DNA of 64,000 nt from Archangium lipolyticum (GTDB lineage Bacteria > Myxococcota > Myxococcia > Myxococcales > Myxococcaceae): the NCBI RefSeq assembly GCF_024623785.1, contig NZ_JANKBZ010000003.1:1-64000 (forward strand). The letters run 5' to 3'. The translations under genes were made by a program, and so were the position numbers. Shown one piece after another: positions 1 through 64,000 of this stretch (the first letter of the stretch is position 1; every line of letters starts with the position of its first letter). Under the pieces are notes generated by a model that saw only the letters and a program-made list of their open reading frames with translations, was not told the origin of the DNA and did no database searches.

Positions 1-113
1 CCAAATCCTCAGGAGGTCCGCCCGGCTCAATCACCATCGGCCGTGGTCTCAAAACCCTGGCCATCATCGCCGATGACCTCCAGCGTCTCCAGGAGCTGGG
101 CCTGAAAATGTGA
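1..113 (+). pseudogene. C-terminal end of a probable IS4/Tn5-type transposase (cut by the window edge)
   Basis: An open frame enters from the left edge and stops with TGA at 111-113, giving about 36 residues. The readable end contains PPGSITIGRGLKTLAIIADD followed by LQRLQELGLKM. A Pro-Gly step, then a short 'W/I-x-G-L-x-x-L' helix near the C-terminus, is typical of the Tn5-type dimerisation region of IS4-family transposases. This is recognition by pattern from memory and the catalytic part is outside the window. It may be intact upstream. No terminal inverted repeat of an insertion sequence could be identified after the stop. Another possibility is the tail of an unrelated protein. Confidence 0.4.
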
Positions 114-123
114 CTAATGCTCA

Positions 124-144
124 GCTCCCAGAGGGAGAGGGAGC
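124..144. repeat. Short REP-like repeat fragment
   Basis: A six-base inverted repeat (GCTCCC at 124-129, GGGAGC at 139-144) encloses AGAGGGAGA. The 16 bases CTCCCAGAGGGAGAGG from 126 also occur in the right arm of the large inverted repeat at 50628-50662. It is therefore probably a degenerate or partial copy of the same dispersed element. Confidence 0.5.
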
Positions 145-160
145 ATGCGCAACACGACTA

Positions 161-181
161 TGTCCACGAACTTCGTGGACA
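161..181. terminator. Perfect 21-base palindrome downstream of the large kinase gene
   Basis: TGTCCACGAA (161-170), a single C at 171 and TTCGTGGACA (172-181) form a perfect 10-bp inverted repeat. It starts six bases past the stop codon of the minus-strand kinase gene, so it could end that transcript. No T-run follows it on either strand, so it is not a classical intrinsic terminator. A protein-binding or recombination site is an alternative. Confidence 0.45.
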
Positions 182-186
182 CTCCA

Positions 187-3100
187 CTAGCTCGAGGAGA
201 GAGGAAGCTCCAGCGTGGTCACGGCGCCCTTGCCGGGTCCCTCGCTGTCGATGGTGAGGCTGCCCTTGAGCAGCTGAGCCGCCAGGGCGCTGGAGTGCAG
301 GCCGAAGCCGTGGCCGTCCTTGCGGGTGGTGAAGCCATGGGAGAAGAGCTTCCCCTTCACCTCTGGAGCGATTCCCACCCCATCATCCACCACCTGGATG
401 CGAGCCACCGGCCCTTCCGCGCTCAGCTTCACCCACATGTTGCGCTGTCCCTCGGGCTTCGAGTCCAGCGCGTATTTGGCATTGCTGAGCAGGTTGATGA
501 GGATCTGCAGCACCTTGTGCTTGTCCACCTTCACCTTGGGGACGGGAGCGCGCTCGAGGTGGACGGACACACCGTGGCGCCGCAGGGCGGGCATCTGGAT
601 GCGCAGGGCATCGTCGACGAGGTGGGCCAGGTCGCACTCCTCCGTCATGAGCGTGGTCCTGGCGTACGTCTGCTGAACCTGGACGATGGTGCGGATGTGC
701 TCGACGTGACGGCCCATGGCATCCATGTCATCCATGAGGCGTGTCTGCTCGAGCACCAGCTCGTCAGCGAGAGCGGAGAGGTAGTCCGGCAGGTGGCCGC
801 CGCGAGCGCCCTCGGCGAGGAAGTCCGCCAGGCCCGCCCGGTTCTCCTGCAGCAGGTTCGCGGCCAGCTTCAGGCGGCCCACACGAGAGGAGCCCACGGC
901 TCTACGCATGACCTCCAGGTTGACGACGGCGCTGGTGAGCACATTGCCCACGTTGTGCAGGACGTTGGAGGCCACCTCGGCCATGCCCACCTCGCGAGCG
1001 GTATCCACCAGGCGGGCCTGCGCCTGCTTGAGCTCGCGCGTGCGCTCCTCCACCCGGTGCTCCAGCTCTTCATTGGCCCGGTGTAGCTCCGCCCTGGCGC
1101 GCTGGACGTCCTCATAGAGCCGCGCGTTCTCGATGGAGATGGCGGCCTGGGAGGCAATGTGACCCAGGAGCGCCAGGCGCGTGGGGCTGAAGGCGTCGGT
1201 GGCCAGGTTGTTCTCCAGGTAGAGCACTCCGGAGAACTGCTCCTGCCTCAACAGGGGCAGGCACAACACCGAGCGCGCTCCACTGTGAACCAGGTTCGCA
1301 TCGGACGAGAAGGGATGGGGCTTGGAGGCATCGCCGATGAGCACGTGCTCCCGTGTGCGCCGGACATAGGCGAGGAGCGTCCACGGAAGCTCGGGGGCCG
1401 CTCCCTCCGATGACGTATCGGAGATGGCGGCCACCGAAAGTGTGTCGCCGTCGGGCAGCAGCAGGGCGCCTCGCTGGGCACCCGCGTTCTCGATGGCCGC
1501 GCGCAGCAGCGTGGTGACCAGCCGATCCAGGACGATCTCACTGGAGACGGCCTGCTGGGCCTTGACGACCGTGAGCGCGTCGATGTGGGTCGAGTTCGTG
1601 CTGCTGGTGGTCAGGGCATCCTGGGTGTCCGAGGAGGAGGCGGCGGCGGAGGCGAGGTGTGGCCAGAGGGACTCCAGGTGCTGGACCTTGCCCAGGGCGC
1701 CCCATTGCCGGTACGCCGCCCGGGCTTCACGCGCGAAGGCATGCGCGACGATGGGCGCCTGCCGGGTGCGCCAGAAGTTCGCGGCGAGCTCGCTGGCCAG
1801 TCCCACGAAGTGGGTGGCTCCATTCTCCCGGGCGGAGCGGATGGCTTCCTCATAGGCGCGCGTGGCCTCCTCGGACCGTCCCGAGAGGCGGGCCAGCTCC
1901 GCGGAGACCAGCCGCTCGAGCGCGTGGAAGTTCTCGGGGCAGCTGCCTGCCCACTCCGCGAGCTGCTGCCGATGCGACTGGATGGCCTCGAGGAGCCGCT
2001 GCTGCTCCTCGGGCGAGGCCTCCTCGAAGCACGCCGCCAGGGCCAGGGCGCGGTAGAAGTGGAAGACGCAGTGGGGGAGGGTGCCCTGGATGACCCACTG
2101 GAACTCGGCCGTCTTGTCCGCGGCCTCCCGGGCCTCCGCGTAGGCACCGCACATGAATTTCGACTGGAGCCTGGCGAGCCAATAGTTGCTCTTCAGGGTC
2201 GCCTGGCGTTTGGGGAGCTGCGCCTCGAAGGTCTTCTCATCGAAGCCGTCCCCGTTCAGCGTGCCGAACGAGTGGGTGTGCCCGCGCATGTTCTGCACGT
2301 AGCGTTGATCCAGCAGGACATAGTCCTGGGGCTCCTGGATCCCCGTCTTGCTCAGGAACTCGCCGCGCACGAGCGACTCCCGGTAGACCTCCTCCAGGTG
2401 GTGCCCCATGAAGAGACGGTTGTAGACGATGTACCAGTTGCTGTAGGCGGCGCCCAGGATGTCCCCCACCTGAAGCGCGTGGTGGAAGGCATGGAGGACG
2501 AACTCCTGCGCTCGGGGCAGGGGCTGGGTCCAATAGCTGCAGAACTGCATGCAGTAGAGAACCCGCCCCCGGTGGGCGGACAGGTTGTAGCGCTCGACGA
2601 ACTCGAGGGCGAGCTTGGAGAAGGCAAGGCCTTCCCGGTACCGCTTGAAGTACGAGCTGCTGATGAAGCCGAACCAGCCATATCCCGGCGTGGCGGCATC
2701 CACGAAGCCGTGCCGGATGGAGAGGGTGACAATCCGGCTCAGGATGATGATGAACAGGTGGTGGTTGGTGGCGTACGCGGTCGGGTAGAACTCCAGGAGG
2801 GTGCTGATGGCCAGCTTCACCTCCGGGTCGGTCATGGGGGGCAGGTCGATGAGGCTCTCGATGGGACGCTCCCCCAACAAGGCCCACACCTCCTCATGGG
2901 CGGCCACCGCCTCCTCCCAGGTGGGGTTCTGCGAGAGCGGCATGCCCAGCACGGCCAGGCACTCCCGCATGCAGGTCAGACCCCGCTGGCTCTCGCCCAT
3001 GGCGAAGTGGACGTCCATCCTCAGGAGGTGGATGGCCACGGAGTCCGCACGGGCGCGGGCCCGGGGGAGGAGCTCCTCGGCCCGGCGGCGCGCCTCGGCG

Positions 3101-5508
3101 ATGTTGCCGTGCATGAATTCACAGCGCGCCTGGGTGAATTGCAGCTTGAAGGCCAGCTCGGGATCCGTCTCCCAGGGGTCTCCCGCAATGAGCGCGAAGG
3201 CCGCCGAGAAGTAGGTGATGGCCGGGCGGATCGCCATCGCGGCCTTGGCCTTGAAGCCCGCCTCGGTGTTCAGCTGCATGAGGTGGTGGCGCTCCGCGGG
3301 GTCCTCCATCAGCTCCACCCCGGCGTTGAGCTGGCTCACCACGTCGAAGAGCGACTCGCGCAGTTGCTCCTGGGAGAGGCTCTCGAGCAGCAGCCGGCCG
3401 ATGCGCAGGTGGGCCGCCTTGCGCTCGGACTCGGAGAGGAGGGAATGGGCCGCCTGCTGGATGCGGTCATGGAGGAAGCGGTACCGCGCCGGGCCGGCGC
3501 GCACCAGCATGCCTTCCTGGAGCGCGGGCTCGATACCTTGCTCCACCTCTCCTTCCGCGGACAGGCCGGCGAGGGTGCCCAACATCTGGAGGGAGAAGAC
3601 GTTGCCCACGCACGCCGCCAGTTGCAGCAGGCGCTGCGTGCCCGGGGGAAGCTGACGCAGCTTGCCCACCATGAAGTCGACGATGTTTTCCGAATAGCCC
3701 CGGGCGCGCACCCCTTCGGCGTCCCACCGCCAGCCTCCGCCGGGCTCGCGCATCAGCAGGCCATCCTGGTGGATCGCCACCAGCAACTGCAGCAGGAAGA
3801 AGGGGTTGCCCCCCGTCTTCTCGTGCACCAGCGCCGAGAGGGGGGCGACCACCTCCCGCTCCGCGCCCGGCAGCGTGTCGGCCACCAGGTGCTCCACCTG
3901 GGCCACGCTCAGCGGCTCCAGGCGGATGTCCGTCATTCGTGCTCCCGCCTTGCGCACCTCGTCCAACACGGAGATGAGCGAGTGGGAGGGACCCACCTCA
4001 TTGTCCCGGTAGGCGCCAATCCACAGCACCGGGAGGGTTTCCGGCCGCGACAGCAGCTGCGAGAGGAGATGCAGACTGGCCAGGTCCGCCCACTGCAGGT
4101 CGTCCAGGAACACCACCATGGGGTGCTCCAGGGTGGCGAACACCGAGAGGAACTGGCGGACCACCCGATGGAAGCGGTTCTGCACCTCGCCAGGGGGCAC
4201 CTCCTGGAGCGCGGGCTGCGGGCCCACCAGCACTTCCAGCTGGGGCACCAGGTCCACGAGCAGCTGACCCTGGCCCTCCCAGGCCTGGTTCACCTGCTGG
4301 CGCCACCGGGCGATCTCCTCCTCGCTCCCGGCGAGCAACTGCTGCACCAGACCCCGGAGGATCTGCGCCAGGGTGGCGTAGGGAATGTCCCGCTGGAACT
4401 GGTCGAACTTGCCGCTCAGGAAGAAGCCGCGGCGCTGGACCACGGGCTTGTGCAGCTCGTTCACCACGGAGGACTTGCCGATGCCCGAGTACCCGCTGAC
4501 GAGGAACAGCTCCGGCTTGCCCGTGCCCGCCACCCGCTCGAAGCCCTCGAGCAGGGTGGACACCTGCACCTCACGTCCGTAGAGCCGTTGCGGCAGTTGG
4601 AAGCGGTTGGGCGTGTCCTGCGTACCCAGCGTGAACGCCTCCTGCACTCCCTGGCTCAGCGCCTGGCGGCAGCGCTCCAGATCGGCCTGGAGGCCCTCGG
4701 CGCTCTGGTACCGCTCCTCGGCCACCTTCGCCAGCAGCTTGAGGACGAGGGCGGACAAGGCCGGGGGCACCTGCGCGTTCAGCTCGTGCGGCGGCCGGGG
4801 CCTCTGCGCCATATGGGCGTGGAACCACTCGAGCGCATCCTTCCCCTGGAAGGGGCGACGCCCCGTGAGCAGCTCGTAGAAGGTCACCCCCAGCGAGTAG
4901 AAGTCCGTGCGGTAGTCCACCGCCCGGTTCATCCGCCCCGTCTGCTCCGGCGACATGTAGGCCAGAGTCCCTTCCACCAGGTGTGTCGGGGCCGCGTCCA
5001 GGTGCTCCACCTTCTGGAGCGTGGCCACCCCGAAGTCGATGAGCCGTGCGTCACCCGAGGGCTCCACGATGATGTTGGAGGGCTTGATGTCCTTGTGGAT
5101 GACGTTGCGGCCGTGGACCTCGCCCAGGGTGGAGACCAGGGAGAGGGCCAGGTTCAAGAACCGGGCGGGCTCCAGGGGCTGGCCCGTGGACTCGGAGAGG
5201 GTCTGGCCCTGCACCCGCTCCAGCAACAGCAGGGGTCGCTCGCCGAGCCGTTCGTACGCATAGGGCCTGGCCACGCCCCGCACGTCCTTCAGCCGCTGCA
5301 GGATGGAGAACTCGCGCCGATATCGCTCGTTCTCCGTGCGGCCGGGCGAGGCCACCATGGGGGTCTTGATGATGACGGGCAGGCCATCCGCCTCACGCAC
5401 CGCCTGAAACAGGGCGTTCGAGCCCGTCGCACGGATGGTCCCAAGAACCCTATACCCCGGAATATCCAACATGGATGAGCACACCCGTGGGCGCGAACCG
5501 GTCCCCAT
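187..5508 (-). CDS. Trifunctional serine/threonine kinase / AAA ATPase / sensor histidine kinase
   Basis: This 1773-residue signalling fusion has an N-terminal Hanks-type kinase (about 18-275) with Lys48 in VIIK, the catalytic loop VIHKDIKPSN near 138, LIDFG and GTLAYMSPEQ. An AAA-type ATPase follows, with Walker A GYSGIGKSS near 344 and Walker B MVVFLDD then LQWAD. A long helical, TPR-like region (about 650-1290) leads to a GAF domain (about 1325-1460), a histidine phosphorylation helix with NVLHNVGNVL near 1517 and an HATPase with NLLSNAKYAL near 1674, VVDDGVGI and HGFGLHSS. This order is that of the known myxobacterial and cyanobacterial 'multi-sensor multi-kinase' family; signals and substrates are unknown. 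The family usually begins about where MLDIPGYR lies, so the start may be 5472 rather than 5508. Neither start has a clear ribosome binding site. It is transcribed alone. Confidence 0.9.
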   Translation of the reverse strand: MGTGSRPRVCSSMLDIPGYRVLGTIRATGSNALFQAVREADGLPVIIKTPMVASPGRTENERYRREFSILQRLKDVRGVARPYAYERLGERPLLLLERVQGQTLSESTGQPLEPARFLNLALSLVSTLGEVHGRNVIHKDIKPSNIIVEPSGDARLIDFGVATLQKVEHLDAAPTHLVEGTLAYMSPEQTGRMNRAVDYRTDFYSLGVTFYELLTGRRPFQGKDALEWFHAHMAQRPRPPHELNAQVPPALSALVLKLLAKVAEERYQSAEGLQADLERCRQALSQGVQEAFTLGTQDTPNRFQLPQRLYGREVQVSTLLEGFERVAGTGKPELFLVSGYSGIGKSSVVNELHKPVVQRRGFFLSGKFDQFQRDIPYATLAQILRGLVQQLLAGSEEEIARWRQQVNQAWEGQGQLLVDLVPQLEVLVGPQPALQEVPPGEVQNRFHRVVRQFLSVFATLEHPMVVFLDDLQWADLASLHLLSQLLSRPETLPVLWIGAYRDNEVGPSHSLISVLDEVRKAGARMTDIRLEPLSVAQVEHLVADTLPGAEREVVAPLSALVHEKTGGNPFFLLQLLVAIHQDGLLMREPGGGWRWDAEGVRARGYSENIVDFMVGKLRQLPPGTQRLLQLAACVGNVFSLQMLGTLAGLSAEGEVEQGIEPALQEGMLVRAGPARYRFLHDRIQQAAHSLLSESERKAAHLRIGRLLLESLSQEQLRESLFDVVSQLNAGVELMEDPAERHHLMQLNTEAGFKAKAAMAIRPAITYFSAAFALIAGDPWETDPELAFKLQFTQARCEFMHGNIAEARRRAEELLPRARARADSVAIHLLRMDVHFAMGESQRGLTCMRECLAVLGMPLSQNPTWEEAVAAHEEVWALLGERPIESLIDLPPMTDPEVKLAISTLLEFYPTAYATNHHLFIIILSRIVTLSIRHGFVDAATPGYGWFGFISSSYFKRYREGLAFSKLALEFVERYNLSAHRGRVLYCMQFCSYWTQPLPRAQEFVLHAFHHALQVGDILGAAYSNWYIVYNRLFMGHHLEEVYRESLVRGEFLSKTGIQEPQDYVLLDQRYVQNMRGHTHSFGTLNGDGFDEKTFEAQLPKRQATLKSNYWLARLQSKFMCGAYAEAREAADKTAEFQWVIQGTLPHCVFHFYRALALAACFEEASPEEQQRLLEAIQSHRQQLAEWAGSCPENFHALERLVSAELARLSGRSEEATRAYEEAIRSARENGATHFVGLASELAANFWRTRQAPIVAHAFAREARAAYRQWGALGKVQHLESLWPHLASAAASSSDTQDALTTSSTNSTHIDALTVVKAQQAVSSEIVLDRLVTTLLRAAIENAGAQRGALLLPDGDTLSVAAISDTSSEGAAPELPWTLLAYVRRTREHVLIGDASKPHPFSSDANLVHSGARSVLCLPLLRQEQFSGVLYLENNLATDAFSPTRLALLGHIASQAAISIENARLYEDVQRARAELHRANEELEHRVEERTRELKQAQARLVDTAREVGMAEVASNVLHNVGNVLTSAVVNLEVMRRAVGSSRVGRLKLAANLLQENRAGLADFLAEGARGGHLPDYLSALADELVLEQTRLMDDMDAMGRHVEHIRTIVQVQQTYARTTLMTEECDLAHLVDDALRIQMPALRRHGVSVHLERAPVPKVKVDKHKVLQILINLLSNAKYALDSKPEGQRNMWVKLSAEGPVARIQVVDDGVGIAPEVKGKLFSHGFTTRKDGHGFGLHSSALAAQLLKGSLTIDSEGPGKGAVTTLELPLSSS

Positions 5509-5706
5509 GACGTCGTCGCGCCGGTGGTCAAATTGTACGCGTTCGGCCGTGAACAGTGCACCCGCCCGGATTCATTCACGTTCGAGCGCGCCTTTGCCCA
5601 GGCCGCTCGGCTCCGAGGCGCGGCGGGGGGGTGTAGGCCCCCGTGGGCCACTGCTACTTGGGGTTCACCACGGCATGCTCCGGGTGGTGTCCGTGACTGC
5701 TCGACC

Positions 5707-6315
5707 TTACTGAGGCTTCTCCGGATCTTCCTGCATACCGGAGCCGCCGACCGCGGCGGGCGGCGGCATGTCACCCCAGCCCGCCTCGAAGAACGCCTTC
5801 CACTTCCACTGGCCATCCCGCTTCACGAGGAGCCCGGCGTTCTTGCCGGAGTACTTCTGCCCCCCCATGGTCAGCGTGAAGTCATCCTCGAGGACGACGA
5901 GCGAGTCAGACAACACGGTGATGTCGAGCTTGTGCTTCGCCTGCATGTCCGCGGGCATCTGCTCGAACATGGGCTTCACCATCTCCACGTATTTCTGCCG
6001 GTCGTACGTCTCGGTGCTCGGAATGCCCTTGCTGTTGTCGGTCGCCATGTAGATCGGGAAGTCGGCCCGGGCGATATCCGCCTCGAAGTCGCGCCGCTTC
6101 ATGATGGCATCGCCTTCCTTGACCCAGGCTTCGATCTCCTTTCGGGTCTGCGCTTCGTTGGTGGGCTTGCGGGTCCACGGACCCATCTTGGACATGTCCA
6201 TGGGCATGCCCGAACCACCCGTGGCGGGTGGGGAGTCCTTGTGCTCCTGATCCTGGGCCCAGACGGGCGAGGTGAGCACGAGCGAGACGAGACACACCGC
6301 GATTCGACGCATCAT
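5707..6315 (-). CDS. Exported SnoaL/DUF4440-like protein
   Basis: The 202-residue product starts MMRRIAVCLVSLVLTSPVWA, a clear Sec signal peptide. The mature part has a helix-rich first half (KEIEAWVKEGDAIMKRRDFE) and a strand-rich end (LVVLEDDFTLTMGGQKYSGK, then LLVKRDGQWKWKAFFEAGW). That layout fits the NTF2-like SnoaL/DUF4440 fold. The start at 6315 was chosen over an in-frame ATG 17 codons upstream because GGAAGGAGGT lies just ahead of it and the signal peptide begins there. The function is unknown; many family members are periplasmic ligand-binding or enzyme-like proteins. A Gly/Pro-rich tail ends the protein. It is transcribed alone, with its promoter side facing the AHSA1-family gene. 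Confidence 0.7.
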   Translation of the reverse strand: MMRRIAVCLVSLVLTSPVWAQDQEHKDSPPATGGSGMPMDMSKMGPWTRKPTNEAQTRKEIEAWVKEGDAIMKRRDFEADIARADFPIYMATDNSKGIPSTETYDRQKYVEMVKPMFEQMPADMQAKHKLDITVLSDSLVVLEDDFTLTMGGQKYSGKNAGLLVKRDGQWKWKAFFEAGWGDMPPPAAVGGSGMQEDPEKPQ

Positions 6316-6503
6316 GAGGCGACCTCCTTCCCGGCCGAAGTTGGTGGTGCTCCGAGGCGGAGACAAACCGGCTCACCGAGGCTGCCCCGGTCCGGAGGGC
6401 CCCCCAGGTAGCCGGGCGGGGGCTTCCGGTGACGCCGGGCGGAGATCGAGAATCGTGCGTGCCCATCCTTACGTATGGAAGGCACGACGAAAGGACGGCC
6501 GTC

Positions 6504-6983
6504 ATGCAGACAGAGACGCAGCAGACGAGCGTGACCACTCCGACCGAGCGGGAAATCCGGATCGAACGAATCTTCAACGCGAGCCGCGAGCGCGTGTGGC
6601 TGGCCATGACGGATCCGGACCTGGTCGCGCAATGGTGGGGCCGAGGTAACAAGCTGGTCATCGAGCGCCTGGAGGTTCAGCGAGGCGGCCACTGGCGCTT
6701 CGTCGAGCACGGCCCCGAGGGTGTTCATGGGTTCGAGGGCCGCTATCGCGAGGTGAAGCCGCCCGAGCGCCTCGAGAGCACGTTCGAGTGGGACGGCATG
6801 CCGGGGCACGTGTCGGTGGACAGCATCACGCTCGAGGCGCTCGACGGCGGGCGCACCCGGCTCATCAACACGTCTCTCTTCCTCACCCAGGAGGATCGGG
6901 ACGGAATGATGGGCTCGGGAATGGAGGAGGGTCTCAACCAGAGCTATGCCGCGCTCGACAGGCTGCTCGCCTCCATCTCCTAG
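6504..6983 (+). CDS. SRPBCC/AHSA1-family protein
   Basis: The 159-residue protein has the START-like AHSA1 pattern: IRIERIFNASRERVWLAMTD, DPDLVAQWWG, GGHWRFVEHGPEG, FEGRYREVKPPERLESTFEW and a C-terminal helix QSYAALDRLLAS. Family members bind hydrophobic ligands in a helix-grip cavity and are often encoded near regulators or glyoxalases. A natural ligand cannot be read from sequence. The start at 6504 (MQTETQQ) is preceded by GAAAGGAC and begins just before the conserved domain; an upstream in-frame ATG at 6429 would add 25 unconserved residues. It converges on the serine hydrolase gene with four bases between the stops. Confidence 0.8.
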   Translation: MQTETQQTSVTTPTEREIRIERIFNASRERVWLAMTDPDLVAQWWGRGNKLVIERLEVQRGGHWRFVEHGPEGVHGFEGRYREVKPPERLESTFEWDGMPGHVSVDSITLEALDGGRTRLINTSLFLTQEDRDGMMGSGMEEGLNQSYAALDRLLASIS

Positions 6984-6987
6984 AGGA

Positions 6988-8121
6988 TCAGGCCCTCGAA
7001 CCGTAGTAGATGGCATCGCGGACGGCGATGGGGAAGGTCCCGAACGCGCCTTCCGTCGCTGTATTGGTGAACGCCACGGCCGTCAGGCGGTGCTTCGGAT
7101 CGACGAACCAGGTATGGCCGTAGCCGCCGCCCCATTGCCAGGTCCCGGCCGACTGCGGGCTCCTGGCCTTCACCGGGTCGACGAGGATCCCCACGCCGAG
7201 GCCGAAGCCCCAGCCGGGCCCCCAGGACTCGGCTTCCGGGCCGACATGAACGGTGGTCAGCTGCTCGACGGAGGCCGCCGCCAACACCGGTGCACCGCCC
7301 GTCCGCAGCGTCTCCAGGAACTTCAGGATGTCACCCGCCGAGCCCACCATGCCGCCTCCTCCAGAGGGAAAGGAGCGCGGGTCGAAGACCCGGCCGGGCA
7401 CGAACGTGAGCGTGCTGGCGCGGCTGGGCAGGGTGTACGATTCGCCCATCCGCACCGGCTCGGGGTGTCCATCCGCGTAGGGCTCCGCGAGCCGGGTGGC
7501 ATCCTTGACGCCGAAGCCCGTGTCCGACATGCCAAGAGACCGGGTGACGAGGTGTTCGACCACTTCGGGCAACGGAGCGCCACCCGCACGAGCGATGACG
7601 GCTCCCAGGACATCGGTGGCAACGGAATAGCCCCAGCTCGTTCCGGGCGGGTATGACAGTGGCGCCGACGCGATCCGCCGGAGGTTCTCCTCCATGGAGA
7701 GCCCGGGCTCGTCGAGTCCGTTGGACACCCTGGCACGGTGATACGGCCCGTGCTCCGGCTCCCTGAAGGCGTAGGTCAGGCCCGCGGTATGGGTCAGGAG
7801 CTGGCGCACGGTGATGACGGGTTCGCGGCCATCCTCCAGCTTCGGACGGAAGTCCGGGAGCCACTTCGTGACCGGCTCCTCGAGCTGGAGCTGGTGCCGT
7901 TCGATGAGTGCCAGGGCGGCGACGGACACGATCGCCTTGGTGACGGAGGCCAACCGGAACAGCTCGTTCTCCCGCATGGGCCGGTCCGCCTCACGATCGG
8001 CGAAGCCGGCGGCGCGCCGGTAGACGACCTGGCCGTCCCGCGCGACGAGAACGACGGTTCCAACGATCCGCTTCTCCGCGAGTGCACGGTCGATGACCTG
8101 GTCCACGAGGACGAATGACAT
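6988..8121 (-). CDS. Beta-lactamase-family serine hydrolase (class C / EstB type)
   Basis: The 377-residue product has the class C beta-lactamase/DD-peptidase fold. The nucleophile motif Ser59-Val-Thr-Lys62 sits in LFRLASVTKAIVS, a tyrosine motif in TSWGYSVATD and a third-motif-like GYGHTWFVDPKH near the C-terminus. No signal peptide is visible, so it is probably cytoplasmic. That makes an esterase or transpeptidase-like hydrolase more likely than a true beta-lactamase. It is divergent from a LysR-type regulator, with 167 bases between them containing three inverted repeats, so the regulator probably controls it. Confidence 0.85.
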   Translation of the reverse strand: MSFVLVDQVIDRALAEKRIVGTVVLVARDGQVVYRRAAGFADREADRPMRENELFRLASVTKAIVSVAALALIERHQLQLEEPVTKWLPDFRPKLEDGREPVITVRQLLTHTAGLTYAFREPEHGPYHRARVSNGLDEPGLSMEENLRRIASAPLSYPPGTSWGYSVATDVLGAVIARAGGAPLPEVVEHLVTRSLGMSDTGFGVKDATRLAEPYADGHPEPVRMGESYTLPSRASTLTFVPGRVFDPRSFPSGGGGMVGSAGDILKFLETLRTGGAPVLAAASVEQLTTVHVGPEAESWGPGWGFGLGVGILVDPVKARSPQSAGTWQWGGGYGHTWFVDPKHRLTAVAFTNTATEGAFGTFPIAVRDAIYYGSRA

Positions 8122-8288
8122 CGGAGTTCTCCTGGTATGTAGGGCGGCCCATACGGAAATGGGTTATCGCACCCTTTGTTCACCCTCAATATGAGGGTCA
8201 ATCCCCACCGTGGCAGCCAACGATTCCAGAGAGCCCCCATACGAAAACGTATAGAATGCCCGCCGGGGCAGGGGAGGTCGAATCACCC
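8122..8288. promoter_or_regulatory. Divergent promoter region with three inverted repeats
   Basis: Three short palindromes lie between the serine hydrolase and the LysR gene. They are CCCAT (8148-8152) with ATGGG (8159-8163); ACCCTCA (8182-8188) with TGAGGGT (8192-8198) around ATA; and ATACG (8239-8243) with CGTAT (8248-8252) around AAAA. Compact dyads in a LysR divergent region are the usual operator arrangement. Which one is bound is not determined. The area is also AT-richer than the flanks, as expected for promoters. Confidence 0.55.
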
Positions 8289-9176
8289 ATGGATTGGGAT
8301 GACTTGAGGATCGTGCTCGCCGTGACCCGGCATGGCTCCCTGAGCGCGGCCGCGCGGGCCTTGGGGACGACCCAGCCGACCGTCAGCCGCCGGCTCGATG
8401 GTTTCGAGCGCCGCATCGGCGTCAAGTTGTTCGAGCGCGGAGCGAATGGGCTCTCTCCAACCCCGCTCTGCGCGGCCCTCGTCGAAGGGCTCGACCGCAT
8501 GGAGGAGGGCTCCCTGGCCGTCGAGCGTAGGATCGCCGCGCGCGATTCGGGCCTGCAGGGGGAGATCACCGTCACCAGCATCGGTTGGTTCGGGGACTAT
8601 GTGGTGGCACCGCTCCTGGCGAAGTTTGGCGGGCAGCACAAGCTGGTGACCCTCGAGCTCATCAACGAAGCGCGCCGCTTCAATCTGTCCCGCCGCGATG
8701 CGGATGTCGCCTTCCGCTTCGGGTCGTTCGAACAGGAGGACCTCGTCGAGCGCAAGGTCGCCGATGTGGCGTATGGCCTCTACGCCTCGGCCGGGTATTT
8801 GAAGAAACACGGCCCTCCGGACTTCTCGACGGGTTGCGCCGGCCATGCGGTCGTCACCCTTCAGGCAGGGCCCGACTGGGCACCGGGCCGGTGGCTGCGG
8901 GCGCTCGCGCCCGAGGCCCGGGCGATTCTGCGAACGAACAGCGTCCGATCGCAGCTCGCGGTCGTCGAAGCAGGCGAAGCGTTCGCGTCCTTGCCTCGCG
9001 CGTTGGTGGACCGCAGGCCCATGCTCCAGCGCCTCGAAACGCCTCGGCCTGGACCGGTCATGCCGGTCCGGTTGGGGGTCCACGCCGATCTCCGGGAGAC
9101 ACCCCGGATCCGTGCCTTCATCGACTTCGCCGTGCGCGAGCTGGAACTGCGTTCCGCCGAGCTGAACCCGGTCTGA
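8289..9176 (+). CDS. LysR-family transcriptional regulator
   Basis: The 295-residue protein opens with MDWDDLRIVLAVTRHGSLSA, then a winged helix-turn-helix (ARALGTTQPTVSRRLDGFER) and LysR-type linker features. The remainder (about 90-290) is a substrate-binding domain with ITVTSIGWFGDYVVAPLL and VAFRFGSFEQEDLVERKV. The arrangement resembles the short-linker subgroup that regulates a divergent neighbour. The start at 8289 is supported by GGGGAGG 13-20 bases upstream; an earlier in-frame ATG at 8115 would run back across the divergent promoter and into the neighbouring start. The probable target is the divergent serine hydrolase; the inducer is unknown. Confidence 0.88.
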   Translation: MDWDDLRIVLAVTRHGSLSAAARALGTTQPTVSRRLDGFERRIGVKLFERGANGLSPTPLCAALVEGLDRMEEGSLAVERRIAARDSGLQGEITVTSIGWFGDYVVAPLLAKFGGQHKLVTLELINEARRFNLSRRDADVAFRFGSFEQEDLVERKVADVAYGLYASAGYLKKHGPPDFSTGCAGHAVVTLQAGPDWAPGRWLRALAPEARAILRTNSVRSQLAVVEAGEAFASLPRALVDRRPMLQRLETPRPGPVMPVRLGVHADLRETPRIRAFIDFAVRELELRSAELNPV

Positions 9177-9195
9177 TTCGCCTCGCACCGCGGGC

Positions 9196-10530
9196 TCACT
9201 CCCCCCGGGACGCCTTGTCCTCGCGCCACCAGTGGCTCATCCGCTCGTGGATCTCCGCCTCGTGGCCCTCCTTGCTGGGTCGGTAGAAGATGGAGCGCTC
9301 CAGCGGCTCGGGCAGGTACGTTTGCCCGGGCGCGTAGTGGTCCTTGTAGTTCCACGGCGGCTGGTAGCCCTGCTTGTACCCCAGCTCCTTCATGAGCTCG
9401 GTGGGGGCGTTGCGCAGGTGGAGCGGTGGGGCCGCGTTGGGGTGGGCTTCCACCGCGGCCAGCGCCGCATCCATGGCCTGATAGGCCCGGTTGCTCTTCT
9501 TCGCCGTGGCCAGGGTGAGGGTGGCATGGGCGACGAAGATGCGCCCCTCCGGCATTCCCACGGAGTAGTAGCTCTCCTCGCACGAGCGTACGATGTTGAT
9601 GGCCTCGGGCATCGCCAGCCCCACGTCCTCCACGGCGATCACCTTGAGCCGGCGCCACAGCGCCACGTCATCCCCCGCCTGGAGCAGCCTCGCCGCCCAG
9701 AAGATGGCCCCCTGGGCGTTGGACCCCCTGCACGACTTCTGGAGGGCGCTCAGGAGGTCGAAGTGCTGATCCCCATCCTTGTCGTGCCTCGACAGGCGTG
9801 TGCCGATCCCCTGGACGGCGATCTCCCGTGTGATCTCCGCGCCATCGGCGGTGAGCTGGGCCGCCAGCTCCAGCGCCCCCAGCGCCTTGCGCACGTCGCC
9901 CCCGCTTCCCTCCGCCAGCACGGTGAGCGCCTCGTCGCTCGCCGTCAGCCGCCGGGCGCCGAGCCCCCGCTTCTCATCGGTGAGCGCACGCGAGAGCGCG
10001 GTCCGGATGTCCGCGGGGGTGAGCTCGCGCAGCTGGAAGACGCGGCACCTGCTGATGAGGGCGGGCCTCACCTCGAAGCTGACGTTCTCGGTCGTCGCCC
10101 CGAGGAGGAGCAGAAGACCGCTCTCGACGTGGGGCAGGGCCTGCTCCTGGACGTTCTTCGCCCAGCGGTGGATCTCATCCACGAAGACGACCGTCCGCCG
10201 GTGGTACTGGTTGCGCAGGCGCTCGGCCTCGGCCACCACCTCCCGGATGCGGGGGATGCCATCGGACACCGCCGAGAGGATGACGAACTCCGCGTCGACG
10301 CCCGCCGCCAGCATGCGCGCGAGCGTGGTCTTCCCCACGCCCGGAGGTCCCCAGAACAGGGAGGAGACGAGCGCCTTGCGCTCGATGAGCTGGCGCAAGG
10401 GGGCGCCAGGGCCGAGCAGGTGGGACTGCCCGATGAACTCATCGGGTGTGCGCGGGCGCATACGCTCGGCGAGCGGCGCGAAGCGGTTCACATCGACGGA
10501 AGCGGCGAACAGGTCGGGTCCTGCGGTCAT
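9196..10530 (-). CDS. rarA: Replication-associated recombination protein A (RarA/MgsA AAA ATPase)
   Basis: The 444-residue AAA+ ATPase has RFAPLAERMRPRTPDEFIGQ, Walker A GPPGVGKTT, Walker B VVFVDEIHRW, sensor 1 LLGATTENVSFEV and SRCRVF. The C-terminal clamp-loader-like region has RGSNAQGAIFWAARLLQAGD and ALWRRLKVIAVEDVGLAMPE. These match RarA/MgsA (WRNIP1 homologue), which acts at stalled replication forks with SSB and RecA. The start at 10530 (MTAGPDLF) leaves a normal family N-terminus; the upstream extension from 10626 is Arg-rich and unconserved. It converges on the LysR gene with 19 bases between stops, and is probably expressed alone. Confidence 0.93.
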   Translation of the reverse strand: MTAGPDLFAASVDVNRFAPLAERMRPRTPDEFIGQSHLLGPGAPLRQLIERKALVSSLFWGPPGVGKTTLARMLAAGVDAEFVILSAVSDGIPRIREVVAEAERLRNQYHRRTVVFVDEIHRWAKNVQEQALPHVESGLLLLLGATTENVSFEVRPALISRCRVFQLRELTPADIRTALSRALTDEKRGLGARRLTASDEALTVLAEGSGGDVRKALGALELAAQLTADGAEITREIAVQGIGTRLSRHDKDGDQHFDLLSALQKSCRGSNAQGAIFWAARLLQAGDDVALWRRLKVIAVEDVGLAMPEAINIVRSCEESYYSVGMPEGRIFVAHATLTLATAKKSNRAYQAMDAALAAVEAHPNAAPPLHLRNAPTELMKELGYKQGYQPPWNYKDHYAPGQTYLPEPLERSIFYRPSKEGHEAEIHERMSHWWREDKASRGE

Positions 10531-10616
10531 CGGGAGAGCGTCTCTGCTTCGGCCAGGAGCCAGCCACGGACGCGTTGCGCCGGGACGGTGCCGGACCAGG
10601 AGGAAGAACCGGCGGC

Positions 10617-10664
10617 ACCCTAACAAACCAGGGGGCGCCGCGCAGCGCCCTCACGGGCCGTGAG
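10617..10664 (-). terminator. Possible terminator hairpins after the immunity genes
   Basis: Read on the minus strand just past the stop at 10689, there is a hairpin with CTCACG/CGTGAG arms (10650-10664). A second has GGGCGC/GCGCCC arms (10633-10638 and 10645-10650) and is followed by CCTGGTTTGTTAG. The tail is T-rich but not a clean T-run, so termination is plausible rather than certain. Confidence 0.4.
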
Positions 10665-10688
10665 GCCCGGCTCGACCAGGGCTCAAGG

Positions 10689-11159
10689 CTAGACCTCCTC
10701 GTCGGGCAGAAGCGTGAGCAGCAACTCGTCGTCGGGCCCCATGGGGCGCCAGCCGGGGGGCGGTGGCGCGGCGAGGAGCGCGTCGCCAGCCCTCCTTACG
10801 CGCTCCTCATGGGTTGTTGGGGTATAGGCAGTCCACGTGCCGAGCGCCAAGGCAACCTCTCCACGATTTTCATCGTCCAGAACGGCCGGCCAGCCGTTCG
10901 GGAGACTCTCGGACAGTTCGCGCACGAGCACGTCGCGCACAAAGCGCGTGACCCGTTTGCTCTGCTCGGCCTCAGCGAGCAACCCGCTCAACACCTGCAC
11001 GGCGGCAACGTCGTCATTGCCCAGTTCCTCGGCCAGCAAATACAAAGGGACGGCAGGGCGCGCCTCGGCGAAGGCGGTGAGCGAATCATAGCCGCGCTCG
11101 CGGACCCGCTCATACAGGCGCGCCTTCACGTTGCCCTGCCAGGCACGTCCGCCGCTCAT
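10689..11159 (-). CDS. Candidate immunity protein, second tandem copy
   Basis: The 156-residue acidic cytoplasmic-looking protein (no signal peptide, no membrane segment) aligns without gaps with the 156-residue product just upstream; by eye about 119 of 156 positions are identical. Shared blocks are RLYERVRERGYDSLTAFAEA, LPNGWPAVLDD, TPTTHEERVRR and PPPPGWRP with GPDDELLLTLLPDEE. The family is not recognised by name. It lies 52 bases after the first copy, in a unit headed by a toxin-like gene, so immunity or neutralisation is inferred from context only. Differences cluster at residues 36-40, 61-69, 71-85 and 100-112, where a toxin-specific surface might lie. The longer in-frame start at 11312 would overlap the other copy and is rejected. 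Confidence 0.65.
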   Translation of the reverse strand: MSGGRAWQGNVKARLYERVRERGYDSLTAFAEARPAVPLYLLAEELGNDDVAAVQVLSGLLAEAEQSKRVTRFVRDVLVRELSESLPNGWPAVLDDENRGEVALALGTWTAYTPTTHEERVRRAGDALLAAPPPPGWRPMGPDDELLLTLLPDEEV

Positions 11160-11211
11160 GGTCCTCTGGGAGCCATCAGGCGGTGCTGACGAATCAAGTA
11201 AAGGGCGCCGT

Positions 11212-11682
11212 TCAAGCTTCCTCATCAGGCAAAAGCGTGAGCAGCAACTCGTCGTCGGGTCCAAGGGGGCGCCAACCGGGGGGCGGTGGCGTGGCGAGGA
11301 GCGCGTCGCCAACCCTCCTCACACGCTCCTCATGGGTTGTTGGGGTAAAGGAACTCCACAACCCGAGTGCTTTGGCGACCTTGAAACGGTTTGCGTCGTC
11401 AAGGACAGCCGGCCAGCCGTTTGGGAGACACGCGCACAGTTCTCGCACGAGTTGTCCGCGCACCAGGCGTGTGACCTGATGGTTCCGCTCCGCTTCAGCC
11501 ACCAGTCCACTGAATACCTGCACGCCGGCGACATCGTCCGGACCAAGCTCCTCGGCCAGTGTCACCAGCGAAGCGGTAGGGCGCGCCTCGGCGAAGGCGG
11601 TGAGCGAATCGTAGCCGCGCTCGCGAACCCGCTCGTACAAACGGACTTTCCAATTGCCCTCCCAGGAACGGTCCTCGCTCAT
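11212..11682 (-). CDS. Candidate immunity protein, first tandem copy
   Basis: The 156-residue protein begins MSEDRSWEGNWKVRLYERVR and ends GPDDELLLTLLPDEEA. Its ATG overlaps the stop codon of the toxin-like gene (ATGA), which implies translational coupling and a matched partner. No enzymatic motif is visible; the composition is acidic and helix-favouring. It is paralogous to the gene 52 bases downstream. In polymorphic toxin loci, tandem immunity copies often protect against variant toxins, so this pair may guard against two alleles. The function is inferred, not shown. Confidence 0.68.
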   Translation of the reverse strand: MSEDRSWEGNWKVRLYERVRERGYDSLTAFAEARPTASLVTLAEELGPDDVAGVQVFSGLVAEAERNHQVTRLVRGQLVRELCACLPNGWPAVLDDANRFKVAKALGLWSSFTPTTHEERVRRVGDALLATPPPPGWRPLGPDDELLLTLLPDEEA

Positions 11683-12986
11683 TGTCCACCCCAGGGCGTG
11701 AAATTCATCGGGATCTTGTACACCTTCATACGCTCCGCGACGATGTCCAGCACCTCGTTCCGCGTCAACAGTCGACCTAGCCTGAGCTCAGCGTCCTGGA
11801 GCGCCTTCATGATCATCCGGTTCCATTCACCCGGCCATGTGCGTCCCAGCTTCCAGTTCCCACCGCCGTGAATGGCCTCGTGGTGCGCCCGCTCCAGCTT
11901 GACGCAGAACTGGTCAACGTCCATCTCGCCGGTGAAGCCTCGCTTCTCGAACCACTCGCGGAACTCCTTGGGCAGGACGTGGTGCCGCGGTGGCTCGGAC
12001 ATGCCAGCCCCTGCTTTACCCGTCTCGTGCATGGCCCTCACCTTGGGCCCATCTCCAAGCGCCTCGCGCACACCCCGCGGCAGTTCGCCGTGTGCCCGCG
12101 CCAGCATCGCCTGTCCTGCCTGAATCCGCACGGCGGCGCTGACGACGGGCAGAGAGAGGACGCCCGCGCGCACCAGGTGGCGCACCAGTTCCACCCACTC
12201 GGCGGACACGACGATCCGCGTGCCCATCATCACGCCGTCGCCGCCTACCGCCAGGCCGATGCCAACCAGGGTGGGAGCGGATGGATGCATCGAGGGTAGC
12301 GAGAGCCTCATCGTCGACAGCATGGTGACGGTCTCGATGGCTTCCTTGAGCAGCAGCACCTTCTGGAGGTTCTCCGCCGCCACGCGCATTCTCTCCACGG
12401 TGGCCGCGAATTCGCTCGTGAGATGGCCTACCAGCGGGGGCACGTCTTGTGCCGCGGCCTCCACCTGTCCGTGCTCCCGAGAGGAGAGCGCTGTCATGGT
12501 GGGCTCGAGCATCTCCTGCCTGCGCCACATGTCCGCGAAGAGCGTCTCCACGGGGTGGAGCTGTTGCCTGAGCGCGACGTCGGCGAGGTTGAGGAAGTCG
12601 AGCCAGACGGCGAGTAGGAGCGAGCCCACCATGGCGGCTTCCAGTCGCGGGCCGGCCACGCGCAACAGGGCGAGCTGCATGTCCGGGTCCTCCACCTCCG
12701 AAGCAGCGTTGGCCAGCCGGGTGGCGGCGGCGAGCTGGGCCTCCATCCACCGCAGTTGCGTGACGCCGTAGTCGGCGTAGCGGAGGAAGACACCGTTGCC
12801 GCTGGCGAGGCCCCGGCTACTGGCCTTGAGCCGGGCGAGCTCGCCGGAAATGCGGCGGGTGGAGCCGGACACTTCGCGAAGGGCACCGCGAAACGCCAAC
12901 TGGGCCGAGACGGCCCTCTGCCGCGTCTCCCGTTCAGCGCTGTCCGACTGGGAGAGCAGCAGCAACACCAGCAGCGTGGCCGTCAT
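11679..12986 (-). CDS. Candidate polymorphic toxin with TIGR02269/DUF2380-like His-rich C-terminal domain
   Basis: The 435-residue protein starts MTATLLVLLLLSQSDSA, a hydrophobic export signal without a lipobox cysteine. A long helical middle region (about 20-330) includes hydrophobic stretches (MVGSLLLAVWLDFLNLADVA and TLVGIGLAVGGDGVMM). The last 101 residues carry HHVLPKEFREWF (His335-His336), then HHEAIHGGGNW (His368, His369, His373) and a Trp-rich WPGEWNRM. That His pattern is what I recall for the C-terminus of the myxobacterial TIGR02269/DUF2380 family, and it resembles HNH/AHH-like nuclease domains of polymorphic toxins. SitA toxins of Myxococcus, delivered by outer membrane exchange, are lipoproteins of this general kind, but the lipobox is missing here. 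The start at 12986 is fixed by CGGAGGCGCTG immediately upstream. Nuclease activity is inference. Confidence 0.65.
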   Translation of the reverse strand: MTATLLVLLLLSQSDSAERETRQRAVSAQLAFRGALREVSGSTRRISGELARLKASSRGLASGNGVFLRYADYGVTQLRWMEAQLAAATRLANAASEVEDPDMQLALLRVAGPRLEAAMVGSLLLAVWLDFLNLADVALRQQLHPVETLFADMWRRQEMLEPTMTALSSREHGQVEAAAQDVPPLVGHLTSEFAATVERMRVAAENLQKVLLLKEAIETVTMLSTMRLSLPSMHPSAPTLVGIGLAVGGDGVMMGTRIVVSAEWVELVRHLVRAGVLSLPVVSAAVRIQAGQAMLARAHGELPRGVREALGDGPKVRAMHETGKAGAGMSEPPRHHVLPKEFREWFEKRGFTGEMDVDQFCVKLERAHHEAIHGGGNWKLGRTWPGEWNRMIMKALQDAELRLGRLLTRNEVLDIVAERMKVYKIPMNFTPWGGQ

Positions 12987-13056
12987 CAGCGCCTCCGATG
13001 GGGACTTCCACTGTAGCTGGCACCTCTGACGCGTCCGGAGGTAGGCTCCGGGAGCC

Positions 13057-13755
13057 GTGACCGAACGAGCCTCCATCCTGGTCGTCGATGATGATCCGCA
13101 CCTGCGCGAGGTGGTGGGCTTCGCGCTCGGGCAGGCGGGCTTCCATGTGGAGCAGGCCTCCAACGGGCGCGCGGGGCTGGAGCAGGTGCGCCGCTCCGTG
13201 CCCGCGTTGATCGTCCTGGACATCATGATGCCCGAGATGGACGGGCTGGAGATGTGCCGCGAGGTACGCCGCTCCCACGAGATCCCCATCGTGTTCCTCT
13301 CCTCGCGAGACGATGAGGTGGACCGCATCCTGGGTCTGGAACTGGGTGGCGACGACTACCTCACCAAGCCGTTCAGCCCGCGCGAGCTGGTCGCACGCGT
13401 CAAGGCCGTGCTGCGGCGCGCCCGTGCTCCCGCGAGCCCCGTCGCCCCCGCATCCGCGTCCCAGGTGTTGCGGCGTGGACCCCTGCGGTTGGATCTCGAC
13501 CTGTGGCGCGCCTACTGGAACGAGCGCGAGGTGGTGCTCACGGTCACCGAGTTCCACCTGCTCGCCGCGCTCCTCCGCGCCCCCGGCAAGGCCTTCACCC
13601 GGGACGAGCTGATGACGCGCGTCTACGAGGACGTCGTGGTGAGTGATCGCACCATCGACAGCCACGTGCGTCACATCCGGCAGAAGTTCGCCGCCGCTGG
13701 AGGCGAAGTCATCCAGACGGTCCATGGTCTTGGCTACCGGCTCGCCATCCCCTGA
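13057..13755 (+). CDS. OmpR/PhoB-type response regulator
   Basis: The 232-residue protein starts with GTG at 13057, preceded by CTCCGGGAG. The receiver domain (5-118) has ILVVDDDP, the phosphorylation site Asp55 in LIVLDIMMPEMDG, FLSSRDDEVD and YLTKPF with Lys. The winged-helix effector domain (about 140-232) has TVTEFHLLAALLRAPGKAFT, RDELMTRVYEDV and TIDSHVRHIRQKF. It overlaps the histidine kinase gene by about 32 bases, so the two form a cognate pair. Two cytochrome P450 genes follow and are candidate targets or co-expressed genes. It is divergent from the toxin-like gene with only 70 bases between. Confidence 0.92.
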   Translation: MTERASILVVDDDPHLREVVGFALGQAGFHVEQASNGRAGLEQVRRSVPALIVLDIMMPEMDGLEMCREVRRSHEIPIVFLSSRDDEVDRILGLELGGDDYLTKPFSPRELVARVKAVLRRARAPASPVAPASASQVLRRGPLRLDLDLWRAYWNEREVVLTVTEFHLLAALLRAPGKAFTRDELMTRVYEDVVVSDRTIDSHVRHIRQKFAAAGGEVIQTVHGLGYRLAIP

Positions 13756-15421
13756 ACGCAAGCGCGCCCGCCCGCGCCTGTGGATGGTCTTCGCGGCGGT
13801 GGGCCTCGGCGCCCCCATGCTCGCGCTGCTCGGCCTGTCGCTCGTCCGCGTCTACGACGATCAGCTCATCCGCCAGACGGAGACCGAGCTCATCGCCCAG
13901 GGCGTCGTGGTGACCGAGGTGTACCGCGAGCTGCTGCGCGAACAGGTGGGGACCGAGCCCTACGGCGTGGGCCGCCTCGCTCCCTGGCCCTTCCCGGGCC
14001 CCAGTGGTTCGCACCTGCGGCCCATCCTCCCGTCGCTCCGGGCCTCGTCCAAGGTGCTCCCCGCCGTGGAGGAGCCTCCGCTCTCCGCCATCCCCGCCGA
14101 GCCCCGCGCGCTTCACGCGGGCGAGCGGCTCTCACCGCTGCTCATCCAGGTGGCGCGCTCCACCCTGGCCGGCATCCGCGTGGTGGACACCCAGGGCGTG
14201 GTGGTGGCCAGCAGCTCCTCGGGTCTGGGGACCTCGCTGGTGGCCCGCGAGGAGGTGCAGCGCGCCCTGCGCGGAGAGCACGGCGGCGTGCTGCGCCGGC
14301 GCCTCGCGGACCCCGAGGACGCTCCGCTCGCGTCCCTCAGCCGTGACACCGGCGTCCGGGTGACCGTGGTGCTGCCCATCCTCGAGGGAGAGCGTGTCTG
14401 GGGCGCGGTGGTCCTCTCCCGCACGCCCATGACGTTCGCCAAGGCGGTCTACGCCGACCGCTGGAACCTCACCGCCACCGCGCTGGTGCTGGTGGCCGTG
14501 GTGGCGCTGATGTCGCTGGCCGCGGCCACGTTGGTGGTACGACCGGTGAGGGCCCTCGTCCGGCAGACGCGGGCCATCGCCACCAGCGCCCCCGAGGGCT
14601 TCGTCCCCGTGTCGCGCCCGGTGGTGGAGGAGCTCGCCGAGCTCTCCGAGTCCCTGGCCGGCATGGCCACCGCGCTGAGGGACCGCAATCAGTACATCCG
14701 TTCGTTCGCGGCCAACGTGTCGCACGAGTTCAAGACGCCGCTCGCCTCCATCCAGGGCGCGGTGGAGCTGCTGCGCGACAGCGCCGATGCCATGTCTCCC
14801 GCGCAGCGCGAGCGCTTCCTCTCCAACATCGACGCGGACGCCCGGCGCCTCACGCGGCTGGTGCAGCGGTTGCTGGAGCTGGCCCGCGCGGACTCGCTGG
14901 TGGCCCGTCCCGCGAGCACCGGGTTGGCTCCGTTGCTGGCCTCGCTCGCGGAGCGCGCCCGGGCCCAGGGTCTCTCCGTGGAGGTGGGCACCGTCCCCTC
15001 GGGGCTCCGGCTGGGCCTGCCCGCCGAGGTGCTGGAGGACATCGTCTGGCAGCTCATCACCAACGCCTCGCAGCATGGCGGAGAAGGTGTGTGTGTGTGG
15101 CTGGAGGCGGATGCGGTGGGCGAGGGGAGGGCGCGGGTTCTGGTGCGGGACGATGGGAAGGGCATCTCCGAGTCCAACCGGGCGCGCGTCTTCGATGCCT
15201 TCTTCACCACGGCGAGGGAGCGGGGAGGAACGGGGCTCGGCCTGACCATCGCCCAGTCGATGCTGCGCGCCTTCGGGGCGAGCCTGGAGTTGTTGCCACC
15301 ACAAGGGAAGGGGGCCGCCTTCGCCGTGGTGGCGGCCGGCGGCACGGGGGGCTACCCAGGAGCATCGGCACAGGGTGAAATGGGACGGTCGTCCATCCCT
15401 CACCCCTCGCCGCCACCATGA
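13724..15421 (+). CDS. Membrane sensor histidine kinase (partner of the adjacent response regulator)
   Basis: This 565-residue kinase has an Arg/Lys-rich N-terminus and a membrane helix (MVFAAVGLGAPMLALLGLSL). An extracytoplasmic sensor region of about 200 residues follows. A second helix (LVLVAVVALMSLAAATLVV), a HAMP-like linker and the HisKA helix NVSHEFKTPLASIQG (His334) come next. The HATPase has LITNASQHG, VRDDGKGI, FDAFFTT and GGTGLGLTIAQSM. The start at 13724 overlaps the regulator gene and keeps the basic residues before the first helix; 13784 is an alternative that begins directly at the helix. The sensor part has several Pro-rich segments and is not recognised, so the signal is unknown. 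Its stop overlaps the first P450 start (ATGA). Confidence 0.88.
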   Translation: MVLATGSPSPERKRARPRLWMVFAAVGLGAPMLALLGLSLVRVYDDQLIRQTETELIAQGVVVTEVYRELLREQVGTEPYGVGRLAPWPFPGPSGSHLRPILPSLRASSKVLPAVEEPPLSAIPAEPRALHAGERLSPLLIQVARSTLAGIRVVDTQGVVVASSSSGLGTSLVAREEVQRALRGEHGGVLRRRLADPEDAPLASLSRDTGVRVTVVLPILEGERVWGAVVLSRTPMTFAKAVYADRWNLTATALVLVAVVALMSLAAATLVVRPVRALVRQTRAIATSAPEGFVPVSRPVVEELAELSESLAGMATALRDRNQYIRSFAANVSHEFKTPLASIQGAVELLRDSADAMSPAQRERFLSNIDADARRLTRLVQRLLELARADSLVARPASTGLAPLLASLAERARAQGLSVEVGTVPSGLRLGLPAEVLEDIVWQLITNASQHGGEGVCVWLEADAVGEGRARVLVRDDGKGISESNRARVFDAFFTTARERGGTGLGLTIAQSMLRAFGASLELLPPQGKGAAFAVVAAGGTGGYPGASAQGEMGRSSIPHPSPPP

Positions 15422-16635
15422 TCAACACCACCAGCCCGACCCCTCCGCGCTACGACTTCTTCACCCCGGAGGTGGTCCGCGACGCCCACCCGCTGCTGAC
15501 CCGGATCCGCTCCGAGGACCCGGTGCACTTCAGCCCCCAGCTCGGCGGCTGGCTGCTCACCCGCCATTCCGATGTCGTCGCGGCGCTCAAGGATCCCCGC
15601 TTCATCCAGGCCACCGGCACCGGCCGGCTGGACGCGATGCCCGAGGAGGCCCGCCAGCAGCTCCGCCCCCTGCGTGACTCCATCCGGCTGTGGATGGGCA
15701 ACGACAGCACCGAGGACCACCTCCGCTTCCAGCGCATCCTCAAGAAGTACTTCACGCCCTCGACGCTCGAGGCCCTGCGTCCGCGCATCCAGGAGCTCAC
15801 CAACGAGCTGCTCGACGCCGCGCAGGCCCGGGGCAAGGCCGAGGTCGTCAGCGAGCTGGCCTACCCTCTGCCCGCCAACGTCATCGCCGAGATGCTCGGT
15901 GTGCCCACGAAGGACCGCGAGCTGCTTCAGACCTGGTCGCGCGATCTGCTCAACATCTTCCGGAGCTCCTCCATGGAGCAGCTCCTGCAGAGCCAGAAGA
16001 GCGTGATGGAGATGACCGACTACATGCGGCCCATCGTCGCCGAGCACCGCGTCAATCCCCGCAAGGATCTCATCAGCGTCTTCGTGGAGGAGGAGGCCGC
16101 CGGCAACATCCGCAACACCGAGGAGATCGCCGCCAACTGCGTGCTGCTCCTGTTCGCTGGCCACGAGACGACGGCCAACCTCATCTGCAACGGCCTGTCG
16201 GCGCTGCTCGATCACCCCGACCAGCTCGCGCAGCTGCGCTCCAACCCGGAGCTGATGCCGTCCGCCGTGGAGGAGATGCTGCGCTACTCGGGTATCGGCG
16301 GCGTCATCTTGCGCGTGGCCGGCACGCAGATCGAAATGGGTGGCAAGCAGATCCAACCCGGGCAGCTCGTGTTCGTCAGCCTGGCTTCCGCCAACCGTGA
16401 CTCGGACTCGTTCCCCGAGGGAGGCCGGTTCGACATCACCCGGAAGCACAACAAGCACGTCACGTTCGGCTACGGGGCCTACTACTGCCTGGGCGCCTCG
16501 CTGGCCCGTCTCGAGGCGCAGGTCTTCTTCTCCACCTTCCTGCCCCGCTTCCCCAACCTGCGGCTGGAGAACCGGGAGTGGGTGCCGTCGCCTCCGCTGG
16601 GCCGGCAGCTGACCGCACTCAACGTGACCCTCTGA
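15418..16635 (+). CDS. Cytochrome P450 with Tyr in the heme-binding loop
   Basis: The 405-residue bacterial class I-type P450 has the I-helix oxygen-activation motif LLFAGHETTANL, the K-helix EMLR (ExxR), and the heme loop TFGYGAYYCLGASLARLEAQ with Cys357 as thiolate ligand. Most bacterial P450s have His or Arg two residues before the cysteine (FGxGxHxCLG); here the residue is Tyr, which could change contact with a heme propionate. No membrane anchor is present, so it is a soluble enzyme needing ferredoxin/ferredoxin reductase from elsewhere. The substrate is not predictable. The start overlaps the kinase stop by four bases (ATGA), suggesting co-expression with the two-component pair. Confidence 0.92.
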   Translation: MINTTSPTPPRYDFFTPEVVRDAHPLLTRIRSEDPVHFSPQLGGWLLTRHSDVVAALKDPRFIQATGTGRLDAMPEEARQQLRPLRDSIRLWMGNDSTEDHLRFQRILKKYFTPSTLEALRPRIQELTNELLDAAQARGKAEVVSELAYPLPANVIAEMLGVPTKDRELLQTWSRDLLNIFRSSSMEQLLQSQKSVMEMTDYMRPIVAEHRVNPRKDLISVFVEEEAAGNIRNTEEIAANCVLLLFAGHETTANLICNGLSALLDHPDQLAQLRSNPELMPSAVEEMLRYSGIGGVILRVAGTQIEMGGKQIQPGQLVFVSLASANRDSDSFPEGGRFDITRKHNKHVTFGYGAYYCLGASLARLEAQVFFSTFLPRFPNLRLENREWVPSPPLGRQLTALNVTL

Positions 16636-16656
16636 GCCTTCGGGCCTCCTGACCTG

Positions 16657-16687
16657 GCTCCTCCCTCCGTTCGCGGTGGGGAGGAGC
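16657..16687. terminator. Hairpin between the two P450 genes
   Basis: GCTCCTCCC (16657-16665) and GGGAGGAGC (16679-16687) form a nine-base-pair stem with a 13-base loop in the 80-base gap. No T-run follows. It may reduce read-through or stabilise the upstream message, leaving the second P450 with a partly separate transcript. Confidence 0.4.
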
Positions 16688-16715
16688 GCTGGATCGCGCG
16701 GCGCATGCGGGTAGC

Positions 16716-17957
16716 ATGGGGCGCATGAGCTCCGCCGCGGCGCCATCCGATCTCAATCCCGTCAGCCCCGAGAACCTCTCCGACCCGCTCCCGCTCTACC
16801 GGGAGCTTCGCGAGCGTGCGCCCGTGTATTGGTCGGAGCCCATCCACAGCTGGCTCGTCACCCGCCACGAGGATGTGGTGGCCGGCTTCCGCGACCCGCG
16901 CCTGAGCGCCAACCGGACGGTGTTCTTCGAACACCAGGTCCAGAGCCTCGGACCGGACAGCGTCTCGGCCTTCATGCGGGTCATCCGCGACCAGATGTTC
17001 ATGAAGGATGGTTCCGAGCACATCCGGCTGCGCCGCAACATCAACCCGGGCTTCACGGCCCAGTCGCTCGACACCTGGCGGCCCGCCATCCGCCGCACCA
17101 TGGAGCAGTTGCTGGAGCGGGTGATGCCCCGGGGCCGGATGGACCTGGTGAAGGAGATCTCCTACGAGCTGCCCCCGCTCGTCATCGCCGAGCTGCTCGG
17201 CATTCCGGCGGAGGACCGTGAGCGCTTCCGTGCGTGGTCCAAGCCCATGGCCGACTTCTCCAGCCCCGCGCCAGACGCGGACATGCGGGTGCTGGCCCAC
17301 GAGGTCAATCGGGCGACGATGGCGTTCCGTGAGTACCTGATGGCGGTCGTCGAGGAGCGCCGTCGCGCTCCCGGTCGGGACGTGCTCAGCCAGATGGTGA
17401 GCGCCGAGGAGGACGGCAAGCTGTCGACGGAGGAGGTGGTGGCCAACGCCATCCTGCTCGTCTTCGCCGGCCACACCACCACCACGGACCAGCTCAGCAA
17501 TGCCGTGTACGATCTGCTGACGCACCCCGAGCAGCTCCAGGCGCTGCGCGGCAACCCCGCCCTGCTGGGTCAGACCCTCGAGGAGTGCATCCGCTTCAGC
17601 CCCGCGGTGCCCGGCATCGGCCGCGTCGCCGTGGAGGACTTCGAGCTGCGGGGACAGAAGATCCGCAAGGGCTCGCACGTGATGTTCCTCCTGGCCGCCG
17701 CGAACCGGGACCCGGAGGTGTTCTCCCAGCCGGACCGGTTCGACATCTCCCGCGACAGCGCGCAGACGCGGCACCTGAGCTTCGGGTTCGGTCCGCACCA
17801 GTGCATCGGCTCCGGTCTGGCCCGCCGCGAGCTGGAGATCGCCCTGGAGCTCCTCTTCCAGCGGCTGCCCGGCCTGCGCCTGGACGAGGCGCACACACCC
17901 GTCAGGCACCACAGCCTGGCCTTCCGCGGGTTCTCCTCGCTGCACGTGCGTTGGTAG
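16716..17957 (+). CDS. Cytochrome P450 (second of the pair)
   Basis: The 413-residue soluble P450 has the I-helix LVFAGHTTTTDQL, K-helix TLEECIRFSP (ExxR as ECIR), PDRFDIS and the canonical heme loop FGFGPHQCIGSGLARRELEI, with the thiolate Cys near 363. It differs clearly from the P450 just upstream, so the pair is not a recent duplication. Paired P450s of this type in myxobacteria often tailor secondary metabolites or modify fatty acids, but no biosynthetic genes lie nearby. A second ATG three codons in (16725) is a possible start. The two following small genes are only nine bases apart each and probably share its transcript. Confidence 0.92.
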   Translation: MGRMSSAAAPSDLNPVSPENLSDPLPLYRELRERAPVYWSEPIHSWLVTRHEDVVAGFRDPRLSANRTVFFEHQVQSLGPDSVSAFMRVIRDQMFMKDGSEHIRLRRNINPGFTAQSLDTWRPAIRRTMEQLLERVMPRGRMDLVKEISYELPPLVIAELLGIPAEDRERFRAWSKPMADFSSPAPDADMRVLAHEVNRATMAFREYLMAVVEERRRAPGRDVLSQMVSAEEDGKLSTEEVVANAILLVFAGHTTTTDQLSNAVYDLLTHPEQLQALRGNPALLGQTLEECIRFSPAVPGIGRVAVEDFELRGQKIRKGSHVMFLLAAANRDPEVFSQPDRFDISRDSAQTRHLSFGFGPHQCIGSGLARRELEIALELLFQRLPGLRLDEAHTPVRHHSLAFRGFSSLHVRW

Positions 17958-17966
17958 GAGGTGGGA

Positions 17967-18674
17967 ATGAAACGGCTCCTGCTGGGCGGAGTGGTGCTGC
18001 TGCTGTGTCTCTCCTGGGCGTGCCACGCGAGGCGAACCCAGCCTCCGGCGACGGTGCGTTACATCGATCTCCAGTGCGAGCGGTGCTCGCTCGAGGAGCT
18101 CGTGCGCCGGGAGGCGGAGCCCTCTGCGGTGGACTGCGGGTGGGCCCGGAAGCGCGAGGAGTGGCGTGCGGTCTCCGAGTGCGTGCTGAAGGCGGATGCC
18201 GAGGGCCGTCCCTTCCGGGCGATCATGTGGTTGCCGGGCATCGATTCGGAGATCACCGCGGGCTACATCCGCAAGGCGGATGGGACGCGAATGGAGCTCT
18301 GGTCCGACAGTGATGGGTCCGGAGGCGGCAGGTCCTGCGCCGCGAGCGTGTCCCGGACGTCGTGTGCTCGCCTGCTCCAGAATCCCAAGGAGCCCTGGTT
18401 GCTGACATGCGACGCCCCGGGCGAGCGCGTCTCGCTCTGCCGCGAGGGCGCGACACGGAGGGTGGAGATCGGACCGGCGCGAGACGCGACGGATGTGTCC
18501 TGTGATCCGAAGGAGTTCGGCGATCGGGACTTCTACTGCGAGCGGGGTGAGGGGCCCGGCAACGTCCCCGCGGGGACGTCCCTGGTGTGTCTGCCGGGCG
18601 AGAGTGGCAAGTCCCTCACCTGTGCGATCTCCTCCGGGGAGGAGAACCCCTTCCCGGGGCTGAATCCGGAGTAG
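17967..18674 (+). CDS. Cys-rich secreted protein, possibly a lipoprotein
   Basis: The 235-residue protein starts MKRLLLGGVVLLLCLSWACH, a signal sequence that ends in a cysteine but with an unusual Ser-Trp-Ala-Cys lipobox, so lipidation is uncertain. The mature part has about a dozen cysteines (for example CERCS, VDCGW, SRTSC, LLTCD and VSCDP), suggesting disulfides. No known domain is recognised. The start at 17967 is fixed by TAGGAGGTGGGA directly upstream, nine bases after the P450 stop, so it is probably co-transcribed with the P450 and the small membrane protein that follows. Confidence 0.65.
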   Translation: MKRLLLGGVVLLLCLSWACHARRTQPPATVRYIDLQCERCSLEELVRREAEPSAVDCGWARKREEWRAVSECVLKADAEGRPFRAIMWLPGIDSEITAGYIRKADGTRMELWSDSDGSGGGRSCAASVSRTSCARLLQNPKEPWLLTCDAPGERVSLCREGATRRVEIGPARDATDVSCDPKEFGDRDFYCERGEGPGNVPAGTSLVCLPGESGKSLTCAISSGEENPFPGLNPE

Positions 18675-18683
18675 GCGGAAGGC

Positions 18684-18983
18684 ATGAGACCCTCCTGGCT
18701 TCGACGTATTCCGCTCCTGCTGCTCGGCCTGGCCGACCTGGCGCTCGGCGTCTTCCTGGTGTGGAAGGGCGGCCGGGAGATGCTCGGGGCGGACGGCCCC
18801 GTCCAGGTGATGATGGGCGGGGTCCTGGCCCTGCTGGGTCTGGGCACATGTGGAATGGGACTTCCAGCGCTCTTGTGCTTCGGGTTCGCTGGGCGGCTCG
18901 AGCGGGTGTCCTTCTCGCGGCTCCTGCTCATCTCCCTGGTCATCGGCGGGCTGCCGTGGGCGGGGGTCATCTACTTCTCCTGA
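18684..18983 (+). CDS. Small integral membrane protein
   Basis: The 99-residue hydrophobic protein has three likely membrane helices (about 9-28, 42-68 and 77-97) and a basic start MRPSWLRRIPLLLLGLADLA. No family is recognised. GGAAGGC precedes the ATG and the gap to the previous gene is nine bases, so it belongs to the same transcript. It converges on the gene at 19000 with 16 bases between stops. Confidence 0.6.
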   Translation: MRPSWLRRIPLLLLGLADLALGVFLVWKGGREMLGADGPVQVMMGGVLALLGLGTCGMGLPALLCFGFAGRLERVSFSRLLLISLVIGGLPWAGVIYFS

Positions 18984-18999
18984 CCCGCGCATCCACCTG

Positions 19000-20190
19000 T
19001 CAGCGGAAGTAGCTCTTGGAGATGTCCACCGAGTAGCCCAGCTCCAGCGTGGGCGCGGAGGCCGCCACCAGGTACTGGCGGAAGAAGAGCTCCTTGCCCG
19101 GCAGGGGCATCGTCTGGCCCTGCTCCGGCGTGTCCTCTGCTCCCGCTTCGTACTGCTCCATGCTTCCGCCCTCGCGCCGGTAGTTGAAGACGGCCGGGAA
19201 GTGCGCCCGGGCCCGCAGCGTGGCCACCGGCCAGGACACCCGCGGCAGTGCCAGCTTCAGCCTGCCCGACAGGTGGAAGATGCCCAGATCCCTCGCCAGC
19301 ACCACCTCCAGTGTGGCCTCCGTCTCACCGAACCTTGCCGGCGCCACCTTCAGCTTCAGCTGGCCGTCCTTCACGTTGGCGGGCAGGGGTGTCGAGTCCA
19401 GCAGGACGCGCTCCAGCCGGTGGCCCTCGGGGAGCTCCAGCTCGAGCTCCTGTTCACGGTCCAGCCGCAGCTTGTAGCGCATGCGCACGGTGGCCTTGCC
19501 CTCCAGCGTGGACACCCAGGAGGCCTGGGCCTCGGGGATGCTCGGCTCCAGCGGCGGGCGCACCACCTGCCGGGCCACCTTCGGCGCGACGGCCGTGCGC
19601 CAGCCGATCCTCAGCACGCCCTGCCGGGGGTACACCTTGGACTCCCCGCCATCGGAGGCGGCCGGCTCCGTCAGCGTGAAGGCCGTGGCATCCGCCTCCA
19701 GTTCGAGCGGCACGGGCGTGACATGGGGGCCGAAGCGCAGCTGCACCTGGCGCTCGGCACCCGTCCCCGCCGGCCGCAGGGCGAGGGTCACATCGAAGGC
19801 ATAGCGGCCGGGCTCCCGGGTCACCAGGGTCAGATGGCCCTCCATCACGCCCACCGTGGCGTCATCCAGCGCGGGGAGCGCCGTCACGTACGTCTCCGCG
19901 TCGAGCTGAAGCAGCCGCACCTGGGTCCACCGCTCGCTGGCGAGCACCTCCACCTCGAAGTGCGCGTCCACCAGCAGGGCCTCCGCGGTGAGGCGTCCCT
20001 CGAGCTGGCTCTTCACCACCAGGGCATCGGTGGGGGGCGCGGGAGGAGGCGCCTGCCGCTGCTGCTGCGTGTAGAGCGGGAGCAGCTCCTGGAGGGGCAC
20101 CGTCACGGAGCCCGAGGGCATGGCCGGCGGGGTGGCCGTCGCGGCCGAGGTGGTCAACAGCAGTCCGAGGACGAGAGAAGAGGTCGACAT
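19000..20190 (-). CDS. Exported protein of unknown function paired with CreD-like protein
   Basis: The 396-residue protein has a signal peptide (MSTSSLVLGLLLTTSAATAT). Then comes a Pro/Gln-rich linker with LLPLYTQQQRQAPPPAPP and a beta-rich body with strand-like repeats (LTAEALLVDAHFEVEVLAS, YAFDVTLALRPAG, VRMRYKLRLDREQELELELP). The domain is not recognised. Its ATG follows the CreD-like stop after three bases, so the two are translated from one message and probably act together in the envelope, with this protein periplasmic. A weak GGAAGCG lies ahead of the start. Confidence 0.6.
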   Translation of the reverse strand: MSTSSLVLGLLLTTSAATATPPAMPSGSVTVPLQELLPLYTQQQRQAPPPAPPTDALVVKSQLEGRLTAEALLVDAHFEVEVLASERWTQVRLLQLDAETYVTALPALDDATVGVMEGHLTLVTREPGRYAFDVTLALRPAGTGAERQVQLRFGPHVTPVPLELEADATAFTLTEPAASDGGESKVYPRQGVLRIGWRTAVAPKVARQVVRPPLEPSIPEAQASWVSTLEGKATVRMRYKLRLDREQELELELPEGHRLERVLLDSTPLPANVKDGQLKLKVAPARFGETEATLEVVLARDLGIFHLSGRLKLALPRVSWPVATLRARAHFPAVFNYRREGGSMEQYEAGAEDTPEQGQTMPLPGKELFFRQYLVAASAPTLELGYSVDISKSYFR

Positions 20191-20193
20191 GGT

Positions 20194-21510
20194 TCACCGC
20201 GCTTCCTGGGTGACGGGGGCGTGGGGCGGCTGGCCGCCCGGGGGGAGATCCGACAGCAGGGCCCGCACACTCGCGCGGGAGGAGAGGGCCATCAGGCCGA
20301 GCAGCGCCGCGAGGATCTCCAGGGTGTAGATGAGGCCGGTGTAGCCCTGGAGGATGACGGCCAGGGTGGGCACTCCGAGGGTGGCGGCCCAGACGCCCAC
20401 GAGCCGGGAGGTGCGCTCCTCGGGGTAGAGCCGCTTCACGTAGAGCACCACCGCGGCGCCGAGGCCGCACGTGGCCAGGGCATAGGCCACGTAGAAGTTC
20501 ATGAAGGCCGCGAGGTAGGCGAGCAGCACGAAGAAGAAGCCGTAGGCGGCGGCCACCAGGTACGCCTCGTGGAAGGCCAGCGGCCTGCGGTGGCGGATGC
20601 TGAAGGCGGCCAGCAGCGCCACCAGCCCGAGGAAGGGCACCCAGGCCCGGCGCGCCATGGTGGCGACGACCTCGTCATAGGCCTCCTCCGAGGGGAGGAT
20701 GACGCCGAGGCTCACGCCCGACTCGAGCGACTGGAAGGCCCAGTCCAGCGCCACCGTGTCGCGCCCGGGAACCACCGAGCTGGCCGCGAGCACATGGGGC
20801 GGGTAGTCGAAGTTCTCTCCGCCCTGCACGGCGAGGTGCAGCCGCACGTCACGGGCCGGCAGGGCGGGATCCAGCTTGTAGACGAAGGAGTCGAGCCCCC
20901 GGGCGCGGTAGCGGATGGAGAAGGTGCTGGTGGCGCCCTGGGGGATGCGGCCCGTCCAGACGAGCCGGTTGCCGGACTCGCCCAGGTCCAGGTCCGACTC
21001 GGCGCCGTTGACCAGGAACTGCAGCTCCGAGAGGAGCACCTGGGACTTGTCCACCTCGATGGGGAAGATGAAGGCCACGTCGATGTCGTGGCCCTCGCGG
21101 TTGACGACGGCGTAGTCGGCCGAGAGGGTGAAGTCGAAGCCGGAGAAGTAGCGCAGGCCGCGCTTGCGGTAGTTCATCCCGGCCTGCACCTGCACGTGCT
21201 GCTTGTCGAAGGGCAGGGGCTTGAGCTCGGTGAAGATGGTGCCGCTCTGCACGTAGCGCAGCGAGGGCGCCGGCTGTGTCACCGGGGCGCCCCAGCGCTC
21301 CTCGACGTCCCGGGCCAGCTCCGAGTTGGCGAACTCGGTCCGGTCCACCACCTGGCTGGCGATGACCGCGGTGGCGAAGACGACGATGAGGAGGCTGCCG
21401 AAGACGTGGTGGCGCACGAGCCACGAGAGCGCCCGCCTCGACGGGCCGGGCACGCGCGGGGGCGTGGAAGGTTCGGGGCTCATGGCCCCAGAGAGGGTGT
21501 CTGGGTTCAT
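20194..21510 (-). CDS. CreD-like inner membrane protein
   Basis: The 438-residue protein has one N-terminal membrane helix (about 34-54, FGSLLIVVFATAVIASQVVD) and a large beta-rich periplasmic region. A C-terminal block of about five helices follows (MARRAWVPFLGLVALLAAFS, FHEAYLVAAAYGFFFVLLAY, YVAYALATCGLGAAVVLYV and GYTGLIYTLEILAALLGLMA). This topology and the C-terminal pattern resemble the CreD/Cet inner membrane family, some members of which respond to envelope stress. No creBC-type kinase is adjacent. A second ATG at 21483 lies inside a short duplication (TCATGGCCCCAG occurs at both candidate starts on the plus strand), so the start is ambiguous. It forms an operon with the exported protein three bases downstream. 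Confidence 0.6.
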   Translation of the reverse strand: MNPDTLSGAMSPEPSTPPRVPGPSRRALSWLVRHHVFGSLLIVVFATAVIASQVVDRTEFANSELARDVEERWGAPVTQPAPSLRYVQSGTIFTELKPLPFDKQHVQVQAGMNYRKRGLRYFSGFDFTLSADYAVVNREGHDIDVAFIFPIEVDKSQVLLSELQFLVNGAESDLDLGESGNRLVWTGRIPQGATSTFSIRYRARGLDSFVYKLDPALPARDVRLHLAVQGGENFDYPPHVLAASSVVPGRDTVALDWAFQSLESGVSLGVILPSEEAYDEVVATMARRAWVPFLGLVALLAAFSIRHRRPLAFHEAYLVAAAYGFFFVLLAYLAAFMNFYVAYALATCGLGAAVVLYVKRLYPEERTSRLVGVWAATLGVPTLAVILQGYTGLIYTLEILAALLGLMALSSRASVRALLSDLPPGGQPPHAPVTQEAR

Positions 21511-21600
21511 GGCCCCAGGATGGGGCGGGAGCGTGCATCAAGAATGAAGGCCCCGTGCACCCGCTGGGGAATGTTCGTGCAGAATTCGTGGAGGCCCCCC

Positions 21601-21960
21601 TCAGTCCACGGTGACGTAGCTGTCCTCCTCGACGTAGGCCACGCCGGCCTCGCAGCGCAGGGCGCTGACCGTGTCGGCCGGGAGGGTGGCGGCGAAGCCC
21701 TTTACCGCCGTCTTGTACCGGTGGGTCGCCGTGAAGCCATGGCGCGACTCGAGCTCCTGCGTCAGCGCGAGGCTGTCCGGCACATCCTCCTCGAAGATGA
21801 CGAGATAGGAGTCCGGCACCTTGTCGCCCGAAGTGGGATGGAACGGCGCGGGCGACAGGCAATCGCCCGACTCCGCACCGCACGCGGTGAGCACGAGCCC
21901 CAGGAGCAGAGCGAGCGCGGAGGTGACACTCTTCGTTCGAGACTGGCTGTTCGTGGGCAT
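21601..21960 (-). CDS. Lipoprotein with a stand-alone peptidase inhibitor I9 domain
   Basis: The 119-residue protein has a lipoprotein signal with lipobox LTAC (Cys27). The mature part is almost only an inhibitor I9/subtilisin-propeptide-like fold: DSYLVIFEEDVPDSLALTQE, HGFTATHRYKTAVKGFAATL and VAYVEEDSYVTVD. In subtilases this domain is the N-terminal chaperone and inhibitor of the protease, ending close to the processing site. Here it is encoded alone, with no protease domain following. It may act in trans on a secreted subtilase or protect the envelope from one. The start at 21960 was chosen because it directly begins the signal sequence. It is 17 bases after the FMN-binding protein gene on the same strand. 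Confidence 0.75.
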   Translation of the reverse strand: MPTNSQSRTKSVTSALALLLGLVLTACGAESGDCLSPAPFHPTSGDKVPDSYLVIFEEDVPDSLALTQELESRHGFTATHRYKTAVKGFAATLPADTVSALRCEAGVAYVEEDSYVTVD

Positions 21961-21977
21961 CAGCAGGTGATCCTGCT

Positions 21978-22682
21978 TCACCCGCCAATCGCCCGTCCAG
22001 CGCCGGGAACCGCCGTGCCCGGTGCTCCTCGAGGCCGTTGATACTCCACGACAGATACGGGCGGCCGGATGCCCTCGCGCAGCTCCGGGGAGTCCACGGG
22101 CGCGAGTGCCTGGAGACGCAGCGGGATTTCCCCCGCCCAACAGTCGAGCGACAAGTCCTCCGCGTCGTCGCGCGGCGGTCCGGTGCGCACCTTCGCCGAG
22201 GCCTCTTCCAGCGGAAGCTTCAGCACGAGGGTGGCCTTCATCTCCTGCGTATTGGGCGGGCGCACCTCGGCCCAGCGGCCCCGCAGGACGTGCTCCGTGA
22301 TCGCCTCCAGCGCCTGCTCCTTCTCCACGTCGTCCGTCACCAGCGACGCCGTGCCCAGCGCCACCACGGAGCGGTAGTTCACGCTGTGGTGGAACGCGGA
22401 GCGCGCCAGGATGAGCCCGTCCAGCAAGGTGACCGTGAGGCACACCGGCACGCCCTGGGCGAGCTGCCGGGCGAGCCTGCTCACCGAGGCCCCGTGGAGG
22501 TACAGGTTGCGTCCGATGCGCCCGTACACCATGGGAATGACGTACGGCTGTCCATCCACCGTCACCCCCACGTGGGCCACCAGTCCCTCGTCGAGGATGG
22601 CGTGGATGACGGCCTCATCGTAGGAGGCGCGCTGTGGGAGGCGGCGGACCGTGCTGCGTTCACTGGGAGGGGGTGCGTTCAT
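21978..22682 (-). CDS. FMN-binding split-barrel protein (pyridoxamine 5'-phosphate oxidase-related, COG3467 type)
   Basis: The 234-residue protein has the flavin-nucleotide-binding split-barrel pattern: RRLPQRASYDEAVIHAILDE, VAHVGVTVDGQPYVIPMVYG, NLYLHGASVSRLARQLAQG, VCLTVTLLDGLILARSAFHH, SVNYRSVVALGTA and a C-terminal KATLVLKLPLEEASAKVR. The His and Tyr-Arg contacts seen in NimA-like members are present. Substrates are unclear; related proteins bind FMN or heme or reduce nitro compounds. It is divergent from a MocR-type regulator, a class that usually controls a divergent B6- or PLP-related gene, which fits the oxidase-like fold. Confidence 0.82.
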   Translation of the reverse strand: MNAPPPSERSTVRRLPQRASYDEAVIHAILDEGLVAHVGVTVDGQPYVIPMVYGRIGRNLYLHGASVSRLARQLAQGVPVCLTVTLLDGLILARSAFHHSVNYRSVVALGTASLVTDDVEKEQALEAITEHVLRGRWAEVRPPNTQEMKATLVLKLPLEEASAKVRTGPPRDDAEDLSLDCWAGEIPLRLQALAPVDSPELREGIRPPVSVVEYQRPRGAPGTAVPGAGRAIGG

Positions 22683-22703
22683 GTCCCTCTACATGCTCCG
22701 GAG

Positions 22704-22748
22704 CTGGTCCATCCAACAGGCCCAGTTCCGACAAATCGGATGGACCAG
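22704..22748. promoter_or_regulatory. Probable MocR operator: 11-bp inverted repeat with a nested palindrome
   Basis: CTGGTCCATCC (22704-22714) and GGATGGACCAG (22738-22748) are perfect inverted copies with arm centres 34 bases apart, close to three helical turns. Inside, TCCGA (22727-22731) and TCGGA (22736-22740) flank CAAA. It sits between the divergent FMN-binding protein gene and the MocR gene, upstream of both starts, where an autoregulated MocR protein would be expected to bind. Confidence 0.65.
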
Positions 22749-22776
22749 TGCCCCGAACCCCGGCAGGCTCTACCCC

Positions 22777-24321
22777 ATGAAGACGTGGGATTTCCCGCTC
22801 GACCTCCACGCGCCGTCTCCGACGCCCCTCTTCGTGCGCATCGCCCGCGCGCTGGAGGACGACATCCGCCGAGGCAGGCTCCCGCCCGGCTCTCCGCTGC
22901 CGGGCAGCCGTACCCTGGCCGAGTCCCTCGGCGTGCACCGCAACACCGTGCTCGCCGCCTACCGGGAGCTGGAGACGCAAGGGTGGATCGCCACCTCGGC
23001 GGCGCGGGCCACCTTCGTCTCGCCCACGCTGCCAGACATTCCCGCACGGCCCATCGCCGGAGCCCCTCGCGCGGCCATGCCCTCGCGGGTGGGCTTCGCG
23101 CTCCCGGCCGACGCCCCCTTACGCCGCGATCAACCCGATCCGCCTCGCGGCACGATCGTCCTCGCGGGAGGCGTCCCGGACATCCGGTTGCTGCCCGCCG
23201 CCCTCCTCGCGCGCGCCTACCGCCGGGCACTGAAGCTCCATGGCAACCGCGTGCTCGGCTACGGTGACCCGAGCGGCCACCCCCGCCTCCGCGCCGCGCT
23301 CGCCGGAATGCTCTCCTCCCTGCGGGGGCTCGCCGTCAGCGCGGACGAGCTGGTCATCACCCGGGGGAGCCAGGGGGCGTTGGATCTGGTCGCGCGTACC
23401 CTGCTGCGGCCCGGGGACACCGTGGCGGTGGAGACTCCCGGATACCGTCCCGCCTGGCATGCGCTCCAGCTCACCGGAGCCCGTCTGGTGCCCGTCCCCG
23501 TGGACGCCGAGGGCCTGCGCGTGGAGGCGCTCGAGTCCCTCTCCCAGCACACGCCGGTGCGCGCCGTCTACCTCACGCCCCACCACCATTACCCCACCAC
23601 CGTGACGCTCTCCCCGGCGCGGCGGCTCGCGCTGCTGGCGTGGGCCCGCGAGCACCGCGTGGCCCTGATCGAGGACGACTACGACCACGAGTTCCATTAC
23701 GAGGGCCGCCCCGTCCTGCCCCTGGCCAGCGCGGATCGGGACGGGCTGGTGCTGTACGTGGGAACGCTGTCCAAGGTGCTGGCACCGGCCCTGCGCCTGG
23801 GCTTCCTCGCGGCGCCGCCTCCCTTCGTGGAGCATGCGCTCGGGGTGCGTGAGGCGGTGGATCGTCAGGGAGACACCGCCCTGGAGGCGGCCGTGGCCGA
23901 GCTGCTGGAGGAGGGCGAGGTCCAGCGCCACGTCCGCAAGATGCGAGGCGTCTACCGCGACCGGCGGGATGCCCTGGTGGAGGCGCTGGCGCGGGAGCTG
24001 CCAGACGTGCTCACCGTCTCACCTCCGGCGGGAGGCATGGCCCTGTGGGCCCACTGCGCGCCGGAGGTGGACGCCGCCGCCTGGTCGCGGGCGGGGCTGG
24101 AGGAGGGCGTGGCCTTCGCCCCGGGGAGCGCCTTCGGCTTCGACGAGCGGCCCGTCCCCGCGGTGCGGCTGGGGTTCGCCGCGCGCAAGGAGTCCGAGCT
24201 CGCCGAGGCGGTGCGGCGCATGGCGCGCGCCCTCCCCAGGGTTACCGCGGCTCAGCGCCAGGGCTCCACCGCCCGGACAACCGCTGGTAGCAGACCACGA
24301 GGAGCGACAAGAAGAGGGTGA
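22777..24321 (+). CDS. MocR/PdxR-type regulator (GntR helix-turn-helix fused to aminotransferase-like domain)
   Basis: The 514-residue protein has an N-terminal GntR-type winged helix (LFVRIARALEDDIRRGRLPP, LPGSRTLAESLGVHRNTVLA, AYRELETQGWI). A linker leads to a fold-type I aminotransferase-like domain with VLAGGVPDIRLLP, ITRGSQGALDLVARTLLRPG, ETPGYRPAW, ALIEDDYDHEFHY and the PLP lysine in YVGTLSKVLAPALRLG (Lys333). Such regulators sense PLP or amino compounds. The start at 22777 begins just before the conserved WDFPLDL segment; an earlier ATG at 22651 would overlap the divergent gene and the operator. The last 80 bases overlap the convergent membrane protein gene. The C-terminal tail of about 30 residues is Arg/Ala-rich and unconserved-looking. 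Confidence 0.9.
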   Translation: MKTWDFPLDLHAPSPTPLFVRIARALEDDIRRGRLPPGSPLPGSRTLAESLGVHRNTVLAAYRELETQGWIATSAARATFVSPTLPDIPARPIAGAPRAAMPSRVGFALPADAPLRRDQPDPPRGTIVLAGGVPDIRLLPAALLARAYRRALKLHGNRVLGYGDPSGHPRLRAALAGMLSSLRGLAVSADELVITRGSQGALDLVARTLLRPGDTVAVETPGYRPAWHALQLTGARLVPVPVDAEGLRVEALESLSQHTPVRAVYLTPHHHYPTTVTLSPARRLALLAWAREHRVALIEDDYDHEFHYEGRPVLPLASADRDGLVLYVGTLSKVLAPALRLGFLAAPPPFVEHALGVREAVDRQGDTALEAAVAELLEEGEVQRHVRKMRGVYRDRRDALVEALARELPDVLTVSPPAGGMALWAHCAPEVDAAAWSRAGLEEGVAFAPGSAFGFDERPVPAVRLGFAARKESELAEAVRRMARALPRVTAAQRQGSTARTTAGSRPRGATRRG

Positions 24322-25126
24322 TGCCCACGGAGTTCATGGCATTGGCCAGGGTGGTGCCCACCACCGTGCCCATGGTGCCCAGGGGCTGGAGCACGAGGCT
24401 CCCGATTCCGCTCACGAAGGCCACGGCCATGAAGATGGCTCCACCAATCAGCATCACGAAGAAGACGTTCCAGCGGTGACCGTCGGTGCGCTCCCAGGAG
24501 AGCGTCAGCGAGTCGATGGGGCCGGCCGGCTCCAGCACCACCGCGGGGATGGCGAGCGCCAGCGCCGTGCCCAGGAAGATGCCCGGCACGAAGCACAGCA
24601 TGAAGCCGATGCCCAGGACGATGCCGAGCACGAGGTTCAGCCCGAGCATCGGCAGGGCCCGGCCGAGTCCCTCACGGACCAGCTCGCCGAGCGGGCGCTC
24701 ACGGCCCGCCAGCGCATCCCCGAGGAAGAGGACGAAGACCGAGTAGGTCACCGCCGAGAAGATGGAGCTGGCGATCATGATGCCGAACCACGCGGGCATC
24801 ATGTTGGCCAGGGCCTCGAAGGGCTGGGTGGCGGCCAGCTTCTGCGCGGCGGTCAGGGAGAGGGTCAGGGGCATCGTCACCAGTCCGAAGGCGACGGAGA
24901 CCGCGCCGAAGGCCAGGAGCGCCTGGGGGTGCCGCAGGAGGAGCTGGAAGGACTGCTGCAGGGTGTTCCCCACGTCGAGGGCCGCTGGGGCGAGCCGCGT
25001 CCCGCAGTTGGCGCACAGGGTGGAATCCACCGTGCTGGTACAGACATAACAGGCGAACGAGCCGCAGCGGGCGCAGGTGAGGGTCGCGGTCGTCTGGGGG
25101 TGATTCGGGCACTGAGCTGTTTCCAT
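24242..25126 (-). CDS. Membrane protein with N-terminal B-box-like zinc finger
   Basis: The 294-residue protein begins METAQCPNHPQTTATLTCAR, followed by CGSFACYVC and LCANCGTR. This Cys/His array (CxxH, CxxC, CxxC, CxxC) resembles B-box zinc fingers. The rest holds about five or six membrane segments (for example ALLAFGAVSVAFGLVTMPL, MPAWFGIMIASSIFSAVTY, LNLVLGIVLGIGFMLCFVPG and VFFVMLIGGAIFMAVAFVSG). The family is seen in myxobacteria, but no function is known to me. Residue 1 was set at the ATG at 25126, right before the zinc motif; an upstream ATG at 25150 is possible. The 3' end overlaps the MocR gene by 80 bases on the opposite strand. Confidence 0.65.
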   Translation of the reverse strand: METAQCPNHPQTTATLTCARCGSFACYVCTSTVDSTLCANCGTRLAPAALDVGNTLQQSFQLLLRHPQALLAFGAVSVAFGLVTMPLTLSLTAAQKLAATQPFEALANMMPAWFGIMIASSIFSAVTYSVFVLFLGDALAGRERPLGELVREGLGRALPMLGLNLVLGIVLGIGFMLCFVPGIFLGTALALAIPAVVLEPAGPIDSLTLSWERTDGHRWNVFFVMLIGGAIFMAVAFVSGIGSLVLQPLGTMGTVVGTTLANAMNSVGITLFLSLLVVCYQRLSGRWSPGAEPR

Positions 25127-25212
25127 GAGGACCCAAGTCATACCGCACATCGGTGTGTGGCTCCGAGCCCCCCGGGGGTAGGCTAGGCGCGGACTCCGTC
25201 CCAGGAGGCGCC

Positions 25213-25920
25213 ATGCGCGCGGTGGTGATGCAGCACGAGGAACACGAGGGCCCGGGACTGCTCGCTCCCGCCCTGGAGGCGGCGGGCTTCACGCTGGTGA
25301 AGCGCTTCCGCACCGTGAAGCGTGAGGACGTGGACGCGGAGCTGGTGGTGGTGCTCGGGGGCCCCATGGGCGTCTACGAGGCGGAGCGCCACCCCTTCCT
25401 GGGCGAGGAGCTGGCGTTGCTCACCGAGCGGCTCGCGCTCGGGCTGCCGGTGCTCGGCATCTGCCTGGGCGCGCAGCTCCTGGCGGCCGCGGCCGGCTCC
25501 GAGGTCTTCGTCGGCAAGAACGGGCTGGAGGTGGGGGTGGCGCCCGTGCGCTGGACGAAGGAGGGTCTGGCCGATCCGGTCCTCGCCGGTGTGCGTCCGC
25601 GCACCACCGTGGCCCATTGGCACCAGGACACCTTCAAGCCCGTGCAGGGGGCCACGCTCCTGGCCTCGACGGATCGTTACTCGCAGCAGGCCTTCCGGCT
25701 CGGCGACTCGTACGGGTTCCAGTTCCACCTGGAGCTCACCGCGGACGAGCTGGATCGCTGGTTCACCGAGGGGGCGGAGGAGCTGGTCGAGCTGTACGAG
25801 AAGGACCTGGACGAGCTGCGCTCCCAGCTGCCCAAGCTGCGCGCGGCCGAGCCCGAGGCCCGTGAAATCCTCGAGCGGCTCGCCCACCACTTCGCCCGGG
25901 TGGCCCGCGCCAACAAGTGA
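25213..25920 (+). CDS. Class I glutamine amidotransferase domain protein (GuaA-N-like)
   Basis: The 235-residue stand-alone GATase has the nucleophile Cys84 in GICLGAQLLAAAAGSE, the early MRAVVMQHEEHEGPGLL and LVVVLGGPMGVYE, and the C-terminal His/Glu of the triad in SYGFQFHLELTADELDRW. Members hydrolyse glutamine or act as gamma-glutamyl hydrolases on small amines; the acceptor partner is unknown. CCCAGGAGGCGCC just before the ATG fixes the start at 25213. It is 21 bases ahead of the aldo/keto reductase gene and probably shares its transcript, but a joint pathway is not evident. Confidence 0.85.
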   Translation: MRAVVMQHEEHEGPGLLAPALEAAGFTLVKRFRTVKREDVDAELVVVLGGPMGVYEAERHPFLGEELALLTERLALGLPVLGICLGAQLLAAAAGSEVFVGKNGLEVGVAPVRWTKEGLADPVLAGVRPRTTVAHWHQDTFKPVQGATLLASTDRYSQQAFRLGDSYGFQFHLELTADELDRWFTEGAEELVELYEKDLDELRSQLPKLRAAEPEAREILERLAHHFARVARANK

Positions 25921-25941
25921 AACAAGGAGAGGCACGCACCT

Positions 25942-26898
25942 ATGGAGAAGCGGCAACTCGGTAATTCGGATCTTCACATCACGCCGATTGGCTTCGGCGC
26001 CTGGGCCATTGGTGGCGGGGACTGGGCCTTCGCCTGGGGGCCGCAGGATGACGAGCAGTCCATCCGCGCCATCCACCGCTCGCTCGAGCGCGGCATCAAC
26101 TGGATCGACACCGCCGCCGTGTACGGGCTCGGCCACTCGGAGGAGGTCGTCGCGCGCGCCCTGAAGGGCCGCTCGAGCAAGCCGTACATCTTCACCAAGT
26201 GCGGCCTCGTCTGGGACTCGAACCGGCAGGTCCGCAACGACATCAGCGCGGACTCCATCCGGCGCGAGTGCGAGGCGAGCCTGCGCCGGCTCCAGGTGGA
26301 CACCATCGACCTCTACCAGATCCACTGGCCGCTCGAGGGCGACTCCCTCAAGGGCATCGAGGAGGGCTGGAAGGCCATGGCCGAGCTGCAGCGCCAGGGC
26401 AAGGTCCGGTGGATCGCCGTCTCCAACTTCAACGTGAAGCAGATGGAGCTGGCGCACGGCATCGCGCCCATCACCTCGCTGCAGCCACCGTACTCGCTCA
26501 TCCACCGGGACATCGAGAAGGAGATCCTCCCGTACTGCGAGCGGCAGCGCATCGGCGTCATCGTGTACTCGCCCATGGCGTCGGGCCTGCTGACGGGGGC
26601 GATGACGCGCGAGCGCATCGCGAAGTTCCCCCAGGATGACTGGCGGCGGCGCAGCTCGGACTTCCAGGAGCCCAAGCTGTCCAAGCACCTGGCGCTGGTG
26701 GAGAAGCTGAGGGAGATCGGCGCGCGGCACGGGCATGCGCCCACCGACGTCGCCATCGCGTGGACGCTGCGGCATTCGGCCGTCACCGGCGCCATCGTGG
26801 GAGCCCGCAGCGCCGAGCAGGTGGACGGCTTCATCGGCGCCATGGACTTCCGGCTCTCGCCCTCCGAGCAGAAGGAGATCGAGGACTTCCTCCGCTGA
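25942..26898 (+). CDS. Aldo/keto reductase
   Basis: The 318-residue TIM-barrel oxidoreductase has the tetrad Asp-Tyr-Lys-His visible as NWIDTAAVYGLGHSEEVV, IFTKCGL and LYQIHWP. It also has WIAVSNFNVKQM, IVYSPMASGLLTGAMT and the NADPH-binding AIVGARSAEQVDGFIGA. It resembles the YghZ/Tas-like branch (KRQLGNSDLHITPIGFGAWA). It reduces aldehydes or ketones with NADPH; the substrate is not predictable. ACAAGGAGAGG lies about ten bases ahead of the ATG. It converges on the endonuclease III gene with 18 bases between stops. Confidence 0.92.
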   Translation: MEKRQLGNSDLHITPIGFGAWAIGGGDWAFAWGPQDDEQSIRAIHRSLERGINWIDTAAVYGLGHSEEVVARALKGRSSKPYIFTKCGLVWDSNRQVRNDISADSIRRECEASLRRLQVDTIDLYQIHWPLEGDSLKGIEEGWKAMAELQRQGKVRWIAVSNFNVKQMELAHGIAPITSLQPPYSLIHRDIEKEILPYCERQRIGVIVYSPMASGLLTGAMTRERIAKFPQDDWRRRSSDFQEPKLSKHLALVEKLREIGARHGHAPTDVAIAWTLRHSAVTGAIVGARSAEQVDGFIGAMDFRLSPSEQKEIEDFLR

Positions 26899-26916
26899 GC
26901 CGCCGGGGTGCGGCGC

Positions 26917-27552
26917 CTACTCGAGCCCGATCTTCGGGCAGATGTCGTTGACGGGGCAGGCGTCGCACTTGGGCTTGCGGGCCGTGCAGGTGTAACGGCC
27001 GTGCAACACGGTGGCGGGCCCGAAGAAGGTCCACGCGTCCTGGGGGACCAGCTTCATGAGATCCTTCTCGATCTCCTCGCCCTTCTCCTTCTTGGTGAGG
27101 CCCATGCGCTGGCTGACCCGGGCCACGTGCGTGTCGACGATGATGCCCGAGGGGAGGTTGAACGCGGTGTTGAGCACCACGTTGGCCGTCTTGCGGGCCA
27201 CGCCGGGGAGGGTGATCAGCTCCTCGATCGTCTTGGGCACCTCACCCCGGAAGTTCTCGAGCAGTGCGCGGCTCATGGCCTGGACGGATTTGGTCTTCTG
27301 CTTGAAGAAGCCGGTGGGCTTGAGGTCCTCCTCGAGCCCGGCGGTGTCGGCGTCGGCGAAGGCCTGGGGGCCGCGGTACTTCTGGAAGAGGGTGGCGGTC
27401 ACCCGGTTGACGCGCTCGTCGGTGCACTGCGCGGCCAGGATGGTGGCGACGAGCAGTTCGAAGGGCGTGCTCCAGTTGAGCTCGTAGCGGGCATCGGGGT
27501 GGGCCTCGCGCAGGCGGGCGAGGAGCTTCTTGGCGGTCTGGGCAGCGGTCAT
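26917..27552 (-). CDS. nth: Endonuclease III
   Basis: The 211-residue DNA glycosylase/AP lyase has the helix-hairpin-helix ELITLPGVARKTANVVLNTA with the catalytic Lys, the catalytic Asp in IIVDTHVARVSQRMG, and a C-terminal iron-sulfur cluster CTARKPKCDACPVNDICP (spacing Cx6Cx2Cx5C). It removes oxidised pyrimidines in base excision repair. Length and motif order are normal for the family. No Shine-Dalgarno is evident before the ATG. It appears to be a single-gene transcript. Confidence 0.95.
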   Translation of the reverse strand: MTAAQTAKKLLARLREAHPDARYELNWSTPFELLVATILAAQCTDERVNRVTATLFQKYRGPQAFADADTAGLEEDLKPTGFFKQKTKSVQAMSRALLENFRGEVPKTIEELITLPGVARKTANVVLNTAFNLPSGIIVDTHVARVSQRMGLTKKEKGEEIEKDLMKLVPQDAWTFFGPATVLHGRYTCTARKPKCDACPVNDICPKIGLE

Positions 27553-27655
27553 GGTGGAAGGCGGAGAGGGTCGGTTCGTGCGCCGGGTCTACCGGGCAGG
27601 TCACTCAGTCTTAACACGCACGGCCGACATTCCTCTCCGCGCTTCATCGGGAATT

Positions 27656-29488
27656 TCAGTAGCCCGGAGGCAGGAGTCTCACGGCCACGTTGTCGATCGC
27701 CGGGCCGCCACACGAGTCATTCCCGCTCTCGAAGGTGACGGTGGTCGTCGAGCCGGTCGCCGTGAACAGCACCGCCTGGGGTCGCCAGCGCAGACCCGTG
27801 AAGTCATCCGCGTAGGGCGCCGTGTCGTACGTGTAGGACTCGAACACGCTTCCCACGGTGATCGCCATGAACTTGAGATCCGCGCCGCAGACGATGGCCG
27901 GGTTGCCGGCGAGATCGAAGGTCAGCAGGTACGTGCGTCCGGGCGTCGTGGGGAAGGTCTGCGCGAGAGCCCCCCTCGTGCTGCCACTCAGGTCGACGTC
28001 GCGCCGGCCATCCGAGGCGCCTAGCGACGAGCCATCATGCCAGTCCACGTTTCCGAGCGTGACGACCCAGCCCCCGGGAATGGTCTCCCCCACCTCCAGG
28101 GTCTTCCAGAGTTCGGGAGGGCCGTCGTAGCCGGACTCGAAGCTCCCGTTCTGGATGAGGTTGGGCGTGGACGGCTCGAAATAGCGGGTGAAGGTCGTCT
28201 CGCGGTGCACGTCCGTGTCGTGATCCACCCGCGAGCCCACGACGAGGAAGGGGCGCTCCTCGGGAGAGCTCGCCCTCGCGTAGACGCTCAGGAAGCGCGA
28301 GCCTCCATAGGCCACGTCCGGGTTGAAGTCGGCATCCCGGCCGGGGGAGGAGATCTGGAAGCCGCTGGGATCCCTCGACTCGCCATCCTCGGTGATCCGC
28401 GCCCCCCGGATGGAAGAGGTGCCCTCGCTCAGGCTCCTCCAGACGACCAGCGACTTGGAGTTGTGGTGGGCCACGGCCGGAGCGCTCTCCGCGGCGGACG
28501 AGGTGGCGATGGGCAGCCCCTCCGGATCATCCACCCGTGTGTCCCGGCGCACGCGAGCGCCGAAGATGTCGGAGCCCCCGCCGCGACGATCCTCCCAGAC
28601 GGTGAGGAAGCGGCGTCCCGTCCAGGTCACGTCCGGGTCGATCTGCGCTCCCGGGGCGGTGGAGATGGGGAAGCCCAGCGGCGCGGTCACCGAGCCGTCC
28701 GCCGCGACCCGCGCACCATAGATGTCGGGCGTCTCCAACCCTCCGCGTGAGTCCGACCAGACGACCAGGAACTCCCTGCCATTCCACGCCACCGAGGAGT
28801 CGAACGCGTACCCACGCGGATCGCCCAGGAAGTGGAATCTCTCTTCGCCGTCCTCCTCGATGACCGTGCCATCGGGCAGGACGCCTCTGAGGTAGATGAG
28901 GGACTGGTCATCACCCGTGACCGTGAAGCTCACCAGACACAGCTCCCTGGAGCAGGCGATGCCCACCGGCTCGAAGACCTCGCCAGAGGTGATGACGTTG
29001 AACACCGGGCCGAGCACGGTGCCATCCGGGCTCACGCGCACGCCGGAGACGCCATCCGCCTCCCAGACGACCACGAAGTTCTCGCCGTCATAGGCGATGG
29101 AGGGGGTTCCGCCTGGAATCTCGTCACTGATGTTGATGCGGAAGCCCACCGGATCGAGCAGGGTGCCATCCGGCCTCATGCGCGAGCCGTAGACAGCGCC
29201 CTCGCGTACGTCCTCCCAGACCACCAGGTACTTGCCACCACCGTACCCCACGGCCGGTCCACTCGTCGCCAGCGTCCGGGGAAGGGTGGGCATTCCGCGT
29301 GACCCGGAGCCTCCCTTCGCGGCGAGCCCCTCGGGTGAGGAGGTCTCATCCACCGCGTTCTCCTCGACAGTTGACCCGTTCTCCGGCGCGTCGCCTTCGG
29401 GTACGGGGCCGCAGGCCGTCACCAACGCCCCGAGCAACACACTCCCACACCACGCCCTGAACGGCGTCCGCTTCTTCCAGTCTTTCAT
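27656..29488 (-). CDS. Surface lipoprotein with repeat domain and C-terminal DUF642/choice-of-anchor domain
   Basis: The 610-residue protein has a lipoprotein signal ending VTACG (Cys near 26) and a Glu/Gly-rich linker. It then has about six repeats of roughly 50-60 residues built on (Y/F)LVVWED-x-R and G-x-R-(V/I)-x-x-DGT (for example GGKYLVVWEDVREGAVYGSR, GENFVVVWEADG and GREFLVVWSDSRGG), likely blades of a beta-propeller. The last about 170 residues match the DUF642 type: NLIQNGSFESG, GETIPGGWVVTLGNVDWHDG, RRDVDLSGST, YLLTFDLAGNP and PAIDNVAVRLLPPG. This galactose-binding-like domain binds polysaccharide in other proteins. GAGGGGGG precedes the start. It is probably a surface-displayed adhesion or matrix protein. 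Confidence 0.75.
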   Translation of the reverse strand: MKDWKKRTPFRAWCGSVLLGALVTACGPVPEGDAPENGSTVEENAVDETSSPEGLAAKGGSGSRGMPTLPRTLATSGPAVGYGGGKYLVVWEDVREGAVYGSRMRPDGTLLDPVGFRINISDEIPGGTPSIAYDGENFVVVWEADGVSGVRVSPDGTVLGPVFNVITSGEVFEPVGIACSRELCLVSFTVTGDDQSLIYLRGVLPDGTVIEEDGEERFHFLGDPRGYAFDSSVAWNGREFLVVWSDSRGGLETPDIYGARVAADGSVTAPLGFPISTAPGAQIDPDVTWTGRRFLTVWEDRRGGGSDIFGARVRRDTRVDDPEGLPIATSSAAESAPAVAHHNSKSLVVWRSLSEGTSSIRGARITEDGESRDPSGFQISSPGRDADFNPDVAYGGSRFLSVYARASSPEERPFLVVGSRVDHDTDVHRETTFTRYFEPSTPNLIQNGSFESGYDGPPELWKTLEVGETIPGGWVVTLGNVDWHDGSSLGASDGRRDVDLSGSTRGALAQTFPTTPGRTYLLTFDLAGNPAIVCGADLKFMAITVGSVFESYTYDTAPYADDFTGLRWRPQAVLFTATGSTTTVTFESGNDSCGGPAIDNVAVRLLPPGY

Positions 29489-29575
29489 GTACGCCCCCCT
29501 CGATTACGGCGCCGACAAGCTCTGCCTCGCGTGGGGCAACGGCAATCGCACCGCGAGGCGAGCCGGGGAGGGGAC

Positions 29576-30364
29576 TCAGCGGCCCGTGAAGCGGGCCTCG
29601 CGGCGCTCGATGAACGAGCGGACACCCTCCTGGGCATCCTCGCTGGCGGAGACCTCGAGCAGCTTGGGCAGCAGGGCGCGCCGGGCGGCCTCGGGGCCCT
29701 CGAGCAGCGTCTGGCGCGCCGAGGCGAGCGTGGCCCTCACGCCCAGGGGCGCCTGCTTCGCCACCGTCTCCGCGAGGGCGAGGGCCCGCTCCCGCTGGAG
29801 GCCACGCGCGACGACCTCCTGGACGAGCCCGATGCGGTGGGCCTCCTTCGCGTCGAACTCGTCGCCGGTGAGCAGCCAGCGCATGGCGTTGCCCCAGCCG
29901 GCCACCTGCGGGAAGCGCAGGGTGGCGCCACCGAACGGGAAGATGCCGCGCTTGATCTCGATCTGCCCGAAGCGCGTGTCCTCGGAGGCCACGGCGATGT
30001 CCGCCGCCAGGATGAGCTCGATGCCGAGCGTGTAGCACGTGCCCTGCACCGCGACGATGAGCGGCTTCGTCCGCACCTCGCCCTGGATGGCCCACGGGTC
30101 GATGATTCCCTCGGGGAAGATCCGCTCCCCGCGCGCCACGGCGGGTCCCACGCTGGCCAGATCCAACCCGGCCGAGAAGTGCTCGCCCTCGGCGAGCACC
30201 ACCATGCAGCGCACGTCGGGGTGCCGGTCCGCCTCGGTCATCGCCGTGCCGAAGGCCCGGAGCATCCCGATATCGAAAGCATTGCGCTTGTCGGGGCGGT
30301 TGACGCCGATCAGCGCGAGCGTTCCGCGAATTTCGAGTGTGATGCGGGAATCGGTCGGATTCAT
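29576..30364 (-). CDS. Enoyl-CoA hydratase/isomerase family protein
   Basis: The 262-residue crotonase-fold enzyme has the oxyanion-hole segments HFSAGLDLASVG and VQGTCYTLGIELILAADIAV, and both glutamates expected for hydratase chemistry (in GIELILA and GQIEIKRGIFPFGGATLRFP). RPDKRNAFD near residue 23 and the C-terminal helix SFIERREARFTGR are typical. It could act in beta-oxidation or branched-chain degradation; the substrate is not determined. It is divergent from the M3 peptidase gene, with a 185-base gap in which I see no clear operator. Confidence 0.9.
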   Translation of the reverse strand: MNPTDSRITLEIRGTLALIGVNRPDKRNAFDIGMLRAFGTAMTEADRHPDVRCMVVLAEGEHFSAGLDLASVGPAVARGERIFPEGIIDPWAIQGEVRTKPLIVAVQGTCYTLGIELILAADIAVASEDTRFGQIEIKRGIFPFGGATLRFPQVAGWGNAMRWLLTGDEFDAKEAHRIGLVQEVVARGLQRERALALAETVAKQAPLGVRATLASARQTLLEGPEAARRALLPKLLEVSASEDAQEGVRSFIERREARFTGR

Positions 30365-30549
30365 GATTGTTCCCAGGGAGAGGGGAGGGCCGACATCTTC
30401 TCCCGGACCGGGCCGCCGGGCGAGCAGACATGCTCGTGGAAGCCTGGAGATTCATTCATTCAACAGGATTCCTCCGCTCGACTCCCAGCCCGTTCCCGTT
30501 AGGCTCCGCCCCCGCTTCACCGTCCATCCCGACTGGAGACATTCCTCAC

Positions 30550-32766
30550 ATGCGTAAGCTTCTCTTCGCCGGCGCGGGCGCGGCCGCGATCGTGTCCGCC
30601 GCCTGCGCGACGACCCACCAGGAGGTCCGAGTGGCATCCGATGACCAGCCCGCCGCGGCCGCCGCCTCGACTCCCGCGGCCGCCCCGGTGCAGAACCCGC
30701 TGTTGGCCAAATGGACCGGCCCGTACGGCGGAGTGCCGGCCTTCGACAAGGCCAGGCTCGAGCACTTCAAGCCCGCGCTCGAGGCCTCGATGGAGGAGAA
30801 CCGCCGGGAGGTCGCCGCGATCGCCAACAACCCGGAGGCCCCCACCTTCGAGAACACCATCGCCGCGGTGGAGGACACCGGGCGCACCCTGGGCGACGTG
30901 GGCACGGTCTTCGGCATCTGGAGCTCGGCGATGAACGGGCCGGAGTTCCAGGCCATCGAGCGGGAGATGGCGCCCAAGCTGTCCGCCTTCTCCGACGAGA
31001 TCACCCAGAACGAGAAGCTCTTCAAGCGCATCGAGGCCGTCTACAACTCGCCCGAGAAGGCGAAGCTGACGCCCGAGCAGCAGCGCCTGACGTGGCTCGT
31101 CTACACCAACTTCGTCCGCTCGGGCGCGAAGCTCGACGAGGCGGCCAAGAAGCGCCTGGTGGACCTCAACCAGCGCCTCGCCTCGCTCTACACGGACTTC
31201 GGCCAGAACGTGCTGGCCGACGAGGAGAACTACGTCGTCGTCCTCGAGTCGGAGGCGGACCTGGCCGGACTGCCCGACTCCGTGCGCGCGGGTGCCGCCG
31301 CCGCGGCCGAGTCGCGCGGCATGAAGGGCAAGTGGGTCATCACCAACACGCGCTCCTCCATGGAGCCGTTCCTGACCTACTCGTCCCGGAGGGAGCTGCG
31401 GGAGAAGGTCTGGCGCAACTACGTCAACCGCGGCGACAACGGCGACGCGCGTGACAACAACAAGATCATCTCCGAGATCCTCCAGCTGCGCGCCGAGCGC
31501 GCGAAGCTCCTGGGCTACCCGACCCATGCCCACTGGCGGCTCGAGAACACCATGGCCCGCACGCCCGAGCGCGCCATGCAGCTGATGGAGGCGGTCTGGA
31601 CTCCGGCCGTGGCCCGCGCGCACGAGGAGGTCGCCGACATGCAGGCGGTGGCCAACAAGGAAGGCGCGAAGCTGAAGATCGAGCCCTGGGACTACCGCTA
31701 CTACGCGGAGAAGGTCCGCAAGGCGAAGTACGACCTGGATGAGAACGAGGTGAAGCCGTACCTGCAGCTGGAGAAGCTGCGCGAGGGCATGTTCTGGGTC
31801 GCCGGTGAGCTGTTCGGCTTCTCGTTCACGCCGGTGGAGGGCCTGCCCGTGTACCACCCCGACGTGCGCGTCTGGGAGGTGAAGGACCGGACCAGCGGCA
31901 AGCACGTGGGCCTGTGGTACTTCGATCCGTACGCGCGGCCCGGCAAGCGCTCGGGCGCGTGGATGAACGCGTACCGCAACCAGGAGCGGTTCCGGGGCGA
32001 GGTCACCACGATCGTCTCCAACAACGCCAACTTCGTGAAGGGCAAGCCGGGCGAGGCGCTGCTCATCAGCTGGACCGACGCGGAGACCCTGTTCCACGAG
32101 TTCGGCCACGCCCTGCACGGCCTGAGCTCCAACGTGACGTACCCGACGCTCTCGGGCACGTCGGTGGCGCGCGACTACGTGGAGTTCCCCTCGCAGCTGC
32201 TGGAGCACTGGCTCTCCACCCCCGAGGTGCTCAACAAGTACGCGCTGCACTACCAGACGGGCAAGCCCATCCCCCAGGAGCTGGTGGCGAAGATCAAGAA
32301 GGCGGACACCTTCAACCAGGGCTTCGGCACGGTGGAGTACCTGTCGGCCGCGCTGGTGGACATGAAGCTGCACCTGGCGGGCGACAAGAAGATCGATCCG
32401 GACGCCTTCGAGCGCGACACGCTGACGGCGCTCGGCATGCCGAAGGAGATCGTCATGCGGCACCGCACGCCGCAGTTCACCCACGTGTTCGCGGGTGACG
32501 GCTACTCGGCGGGCTACTACAGCTACCTGTGGTCGGACACGCTCACGGCGGATGCCTTCGAGACCTTCACCGAGGGCAAGGGTCCCTACGACGCGGCGGT
32601 GGCCGAGCGTCTCCGCAAGAACGTCTTCTCGGTGGGCAACACGGTGGATCCGGCGGACGGCTACCGCGCCTTCCGTGGCCGCGAGGCCGGCATCAACGCC
32701 CTGATGCGCAAGCGCGGCTTCCCGGTCCCGGGTTCCGCCGGGACGAAGCAGCCGGCGAAGAAGTGA
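30550..32766 (+). CDS. M3 family metallopeptidase (Dcp-like peptidyl-dipeptidase), exported
   Basis: The 738-residue zinc peptidase has the catalytic motif His516-Glu-Phe-Gly-His520 in TLFHEFGHALHGLSSNVTYP, the downstream Glu ligand in RDYVEFPSQLLEHW, and the N-terminal helical part with AIANNPEAPTFENTIAAVED. The first residues MRKLLFAGAGAAAIVSAACA are a signal peptide with a cysteine that could be lipidated (Ser-Ala-Ala-Cys), followed by a Pro/Ala-rich linker. It is therefore periplasmic or envelope-bound, unlike cytoplasmic OpdA. It removes dipeptides or digests oligopeptides. The start at 30550 is chosen because it begins the signal peptide; the open frame extends upstream without conservation. 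Confidence 0.92.
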   Translation: MRKLLFAGAGAAAIVSAACATTHQEVRVASDDQPAAAAASTPAAAPVQNPLLAKWTGPYGGVPAFDKARLEHFKPALEASMEENRREVAAIANNPEAPTFENTIAAVEDTGRTLGDVGTVFGIWSSAMNGPEFQAIEREMAPKLSAFSDEITQNEKLFKRIEAVYNSPEKAKLTPEQQRLTWLVYTNFVRSGAKLDEAAKKRLVDLNQRLASLYTDFGQNVLADEENYVVVLESEADLAGLPDSVRAGAAAAAESRGMKGKWVITNTRSSMEPFLTYSSRRELREKVWRNYVNRGDNGDARDNNKIISEILQLRAERAKLLGYPTHAHWRLENTMARTPERAMQLMEAVWTPAVARAHEEVADMQAVANKEGAKLKIEPWDYRYYAEKVRKAKYDLDENEVKPYLQLEKLREGMFWVAGELFGFSFTPVEGLPVYHPDVRVWEVKDRTSGKHVGLWYFDPYARPGKRSGAWMNAYRNQERFRGEVTTIVSNNANFVKGKPGEALLISWTDAETLFHEFGHALHGLSSNVTYPTLSGTSVARDYVEFPSQLLEHWLSTPEVLNKYALHYQTGKPIPQELVAKIKKADTFNQGFGTVEYLSAALVDMKLHLAGDKKIDPDAFERDTLTALGMPKEIVMRHRTPQFTHVFAGDGYSAGYYSYLWSDTLTADAFETFTEGKGPYDAAVAERLRKNVFSVGNTVDPADGYRAFRGREAGINALMRKRGFPVPGSAGTKQPAKK

Positions 32767-32841
32767 GTCCTCGCCGTTGAGCAGGGCCGGGGCCGGAAAC
32801 CGTCGAGCGATCGCGGCTTCCGGCCTCGGGGAACGAGGGGC

Positions 32842-33255
32842 TCAGCTGGCCTTGGCCACCGGGCCCTCCACCACGATGTCCGGGCGGGTGCTGCCGACGA
32901 TGGCGAAGAGCTCCTGCTGCTCGGCGGCCGGGACGTTGTACTGGTCCAGCACGGCCTTGAAGTGGGCGGCGAACACGTCCCACTCGGCGGGCGTGATGTT
33001 CAGGTGCTTGTGCGAGTCCATCATCGTGCGCCCCGTGTAGCGCTGGGGTCCGCCCGTCACCTGGCCCACCATCTCCGTCACCAGGTACTTGAAGCCGGCC
33101 TTCGACACGCGGTGGTGCGCCTCGTCCACCAGCGGGTTCGCGTTGAGGGTGGGGTCGACCATGATGCGGTCGATGAAGGTGTCCACGACCGCGGCGATGG
33201 CATAGATGCCCCCCAGCCGCTCGTACAACGAGGGCTTCTTCGATTCAGTGCTCAT
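32842..33255 (-). CDS. Group 1 truncated hemoglobin
   Basis: The 137-residue 2-on-2 globin has SLYERLGGIYAIAAVVDTFI, a distal-region PLVDEAHHRVSKAGFKYLVT, the Gly-Gly hinge QVTGGPQRYTG and the proximal heme histidine in MDSHKHLNITPAEWDVFAAH. Such proteins bind O2, NO or CO and detoxify NO. GGAG precedes the ATG. It converges on the M3 peptidase gene and is divergent from the SDR gene. The tail of about 15 residues after the last helix is longer than usual. Confidence 0.9.
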   Translation of the reverse strand: MSTESKKPSLYERLGGIYAIAAVVDTFIDRIMVDPTLNANPLVDEAHHRVSKAGFKYLVTEMVGQVTGGPQRYTGRTMMDSHKHLNITPAEWDVFAAHFKAVLDQYNVPAAEQQELFAIVGSTRPDIVVEGPVAKAS

Positions 33256-33446
33256 CTCGGCTCCATGATGGAGACCCGCGGGCGAATCCCCGGGACTCTC
33301 CGGACCGGGAGCTTAGGGCAGCCGGGTGCCTGGAGACGACGCCAGGGGGGAGCCGGGCCCTCCGCTGGATGCCCGCCTCGCGCCCGAGCCGCTGGCCATC
33401 CCCACCGGGACGCAGTACGGAAGGGGGGAGGGAGAAAGGACCCGCT

Positions 33447-34268
33447 ATGAGCACTCTGAAGGGGAAGACCCTGTTCATCACCGGCGCGAGCCGGGGTATC
33501 GGTCTGGCCATCGCGAAGCGCGCGGCCCGGGACGGAGCCAACGTCGTCATCGCCGCGAAGACGGCCGAGCCCCACCCCAAGCTGCCCGGCACCATCTTCA
33601 CGGCCGCCGAGGAGATCGAGCGCGAGGGTGGCAAGGCGCTGGCGCTGATGGTGGACATCCGCTTCGAGGAGCAGATCCGCGACGCCGTGAAGCAGGCGGT
33701 GGAGCGCTTCGGCGGCATCGACATCCTCGTGAACAACGCCAGCGCCATCAGCCTGACGGGCACGCTGGAGACGCCGATGAAGAAGTTCGACCTGATGTTC
33801 GGCGTCAACGTGCGGGGCACCTACGCCACCACCCAGGCCTGTCTGCCCGAGCTGCTCAAGGCGAAGAACCCGCACGTCCTCACGCTCTCGCCGCCGCTCA
33901 ACATGAAGCCCAGGTGGTTCCAGAACCACGTGGCCTACACCATGGCCAAGTACGGCATGAGCATGTGCGTGCTCGGCATGGCCGAGGAGTTCCGTGAGCA
34001 GGGCGTGGCCTTCAACGCGCTCTGGCCCCGCACCGTCATCGCCACCGCCGCCATCAACATGATCGGCGGCGAGGAGATGATGCAGGCCAGCCGCACCCCG
34101 GAGATCATGGCCGACGCGGCCCACGCCATCCTCACCCGGGACAGCCGCTCCTGCACCGGCCACTTCTTCATCGACGAGGACCTGCTACGCGAGGCCGGGG
34201 TGACGGACTTCGCGAAGTACCTGGTGAAGCCCGGCACGCAGCCGCTGCCGGACTTCTTCCTGGACTGA
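33447..34268 (+). CDS. Short-chain dehydrogenase/reductase (HSDL2-like)
   Basis: The 273-residue SDR has the cofactor motif TGASRGIG, NNAS, the catalytic Ser in LTLSPPLNMKPRWFQNHVAY and YTMAK (YxxxK). The text around it (AKTAEPHPKLPGTIFTAAEE, GGKALALMVDIR, WPRTVIATAAINMIGG) is characteristic of the HSDL2-related subgroup. It lacks the C-terminal SCP2 domain of eukaryotic HSDL2. A lipid-related role is likely but unproven. The start at 33447 follows GAGAAAGGA; an upstream ATG at 33369 has no conserved sequence after it. It converges on the gene at 34294 with 25 bases between stops. Confidence 0.9.
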   Translation: MSTLKGKTLFITGASRGIGLAIAKRAARDGANVVIAAKTAEPHPKLPGTIFTAAEEIEREGGKALALMVDIRFEEQIRDAVKQAVERFGGIDILVNNASAISLTGTLETPMKKFDLMFGVNVRGTYATTQACLPELLKAKNPHVLTLSPPLNMKPRWFQNHVAYTMAKYGMSMCVLGMAEEFREQGVAFNALWPRTVIATAAINMIGGEEMMQASRTPEIMADAAHAILTRDSRSCTGHFFIDEDLLREAGVTDFAKYLVKPGTQPLPDFFLD

Positions 34269-34293
34269 GCGTCACGCGAATCGGGGGCGCGGC

Positions 34294-35226
34294 TCACTCC
34301 ACGAGGCGCGCCACCTGGCTCCAGTCGTACTGCTCGTAGGCCCTCGCCAACTGGGTGAACGGATCCAACGGGTGCTGCTGGTAGTAGCGCTCGTCCTGGG
34401 TCTTGTGCGAGGCGTGCCCCATGTAGACGATGACCAGCTGGATGGCGTCCGGCTTCTTGGGATCGAAGTACTTCGAGTTCCAGGTGATGTAGTAGGTGGC
34501 GTTGGGGCCCTCGCAGTTGCCCACGATCTCCGTGCGCTTCCTCGCCACGCACGCGGGCTTGTCGCCAGCGCCGCCCGTGAGCTGCGCCGCTTGCTTCTTC
34601 GCCTCCGCGGCGTCCGAGCCCCCCTCACGCACCAGCCGGGCCAGGTACTCGCTGACGGTGACGCGGCGCCACGGATGCCGGTCCTTGGCGGTGATGAGCA
34701 GGAAGGGCGTCTCCCCACCGACCCGGTAGACGGGCAGTCCCTGGTGATCCTTCACGCGCGTGGGCTCGTAGTACAGGTTGTCGGGAATCGAGGTATCGAA
34801 CGAGAGCCGCGACAGGGCGTTCACGCGGATCTCCAGCAGGCTGCCCTCGCCCACGCCCTGGTAGCGGCCCGTCTTCTTGTCCACGATGGTCTCGCGGTCG
34901 TTCTTGTAGATGGGCTTGAGCAGCAGCGACACGCTGGCCTTCGTCACCTTCAGCTTGGAGTTCGGCTCGATGGTGACGCTCGGATGCGCGCTGGCCCCCT
35001 TCAGGTCGGCCAGCTGCGGGGTGCGCAGCAGTCCCTCCAGCACGCCCATCACCTTGCGCTCCAGCTCGGGGGCGCGCTTCTGGACCGTCAGCAGGGGCTT
35101 GTGCGAGATGCCGGGCACGGCATCCGGCTCCGCCGCTCCCGCGGGGAGCGTGGTCGCCACGGACAGCACCGTGGCCCACGCGAGGATGGAACGCCGGGAG
35201 GAGGAAGCCACACGTCTCGGGTGCAT
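34294..35226 (-). CDS. Exported protein of unknown function downstream of the Tad-like operon
   Basis: The 310-residue protein has a signal peptide (basic MHPRRVASSSRRS, then ILAWATVLSVATTLPAGAAE). It contains SLLLKPIYKNDRETIVDKKT, NALSRLSFDTSIPDNLYYEP and a Cys-containing loop CVARKRTEIVGNCEGPNATY before ITWNSKYFDPKKPDAIQLVI. No domain is recognised. AGAGGGAAAAACC gives a good ribosome binding site. It starts 34 bases after the pilin stop on the same strand, so it may be the last gene of that operon, a possible periplasmic accessory for it. Confidence 0.6.
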   Translation of the reverse strand: MHPRRVASSSRRSILAWATVLSVATTLPAGAAEPDAVPGISHKPLLTVQKRAPELERKVMGVLEGLLRTPQLADLKGASAHPSVTIEPNSKLKVTKASVSLLLKPIYKNDRETIVDKKTGRYQGVGEGSLLEIRVNALSRLSFDTSIPDNLYYEPTRVKDHQGLPVYRVGGETPFLLITAKDRHPWRRVTVSEYLARLVREGGSDAAEAKKQAAQLTGGAGDKPACVARKRTEIVGNCEGPNATYYITWNSKYFDPKKPDAIQLVIVYMGHASHKTQDERYYQQHPLDPFTQLARAYEQYDWSQVARLVE

Positions 35227-35260
35227 GGGTTTTTCCCTCTTGCCCCCGTGGGTACCTCAC

Positions 35261-35443
35261 TCAAGGCACGGGGGACTGGATGATGTAGTAGAGCGACTGG
35301 AAGTACCGGTGCAGGGCGTTGATCAGCTGGGTGAGGAACGGCCAACCCAGCACGGTAAATCCCAGGAACGCCGCCGCGACCACAACGTACTCCACCATCG
35401 ACTGGCCGCGAGGGGCTCGCTTCAGGAGGCTGGTTCTTCTCAT
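35261..35443 (-). CDS. flp: Flp/Fap-type pilin
   Basis: The 60-residue prepilin has a basic leader MRRTSLLKRAPRG and then the class IVb core QSMVEYVVVAAAFLGFTVLG, with the Glu-Tyr at positions five and six after the Gly as expected for TadV-type prepilin peptidase. A short C-terminal tail LYYIIQSPVP follows. This is the usual size and plan of Flp pilins, the major subunit of Tad pili. Unusually, it is the last gene of the minus-strand operon rather than the first, and its ATG overlaps the stop of the Cys-rich protein (ATGA). No pilus ATPase, secretin or prepilin peptidase gene lies in the window. Confidence 0.8.
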   Translation of the reverse strand: MRRTSLLKRAPRGQSMVEYVVVAAAFLGFTVLGWPFLTQLINALHRYFQSLYYIIQSPVP

Positions 35444-35658
35444 TTCTTGCACTCCTCGGTGCACACCTTCTCCTCGTCCTTGCAGGCCTTGGTGCACTTG
35501 TCCGCGCCACTGCCCGCGTGCTTCTTGCAGATGTCCTCACACACCTTCGTGTCCTTCTGGCACCGCTTCTGGCACTCCGCGGGACGCTCCGCCGCGGCGG
35601 GGTGCGCGAGGAACAGGGCGGCCAGCAGCATCAGGGGCTTCCACAGGTTCGTCTTCAT
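35440..35658 (-). CDS. Small exported protein with two twin-CX3C motifs
   Basis: The 72-residue precursor has a signal peptide (MKTNLWKPLMLLAALFLAHP then AAAERP). The mature part of about 48 residues has eight cysteines spaced C-x3-C-x6-C-x3-C-x10-C-x3-C-x6-C-x3-C, that is two copies of a twin-CX3C unit, each separated by six residues. That layout suggests two antiparallel helical hairpins pinned by disulfides, like the CX3C helical hairpins of small mitochondrial carriers; this is a structural analogy only. It is coupled by ATGA overlaps to both neighbours and sits directly before the pilin, so a role in folding, capping or decorating Tad-type fibres is inferred. No relative is recognised. 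Confidence 0.7.
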   Translation of the reverse strand: MKTNLWKPLMLLAALFLAHPAAAERPAECQKRCQKDTKVCEDICKKHAGSGADKCTKACKDEEKVCTEECKK

Positions 35659-36530
35659 CTCGTCTTCTCCGGGGCCTCCCCTTGGGGGGCCTCCATCAAG
35701 CGCTCGGTGAGCGACAGGTAGATCATCACCTCGGGGGAGGGCGGCTGGCGGCGCAGCATCACCATCCCGCGTACCTCGCCGCGGCGCACTTCCAACTGCA
35801 CGCTGGAGTCGTCGGGAGGGCTCACCTTCTGCACCCGCCAGCCCCGCTCGATGAGGGCCTTGCTGAAGAACTCCGTGACCTCCGGCACCGTGCCATCCGG
35901 CACCCGCGCGGAGACAGTGTACTGCGTGCCGCCCTCGAGCTTGAAGGTGAGCGCCGCGGCATCCTCGGCATCCAGCGGCAGGGGAATCCACTCCGGCACC
36001 TTCGGCGGGCCCTCCAGCATGCGCGTCATCCGTCCGGACGACACGAACACCAGCGTCTCCCCGCCCTGCGCCAGCACCGACACCAGGTGGACGTCCTCGG
36101 AGGCCGGGCTCCAGTAGCCCACGTAGCCAGCGTGCTCGCTGTAGCGCTCGCCCACGGTGGGCAACCCCGCGTCCAGCAGCGTGCTGTTGTAGTGCGCCAG
36201 CACCTGGTCCGGCGTGTCCTCGGTGGAGAACCACGCCACGGCGATGGGCACGTCGGGGCCCAGGTAGTCCGCCGCGAGCACCTCCGGGCGGCTCCCGCGA
36301 GGGTAGGGCGGGAAGTGCGACAGCGCCCGCTGGAGGATCTCCTCCTGCTCGGGCGTGCGCGTGCGCCGCGCGGGCTGCGTGAGCATGTCGTCCGGCGTCA
36401 CTTGATCCATCACGTCCGCCGGGGCCTCGTACACGAGACGCTCCCAGCTGAAGCCGATCAGCCCGCCGACGACCGCCATCGAGAACAGCAGCGCCGCGGC
36501 GCGAACCGCCGGCCGCGGCTCGCCCGCCAT
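35655..36530 (-). CDS. Membrane-anchored protein of the Tad-like operon
   Basis: The 291-residue protein begins MAGEPRPAVRAAALLFSMAV followed by VGGLIGFSW, a single N-terminal membrane helix with the rest outside. The body has LAADYLGPDVPIAVAWFSTE and DQVLAHYNSTLLDAGLPTVG, then a second half with GGTQYTVSARVPDGTVPEVT and FFSKALIERGWRVQKVSPPD, suggesting two similar alpha/beta modules. No named family is recognised. The start at 36530 begins the helix and lies one base after the preceding stop. The stop overlaps the ATG of the Cys-rich gene, so expression is coupled to the pilin-type genes. Confidence 0.62.
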   Translation of the reverse strand: MAGEPRPAVRAAALLFSMAVVGGLIGFSWERLVYEAPADVMDQVTPDDMLTQPARRTRTPEQEEILQRALSHFPPYPRGSRPEVLAADYLGPDVPIAVAWFSTEDTPDQVLAHYNSTLLDAGLPTVGERYSEHAGYVGYWSPASEDVHLVSVLAQGGETLVFVSSGRMTRMLEGPPKVPEWIPLPLDAEDAAALTFKLEGGTQYTVSARVPDGTVPEVTEFFSKALIERGWRVQKVSPPDDSSVQLEVRRGEVRGMVMLRRQPPSPEVMIYLSLTERLMEAPQGEAPEKTR

Positions 36531-36531
36531 T

Positions 36532-37653
36532 TCAGCACTCCTCCGCGTTCTTGCAGCCCATGTAGTACCCGCCCCGCGCCTGGTGCGTCTTCTGGGTGCG
36601 GTCCTGGTCCCAGTCACGCCACTCGGAGTTGAAGTAGTTCTGGTTGCCGCCCTTGCCCTGGTCGATCTTCTGGGTGGGGGCCCCATTCGTCGGGTGGATG
36701 GAGATGTTGGGCTGGCGCGGATCGTCGGCGTTCATCGTCTCGGGATTCGAGTTGCCGGGGGACGACAGCGAGCCCACGAGGCCCGGGTTGAGCAGCGAGC
36801 CCGAGGCCGAGGAGAAGAAGGAGGAGGCCGACGCGGTCATCTGCGTGAAGCCGACGTTCGCGTTGTTCTGGTAGATGTTCGCCACCCGCGCGTACATGTC
36901 GCCCGAGCGCTTCTCGCCCGGGTCGAGGTCCGCCGGCTCCGTCAGCGCCCAGGTGTCGGTGATGATGGCCAGGCGCTGCTCCTTGATGAAGTAGGCGTTG
37001 CCGTCCTTGCCGCCCGTACCCTGCTTCGCGTTGTCGTGGATGCTGGTGCCCTGCCACTGATCCTTGGTGAGGTTCACCTTGCCGTGGTCATCGGAGAACT
37101 CGGGGAGGAAGCTCTTGGGCAGCAGGTAGTTCTCCACCACCAGCCGTGCCGAGCACCTGTAGAGACCGCCCTGGGTGAACTGGCCGTGGTAGTCGTTGAA
37201 CAGCGTGTCCGCGTTGACGGAGCCGGCGCCCTTCTCCGGGCCCGTGCACGTCACCTGCTTGGCGTTGGGGTTGATCCAGCACTGGTGCGCCGCCAGCGAG
37301 TCGTGGTGATCCTCTCCCTCGCAGTCGGCGTACGAGTTGAAGGCATTGCCATTCGCGTCCGTGCCCGAAGCCCTCGCGTCGTAGCGATCCCTGCCGGACT
37401 CGTGATCGCAGTACATCAGGCGGGCATGGTGCTGGACGGTGGTGGGGTCGCCCTGCTTGACGTAGTCCTGCACGGTGAGATCCCACACCGTGGAGAGGGC
37501 GGCCTCCTGCTGGTCCAGGGAGTAGCGCAGCAGGTCATCCAGGAAGATGGAGTAGAGGAAGACGGGGATGATGACCAGCATGCACAGGGCCATCTCCACC
37601 GAGGCGGCACCGCGGGCGGAGGGCCCGCGCCGGGAAGCAAGAACCTGTCTCAT
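36532..37653 (-). CDS. TadE-like pseudopilin, large
   Basis: The 373-residue protein has the TadE-type N-terminus RGAASVEMALCMLVIIPVFL (basic leader, then a helix with Glu near its start) and YSIFLDDLLRYSLDQQE. The extracellular part is long and Cys-containing (CDHESGRDRYDAR, CINPN-like region, and CKNAEEC at the very C-terminus), with a Gly/Asn/Ser-rich stretch around SASSFFSSASGSLLNPG. TadE proteins are minor pilins of Tad secretion systems. Its ATG overlaps the upstream TadG-like stop (ATGA), and one base separates it from the next gene. Confidence 0.7.
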   Translation of the reverse strand: MRQVLASRRGPSARGAASVEMALCMLVIIPVFLYSIFLDDLLRYSLDQQEAALSTVWDLTVQDYVKQGDPTTVQHHARLMYCDHESGRDRYDARASGTDANGNAFNSYADCEGEDHHDSLAAHQCWINPNAKQVTCTGPEKGAGSVNADTLFNDYHGQFTQGGLYRCSARLVVENYLLPKSFLPEFSDDHGKVNLTKDQWQGTSIHDNAKQGTGGKDGNAYFIKEQRLAIITDTWALTEPADLDPGEKRSGDMYARVANIYQNNANVGFTQMTASASSFFSSASGSLLNPGLVGSLSSPGNSNPETMNADDPRQPNISIHPTNGAPTQKIDQGKGGNQNYFNSEWRDWDQDRTQKTHQARGGYYMGCKNAEEC

Positions 37654-39176
37654 AGCGACAACCCTCCGGCGGACTGGACCAGCTGTGCGGCATCCGTGTT
37701 GTTGGCGGCGGTGAGCACCTTGCGTGCCTCGGCCTGGGTGAAGGGGTGCAACTTGGCGCGCCAGTACGGGTTGAAGAGGTTGGGAGGCTCGTTCCAGCCG
37801 TTCTGCCCGAGGCGGTGGTAGTAGACGAGCGCCCTGGAGAGGGCCGCCGCCTGGCCCGCGGCGAGGGTAATGCTGGCGGAGGAGTCGCCGTTCTCGAAGT
37901 TGACGGTGGCGGAGCTGTTGAGCTCCCAGGGGGCCTTGACCGCGTCACCCACCCGGAGGTCGTCGGTGACGTAGCTGTAGGCGCTCGGCTGGCCGAAGTC
38001 GTTGTCCTTCTGCTCGTCGGCGCGGAACTTCATGAAGCAGTTGCCGGACATGATGCAGGTGGTGAGCCCCTTGGTGTTGACGCCCTCGAACTGGTGGCTG
38101 CCGGAGTGGGCGCCGCCCGGCTTGTGGTTGCCGCTGCCGCTGTCGCTCGACACGCTCGCCTCGTAGGGCCAGACCATGGCGCCGTGCTTCCACTGGTTGG
38201 CCATGATGCCCGACTCCTCGGCGGCGATCATCTTGCCCTCGTTGCCGCCGCCCGAGCCGCCGCTCAGGCCACCGGAGGACTGCACCGTCTTGGCGGTGCC
38301 CTTGTGCACGGGGAGGGGGAAGTTGGTGCCCTCGCCGGGGATGTTGCGCACCTCGTTGAGGAAGCTGGGGTGGAGGTGGGTGGGCAGATTGCCGGTGAGG
38401 CCGCGGTTGGCGGGCCAGGTGGAGCGGGTGGCGTTGGCCACCTCGGTCATCACCTTCGCGCGCGTCTTCGTGTCCGAGCTGGCCACGCCGCCGGGGCAGG
38501 GCATGCCGTCCACCGCGCAGTTGAACTCATTGGCGTTGAGGGCGCCCACCGCGGACACCAGCGTGCTCGCCCCGGGCGCGTTGTAGTCCTTGAGCCCGCT
38601 CAGCCCGTAGGACTGGCCGTCCTTGAGCGCCTGCATGGTGTTCTTGTGCACCATGGACTGCGAGCCGTGGATGAAGTCCACCATCCGGTCCAGGCCCTTC
38701 ACGGTCTGGGTGAACTTGCTGTCCAGGTTCTTGGCCTTGTTGTCGTAGTCGGAGGCGGCCTTGCTGTACTTGCCGGCGATCTTCAGGGCCTGCAGTCCGT
38801 GGACGCAGTGCATGAAGCAGCTCCAGCAGCCGCACTGCGCGAACTCCTGGGCCATGATCACGTAGAAGTTGTTGCGCCCGGCCCGCATGATGTCACCGGT
38901 CACGCTGGCCGCGGCCATGTACCCGTGCATGCTGTTGGACGCCACGTAGGTGGCGGCGATGGACCGGTTGCTGATGGCGTAGTAGTTGAGGGCGCGCGCC
39001 TCGACCACGGCCATGGAGTAGGCCAGCGAGTCGCTGTGCTGCTGCAGGCTCATCTTCTCGCGCAGCGCGTGGCTGAGGTTGAAGCTGAGCGTCATCATCA
39101 GCGCCAGCACCAGGAAGGACAGGGCTCCGAGTACGAGCGCCTGACCACGCGCACTGCGCCGGGAGCTTCTCTTCAT
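37650..39176 (-). CDS. TadG-like protein, Tad-system N-terminal domain
   Basis: The 508-residue protein starts MKRSSRRSARGQALVLGALS, then FLVLALMMTLSFNLSHALRE, the Tad-N domain pattern (basic leader, one helix, then a helical SLAYSMAVVEARALNYYAIS). The extracellular region has an unusual CGCWSCFMHCVHG cluster, Gly-rich GGLSGGSGGGNEGK and a C-terminal helical segment ALVYYHRLGQNGWNEPP. It lacks the Glu seen after the cleavage Gly in TadE and Flp. TadG-like proteins are thought to anchor or modulate Tad pili. It overlaps both neighbours by four bases. Confidence 0.65.
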   Translation of the reverse strand: MKRSSRRSARGQALVLGALSFLVLALMMTLSFNLSHALREKMSLQQHSDSLAYSMAVVEARALNYYAISNRSIAATYVASNSMHGYMAAASVTGDIMRAGRNNFYVIMAQEFAQCGCWSCFMHCVHGLQALKIAGKYSKAASDYDNKAKNLDSKFTQTVKGLDRMVDFIHGSQSMVHKNTMQALKDGQSYGLSGLKDYNAPGASTLVSAVGALNANEFNCAVDGMPCPGGVASSDTKTRAKVMTEVANATRSTWPANRGLTGNLPTHLHPSFLNEVRNIPGEGTNFPLPVHKGTAKTVQSSGGLSGGSGGGNEGKMIAAEESGIMANQWKHGAMVWPYEASVSSDSGSGNHKPGGAHSGSHQFEGVNTKGLTTCIMSGNCFMKFRADEQKDNDFGQPSAYSYVTDDLRVGDAVKAPWELNSSATVNFENGDSSASITLAAGQAAALSRALVYYHRLGQNGWNEPPNLFNPYWRAKLHPFTQAEARKVLTAANNTDAAQLVQSAGGLSL

Positions 39177-39967
39177 GATTCGCTCCCTTTGACGAACGTG
39201 AAGATGCATTTGTTCTCCTCGGGCAGGCCGTTCTTGGTGAGGTAGAGGTTGGACTGCATCCGCATGGTGTAGGTGGCGCGGATGGGCATGATGTAGAGAC
39301 CCTTCCGGGCCGCATCGGCATAGGGATCGCCCGAGAGTCCGGCTTTGCGCGCCAGCGAGCGCTCGGCGCCCTCCGGCTTGCCCATGCGCAGCAGCTCGGG
39401 CACTTCCCGGTTGCGGGCCGTGGCGTGGATGACCCAGTTGGCGAAGGGGATGGGCATCCGGTAGTTGAACGTCACCTGGATGCGCAGCTTGGTGCGCTGG
39501 CCCTTCTGCCACTCCTCGTAGCCGCCGGTGGAGAACTCCGGGTCGTCGAAGTCCACTTCCTTCGCGGAGCCGCTGAACTCTTTCTTCAGGGGGCCGCAGA
39601 CGGTCACCTTGGCGAACTTCAGGTTCGCGTCCGGCATCTTGTTCGTCAGCACCCCGTTCCAGGACCACTTGGCCTTGAAGTCGGAGGCGCTGTTGATGGA
39701 CTTGATGTACTCGCCACCGCCGCGATCCTGGCTCACCATCGGAAGCAGCACGGCCACCGCCGCGCGCTCCATCTTCTCCTCGTTGGCGTTGTGCAGTGCT
39801 CCCGCGCGCACGGCCTTGTAGGCGGCGTACTTCGTCATCAACCGCGCCTGGTGCATCAGCCCCAGTTGCAGGATGCCGAGAATGAGGAACACGAACAGCG
39901 GTAGGACGAAGGCCGATTCCACGGCGGCCTGTCCCGACTCACGCGCAGAGCGTGGCTTGTCTCCCAT
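39173..39967 (-). CDS. TadE-like pseudopilin, first gene of the operon
   Basis: The 264-residue protein carries RESGQAAVESAFVLPLFVFL followed by ILGILQLGLM, the TadE motif with Glu after Gly-Gln-Ala-Ala-Val. The outer part contains KVTVCGPLKKEFSG, IQVTFNYRMPIPFANWVIHA, a typical strand pattern in TadE-type proteins, and ends FVKGSES. The start at 39967 (MGDKPRSARES) is preferred because it keeps the basic leader short; 39976 is a close alternative and neither has a good ribosome binding site. It begins a six-gene coupled chain to the Flp pilin. A 143-base gap separates it from the GuaB1-type gene on the same strand. Confidence 0.72.
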   Translation of the reverse strand: MGDKPRSARESGQAAVESAFVLPLFVFLILGILQLGLMHQARLMTKYAAYKAVRAGALHNANEEKMERAAVAVLLPMVSQDRGGGEYIKSINSASDFKAKWSWNGVLTNKMPDANLKFAKVTVCGPLKKEFSGSAKEVDFDDPEFSTGGYEEWQKGQRTKLRIQVTFNYRMPIPFANWVIHATARNREVPELLRMGKPEGAERSLARKAGLSGDPYADAARKGLYIMPIRATYTMRMQSNLYLTKNGLPEENKCIFTFVKGSES

Positions 39968-40110
39968 TGCACGCATATGTGGGCAATGTGGCCGAGGCCC
40001 TACTGCCCGTAAATACGCAAAGTGGCCGCGGTCCACGCCCATCCCGCACGGCCAGTCAACCGCTCCGGGGGGTAAAGTATCGGAAATCGAGGAAGAAGTG
40101 TGGGGTCCAC

Positions 40111-41565
<1,455 letters not shown>

Positions 41566-41625
41566 TCATTGGAATCCACTCCGGCGACCGCGTATTTTGC
41601 TCCAGATGTTCTGCCCGAGGAGCGA

Positions 41626-42396
41626 ATGACGACGCCCGTGTTGCAGGTGGAGGGGCTGGAGAAGACCTACGGAGAGGTGCGGGCCGTTCAGGGGCTGACG
41701 TTCCAGGTCGCCCCGGGAGAGGTGCTCGGGCTGGTGGGGCCCAACGGGGCGGGGAAGACGTCCACGCTGCGCTGCCTGGCGGGCATCCTGCCACCCTCGG
41801 CCGGGCGGGTGTCGGTGGCTGGACATGACCTGGGGACCTCGTCCGTGGAGGCCAAGCGGGCCCTGGCGTTCCTGCCGGACGAGCCGCGTCTCTTCGAGTA
41901 CCTCACCGTCTGGGAGCACCTGAACTTCGTGGCGCGGCTGTATGGGGTGGAGGGCTGGGAGGAGCGGGCCCGGGCGCTGTTGGACGAGATGGAGCTCTCC
42001 GGCAAGGAGAAGGCGCTGCCCGGAGAGCTGTCGCGCGGGATGAAGCAGAAGCTGTCCATCGCGTGCGGCTTCCTGCACTCGCCCCGGCTCATCATCCTGG
42101 ACGAGCCGCTCACGGGGTTGGATCCGCTGGCCATCCGGCGCATGAAGGGCTCGCTGCGCCAGCGCGCGGAGGCGGGGACGGCGCTGGTGCTCTCCTCGCA
42201 CCTGCTGCCGCTGGTGGAAGAGCTGTGCCACCGGTTGCTCATCATCGCCGGAGGGCGGGTGGTGGCGCTCGGGACACTCTCGGAGATCCGCGAGCACCTC
42301 AGCGGGCCCGAGGGAGCGGAGGCGTCGCTGGAGGAGCTCTTCATCCGCATCACCAGCGCGGCGCCCGAGGCGGGGCCGGAGCGGGGGAGGCCGTGA
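41626..42396 (+). CDS. ABC transporter ATP-binding protein (exporter type)
   Basis: The 256-residue ATPase has Walker A GPNGAGKTS (about 38-46), the signature LSRGMKQKLSIACG, Walker B LIILDEPLTGLDP and the switch His in LVLSSHLLP. It belongs to the CcmA/NatA-like group that energises ABC-2 type permeases. CGAGGAGCG lies four bases before the ATG. The stop overlaps the GTG start of the permease gene by four bases (GTGA), so the two subunits are made together. The cargo is unknown. Confidence 0.93.
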   Translation: MTTPVLQVEGLEKTYGEVRAVQGLTFQVAPGEVLGLVGPNGAGKTSTLRCLAGILPPSAGRVSVAGHDLGTSSVEAKRALAFLPDEPRLFEYLTVWEHLNFVARLYGVEGWEERARALLDEMELSGKEKALPGELSRGMKQKLSIACGFLHSPRLIILDEPLTGLDPLAIRRMKGSLRQRAEAGTALVLSSHLLPLVEELCHRLLIIAGGRVVALGTLSEIREHLSGPEGAEASLEELFIRITSAAPEAGPERGRP

Positions 42397-44126
42397 GCTT
42401 CGCTCGCGCGGTGGTGTTCCTCTGGCTGGCGACGGCGCGCAACCGGGTGCTGCACCAGCTGCGGCGGCTGCGGCAGCCGAAGTACCTCGTGGGCGCGCTG
42501 GTGGGAGGGATGTACGTGTACTCCGTCTTCCTGCGGCGGCTGCACGCCGCGGGTGACGAGGGCATGCCCCAGGTGCCCCAGCTCCTCAGCCACTTCCTGT
42601 TCACGGCCGCGATGCTGGGGACGCTCCTCTCCGCCTGGACCCTGGGGCCGGACCGGCCGGCGCTGACCTTCTCCGAGACGGAGGTGCAGCAGCTCTTCCC
42701 CGCGCCCGTGTCCCGGCGGGGGCTGCTGCACTACAAGCTCGTGCGAGGCCTGTTCGGCGCGGTGATGGCGGCCTTCTTCGCCACGCTCTTCGTGGGCCGC
42801 GTGGTGACGAAGCACCCCGTGCTCTTCTTCCTGGGCACCAGCGTGACGCTCGCCACGGTGAGCCTGCACGTGATGGGGGCCTCCTTCGTGCGCACGCGGC
42901 TCGCCCGGCGCGGCGGGGTGGGGACGGCCTTGCGCTGGGGTGCGATCGCGGCCGTGCTCGCCGGGATGCTCGTCTCGGGGCTGTCCGCGCTGCGGGAGCT
43001 GCCCTCGTTCGATCCGGCGCAGCTGAGGGGCTCGCGGCAATTCGAGGGCTGGATCGCCACGGTGCTGGCCCTGCCGGCCCTCTGGCCGGGACGGTTGCTG
43101 GTGGCCCTGCCGCTCGCGGCGGATGCGTGGGGGTTCTTGAAGGCCCTGCCGCTCGGGCTCGGGCTGTTCGCCGTGCATTACGTGTGGGTGATGAGGGCCT
43201 CGGTGTCCTTCGAGGAGTCCGCGGTGCTCAGGGCCGAGGAGCGCGCGCGCCTCCGGGAGCAGCTCTCGCGGCAGGGAGGCCGTCCCACGCTCATCCGCGC
43301 GGGTGCGACGCCCTTCCGGCTGGCGTCCACGGGCCGACCGGAGGTGGCGCTCGTCTGGAAGAACCTCATCGCGGCGCGGCGGCTGGGCGGGGCGGGGCGG
43401 CTGCTCGTGGCGGGGCTGGTGGGAGGGCTGGTGGCCGCGATGATGTCGAGCCGGGGCGCGGCGGAGATGGTGGCCAACGTGCGCATGTTCATGGCCCCGG
43501 TGTGCGCGGGCATCGCGGTGATGTTGAGCTTCTTCGGGCCGTCCGCCCTGCGCGTGGATCTGCGCATGGATCTGCCCCGGATGGAGCAGCTGCGGGCGCT
43601 GCCGCTCACCGGGCGGCAGGTGGTGGCGGCGGAGATCGCCGCGCCCGCGCTGCTGCTCGGGGGGACGCAGGTGGTGCTCGTGCTGGCGGCGATGGTGCTC
43701 TCGGTGTGGCAGGGAGGCGCGTACGCCGTGCTGTGGGCGGCGGGTGGGCTGGGTGCCATCTGGGTGCTGCCGGCGGTGAGCCTCGGTGGGCTCTTCGTGC
43801 AGAACGCGGCCGTGGTGCTGTTTCCGGCCTGGCTGCCGCCGGAAGGTGAGCGGGTGCGCGGCATCGAGGCGCTCGGCCAGCGGTTGCTGACGCTGGCGGG
43901 CACGCTGGTGGTGCTGCTGGTGGGGATGCTGCCCGCGGCGATCGTGGCGGGGCTGGTGGCGCTCGTCCTGGACCGGTTCCTGGGCTTCGGGGCGTGGGCG
44001 CTGCCCTTCGCGGGGTTCGTCGCGGCGGCGGTGCTCGTGGGCGAGGTGGCGCTGGGCGTGATGGGGTTGGGTCACGCCTTCGATCGGCTCGACGTATCGC
44101 GCGAGGGGCCCGAGACGAGCTCTTGA
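42393..44126 (+). CDS. ABC exporter permease subunit
   Basis: The 577-residue hydrophobic protein starts with GTG at 42393, preceded by GGGGGAGG, and overlaps the ATPase stop. About ten to twelve membrane segments are visible (for example FLFTAAMLGTLLSAWTLG, LVRGLFGAVMAAFFATLFVG, GGTQVVLVLAAMVLSVWQGG and TLAGTLVVLLVGMLPAAIVA). A cytoplasmic charged stretch with ESAVLRAEERARLREQLSRQ is followed by PEVALVWKNLIAARRLG, seen in large ABC-2-type 'putative ABC exporter' permeases. It is a partner of the preceding ATPase; the exported substrate is unknown. It converges on a zinc-ribbon gene with two bases between stops. Confidence 0.85.
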   Translation: MSFARAVVFLWLATARNRVLHQLRRLRQPKYLVGALVGGMYVYSVFLRRLHAAGDEGMPQVPQLLSHFLFTAAMLGTLLSAWTLGPDRPALTFSETEVQQLFPAPVSRRGLLHYKLVRGLFGAVMAAFFATLFVGRVVTKHPVLFFLGTSVTLATVSLHVMGASFVRTRLARRGGVGTALRWGAIAAVLAGMLVSGLSALRELPSFDPAQLRGSRQFEGWIATVLALPALWPGRLLVALPLAADAWGFLKALPLGLGLFAVHYVWVMRASVSFEESAVLRAEERARLREQLSRQGGRPTLIRAGATPFRLASTGRPEVALVWKNLIAARRLGGAGRLLVAGLVGGLVAAMMSSRGAAEMVANVRMFMAPVCAGIAVMLSFFGPSALRVDLRMDLPRMEQLRALPLTGRQVVAAEIAAPALLLGGTQVVLVLAAMVLSVWQGGAYAVLWAAGGLGAIWVLPAVSLGGLFVQNAAVVLFPAWLPPEGERVRGIEALGQRLLTLAGTLVVLLVGMLPAAIVAGLVALVLDRFLGFGAWALPFAGFVAAAVLVGEVALGVMGLGHAFDRLDVSREGPETSS

Positions 44127-44128
44127 GC

Positions 44129-44428
44129 TCAGTGGGGCCCGACCGGGCCCGGAGGCGGCGAGGACAGCGTGCGCACCACCAGCGAGCGGCATGCCGAGCA
44201 CACCACGCCCGCGCGCTCCCAGTGCACCTGTTCCTCCAATTCCTGGGGGGACTCCGGGCTCTCCTCGAGCTGCTTCAGGAGCGAGGAGAGCTCGTCCGCC
44301 GAGCCTCCGCCGGGCGTGTCGAGCACGTCCTGCTCACCCTGGAGGACGAGGGTGAAGCGGTAATACACCTCGCTCGCGGCGATGATCCGCCCGCACGTGG
44401 CACATGTCTTCGATCGAGGGCCGGTCAC
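44129..44428 (-). CDS. Small zinc-ribbon protein
   Basis: The protein of about 99 residues, if GTG at 44428 is the start, has KTCATCGRIIAASEVYYRFT near the front and RAGVVCSACRSLVVRTL near the end. Two CxxC pairs are separated by an acidic, Gly/Ser-rich linker, as in a split zinc ribbon. No name is known. An ATG at 44557 is possible but would overlap the divergent kinase start and adds Pro/Arg-rich unconserved residues. No strong ribosome binding site is seen. It may be transcribed toward the ABC permease gene. Confidence 0.55.
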   Translation of the reverse strand: MTGPRSKTCATCGRIIAASEVYYRFTLVLQGEQDVLDTPGGGSADELSSLLKQLEESPESPQELEEQVHWERAGVVCSACRSLVVRTLSSPPPGPVGPH

Positions 44429-44514
44429 GAGATGGGACAGTAGCCCGAGTGCCGGCGGCAAGTTTACCCGGGGGGGGCTACCCACCCGCGGCGTTCCGAT
44501 GAGAACCTGTCCCC

Positions 44515-47500
44515 ATGCACGGTGACGACGAGACGGCCTCCATGATGGCCGACACAACCCTCACGTCTCCACCACGGAGGGACGGGGCGGAGGACCTGTC
44601 CTTCCCGGTCCCAGGATGGGACCGTTACCAGCCCATGGGGTTCCTCGGGCAGGGGGGCATGGGACGGGTGTTCCTCGCCTATGACCCCGGGCTGCGCCGC
44701 CAGGTGGCACTCAAGTTCGTCCGCGACGACCACCCCGATCTCACCCGGCGTTTCCTCGCCGAAGCTCGCGCCCAGGCCAGGGTGGATCACGAGCGCGTCT
44801 GCAAGGTGTATGAGGTCGGTCAGGTCGACGGGAAGGTCTTCATCGCCATGCAGTACGTGAAGGGCCGGCCACTGGGCGCTCTCGTGCACGAGCTCACCGT
44901 CGAGCAGAAGGCCCGGGTGCTCCGGGACGCGGCCCTGGGAGTGCACGAAGCCCACCGCGCCGGCCTCATCCACCGCGATGTCAAGCCCTCCAACATCATG
45001 GTGGAGAGCGGAGAGGACGGTGTCCTCAGGCCCTACGTCATGGACTTCGGACTGGCGAGCGACTGGAAGGAGAGCGAGACCGTTACCGGCACCGTGCTGG
45101 GAACTCCCCACTACATGGCCCCCGAGCAGGCGCGCGGAGAAGTCGCCCGGCTGGATCTCCGGGCGGATGTCTATAGCCTGGGTGCCACCCTCTACGCCCT
45201 TCTCACCGGACAGCCTCCCATCCAGGGCGACAACGGCCTGGAGGTGCTCAACAACCTCGCGACCGTCGAGCCGCGCCCACCGCGTGCGCTGGACCGGAAC
45301 ATCCCGCCAGAGTTGGAGGCCATCACCCTCAAGTGCCTGGAGAAGGAGCCCTCCGCCCGCTACGACTCGGCGCGTGCCCTGGCCGAAGACCTCGACCGTT
45401 TCCTCGCGGGCGAGCCCGTGCTGGCGAGAACGGGCCCCGGGTACCGGCTGCGCAAGCGGTTGCACAAGCACAGGCTCCTGCTCTCCGCGGCCACCGCCGC
45501 GCTCCTCGCCCTGGCCCTGGCCGTGGGCTGGGGCGCCCTGGCCCGCCGCGAAGCCTCCGAGCGCGAGCGCCTCGCTCGCCACTTCACCGAGCTGGTGGAG
45601 CGCATCGAGTCCAGGGTCCGCTTCTCCGCGCTCTCCCGTCTCCACGATGCGCGGGAGGAGCGTCAGGCCATCCAGGACATCCAGGCACGGATGGAGGAGT
45701 TGGAGGCGGAGATGCGCCAGGGCGGCGAGCAGGCGCTGGGACCGGGGCACTACGCGCTGGGACGTGGCGCCCTCGCTCTCGGAGACCCCGAGAAGGCCCG
45801 TGAGCACCTCGAGTCCGCGTGGCAGCACGGTTTTCGTGAGCCACGGGTCGCCTATGCGCTTGCCCTCGCTCTGGGGCAGTCCTATCAGGAGAAACTCCTG
45901 GAGGTGGAGAAGCGCTTCGGGGACACCGACGGGCGGGAGTCCCGGGAGTCTCTGTTGAGAGACATCGAGAGCCGCTATCGCGACCCAGCGCTCGCGTACC
46001 TCGAGCTGAGCCAGGGAGCCGAGGTGCCCTCGGTCGAGTACGTCGCGGCACTCATCGCCTTCTACGAGGGCCGCCTCGACGACGCCCTGGCCCGACTGGA
46101 CGCAGTGAGCGGCAGACTGCCCTGGTTCTATGAGGCCCCCAAGTTGCGCGGGGACATCTTCGTGGCCCGGGTCTACAGGCATTGGCGCGAGAACAACTTC
46201 GACAGGGCCAAGGCCGACCTGGAGGCTGGCAGGAAGGCCTACGTCGCCGCCGCCACCATCGCCGAGAGCGCCCCTGCCGTGCACAAGGGCCTGGCGCAAC
46301 TCGAGTTCACCGAGATGCTCATGCAATACGAGCTCGATGGCGACATGATGCCCTTCTATACCCGGGCCCAGGACGCGCTCATGCGGTGTCTCGCGGTCGC
46401 ACCCGATGACTACATGTGCTGGGTGGATCTGGCACGCCTGCACGTCCGCCTGGCCCATAGAAGAAAGCAGGAGACGGAGGAGGTCATCGCGAAGGCCATG
46501 AAGGCCGCCGAGCACGCCCTGGCTCTTGCCCCCGCGCGGAGCGAGGCCCGGATGGTCCTGGCGAGCAGCTTCAAAGAGCTGGCGCGCCACCGCCAGATCC
46601 TTGGAACGGATCCTCGCGAGCAATTCCGCAAGGCCGCCGACTTGCTGGAGAGCATTCGCCCGGAGGACCGGGGTCCTGGGTTTCACAAGGAGCGCTTCGG
46701 GCTCTTCGATGGCCTGGCCAGGTACGAGAATCAAATCGGTGAAAACTCGCTGGGACACCTGGACCGGGCCATCCAGGAGATGCAGGCGGTCCTTGCCACC
46801 GATGCTCGCGATTACGATGCCTGGGCAAACCTCGGCTGGGCGTACCTCTCCCGAGCGTACGACCGCTACAATCCCGAGCCGGATCGCGATCTGGCGCAGG
46901 CCCTGCTCGCGTGTGACAAGGCTCGGAGCATCGACCCCAAGCGCATTTCGTCATATGTGAGCGCGGGTACGACCTACGTGTTCCGGGCCCGGCGGCTGAG
47001 CAATCGTGGTGGGGATCCCGTGCCAGACCTGGTGAGCGCCCGGGATCAGTTCCGGCAAGCACTCACCCTGGAGCCCAAAGCGTCATGGCTGCACTACTCC
47101 ATGGGGGAGGTGTTCCTGGAACAGGCGAGAGATGCCTGGGCGCGGGGCGGAAATCCCTTTCCTCTGCTGGACGAGGCCCGAGCGTCCGTCGAACAAGCCA
47201 TCAGCAACTCGCCGAGGGATGATGACGCCCCCCTCGGCCGCGGAATGCTGCTCGCTCAGCGCGCCCGTTATCTGCGCGCTCGCGGTGAAGATCCGGGCCC
47301 GAGTGTGCGCGAGGCCGAGGAAGTCGTGAAACGTGGCCTCGAACGGTGGCCGGACTATCATCGCGCCTCGTTGATCCTGGGCTCGGTCCTCGTCATCCGA
47401 GCAGGCTTCAACGTCGACCGCGGACGCGCTCCCGGACCGGACCTCGCACGCGCCGAGGAGGAGCTCCGCCAGGCGCTGGCGAAGGAGCCCGCCAACGCGG

Positions 47501-47820
47501 AAGCGTGGCTTCAGCTCGGCGAGGCACAGTCGCTCAGCGCCACGTGGCAAGCGCGCAGTGGAAAGGCTCGGGCCGAGGACTTCGAGGAGGCGACGAAGTC
47601 CTATGAACAGGCGCTCGAGCTGGCACCAGGCGAGCTGGAATATCTCCTGCGGCTCGGCCAGCACTGCTACAGGTGGGCCACCTGGCAGAAGAAGGCGGGA
47701 GGGGAGTACGGCCCGGTATTGAAGCGCGGGCTCGAGCTGGCCGACCAGATATTGAAACTCCGGCCCGACTGGCGCGAGGCGCAGGACCTTCGGGGCAAGC
47801 TGCTCCGGTCAAGCCAGTAG
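44515..47820 (+). CDS. Serine/threonine protein kinase with transmembrane helix and TPR-like region
   Basis: The 1101-residue Hanks-type kinase has the Gly loop FLGQGGMGRVFLAYD, VALKF with Lys, the catalytic IHRDVKPSN, VMDFGLA and GTPHYMAPEQ, so it should be active. A single membrane helix follows (about 320-342, LLLSAATAALLALALAVGWG). The extracellular part of about 750 residues is helical repeat-rich, with TPR-like units (ALGDPEKAREHLESAW, YDAWANLGWAYLSRAYDRYN, AEAWLQLGEAQSLSATWQAR). This layout is common in myxobacterial kinases. The periplasmic helical region probably binds a protein or ligand; its target is unknown. It is monocistronic. Starts at 44542 or 44545 are possible. Confidence 0.9.
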   Translation: MHGDDETASMMADTTLTSPPRRDGAEDLSFPVPGWDRYQPMGFLGQGGMGRVFLAYDPGLRRQVALKFVRDDHPDLTRRFLAEARAQARVDHERVCKVYEVGQVDGKVFIAMQYVKGRPLGALVHELTVEQKARVLRDAALGVHEAHRAGLIHRDVKPSNIMVESGEDGVLRPYVMDFGLASDWKESETVTGTVLGTPHYMAPEQARGEVARLDLRADVYSLGATLYALLTGQPPIQGDNGLEVLNNLATVEPRPPRALDRNIPPELEAITLKCLEKEPSARYDSARALAEDLDRFLAGEPVLARTGPGYRLRKRLHKHRLLLSAATAALLALALAVGWGALARREASERERLARHFTELVERIESRVRFSALSRLHDAREERQAIQDIQARMEELEAEMRQGGEQALGPGHYALGRGALALGDPEKAREHLESAWQHGFREPRVAYALALALGQSYQEKLLEVEKRFGDTDGRESRESLLRDIESRYRDPALAYLELSQGAEVPSVEYVAALIAFYEGRLDDALARLDAVSGRLPWFYEAPKLRGDIFVARVYRHWRENNFDRAKADLEAGRKAYVAAATIAESAPAVHKGLAQLEFTEMLMQYELDGDMMPFYTRAQDALMRCLAVAPDDYMCWVDLARLHVRLAHRRKQETEEVIAKAMKAAEHALALAPARSEARMVLASSFKELARHRQILGTDPREQFRKAADLLESIRPEDRGPGFHKERFGLFDGLARYENQIGENSLGHLDRAIQEMQAVLATDARDYDAWANLGWAYLSRAYDRYNPEPDRDLAQALLACDKARSIDPKRISSYVSAGTTYVFRARRLSNRGGDPVPDLVSARDQFRQALTLEPKASWLHYSMGEVFLEQARDAWARGGNPFPLLDEARASVEQAISNSPRDDDAPLGRGMLLAQRARYLRARGEDPGPSVREAEEVVKRGLERWPDYHRASLILGSVLVIRAGFNVDRGRAPGPDLARAEEELRQALAKEPANAEAWLQLGEAQSLSATWQARSGKARAEDFEEATKSYEQALELAPGELEYLLRLGQHCYRWATWQKKAGGEYGPVLKRGLELADQILKLRPDWREAQDLRGKLLRSSQ

Positions 47821-47861
47821 GCTGCAAGCCCGATGAGCCCCCCGTGTCCCACGGGGAGCGA

Positions 47862-48212
47862 CTACTGCTGCTCTTCCTCGCCCTCGCGGGAGCTGGAGAC
47901 GCCGAACACGTTGGCCTCGGCCATCTCCTTGGTGGTGTTCCTGTACGCGCGCCAGGCGAAGGGCGCCACACCCGCGAAGATGATGCCGACGAAGCCGATG
48001 GCCATCCAGGGGATGGGCTCTTCCTTGATCTTCACATCCCTGCCGTAGGAGGTGATGTTGTACTTCGGACGGGAGCGAGCGGCATCGCGCTCCTGCTGGG
48101 ATTCCATCCCATCGCCCTGGAAATCCTGGAGCTGCCGCCGCTGGGCGAGGGCGGCACCGCCAGTCACGAGCACGAGGACGGCCAGCAGACGCGAGAAGGG
48201 GGGGAGACGCAT
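47862..48212 (-). CDS. Small secreted/membrane protein
   Basis: The 116-residue protein begins MRLPPFSRLLAVLVLVTGGA, a signal peptide ending near ALA. It has a Gln/Arg-rich middle and one later membrane helix (IPWMAIGFVGIIFAGVAPFA) before a charged tail RAYRNTTKEMAEANVFGVSS ending EGEEEQQ. No family is recognised. The ATG at 48212 starts the signal; six further upstream residues are possible. It is divergent from the SppA gene. It could be a single-pass inner membrane protein of an envelope complex. Confidence 0.55.
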   Translation of the reverse strand: MRLPPFSRLLAVLVLVTGGAALAQRRQLQDFQGDGMESQQERDAARSRPKYNITSYGRDVKIKEEPIPWMAIGFVGIIFAGVAPFAWRAYRNTTKEMAEANVFGVSSSREGEEEQQ

Positions 48213-48292
48213 GGCCGCGCAGCCTACCACGACCGTACAGGTGTGCAGAACAGGGCTTGCGCCGCCCGCGCCGGTCCATTAGGCGCGGACCC

Positions 48293-50011
48293 GTGCGCCT
48301 CCTCCTGATCCCCTTGATCAATCTGTTGTTGCTGTTGCGGACCCTCCTGGGATTGCCCTTCCGCTTCCTGGCATCCCGGAGCCGGCCCGCGTACATCCGC
48401 TTCCGGCTGGCGGGGGACCCCCCCTACCGCGAGCCGACCCGCCGGCCGCGCCTGCCCCTGGGGCTCGGAGGGCAGGGCCGTCCGGAGCCGGCCACGGTGA
48501 CCTCGCTGGAGGGCTTCCGGGAAGCGCTGGAGCTCCTGGCGAAGGACCCGAAGGTGAAGGGCATCCTGGTGGAGCTGGAGGGGTTGGAGGTGCCTCCGGC
48601 GAAGCGGGAGGTGCTGGTGAAGCTGCTGGAGGGCTTCCGGGCGGCGGGCAAGCGGGTGGTGGCGTGGGGGGTGAGCGTGAACAGCCTGGAGTACCAGGTG
48701 ATGTGCGCGGCGGACGAGGCGCTCCTGTCTCCGGCGGGGCGGTTGGAGCTGGTGGGCTACGCCGCGGAGGCCACCGCGCTGGGCGAGGGCCTGGAGCGGA
48801 TCGGCGTCAAGGCGCACTTCTTCCGGCGGGGCGATTACAAGACGGCACCGGAGCTCTTCACGCACCCGCGCGTGTCGGACATCCAGCGGCAGACGATGGA
48901 AGCCTTCCTGGACGAGCGCTACACGGAGCTGGTGGACACCGTGGCGAAGGGGCGCAAGCGCACGCCGGAGGAGGTCCGGGCGTGGATCGACGCGGGTCCC
49001 TACAGCGCGAAGCGCGCGGCGGCGCAGGGGCTCATCGACGGGCTGTGCAGCGAGGCGGACCTGCCCGAGCGGTTGGGGAAGAAGCGCGAGAAGGACGGCG
49101 AGGAGGAGGAGGACGAGGGGCTGGAGCCGATGCCGGTGTACCGGGCCGGGCTGGTCTGGCCGCGGGTGCGCTGGCGCCCGTTGAGGTTGAGGCCCCTGCT
49201 GGGGGTGGTTCCACTGACGGGGATGATCGTCCCGGGGAAGGGTGGGGCGGGACCGGGTCCTCAGCGGGTGGGCTCGGACGCGGTGGTGAAGGCGGTGCGC
49301 GCGGCGGGGAGGAACCGCCGGGTGAAGGCCGTGGTGCTGTACGTGGCGAGCCCGGGAGGCTCGGCGGTGGCCTCGGAGATCATCCTGGAGGCGGTGCAGC
49401 GGGTGGCGAAGAAGAAGCCCGTCATCGCCTTCGTGGACCGGGTGGCGGCGAGCGGCGGCTACATGGCGGCGCTCGGCGCGAAGGAGATCTGGGCCACGCC
49501 GCACGCGGTGGTGGGCTCCATCGGCGTGTTCGCGGGGAAGTTCGATGTCTCGGGGCTGCTGGAGCTGCTGGGGGTGCGCCGCACGCTCATCACCCGAGGG
49601 GAGAACGCGGGCATCTTCTCTCCCACGCGGGGCTTCACCGAGCACGAGCGGGCCTCGATGGAGGCGGAGGTGGAGGAGATCTACCAGGCGTTCCTCGAGC
49701 ACGTGGCGAAGGCGCGAGGCCGGACGAAGGAGGAGATCCACCAGCTGGCGGAGGGGCGGGTGTACAGCGGCACGCGGGCGCTGGGGGTGGGGCTGGTGGA
49801 CAAGACGGGGGGCTTCGAGGAGGCGTGCCGGTACGCGATGGATCTGGCGAAGGTGCCGGCGGAGCGCTTCGACCTGCGGCTCTTCGGGGGAGGGGATCGG
49901 CGCTTGTCACTGTTGAAACTGTTGATGGGAGGAGCCCAGACGGGCGTGTATGCCTTCTGCCCGACGGCGTGGGATCTCCAGGGCTTCGGGGAAGGGGAGC
50001 GTTTCGAGTAA
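48293..50011 (+). CDS. sppA: Signal peptide peptidase SppA, two-domain (67K) type
   Basis: The 572-residue protein starts with GTG at 48293, at a hydrophobic anchor (RLLLIPLINLLLLLRTLLGL). It has two S49 domains. The first carries Lys183 in FFRRGDYKTAPELFTHPR, the general base of E. coli-type SppA. The second carries the catalytic Ser387 in DRVAASGGYMAALGA plus VVGSIGVFAGKFDVSGLLEL. It degrades cleaved signal peptides in the inner membrane. Between the domains is an acidic linker KKREKDGEEEEDEGLE. A TTG at 48257 is an alternative start. The gap to the zinc-ribbon gene is 12 bases, so they may share a transcript. Confidence 0.9.
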   Translation: MRLLLIPLINLLLLLRTLLGLPFRFLASRSRPAYIRFRLAGDPPYREPTRRPRLPLGLGGQGRPEPATVTSLEGFREALELLAKDPKVKGILVELEGLEVPPAKREVLVKLLEGFRAAGKRVVAWGVSVNSLEYQVMCAADEALLSPAGRLELVGYAAEATALGEGLERIGVKAHFFRRGDYKTAPELFTHPRVSDIQRQTMEAFLDERYTELVDTVAKGRKRTPEEVRAWIDAGPYSAKRAAAQGLIDGLCSEADLPERLGKKREKDGEEEEDEGLEPMPVYRAGLVWPRVRWRPLRLRPLLGVVPLTGMIVPGKGGAGPGPQRVGSDAVVKAVRAAGRNRRVKAVVLYVASPGGSAVASEIILEAVQRVAKKKPVIAFVDRVAASGGYMAALGAKEIWATPHAVVGSIGVFAGKFDVSGLLELLGVRRTLITRGENAGIFSPTRGFTEHERASMEAEVEEIYQAFLEHVAKARGRTKEEIHQLAEGRVYSGTRALGVGLVDKTGGFEEACRYAMDLAKVPAERFDLRLFGGGDRRLSLLKLLMGGAQTGVYAFCPTAWDLQGFGEGERFE

Positions 50012-50023
50012 CCTCGGCCCTGA

Positions 50024-50593
50024 ATGGCGCGCCCCTGTCCCCTCTGCGAGAACGAGCTGCTGCGGCCCCTGCGCGTCTCGGACGTGGAAGTGGACACCTG
50101 TCCCCGCTGTCACGGGCTGTGGTTCGACGCGGGGGAGCTGAACCGCTTTCCGGACAGGCCCGCGACGCGCACGTTCCTGGAAGCGGCGCGGCGGGCGCCC
50201 TCGCGGTGCCGGAAGCGGGGCCACCTGGTGCCGCGCGAGCAGGACGCGTGCACCACGTGCCGGAGCGAGCCGGTGTCCTGCCCATCCTGCGGCTCGAGGC
50301 TGGCGCTGGTGGTGACGAGCGCCTGTGCCATCGACGTGTGCCCGCGATGCGAGGGAGTCTGGCTGGACGCGGGTGAGTTCGAGCTGTTGGAGGGAGTCAC
50401 CAATCCCCAGGCGAGGCCGGCGGGCGAAACCCCACCAGTGGCGGCCCTGAGGTGCTCGGCGTGCAGGAAGGGGCTACAGCCGAGGGACGCCTTCGCGTAT
50501 GAGGGCGACGTCTACTGCGCTACCTGCCGTCCCCCGGGCGCCATCCAGTTCACCGTGCGAATCCCCTCTCCCTCTGGGAGAGGGCTAGGGTGA
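50024..50593 (+). CDS. zf-TFIIB-type double zinc-ribbon protein
   Basis: The 189-residue cytoplasmic protein has two zf-TFIIB units, CPLCENELLRPLRVSDVEVD with TCPRCHGLWFDAGELNRF, and CPSCGSRLALVVTSACAIDV with CPRCEGVWLDAGEFELLE. CRKRGH and CTTC lie between them and a third Cys array is at the end (CSACRKGLQPRDAF, VYCATCR). The C-terminal RIPSPSGRGLG is encoded by the dispersed inverted repeat, so the natural C-terminus probably ended about ten residues earlier before the repeat inserted. Function is unknown; such proteins are commonly called zinc finger transcription-factor-like. It follows sppA closely. Confidence 0.8.
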   Translation: MARPCPLCENELLRPLRVSDVEVDTCPRCHGLWFDAGELNRFPDRPATRTFLEAARRAPSRCRKRGHLVPREQDACTTCRSEPVSCPSCGSRLALVVTSACAIDVCPRCEGVWLDAGEFELLEGVTNPQARPAGETPPVAALRCSACRKGLQPRDAFAYEGDVYCATCRPPGAIQFTVRIPSPSGRGLG

Positions 50594-50679
50594 GGGTCTT
50601 TCCACGGTGGGTAACCCGGGGGTCTATACCCTCACCCCGTCCCTCTCCCAGAGGGAGAGGGGTGAGGGGTGAGCTCACC
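50563..50679. repeat. Large imperfect inverted repeat (REP-type element) between convergent genes
   Basis: The left arm 50563-50597 and the right arm 50628-50662 are each 35 bases. The right arm matches the reverse complement of the left at 32 of 35 positions, with about 30 bases between. Each arm is itself partly palindromic (CCCTCTCCC with GGGAGAGGG). A separate perfect palindrome GGTGAGCTCACC lies at 50668-50679, over the stop of the next gene. The element overlaps the 3' end of the zinc-ribbon gene and reaches the convergent lipoprotein gene. This sequence class is a common dispersed repeat in high-GC genomes, and here it may act as a bidirectional terminator. Confidence 0.8.
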
Positions 50680-51415
50680 TGGTCGCGGTGGGTGAGCCTT
50701 CCTCGACTCGGGTCACCAGACCGTCCGTGATGAATACCCGGCGCTTTCCTCCCGGGTACGACCACTCCTGCTTCACCTGCTGGCCGTCCAGCGTCCGGCG
50801 GATGCTCTCCGGTCTTCCCCAGGACATCTCCACCGCCGCCTCCGGCATGTACTCGATGACCTTCTTCTGCTTGATCGCCTCCTGGAAGCGCGGCTGGAAC
50901 TTCGTCAGCCTCGGCGCCGGATCGTGATTCAGCAGGTGCCGGTCCACCTCCGCCAGGAAGTCCTCCTTCGTCTTGATCATCGGCGGCAGCACCAGGATGA
51001 CCGGCGGTCCCTGCGGCGCTCCCTCCACCTCCAGGTACACCCAGGGCTGTGTACGCGGCGAGTACAGCACCCGCTCGGCCATCACCCAGGCCGTCGGGAA
51101 CTCCACCTTCAGCACCCGCACCTTCGTGCCCGCGGGCGCCAGGTGCTGCACCGGGCCGGGGTTGATCGGGTTGCCCTTGGTGTCGTTGAGCAGCCGCACC
51201 TCCTCGGGCGGGTAGGGCGTCAGCAGCCGCTTGGACGCATCCCCGAAGAACGGCGTGATGTAGCTGGAGGCCTTCAGGTAGCGCACCGCTCCCGGGCCGG
51301 TGGACAGGTCTTGCTGCACCCTCGTCCGATCCTCCGCGCTGAGCTGGGTCTGGCTCGCGCAGCCGGTGAGCAGTGCCAGGGGGAAGAGGACGAGCAGGGC
51401 GAGGAGTCTTCTCAC
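50675..51415 (-). CDS. Lipoprotein of unknown function
   Basis: The 246-residue protein has a lipoprotein signal MRRLLALLVLFPLALLTGCA with a canonical lipobox LTGC (Cys19). The mature part has GPGAVRYLKASSYITPFFGD, PTAWVMAERVLYSPRTQPWV, YLEVEGAPQGPPVILVLPPM and a C-terminal WSYPGGKRRVFITDGLVTRV that resembles BamE/SmpA-like outer membrane assembly modules in style only. Nothing identifies a partner. It is the second gene of a pair, 13 bases after the membrane protein gene. Confidence 0.65.
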   Translation of the reverse strand: MRRLLALLVLFPLALLTGCASQTQLSAEDRTRVQQDLSTGPGAVRYLKASSYITPFFGDASKRLLTPYPPEEVRLLNDTKGNPINPGPVQHLAPAGTKVRVLKVEFPTAWVMAERVLYSPRTQPWVYLEVEGAPQGPPVILVLPPMIKTKEDFLAEVDRHLLNHDPAPRLTKFQPRFQEAIKQKKVIEYMPEAAVEMSWGRPESIRRTLDGQQVKQEWSYPGGKRRVFITDGLVTRVEEGSPTATR

Positions 51416-51428
51416 GGTGGGGCCTCGA

Positions 51429-52034
51429 TCAGAAGGTGAAGGCGAAGGCGCGGGTGGTGATGGTGGGCGCGTCCCGTCCGCCCGTGACGTCCGAGACGAG
51501 CACCGCCTTCTGGCGTGTCTCCTCGACGATTCGCGGGCCGCCCGCCTTGCCCAGGGCGTCCACTCCCTGGATGACGTGCGAGATGAGCAGCGCGAGCCCT
51601 CCCAGCCCCCAGAACCAGCCGCCCAGGACGAACCTGAACACGCTGCTCACCACGATGATCGCCAGATCCACCACCAGGAACAGGATGAAGCCGTCCCGAT
51701 CCCTCGCCACCAGGTGGCCCGTGCCGAAGCCGATGATCAGCCCCAGCACCAGCGCGAGGATCTGCCGCGTCTCCGCGTCCACTCCGCCTCCCGTGTCCAG
51801 GGGCAGGGGCGCGTTCGCGAGGCCGAACCGCATCGCGTCCGTGATGCGCAGCGGCGGAGTCTCGGAGGGCTTGAAGGTGGCCGCCAGCTCCAACCCCTCC
51901 AGGAGCCGCGCGTGGCGGCCTTCCAGGGAAGCGGCGAAGGACACCGTCGGATCGGCACCAGGGACGGCCGACTCGGCGGTGGGGGTGACGGCCAGGAACG
52001 ACGCGAGCAGCAGGGGAACGACCATCGGGCGCAC
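51429..52034 (-). CDS. Exported/membrane protein of unknown function
   Basis: The 201-residue protein has a signal sequence (MRPMVVPLLLASFLAVTPTA), a Pro-rich region, then hydrophobic segments IGFGTGHLVARDRDGFILFL, VVDLAIIVVSSVFRFVLGGW and FWGLGGLALLISHVIQGVDA. So it is probably an inner membrane protein with three helices and a soluble C-terminus (ARRSQK-free, TITTRAFAFTF end). No family is recognised. It is 13 bases upstream of the lipoprotein gene, in the same operon. Confidence 0.6.
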   Translation of the reverse strand: MRPMVVPLLLASFLAVTPTAESAVPGADPTVSFAASLEGRHARLLEGLELAATFKPSETPPLRITDAMRFGLANAPLPLDTGGGVDAETRQILALVLGLIIGFGTGHLVARDRDGFILFLVVDLAIIVVSSVFRFVLGGWFWGLGGLALLISHVIQGVDALGKAGGPRIVEETRQKAVLVSDVTGGRDAPTITTRAFAFTF

Positions 52035-52071
52035 CTCGGCGTAGACGACGCGGGAGGGGCCCTTCCTTAGC

Positions 52072-52272
52072 TCAGCGGGGGCTCGGCGTCAGCGACGCAT
52101 TGTCGCCCGCGCGCCGCTGCACTCCACAGCCTTTCACCGGTGGGCAGATGGGTCCGCGGCCATCGGGATCCGGCACGAGCAGGAATCGGCCCAGTCCGCG
52201 AGCATCGATCAGCTCCGGATGGCCACAGAGCACGCAACGGCGGGGTGGGCGCTTGGAGGGAGGAAATGGCAC
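52072..52272 (-). CDS. Short Cys-containing protein (66 residues)
   Basis: GTG at 52272 is preceded by GGAGGGAGACTGG and would give MPFPPSKRPPRRCVLCGHPE followed by LIDARGLGRFLLVPDPDGRG and PICPPVKGCGVQRR. The CVLC and PICPPVKGC cysteines could form a single zinc site. It sits between the FmdB gene and the membrane protein gene on the same strand. The size and motif fit small zinc proteins, but without homology evidence it may not be a gene. Confidence 0.45.
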   Translation of the reverse strand: MPFPPSKRPPRRCVLCGHPELIDARGLGRFLLVPDPDGRGPICPPVKGCGVQRRAGDNASLTPSPR

Positions 52273-52319
52273 GCGGCCAGTCTCCCTCCCCTCCAACGCA
52301 CGCGCGAATTTTCCGCCAC

Positions 52320-52661
52320 TCAGCTCTTGCCGCCAGCAGCCGCCGCCGGGGTGCTCGACGCGCTGGTGCTGCTGCTCGAGGAGCTGCTCGACCCCGAGTC
52401 CGACGAGCTCGGGGTGGACGACGAGCTGCTGGCGCTGGACGAAGAGGACGAGCTGCTGGTGCTCCCGTCCTTCTTGGTGGAGCTGTAGAGATCCGAATAC
52501 CAGCCGCCACCCTTGAGGACGAAGCTGGAGCGGCTCACGACCTTGCTCAGCGAGCCCTGGGCACCGCACGCGGTGCAGGTCTCGGGCGTCGGATCGCTCA
52601 CCTTCTGCAGGACATCGATCGTCTTTTCACAGGACTTGCAGGAGTACTCGTAGATGGGCAT
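52320..52661 (-). CDS. FmdB-family zinc ribbon protein with Ser-rich tail
   Basis: The 113-residue protein starts with the FmdB/CxxC_CXXC pattern MPIYEYSCKSCEKTIDVLQK and CTACGAQGSLSKVVSRSSFV, ending the domain at LKGGGWYSDLYSS. A tail of about 45 residues follows, made largely of Ser with some Ala, Thr and Gly, far longer and more repetitive than usual for the family. AAGAGGTCAAGCC lies before the ATG. FmdB proteins are putative regulators with a metal-binding ribbon; a role is not established here. The tail may be unstructured. Confidence 0.85.
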   Translation of the reverse strand: MPIYEYSCKSCEKTIDVLQKVSDPTPETCTACGAQGSLSKVVSRSSFVLKGGGWYSDLYSSTKKDGSTSSSSSSSSASSSSSTPSSSDSGSSSSSSSSTSASSTPAAAAGGKS

Positions 52662-52680
52662 GGCTTGACCTCTTGTTCTT

Positions 52681-53889
52681 CTAAGGCGTGGAGTGGCGGG
52701 AGCCGTCCGGGGTCCGCTTGCGCAGCTCCTCGGCCACTCCCAGTCGTTCGAGCGCGCGGAGCACGAGCTCGCTCGGGGCCCTGTGCTTGCGGGCCACGGC
52801 TTCGGCGAGCTCCGACAGCGTCGTGGCCGCCGGCAGCTCGTCGCGCACCAGCACCTCGAGCTCGCGGCGCAGCAGATCCGTGAACCGCTTCTTGATTCCC
52901 AGATCCGCCAGGTACTTGTCCCGCCCGAGCAGATCCAACCGCTGGGTCAGGTGGCGCGTGGTGAGGGCCTCGCGGCGGAAGCGCTCGCGCAGCTCCTCGA
53001 CCTCCTGGGAGATGCCCGCCTTGGCCTCGAGCTGCTTGAGCTCGGACGGGCTGAGCCCCAGCGCCCAGCCCACCCGGCCGGAGGCGCCGCGGTGCTCGGT
53101 GAAGGCGGCGAGGATGGCCGTGCGCTCGCGGGTTTCCATGGCCTCCATCAACCCCTGAGCCCTCAGCGCTCCTTCCAGCTCCGAGAGCGTCAGGTCTCCC
53201 CGGGCGCCGTTGTACTGGCCCTCCAGGGACTTGAGCAGCGCGAAGCGGTGCTCGTGCGCCTCGATCGAGGCCTCCAGCGTCTCCCGGCCCGAGGCGCGTG
53301 TCAGCTCCTGGAAGCTCGTCTTGGGAGCATCCAGGCGGGTGAAGCGCCCGCGGGGCTTGGGCAGATCGCGCTTGAGGAAGCTGGGCGCCTCCCCGGCCTC
53401 GTCGAGCTCGGGCGGCAGCGGCTCCGGGGTGGTGCGCTTGCGAGGGGCGATCCGCGCCTGGACCGTCTCTCCGCGGGACTTCTCGGAGGCCTCCCGCCGG
53501 GCGGGCACGGGGGCGGGGACGGCGGGGGTGGCGAAGGAGGGCACCTCCGGGGCGGGCGGCGGCGCGGGCGGGCGCTTCTCCTCCCGGACACGGGCCAGCT
53601 CCTGCACCACCTCATAATAGCCGGAGCCTTGCCGCACCGCGGCGAGCGCGGGCGCCGTGCCCTTGAGCACGTCCACGACGGCGAAGGGCCCGAGCGGCGT
53701 GGCTTCCGGCTCGGTGTCGGTCAAGGTACGAACCCGGAAGTCCTCCGATTCGGCGAGCAGGGCGAGTGCCTCGCGAACCTCAGTGGGGGTTGCAGGCGAT
53801 TTGGCTCGCCGGCAGTAGTCGGAGACGGCCACCGCCACGGGGGTGGGCACGTCATCGGGTTGCCGCTGTCTCTGCCAGTGACTGTTCAT
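52681..53889 (-). CDS. Helical protein of unknown function (possible DNA-binding)
   Basis: The 402-residue protein has an N-terminal segment MNSHWQRQRQPDDVPTPVAV, a long Pro-rich middle (PPAPPPAPEVPSFATPAVPA) and a basic stretch KRTTPEPLPPELDEAGEAPS. A helical C-terminal half includes SELEGALRAQGLMEAMETRE, GRVGWALGLSPSELKQLEAK, and TTLSELAEAVARKHRAPSEL with LRALERLGVAEELRKR. The last part looks like helix-turn-helix units, but no named family is recognised. The start at 53889 is the last ATG before the readable protein; upstream frame is unconserved. No strong ribosome binding site. It stands 216 bases from fur. Confidence 0.55.
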   Translation of the reverse strand: MNSHWQRQRQPDDVPTPVAVAVSDYCRRAKSPATPTEVREALALLAESEDFRVRTLTDTEPEATPLGPFAVVDVLKGTAPALAAVRQGSGYYEVVQELARVREEKRPPAPPPAPEVPSFATPAVPAPVPARREASEKSRGETVQARIAPRKRTTPEPLPPELDEAGEAPSFLKRDLPKPRGRFTRLDAPKTSFQELTRASGRETLEASIEAHEHRFALLKSLEGQYNGARGDLTLSELEGALRAQGLMEAMETRERTAILAAFTEHRGASGRVGWALGLSPSELKQLEAKAGISQEVEELRERFRREALTTRHLTQRLDLLGRDKYLADLGIKKRFTDLLRRELEVLVRDELPAATTLSELAEAVARKHRAPSELVLRALERLGVAEELRKRTPDGSRHSTP

Positions 53890-54105
53890 GAAAGTTGCGG
53901 AAAAATGCTCGTTTACGAGGCCGGGTGCCTCTATCTTCGCTGGCAGACGGGTGTCAATGAATCCGACCGGCTCCAATCTAAACAGCCAGCGGAAGGTGCA
54001 AGTTGGTATCGCACCCGGGCAGGGGTGCGTGTACTCCTTATGTCCGGCGGGTAGACAATCCGTGGAACGAGGGGCCATCGCGGTGGCTCGGAGGGCAGGC
54101 GAGCC

Positions 54106-54561
54106 TTGAATCAGAACATGGACGAAGTCCTCCAGCGTTACATGGCGCAGCACGGGCTGAAGAGCACGCGCCAGCGCAGTCTCATCATCGACACCTTCTT
54201 CTCCGTCGGGGGCCACCTCTCCGTCGAGGAGCTGTGGAACAAGGTGCGCGAACAGGACACCAAGGTGTCGGTGGCGACGGTGTACCGGACGATGAAGTTG
54301 CTCAACGAGTGCGGCCTGGCCCACGCGCGCAACTTCGGGGACGGACAGACGCGCTACGAGGCCGCGGCGGGGAGAGAGCACCACGATCACCTCATCTGCA
54401 CGCACTGCGGCACCATCGTCGAGTTCGAGGACGACCGCATCGAGGAGATGCAGGACGCGGTGGCACGCAAGCACGGCTTCACGGTGACATCGCACAAGAT
54501 GGAGCTGTACGGGCTGTGCAAGAACTGTCAGCGGCGCTCCGCCCCCAAGAGCGAGGCATGA
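54106..54561 (+). CDS. fur: Fur-family metalloregulator
   Basis: The 151-residue protein has the winged helix RYMAQHGLKSTRQRSLIIDT, VSVATVYRTMKLLNECGLAH and the Fur metal sites HHDHLICTHCGTIVEFEDDR and LYGLCKNC. It is probably a ferric-uptake or peroxide-type repressor; the metal cannot be decided. A TTG start at 54106 is supported by CGGAGGGCAGGC upstream; ATG at 54118 lacks a ribosome binding site. Its stop overlaps the next ATG by four bases, so the thioredoxin-like lipoprotein is co-translated. That hints at a redox or metal connection. Confidence 0.93.
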   Translation: MNQNMDEVLQRYMAQHGLKSTRQRSLIIDTFFSVGGHLSVEELWNKVREQDTKVSVATVYRTMKLLNECGLAHARNFGDGQTRYEAAAGREHHDHLICTHCGTIVEFEDDRIEEMQDAVARKHGFTVTSHKMELYGLCKNCQRRSAPKSEA

Positions 54562-55079
54562 GGCGCGCGGCCCTGGCCCTCGGGTGCGCGCTGGCGCTGG
54601 CCCTGGCGGGGTGCCGCACCGTCCCCGAAGGGCCGGCGGCGGGCTCGGGGCCCTCTCCGTACCTCGGGGCGCTGATGCTGCCCTCGGTGGGACCCACGCC
54701 GTATGAGTGGAACCGGCTGCCCGGGCGCGTGGTGATGGTGGCCTTCTTCGCCACCTGGTGCTTCCCGTGCCTGGCGGAGCTGCCCACGCTGGAGGCGCTC
54801 CAGAAGGAGTACGGCCCCCAGGGCTTCCAGGTGGTGCTGGTGGGCATGGATCTGGAGGGCACGCTCGTGCTGGAGCCCTTCGCCAACCAGTACGCGCTGA
54901 ACTTCCCGGTGCTGGTGTCCGACCAGGGCATGCAGCAGGGGCGCAGCGCCTTCGGGCTCATTCCCGCGCTGCCCTCCACCTTCCTCCTGGACAAGGGAGG
55001 CCAGGTGGCCGGTGCGTGGCAGGGCGTGGCCGGCCACAGGGACATCTCGCGCGCGGTGGAAGAACTGTTGCGGCGCTGA
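54558..55079 (+). CDS. Thioredoxin-fold lipoprotein (TlpA/ResA-like)
   Basis: The 173-residue protein has a lipoprotein signal (MRRAALALGCALALALAGCR, lipobox ALAGC) and a thioredoxin domain with the active site FATWCFPCLAELPTLEALQK (CxxC), VVLVGMDLEGTLVLEPFANQ and the cis-Pro region LPSTFLLDKGGQVAGAW. It would act in the periplasm in disulfide reduction, for example cytochrome maturation or repair of thiols. It overlaps the Fur stop (ATGA). Confidence 0.88.
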   Translation: MRRAALALGCALALALAGCRTVPEGPAAGSGPSPYLGALMLPSVGPTPYEWNRLPGRVVMVAFFATWCFPCLAELPTLEALQKEYGPQGFQVVLVGMDLEGTLVLEPFANQYALNFPVLVSDQGMQQGRSAFGLIPALPSTFLLDKGGQVAGAWQGVAGHRDISRAVEELLRR

Positions 55080-55217
55080 AGCGCGCCTCCCGTGTGCTGT
55101 TCCTCATCCGATGTCCGAGTCCCCGCGGCGCGTGTAGGAGCGAGGGCCGGGAGCCCGCTACATGCCTGGAGCGGATTTCTTGCCGGGGGTGTCGCCGCTG
55201 GTACCTTCCGGCCACTC

Positions 55218-55493
55218 ATGACGGTGCGGCGAAAGCTCCTCGGTGTGGCGGCGTGCGTGGCCGCGGTCCTGACGCTGGTTTCGGTCGTGGACGCGAAGGG
55301 CTTCCGCCGCTACCTGCGCCTGCGCCAGGACGTGGAGTCCATCCAGGCCCGCAATCGCGTCCTCTCCGAGCAGAACGACGCCCTCCGGCGTGAAATCAAC
55401 GCGCTGCGCAACGACCCCAACGCCCTCGAGCGCGCCGCGCGCGAAGAGCTCGGCTACATCAAGCCGGGCGAGATCGTCTTCCACCTGGAGTAA
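55218..55493 (+). CDS. ftsB: FtsB/DivIC-like septum formation initiator
   Basis: The 91-residue bitopic protein has an N-terminal membrane helix (GVAACVAAVLTLVSVVDAKG), then a coiled coil (RYLRLRQDVESIQARNRVLS, EQNDALRREINALRNDP) and the conserved end LERAAREELGYIKPGEIVFH. This matches FtsB, which links FtsL and FtsQ in the divisome. The start at 55218 begins before the helix; an earlier ATG at 55092 has no conserved sequence. Two bases separate it from the diguanylate cyclase gene. Confidence 0.85.
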   Translation: MTVRRKLLGVAACVAAVLTLVSVVDAKGFRRYLRLRQDVESIQARNRVLSEQNDALRREINALRNDPNALERAAREELGYIKPGEIVFHLE

Positions 55494-55495
55494 CC

Positions 55496-57661
55496 ATGTC
55501 CGCCCTTTCGGCCATCCCTCCAGCCTCCAAGCTCCTGCGCCCCCTGGTGCGCGCCGTTCCCGCGGCGGCCGTGCTGTCCGCCTTCGTCCACATCGCCCGG
55601 GGTGGGTTCCGGGGCCTGCAGACGCTGGGCTGGACGGAGGCCTCCATCGTCCTGTTCCTGCTGGCCGGACTGGGGCTCATGGCCTGGAGGCGCTTCACCC
55701 GTGGCGCCGTGGGCGCTCCGCTCTACCTGCGGGATGATCTGGAGCTGGGGGCGGTGCTCATCGCCGTGGCCTTCATCGTGGTGGCCATCGCCGGTGGGGC
55801 GGTGTTCCCCATCGTCTACCTGCTCATGGCCTTCCTGGTGGCCTTCCTGCCGCGCAACGCGGGACTGACGCTGCTGGGCGTGGCGCTGGCCTTCGACGCG
55901 CTCGTCTCGTTGCAGGGCCCGGAGCGCAGCATCACCTCCTTCCTCACCCACTCGCTGTTCCTGTCGCTCTTCGCCGGCCTGTACCAGCTGGTGCTCGCCT
56001 CGCGCATCGCCGCCGCCCGCCGCGCCGAGAGCTCCGCGGTGGAGAAGCGCATCAAGGAGGTCGAGGAGCGCGCCCGCACCTTCCGCCTCGTCAGCTCCGG
56101 CTCCCACGACAACCCGCCGGACGTGAAGGACGAGGAGAAGTGGCTGCTGGCCTCGGTGAAGGAGATCGAGGGCGCGGTGGGCGCCGCGCTGGAGATCGCC
56201 GAGACGGCGCTCAAGACGAACACCTGCGCGGCCTTCCTGCTGACGTCGGACGACAAGGGGCTGAAGCTGTACGACTGCCGCAGCATGTCGGACCGCGTGC
56301 AGCGCGAGAGCTTCAACGCGGGGGAGGGGATGCTGGGCGGGGTGCTCAAGCGCCGGGCGCCGGTGCGGATGCACTCGGCACATGGGCTCAAGGGCATCAC
56401 CTGGTACGACGGGGGTGCCCCCGAGCTGAAGGCCGTGCTGGCCGTGCCGATCATCGAGGGCAGCGGGCTGGTGCGCGGCGTGCTGGTGGCGGATCGGCTG
56501 ACGCACAACCCGTTCTCGGACGACGACGAGAAGCTCTTCACCACGATCGCCGCCGAGGTGCTGCGGTCGATCGAGGTGGAGCGGGTGATGACGTACATCC
56601 GCAAGACGCGCGACGAAAAGGATCGGTTCTTCCGGGCGATCGAGGAGCTCAACCGGGCGGGGAGCCCGGAGCAGGTGTTCCTGGCGGTGCTGGAGAGCGC
56701 GCGGCAGCTGGCGGGCCTGGACTTCTGCGCCGTCACCATCGTGAACGAGGTGGAAGGCAAGCGGATGCACAAGGTGGCGCGGATGCTGGGCGTGACGGCG
56801 CAGGGCAGCAAGGCGCTCGAGGGCCGCAGCTTCCCGGACAACAATGGGCTGGTGGCCAACGTGGTGCGCTACGGCGCGCCGCTGCCCGGGCGCGACATCA
56901 AGGCCATGGACCGGCAGGTCATCTTCGACGAGGAGACGCAGCTGCGCGGCCTGGCGGCGCTGAAGATCTTCCCGCTCACGGCGGGCGACAGGATCCTCGG
57001 GACGCTGGTGGCGGGCTCGCGCCGCAAGGCGGCGCTGGACCACGACGTGCTGCGGATGCTGGAGGTGATCGCGATCCAGGCGGCGCAGGCGGTGCTGCGT
57101 GCGCAGCTCTACGAGGCGATGGAGCGGATGGCGACGACGGACGGCATGACGGGCCTGTACAACAACCGCACCTTCCAGACGAAGGCGGACGAGATGCTGG
57201 CGCACTCGCGGCGGTACGGGCGCAAGTGCTCGCTGATCCTCACGGACGTGGACCACTTCAAGAGCGTGAACGACACGTATGGCCACCTGACGGGAGACCA
57301 GGTGCTCAAGGGCGTGGCGCGCATCCTCAAGCAGCAGGCGCGGGACACGGACATCGTGGCGCGTTACGGCGGTGAGGAGTTCGCGATCCTGATGCCGGAG
57401 ACGGAGGCGAAGGGGGCGAAGGTGATCGCGGAACGTATCCGCGAGGCGATCAAGGCCGAGGTGTTCCAGACGGAGATGGGCCCGCTGAAGGTGACGCTGT
57501 CGTTGGGAATCGCGACGGCGCCGGATCACGGAACGGACAAGCTGGTGCTGGTGGAGCAGGCGGACCAGTGCCTGTACTACGCGAAGAGGCACGGCCGGAA
57601 CCAGTCGGTGACGGTGGCCGAGGCGCAGGGAGGAAGAAAGCTCCAGGCGGTCGAGGGTTGA
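55496..57661 (+). CDS. Membrane diguanylate cyclase with two GAF domains
   Basis: The 721-residue protein has a hydrophobic N-terminus with about five helices (for example ASIVLFLLAGLGLMAWRRFT, LIAVAFIVVAIAGGAVFPIV). A short coiled coil leads to a first GAF (about 215-365, FLLTSDDKGLKLYDC, LAVPIIEGSGLVRGVLVADR) and a second GAF (about 385-535). The C-terminal GGDEF domain has SLILTDVDHFKSVNDTYGHL and active-site GGEEF (near 625). RDTD lies five residues before GGEEF, the RxxD inhibitory site. It should therefore make cyclic di-GMP with feedback control. It is coupled to ftsB (two bases) and to the methyltransferase (TTGA overlap). Confidence 0.93.
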   Translation: MSALSAIPPASKLLRPLVRAVPAAAVLSAFVHIARGGFRGLQTLGWTEASIVLFLLAGLGLMAWRRFTRGAVGAPLYLRDDLELGAVLIAVAFIVVAIAGGAVFPIVYLLMAFLVAFLPRNAGLTLLGVALAFDALVSLQGPERSITSFLTHSLFLSLFAGLYQLVLASRIAAARRAESSAVEKRIKEVEERARTFRLVSSGSHDNPPDVKDEEKWLLASVKEIEGAVGAALEIAETALKTNTCAAFLLTSDDKGLKLYDCRSMSDRVQRESFNAGEGMLGGVLKRRAPVRMHSAHGLKGITWYDGGAPELKAVLAVPIIEGSGLVRGVLVADRLTHNPFSDDDEKLFTTIAAEVLRSIEVERVMTYIRKTRDEKDRFFRAIEELNRAGSPEQVFLAVLESARQLAGLDFCAVTIVNEVEGKRMHKVARMLGVTAQGSKALEGRSFPDNNGLVANVVRYGAPLPGRDIKAMDRQVIFDEETQLRGLAALKIFPLTAGDRILGTLVAGSRRKAALDHDVLRMLEVIAIQAAQAVLRAQLYEAMERMATTDGMTGLYNNRTFQTKADEMLAHSRRYGRKCSLILTDVDHFKSVNDTYGHLTGDQVLKGVARILKQQARDTDIVARYGGEEFAILMPETEAKGAKVIAERIREAIKAEVFQTEMGPLKVTLSLGIATAPDHGTDKLVLVEQADQCLYYAKRHGRNQSVTVAEAQGGRKLQAVEG

Positions 57662-58458
57662 TACAAAAACGAGTCCCGCTGGCGGTGACGACGAGCGGCA
57701 AGCCGGAAGACGCGCTGGTGGCCCGGGCGAGGGAAGCGGCGCGCGAGTGGAATCTGCCCTTCATCCCGAGGAGGAAGAAGCAGCCCATGGGTCCGCTGCT
57801 CGAATCCGCGGCGGACGCCTTCATCGTCTTCGAGCGAGAGGGCGTATCCCTCTGGGACAAGGAAGGCTCCTTCAGCTTCAATCCTGGGATGGCGCACCTG
57901 CGCCGGCTGCGGATCCTCTCGGGGCAGAAGGGCGGGGATGATGCGCTCGTGCGAGTAGCCGAGCTGCGCGCGGGAGACCACTTCCTCGATTGCACGCTGG
58001 GGCTCGGGCAGGACGCGCTGGTGGCGGCACTGGTGGTGGGGCCGTCGGGGCGGGTCGTGGGCCTGGAGAAGAGCCTCGCGCTGTACGCGGTCGTCTCCGA
58101 GGGCCTCGAGACCTACGACTACGGCCCGGACTCATACCGGGTGGAGACGGTGCGAGCGGACTCCCACGAGTACCTGCGCGCGCTGCCTTCGGGCTCATTC
58201 GACGTCGTCTTCTTCGATCCGATGTTCGAGAAGCCCAAGAAGTCCCAGCCGGCGTTCGAGATGCTCCGCCGGTTCGCCGAGCACGCGCCGCTCACGCCGG
58301 AGACGCTGGAGGAGGCGAGACGGGTGGCGCGGCGGTGGGTGGTGGTGAAGGGGGCGAAGTACTCGGAGGACCTCGAGAAGCTGGGGCTCGAGGCCGAACC
58401 CGGCTCGCGCTACACCTCCGTCGTCTGGGGGCGCGTTCCGGCGGCACCCGCACGGTAG
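57658..58458 (+). CDS. RsmJ-like class I methyltransferase
   Basis: The 266-residue protein, starting with TTG at 57658 that overlaps the cyclase stop, has LPFIPRRKKQPMGPLLESAA, FNPGMAHLRRLRILSGQKGG, the SAM-binding region FLDCTLGLGQDALVAALVVG and the catalytic-type FDVVFFDPMFEKPKKSQPAF. The DPMF motif is that of RsmJ, the 16S rRNA G1516 N2-methyltransferase, but the rest is diverged and the start is longer than a minimal domain. So an rRNA methyltransferase is likely, not certain. GAGGG lies just before the TTG. Confidence 0.75.
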   Translation: MIQKRVPLAVTTSGKPEDALVARAREAAREWNLPFIPRRKKQPMGPLLESAADAFIVFEREGVSLWDKEGSFSFNPGMAHLRRLRILSGQKGGDDALVRVAELRAGDHFLDCTLGLGQDALVAALVVGPSGRVVGLEKSLALYAVVSEGLETYDYGPDSYRVETVRADSHEYLRALPSGSFDVVFFDPMFEKPKKSQPAFEMLRRFAEHAPLTPETLEEARRVARRWVVVKGAKYSEDLEKLGLEAEPGSRYTSVVWGRVPAAPAR

Positions 58459-58550
58459 ACGTGCACCTCCGCCGGATCCGGCACGGATTTGGAACTCCTC
58501 GCGCTCGCGGCTGTCTCCTACGCTCGCGCGAACAAGAGGAGGTTCACACG

Positions 58551-59357
58551 ATGCGTCACACGATGCGGTGGCTGTCCGTGGTGGGAGGGTTGTGCTTCTC
58601 GTGGGCTCCGGCGGCGATGGCGGAGGGCACGCCCGTCGACTGCGGCGGTGTGGAGTGCGAGGGCATCCGCGAGATGAAGGCGCTGTTCCAGGCGGAGGGT
58701 TCCTACTTCGCGGAGAGGGACCTGTACTCACAGAACCTGGCGGCGGTGGGGTTCTCGCCCGCGGCGTGCGCGGATGGCTCGCGAGCGCCCGTGCCGGGAC
58801 CGGGCTGGGTGGCGGGCTGCCACTTCGCCTATCGGGTGACGTCCGTGACGGGGCTGCCGGATTCGTCCTTCACCGCCATCGCCCAGGGGGCCGCGGGCAC
58901 TCCGGCCGAGGGCATCACGCTGGGGATCGGCTCGCCCTCGCTCCAGAACGTCGTCTTCTGGCTGGAGCGCTCCGGCGTGCGCCGCCACGTCTCCTGGGAC
59001 GAGTGTCTGCCGGCCGGGTCCTTCACGTGCGCCGCCCAGGAGCGCGAGGGCCTCGAGGGCATCCGCGCCCTCTTCACCACGGAGCGGTCCTTCCTCCAGG
59101 AGAAGGACCGGTACTCGAGCAACCTCGCGGAGGTGGGCTTCCTGCCCCTGAGCTGCACGGATGGCACGCGCCCCCCGGTCCCGGACAGCTCGTGGCTCGG
59201 TGGGTGCCGCTTCATCTACCGCGTCGAGGTGACGGGGCCGTTCAGCTTCACCGCCACGGCGCGCGCCGTGTCCGGCCTCATCGCGGGCACCACGATCCAG
59301 ATCGACCAGACCGGCACGCTCACCCTCAAGCCCGTCCACTCCGACACGTGCCGGTGA
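58551..59357 (+). CDS. Secreted protein with two tandem pilin-like domains
   Basis: The 268-residue protein has a signal peptide (MRHTMRWLSVVGGLCFSWAP, then AAMAEG). Two repeats of about 110 residues follow, each opening with MKALFQAEGSYFAERDLYSQ or IRALFTTERSFLQEKDRYSS, then NLAAVGFSPAACADGSRAPV or NLAEVGFLPLSCTDGTRPPV, and GWVAGCHFAYRV or SWLGGCRFIYRV. That is the globular C-terminal pattern of type IVa pilin-like proteins, without the N-terminal hydrophobic helix. Each has a conserved disulfide-capable Cys pair. AAGAGGAGGTT gives a strong ribosome binding site. Perhaps a secreted adhesin-like or decoy domain. Confidence 0.7.
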   Translation: MRHTMRWLSVVGGLCFSWAPAAMAEGTPVDCGGVECEGIREMKALFQAEGSYFAERDLYSQNLAAVGFSPAACADGSRAPVPGPGWVAGCHFAYRVTSVTGLPDSSFTAIAQGAAGTPAEGITLGIGSPSLQNVVFWLERSGVRRHVSWDECLPAGSFTCAAQEREGLEGIRALFTTERSFLQEKDRYSSNLAEVGFLPLSCTDGTRPPVPDSSWLGGCRFIYRVEVTGPFSFTATARAVSGLIAGTTIQIDQTGTLTLKPVHSDTCR

Positions 59358-59394
59358 GACGGGCGCGATCTCCGCTCGCCGTTCTCAGGCCCTG

Positions 59395-59441
59395 AAAAAA
59401 CAGACCTCGGAACCCGAGACGAGAATTCTCGGGGACCGAGG
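59395..59441 (-). terminator. Intrinsic terminator of the HAD nucleotidase gene
   Basis: On the minus strand, a hairpin with outer arms CCTCGG/CCGAGG (59405-59410 and 59436-59441) and inner arms CCCGAGA/TCTCGGG (59413-59419 and 59427-59433) is followed by TCTGTTTTTT. It sits 140 bases after the nucleotidase stop. The stem and T-run are classical. The A-run on the plus side of the stem could also make it a weak terminator after the pilin-like gene. Confidence 0.8.
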
Positions 59442-59580
59442 CCGGAGCACTCCAGGGAGAGGGGGAAAACCCTGGCTGCACGCTCTTTGAATAATCGGGT
59501 CTGGCCCGGCGTGCATCACCAATCTTCAAGTAGGGCAGGGCAATGTGACCATTGGGGCACAATGTTCCGCCGGAGGGGTC

Positions 59581-61278
<1,698 letters not shown>

Positions 61279-61378
61279 GGGAAGGACAGAGATAACACGC
61301 GCTCCCCATGCGGCACCATCCTCCCGGACCGTCCTCCTTGCGGGGGGACGAGCCGGCGTGGCACGCTCGCGGGTCCCC

Positions 61379-61684
61379 ATGCGCACGTCCGCCAGACGCC
61401 CCTCGTCCGACGCCGACCTCCACGCGCGGCTGTCCGCCCGGATCGAGGCCTTGGAGGACCGTGTCCGCCGGCTCGAGGCCCTGGTGCGTGGCGCCGCCGC
61501 CGCCGGGCGTGCGCGTGCCTCGGGCCAGGTGCGCCGCAAGGCGGCCGCTCCCCGGGTGGCCGGCCGGGCCCGGCCTCGCTGCCCCGGGTGTACACTGGAG
61601 CTGCCCCCTGGTCGCCGGGGCGAGGCGTGCGTCTGGTGCGGGTTCCAATTCGACGCCGTCCGGCCCCGGAAGAGGAAGGGATGA
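61379..61684 (+). CDS. Small coiled-coil and zinc-ribbon protein
   Basis: The 101-residue protein has a coiled-coil front (ARLSARIEALEDRVRRLEAL), a basic Arg/Ala-rich middle and a C-terminal zinc ribbon RCPGCTLELPPGRRGEACVW then CGFQF (CxxC, CxxC). It ends with an Arg/Lys tail. Its stop overlaps the ATG of the pseudokinase by four bases. It is divergent from the HAD gene with about 100 bases between the starts. No family is known. It could bind DNA or RNA or act as an adaptor for the following kinase-like protein. Confidence 0.6.
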   Translation: MRTSARRPSSDADLHARLSARIEALEDRVRRLEALVRGAAAAGRARASGQVRRKAAAPRVAGRARPRCPGCTLELPPGRRGEACVWCGFQFDAVRPRKRKG

Positions 61685-63876
61685 GCAGCAGCTACCGGTT
61701 GACCGGCCGCATCGAGGCCGGAGAGCTCGCCGATCTGTACGAGGCCGTCCTGGAGCCGGGTGGCTTCAAGTTCGTCATCAAGCTCTTCCACCCCAAGACG
61801 TCGGATCCCCGCTACGCCACCGTGCTGGCCCAGACGTACAGCGTCCTCAACCCGCTGGGCTCCGAGGGCGTCGTCCATGTCGTCGACATGGGCTTCGTGA
61901 AGGATCGGCTCGCCGTGGTGCGCGAGGCGGTGGATGGCTACACGCTCGGCACCGCGCTGCAGCGGCTCAACACCAAGGAGGTCCTCCTCCCTCCGGCCAT
62001 CGCGCTCCATCTGATCATCCAGATCCTCGAGGCCGTGGAGCGCGCCCACTCCGTGGGGGTCATCCACGGCGCCATCACCCCGGGCAACGTCCTGCTGTCG
62101 CGCGCGGGCCAGCCCCGGGTGGCCGACTTCGGGGCGCTCCGGGCGCTGCTGGAGGTGCCCCAGCTCAAGCGCGTCTTCGCCCACCGGGGCCGCGGCGCCT
62201 ACCGCGCCCCCGAGGTGGGCCGGGGCGATCACCCCGACGTCCTGGCCGACATCTATTCCATCGGCGCCATCGCCTACGAGCTGCTCACCCTGCGCGAGGC
62301 CATCGTGCCGGATGGGGGCGTCAGCACCCGCCGCGCCGGCCTGCCCCCGCCCAGCCGGCTGGATCGCCGCATCCACGCGCGGTTGGATCCGATCATCCTG
62401 CGCGCGCTGGAGGGCATGTCCTCGCGGCGGTTCCACTCGTGCGGCGAGTTCGCCAACGCGCTGCGCAACTTCCTCTCCACCAACGGAGGCGTGCCCGGCC
62501 CCGAGGAGCTGCGCCGCTTCGTCTCCGAGCTCTTCCCCAACGAGGTGTCCGTCGGGGCGCTCGGCCCGGTACCGTTCTCCGAGCGCTTCACGCTGACACC
62601 CATCTCCGGCGTGTCGCTGGCGCAGGTGAACGCGGACGCGCTGGAGAAGTCCGTGGTGGTGCGGCCCTCCTTCAGTCCGGCCCTCAGCGAGGTCGACACC
62701 ATGGAGGCCCCGCCCGCCTTCGAGGAGTACCAGCCCGAGCCCACCGTGGCGCCGGGGCCCGTGATGGCTCGCGGCGTCCTCGACTCCACCCACATCTTCG
62801 GGCTGTCGAAGGAGGGCGCCGCCGAGGTGACCCACTTCCCGCCGAAGTCCGAGACGGACCGTGGTGCCCCGGTGACGGAGCTCGAGGTGACCCGTGTCCC
62901 GGTGAAGGAGCCCGAGGCCACCCGGGTGGGGCCGAAGGAGGGGAGTGAGGCGGTGCGTCATGGCCCGCCAGGAGACGACGAGCAGACGTGGGTGGCGCCT
63001 CCGGGAGCGGCGCCGCCCAAGCCTCGCCGGGGGCCGGTGCTGCCCCAGGGCGCCGCGAAGGAGGGGACTCGGATTGTGAAGAACCCCCGCCTGCGCGTGG
63101 TGGAGGATCTCACCCGTCCCGAGCCCAAGCCCGAGGAGGGTGATGCGGAGGACCGGATCGACACCGCGAAGATGGAGCCCGAGCACACGGTGAGCCGCTC
63201 GCGGGTGTCCGAGGGCACGGTGACGCGGGCGCGCATCCCTCCGTCCCTGGTGCGAGGCCACTCCGAGAAGCCGCCAGCCGAGCCGGATCGCTCGTACATC
63301 CCCATGCCCCCGCCCACGTCGCCGGAGGTGAAGGCGGCGGTGTCCCAGCAGCGCCTGTTCACCGAGGAGCGCAACCTCCTGGCGGACGCACGGCGCCGGC
63401 GCCAGATGCTGGCCGTGGCGGGAGTCATCGCGCTGGTGGCGACGGTGTGCTTCGTCTTCGGGTTGTGGCGGTTCATGCAGAAGCCGCAGCTCGACACGGA
63501 CCCCAAGGTGTCCGCGGTCAGCGGCGCCGTGGAGCAGTACCTCCAGCAGCAGCCCTCGCCGCCTTCCTCGCCCTCGAAGTCCCGGACGCCGCCGGATCCC
63601 GTGGTGGTCTCCGGGTCCGGTGTGTCCGAGGACTCCCACAAGACGGGCATCGCGTATCTGTCGATCTCCGCCAACCTCCCGGCCCGTGCCTACGTCGATG
63701 GCGTCCGCGTGAAGCGCAACCTGCCGCTGGCGCGCTACCCGGTGCGGTCGGGAACCCGGGAGATCATCGTGGAGACGATCGGCACGCCGCGGCAGCGCGA
63801 GGCGTTCCAGGTGCGCCTGGAGCGCGGCGAGCACAAGAAGTTGGAGCAGCTCTTCCAGCACACCCCCAACCCCTGA
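61681..63876 (+). CDS. Transmembrane pseudokinase with PEGA domain
   Basis: The 731-residue protein has a Hanks-kinase fold (about 6-275) but key residues are changed. The Gly loop reads GRIEAGELADLYEA, and the catalytic loop HRD-x-K-x-x-N is replaced by VIHGAITPGNVLL, losing the catalytic Asp and Lys. VIKLF (Lys) and ADFGALR are kept. A long Pro/acidic region follows, one membrane helix (MLAVAGVIALVATVCFVFGL, near 580) and a C-terminal PEGA domain (AYLSISANLPARAYVDGVRV, LARYPVRSGTREIIVETIGT) outside. Such proteins probably act as scaffolds or signal through binding; nucleotide binding is not excluded. It is co-translated with the small zinc protein and followed by a response regulator. Confidence 0.85.
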   Translation: MSSSYRLTGRIEAGELADLYEAVLEPGGFKFVIKLFHPKTSDPRYATVLAQTYSVLNPLGSEGVVHVVDMGFVKDRLAVVREAVDGYTLGTALQRLNTKEVLLPPAIALHLIIQILEAVERAHSVGVIHGAITPGNVLLSRAGQPRVADFGALRALLEVPQLKRVFAHRGRGAYRAPEVGRGDHPDVLADIYSIGAIAYELLTLREAIVPDGGVSTRRAGLPPPSRLDRRIHARLDPIILRALEGMSSRRFHSCGEFANALRNFLSTNGGVPGPEELRRFVSELFPNEVSVGALGPVPFSERFTLTPISGVSLAQVNADALEKSVVVRPSFSPALSEVDTMEAPPAFEEYQPEPTVAPGPVMARGVLDSTHIFGLSKEGAAEVTHFPPKSETDRGAPVTELEVTRVPVKEPEATRVGPKEGSEAVRHGPPGDDEQTWVAPPGAAPPKPRRGPVLPQGAAKEGTRIVKNPRLRVVEDLTRPEPKPEEGDAEDRIDTAKMEPEHTVSRSRVSEGTVTRARIPPSLVRGHSEKPPAEPDRSYIPMPPPTSPEVKAAVSQQRLFTEERNLLADARRRRQMLAVAGVIALVATVCFVFGLWRFMQKPQLDTDPKVSAVSGAVEQYLQQQPSPPSSPSKSRTPPDPVVVSGSGVSEDSHKTGIAYLSISANLPARAYVDGVRVKRNLPLARYPVRSGTREIIVETIGTPRQREAFQVRLERGEHKKLEQLFQHTPNP

Positions 63877-63880
63877 CGCC

Positions 63881-64000
63881 ATGGACCGGACCCGCATCTT
63901 CGTCGTCGAGGATCAGCCGACCCTGCTGCGCAACCTCCTCAAGGTGCTCGGGACGTTCCCCGAGCTCGAGGTGGTGGGCAGCTCGCAGGACGGTGAGCAG
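63881..64000 (+). CDS. Response regulator, N-terminal part (cut by the window edge)
   Basis: Forty codons are visible: MDRTRIFVVEDQPTLLRNLL then KVLGTFPELEVVGSSQDGEQ. This is a receiver-domain start, with the acidic pair Glu-Asp after IFVV and the helix LLRNLLKVL. The style matches NarL/FixJ-type regulators. Only four bases separate it from the pseudokinase stop, so the two are probably in one operon. The phosphorylation Asp and the output domain lie beyond the edge. Confidence 0.85.
   Translation, partial: MDRTRIFVVEDQPTLLRNLLKVLGTFPELEVVGSSQDGEQ

What the first reader, a model, noticed from the sequence alone, without database searches (positions are those of the whole stretch)
35440..35658. 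Tiny exported protein with two twin-CX3C motifs in a pilin operon
The mature protein of about 48 residues has eight cysteines spaced C-x3-C-x6-C-x3-C-x10-C-x3-C-x6-C-x3-C, exactly two repeats. This suggests two disulfide-pinned helical hairpins. It is translationally coupled to both neighbours and directly precedes the pilin. I know no bacterial family with this plan.
Basis: partly seen in the sequence, partly recalled or inferred. Interest (0 to 1): 0.75.

Follow-up and report, generated by a model that had tools for sequence, protein, structure and literature searches.

The report
Disulfide-zipped hairpin beside predation-pilus tip
A tiny exported protein, folded as one helical hairpin predicted to be held by four disulfide bonds, is encoded within the gene cluster for the tip of the pilus that predatory myxobacteria use to kill other bacteria; it is conserved across the group, absent from the laboratory model Myxococcus xanthus, and belongs to no described protein family.

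Summary
A 72-aa Sec-exported ORF (35440-35658, minus strand) has eight cysteines spaced 3-6-3-10-3-6-3 and overlaps both neighbours by ATGA. It is a real gene: homologues with the same arms occur in about half of the Myxococcaceae genomes searched and in the same operon position in two other Myxococcota families. The spacing never arose by chance in 1.46 Mb of six-frame translation. The structural reading is wrong. AlphaFold (pLDDT 94) gives one helical hairpin, not two. At least four lineages have lost cysteines 3 and 6 together, none has lost just one, and the centre varies in length while the arms do not. This implies nested pairs 1-8, 2-7, 3-6, 4-5. The nearest solved counterparts are nemertean neurotoxin B-IV and plant alpha-hairpinins, probably by convergence. 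The neighbouring pilin is the orthologue of KilO, the adapter pilin of the tip3 cluster of the Kil predation pilus, so the operon is a tip3 operon. M. xanthus has tip3 and KilO but no copy of this gene, so it was outside the published Kil work. Best reading: a periplasmically folded accessory of the Tip3 tip, either exported with it or helping to build it. Its molecular role is inferred, not shown.

The parts
35440..35658 (-). CYS gene: 72-aa exported protein, eight Cys, plan 3-6-3-10-3-6-3
   Evidence: homologues
35590..35658 (-). predicted type I (Sec) signal peptide MKTNLWKPLMLLAALFLAHPAAA
   Evidence: read from sequence (basic n-region, hydrophobic core, AxA before E24); not tested by a predictor
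35443..35589 (-). mature domain, one helical hairpin (helices at model residues 3-24 and 26-48)
   Evidence: AlphaFold2, 30-sequence alignment, mean pLDDT 94.3
35261..35443 (-). 60-aa Flp minor pilin, orthologue of KilO (Tip3 adapter pilin), motif G-Q-S-M-V-E-Y
   Evidence: M. xanthus orthologue is 59 aa, as stated for KilO (PMC12075869)
35655..36530 (-). UP: 291-aa single-pass membrane protein with two alpha/beta domains, conserved member of the operon, function unknown
   Evidence: conserved in nearly all clusters; AF2 model pLDDT 85.6, long N-terminal helix 7-34; no Pfam
36532..37653 (-). TadE-like minor pilin (KilL/KilM type of Tip3)
   Evidence: weak Pfam TadE, synteny
37650..39179 (-). 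TadG-like large minor pilin (KilN type of Tip3), 509 aa
   Evidence: Pfam PF13400 below cut-off; used for tree and named loci
39173..39976 (-). TadE-like minor pilin (first gene of the tip3 cluster; exact start uncertain)
   Evidence: Pfam TadE 6e-12, synteny

Best explanation
The gene encodes a periplasmically folded accessory of the Tip3 minor-pilin complex of the myxobacterial Kil (Tad) predation pilus. SHOWN or strongly supported: it is a real, conserved gene of the tip3 operon; it is exported by a Sec-type signal peptide (read from sequence); it folds as a single antiparallel helical hairpin whose eight Cys line one face of each helix, consistent with four nested disulfides (C1-C8, C2-C7, C3-C6, C4-C5), of which C3-C6 can be replaced by non-Cys pairs. 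INFERRED: after Sec export and oxidation in the periplasm the hairpin binds the Tip3 subunits (KilL/M/N3-type pilins, KilO, or the membrane-anchored UP protein). It either rides out on the tip as a cap or cargo, as TcpF does on TcpB in Vibrio cholerae, or helps assemble the tip before extrusion. Because M. xanthus has a working Tip3 without it, it tunes Tip3 rather than being essential to it.
For: Operon order TadE1-TadG-TadE2-UP-CYS-Flp conserved across genera and in two other Myxococcota families (G163, G099). Of 64 distinct clusters compared, 31 carry the 8-Cys and 17 the 6-Cys form; 13 of the 16 without it fall in one Myxococcus clade. Orthology of the cluster to tip3: M. xanthus AM003 has the same cluster with a 59-aa Flp, the size and setting given for KilO/tip3 in PMC12075869. 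Single hairpin: AF2 pLDDT 94.3, helices 3-24 and 26-48; C3 and C6 lost together in at least 4 lineages, never singly; Cys fall within a 60-degree stripe of an ideal helix. Purifying selection at rates like its neighbours. Pilus precedent: TcpF docking on TcpB, cited in PMC12075869.
Against: No interaction, localisation or phenotype data exist. A CYS paralogue (CYS2) is kept where no tip cluster lies beside it (L038, L193, L197), so the family can act without an adjacent tip operon. M. xanthus Tip3 works without it. Apart from the Cys, almost no surface residue is conserved, which is odd for a fixed structural interface.
Confidence: 0.55

Rival explanations
1. Tip-borne effector: the hairpin is a toxic peptide delivered into or onto prey by Tip3, by analogy with alpha-hairpinin antimicrobial peptides and the nemertean B-neurotoxins that share the fold.
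For: Kil/T3SS work calls for unknown Tip-specific effectors. Nearest solved sequences by profile are alpha-hairpinins (E 0.04-0.11) and neurotoxin B-IV (E 0.22, near-identical Cys plan); structure match to 1vib Z 5.3, rmsd 2.1 over 48 residues. Conserved Cys frame with variable surface.
Against: Mature peptide is nearly charge-neutral with few hydrophobic residues, unlike lytic peptides. Evolves no faster than neighbours in most pairs. Profile E-values are not significant, and the fold matches may be common helical-hairpin similarity (note).
Confidence: 0.2
2. Strictly periplasmic biogenesis factor: a small chaperone or alignment subunit for KilO, the minor pilins or UP that never leaves the cell, analogous in plan to the twin-CX3C small Tim chaperones.
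For: Sits between the membrane-anchored UP and KilO with overlapping genes; conserved over Myxococcota; twin-CX3C cores occur in small Tims (own knowledge).
Against: M. xanthus assembles Tip3/KilO without it (PMC12075869). CYS2 copies occur without an adjacent tip cluster. No conserved surface patch.
Confidence: 0.3
3. Metal-binding or redox protein (Csp-like copper store, thiol carrier, or disulfide donor for the Cys-rich tip pilins).
For: Eight Cys on helix faces, CX3C pairs as in Csp proteins; one homologue hits TIGR04401 (Csp1) at E 0.0024; a weak match to vanabin2, Z 4.4.
Against: C3/C6 are lost as a pair and replaced mostly by hydrophobics (F/V, F/A, M/A) while the other six stay, as for a structural disulfide. 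Cys content of the tip pilins does not depend on having the gene. No CXXC motif and no conserved His.
Confidence: 0.08
4. One reading: two separate disulfide-pinned hairpins (C1-C4/C2-C3 and C5-C8/C6-C7).
For: The sequence can be read as two repeats of C-x3-C-x6-C-x3-C.
Against: AF2 gives one turn, at residue 25. Joint loss of C3 and C6 would orphan C2 and C7. Arms are fixed at x6 in nearly all while the centre varies from 5 to 16.
Confidence: 0.03

Closest known systems
Kil pilus Tip3 cluster and KilO (Myxococcus xanthus, PMC12075869)
   Same: Same minor-pilin operon (TadE/TadG/TadE-like genes plus a KilO-type 59-60 aa Flp) in the window and in M. xanthus.
   Different: M. xanthus and its close relatives have no CYS gene; UP overlaps kilO directly. 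The main text of the paper names no such protein.
Neurotoxin B-IV family of Cerebratulus lacteus (PDB 1VIB)
   Same: Single helical hairpin cross-linked by four disulfides; Cys plan differs by one residue (x2 for x3); rmsd 2.1 over 48 residues. The B family likewise has six- and eight-Cys members (PMC6410017).
   Different: Animal toxin; sequence E-value 0.22, so homology not shown; different context. Convergence is the default.
Plant alpha-hairpinins (e.g. PDB 2M6A, 7QXJ, 5LM0)
   Same: Central C-x3-C-x10-C-x3-C helix-loop-helix with two nested disulfides.
   Different: Four (or six) Cys, shorter, plant precursors; here an extra CX3C on each arm at x6.
Small Tim twin-CX3C chaperones
   Same: Helical hairpin held by nested disulfides between two CX3C motifs (own knowledge).
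   Different: Four Cys, longer helices, mitochondrial; no sequence match found here.
Csp copper storage proteins (TIGR04401)
   Same: CX3C pairs inside helices (own knowledge); one homologue hits at E 0.0024.
   Different: Four-helix bundle with reduced Cys binding Cu(I); here two helices and evidence for paired disulfides.

Membership tests
Kil tip3 operon | TadE/TadG/TadE-like minor-pilin genes orthologous to the M. xanthus cluster | tested here: met
   M. xanthus AM003 TadG 55% identical, same gene order
Kil tip3 operon | KilO-type short Flp pilin in the cluster (59 aa in M. xanthus) | tested here: met
   59-aa orthologue in M. xanthus AM003; 60-aa protein in the window
Kil tip3 operon | the CYS gene is part of the tip3 set in the model organism | tested here: not met
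   absent from the M. xanthus cluster, UP and kilO overlap directly
Kil tip3 operon | function in predation | not testable with these tools
   needs genetics in a strain that carries the gene
Alpha-hairpinin | C1-x3-C2-x(4-20)-C3-x3-C4 helix-loop-helix | tested here: met
   central four Cys fit; AF2 hairpin; motif definition from PMC11591084
Alpha-hairpinin | only four (or six, x3-spaced) Cys | tested here: not met
   eight Cys with x6 spacing on each arm; bacterial
Alpha-hairpinin | homology by sequence | tested here: inconclusive
   profile E 0.04-0.11
Cerebratulus B-neurotoxin | 8-Cys helical hairpin with four cross-links | tested here: inconclusive
   hairpin and Cys plan fit, one spacing differs by one residue; the disulfides themselves are inferred, not measured
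Cerebratulus B-neurotoxin | homology by sequence | tested here: inconclusive
   E 0.22
Cerebratulus B-neurotoxin | neurotoxic activity | not testable with these tools
   no assay; nothing suggests it
Csp copper storage protein (TIGR04401) | match to the family model and four-helix bundle | tested here: not met
   window protein has no hit to the model; two-helix hairpin
TIGR04117 Cxxx-repeat radical SAM target | score over curated cut-off (50 bits) | tested here: not met
   17.1 bits, E 0.0045
Flp/Tad pilin | prepilin peptidase motif and hydrophobic alpha1N helix | tested here: not met
   CYS has a Sec-type signal and no GQ(A/S)MVEY-like motif

The most novel reading that the evidence does not exclude
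The hairpin is one of the missing Tip-specific effectors of myxobacterial predation: a four-disulfide peptide carried out on the Tip3 end of the Kil pilus and delivered to prey, having converged on the scaffold that ribbon worms use for a venom peptide.
Probability: 0.17. Interest if true: 0.88.

Novelty: new variant of a known kind. Interest (0 to 1): 0.6.

Why it matters
How the Kil pilus kills, and which cargo goes with which tip, is an open question in bacterial predation. A conserved extra gene in the tip3 operon that the model species lacks has escaped genetic study, and it can be tested directly by deletion in Corallococcus or Archangium. It also defines a bacterial protein family with natural 8-Cys and 6-Cys forms, useful for studying periplasmic oxidative folding.

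Tried and rejected
Two-hairpin model: rejected. Chance pattern in a high-GC frame: rejected. RNA feature: no Rfam hit in the window. Known family: Pfam, NCBIfam and PHROGs gave nothing over cut-off. Disulfide helper for Cys-rich tip pilins: Cys counts of TadE1, TadG, TadE2 and UP do not depend on having the gene. Foldseek against the PDB gave no match at E<=0.001; the 1vib match came from the VIA second look, is not above helical background, and is used only together with the sequence profile. The UP model gave no convincing fold. The C14 protein with plan 3-10-3-15-3-10-3 was considered as support for coupled arm lengths, but its homology to CYS is unproven, so it is only noted. The tree-aware sign test on four independent C3/C6 pairs cannot reach significance (p 0.125). 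Literature searches for a Cys-rich small protein in Tad loci found nothing.

Full report
WHAT IS THERE. The ORF at 35440-35658 (-) encodes 72 residues with a Sec-type signal peptide and a 49-residue mature part holding eight Cys at C-x3-C-x6-C-x3-C-x10-C-x3-C-x6-C-x3-C. Its ATG overlaps the stop of the 291-aa UP gene and its stop overlaps the ATG of a 60-aa Flp pilin, both as ATGA. Upstream on the same strand lie TadE-, TadG- and TadE-like minor pilins. I call the gene CYS here.

REAL AND CONSERVED. A protein search found it beyond the genus at once. A profile found it in 49 of 96 Myxococcaceae genomes and in 14 of 26 genera, but in only 3 further Myxococcota genomes. The operon order TadE1-TadG-TadE2-UP-CYS-Flp recurs across genera and in two other families of the phylum (G163, G099). 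In 1.46 Mb of six-frame translation the exact spacing plan with a 4-16 residue centre occurred in 39 distinct sequences, all of this family by appearance, and never in shuffled ORFs. Pairwise dN/dS is mostly 0.22-0.65, in line with neighbouring genes; one pair was 1.27 and one pair had no synonymous change to divide by.

ONE HAIRPIN, NOT TWO. AlphaFold2 on the mature domain with 30 sequences gave two helices, 3-24 and 26-48, at mean pLDDT 94.3. Positions 1, 5, 12 and 16 of an ideal helix lie within a 60-degree stripe, so four Cys of one helix can face four of the other. Independent evidence comes from nature. Among 54 distinct sequences, 35 have all eight Cys in register, 15 lack exactly C3 and C6 (F/A, F/V, M/A, F/L, S/M, N/F, L/R), one more (L178) does so by eye, and three are small indel variants that keep eight Cys. 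None lacks only one of the two. On a TadG tree the 6-Cys state needs at least four changes. The tree-aware sign test has only four pairs and so gives p 0.125; the Fisher value there ignores relatedness. The central loop varies from 5 to 16 residues while the x6 spacings stay fixed in nearly all, the reverse of what two hairpins would show.

WHICH OPERON. The M. xanthus tip3 cluster contains kilO, a predicted 59-aa Flp adapter pilin needed for Tip3 function (PMC12075869). M. xanthus AM003, found by name with the TadG alignment, carries the same cluster, ending in a 59-aa Flp. Unnamed single-contig genomes of one genus code (g23, taken to be Myxococcus) carry it near 1.41 Mb, about where mxan_1150 would lie if genes are evenly spread (inference). 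So the window operon is a tip3 operon and its Flp is the KilO orthologue. The tip operon itself holds no Tad secretion core; a CpaB/RcpC homologue sits on another contig, as expected from the split kil clusters. In M. xanthus UP and kilO overlap directly and CYS is missing. Of 16 clusters without CYS, 13 form one Myxococcus clade.

WHAT IT DOES. Function is inferred. Fixed place in the operon, Sec export, purifying selection and a rigid oxidised fold suggest an accessory of Tip3. Export with the tip has a precedent in TcpF/TcpB (cited in PMC12075869). The alternatives are a periplasmic assembly factor, an effector peptide, or a metal/redox role; the last is disfavoured by paired loss of C3/C6 with mostly hydrophobic replacements and by unchanged Cys content of the tip pilins. 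Retention of a second copy, CYS2, where no tip cluster is adjacent (L038, L193, L197) shows the family can be used apart from the operon.

COMPARISON. No Pfam, NCBIfam or PHROGs family covers it. A profile search of solved structures gives, without significance, plant alpha-hairpinins (E 0.04-0.11) and nemertean neurotoxin B-IV (E 0.22), whose Cys plan differs by one residue. The model aligns to B-IV at Z 5.3, rmsd 2.1 over 48 residues, within the range of ordinary helical hairpins. I take these as the same scaffold reached independently, not as membership.

LIMITS. Disulfides are inferred, not measured. Partner and activity are untested. AF2 was run on the monomer only. The paper's supplementary gene tables could not be read here, so identity with tip3 rests on the main text, the 59-aa length and synteny.

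Noticed in passing
G000:C14:123974-124180 (L002; L054:7903-8205 -) and L027: Another exported 8-Cys protein of the window's genus with plan 3-10-3-(13 or 15)-3-10-3: both arms longer by four residues, not in a tip operon. Homology to CYS unproven.
   Followed up: partly
L119, L120, L127, L142, L144, L145: Several Myxococcus genomes carry a second, tandem tip3-like cluster with its own Flp but without UP and CYS.
   Followed up: no
L038, L193, L197; also L037, L039-L042 downstream of Flp: A CYS paralogue (CYS2) kept where the tip cluster is absent, with intact 8-Cys plan.
   Followed up: partly
window 35655-36530 (-): UP: conserved single-pass membrane protein with two alpha/beta domains and no Pfam family; no convincing fold match.
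   Followed up: partly
L147 (BNCN01000002.1): Record titled Comamonas sp. KCTC 72670 holds a Myxococcus-type tip3 cluster; probably mislabelled or contaminated.
   Followed up: no
L165:3174-4727: Two adjacent CYS-like genes with one-residue shifts in Cys spacing, next to a tip cluster.
   Followed up: no
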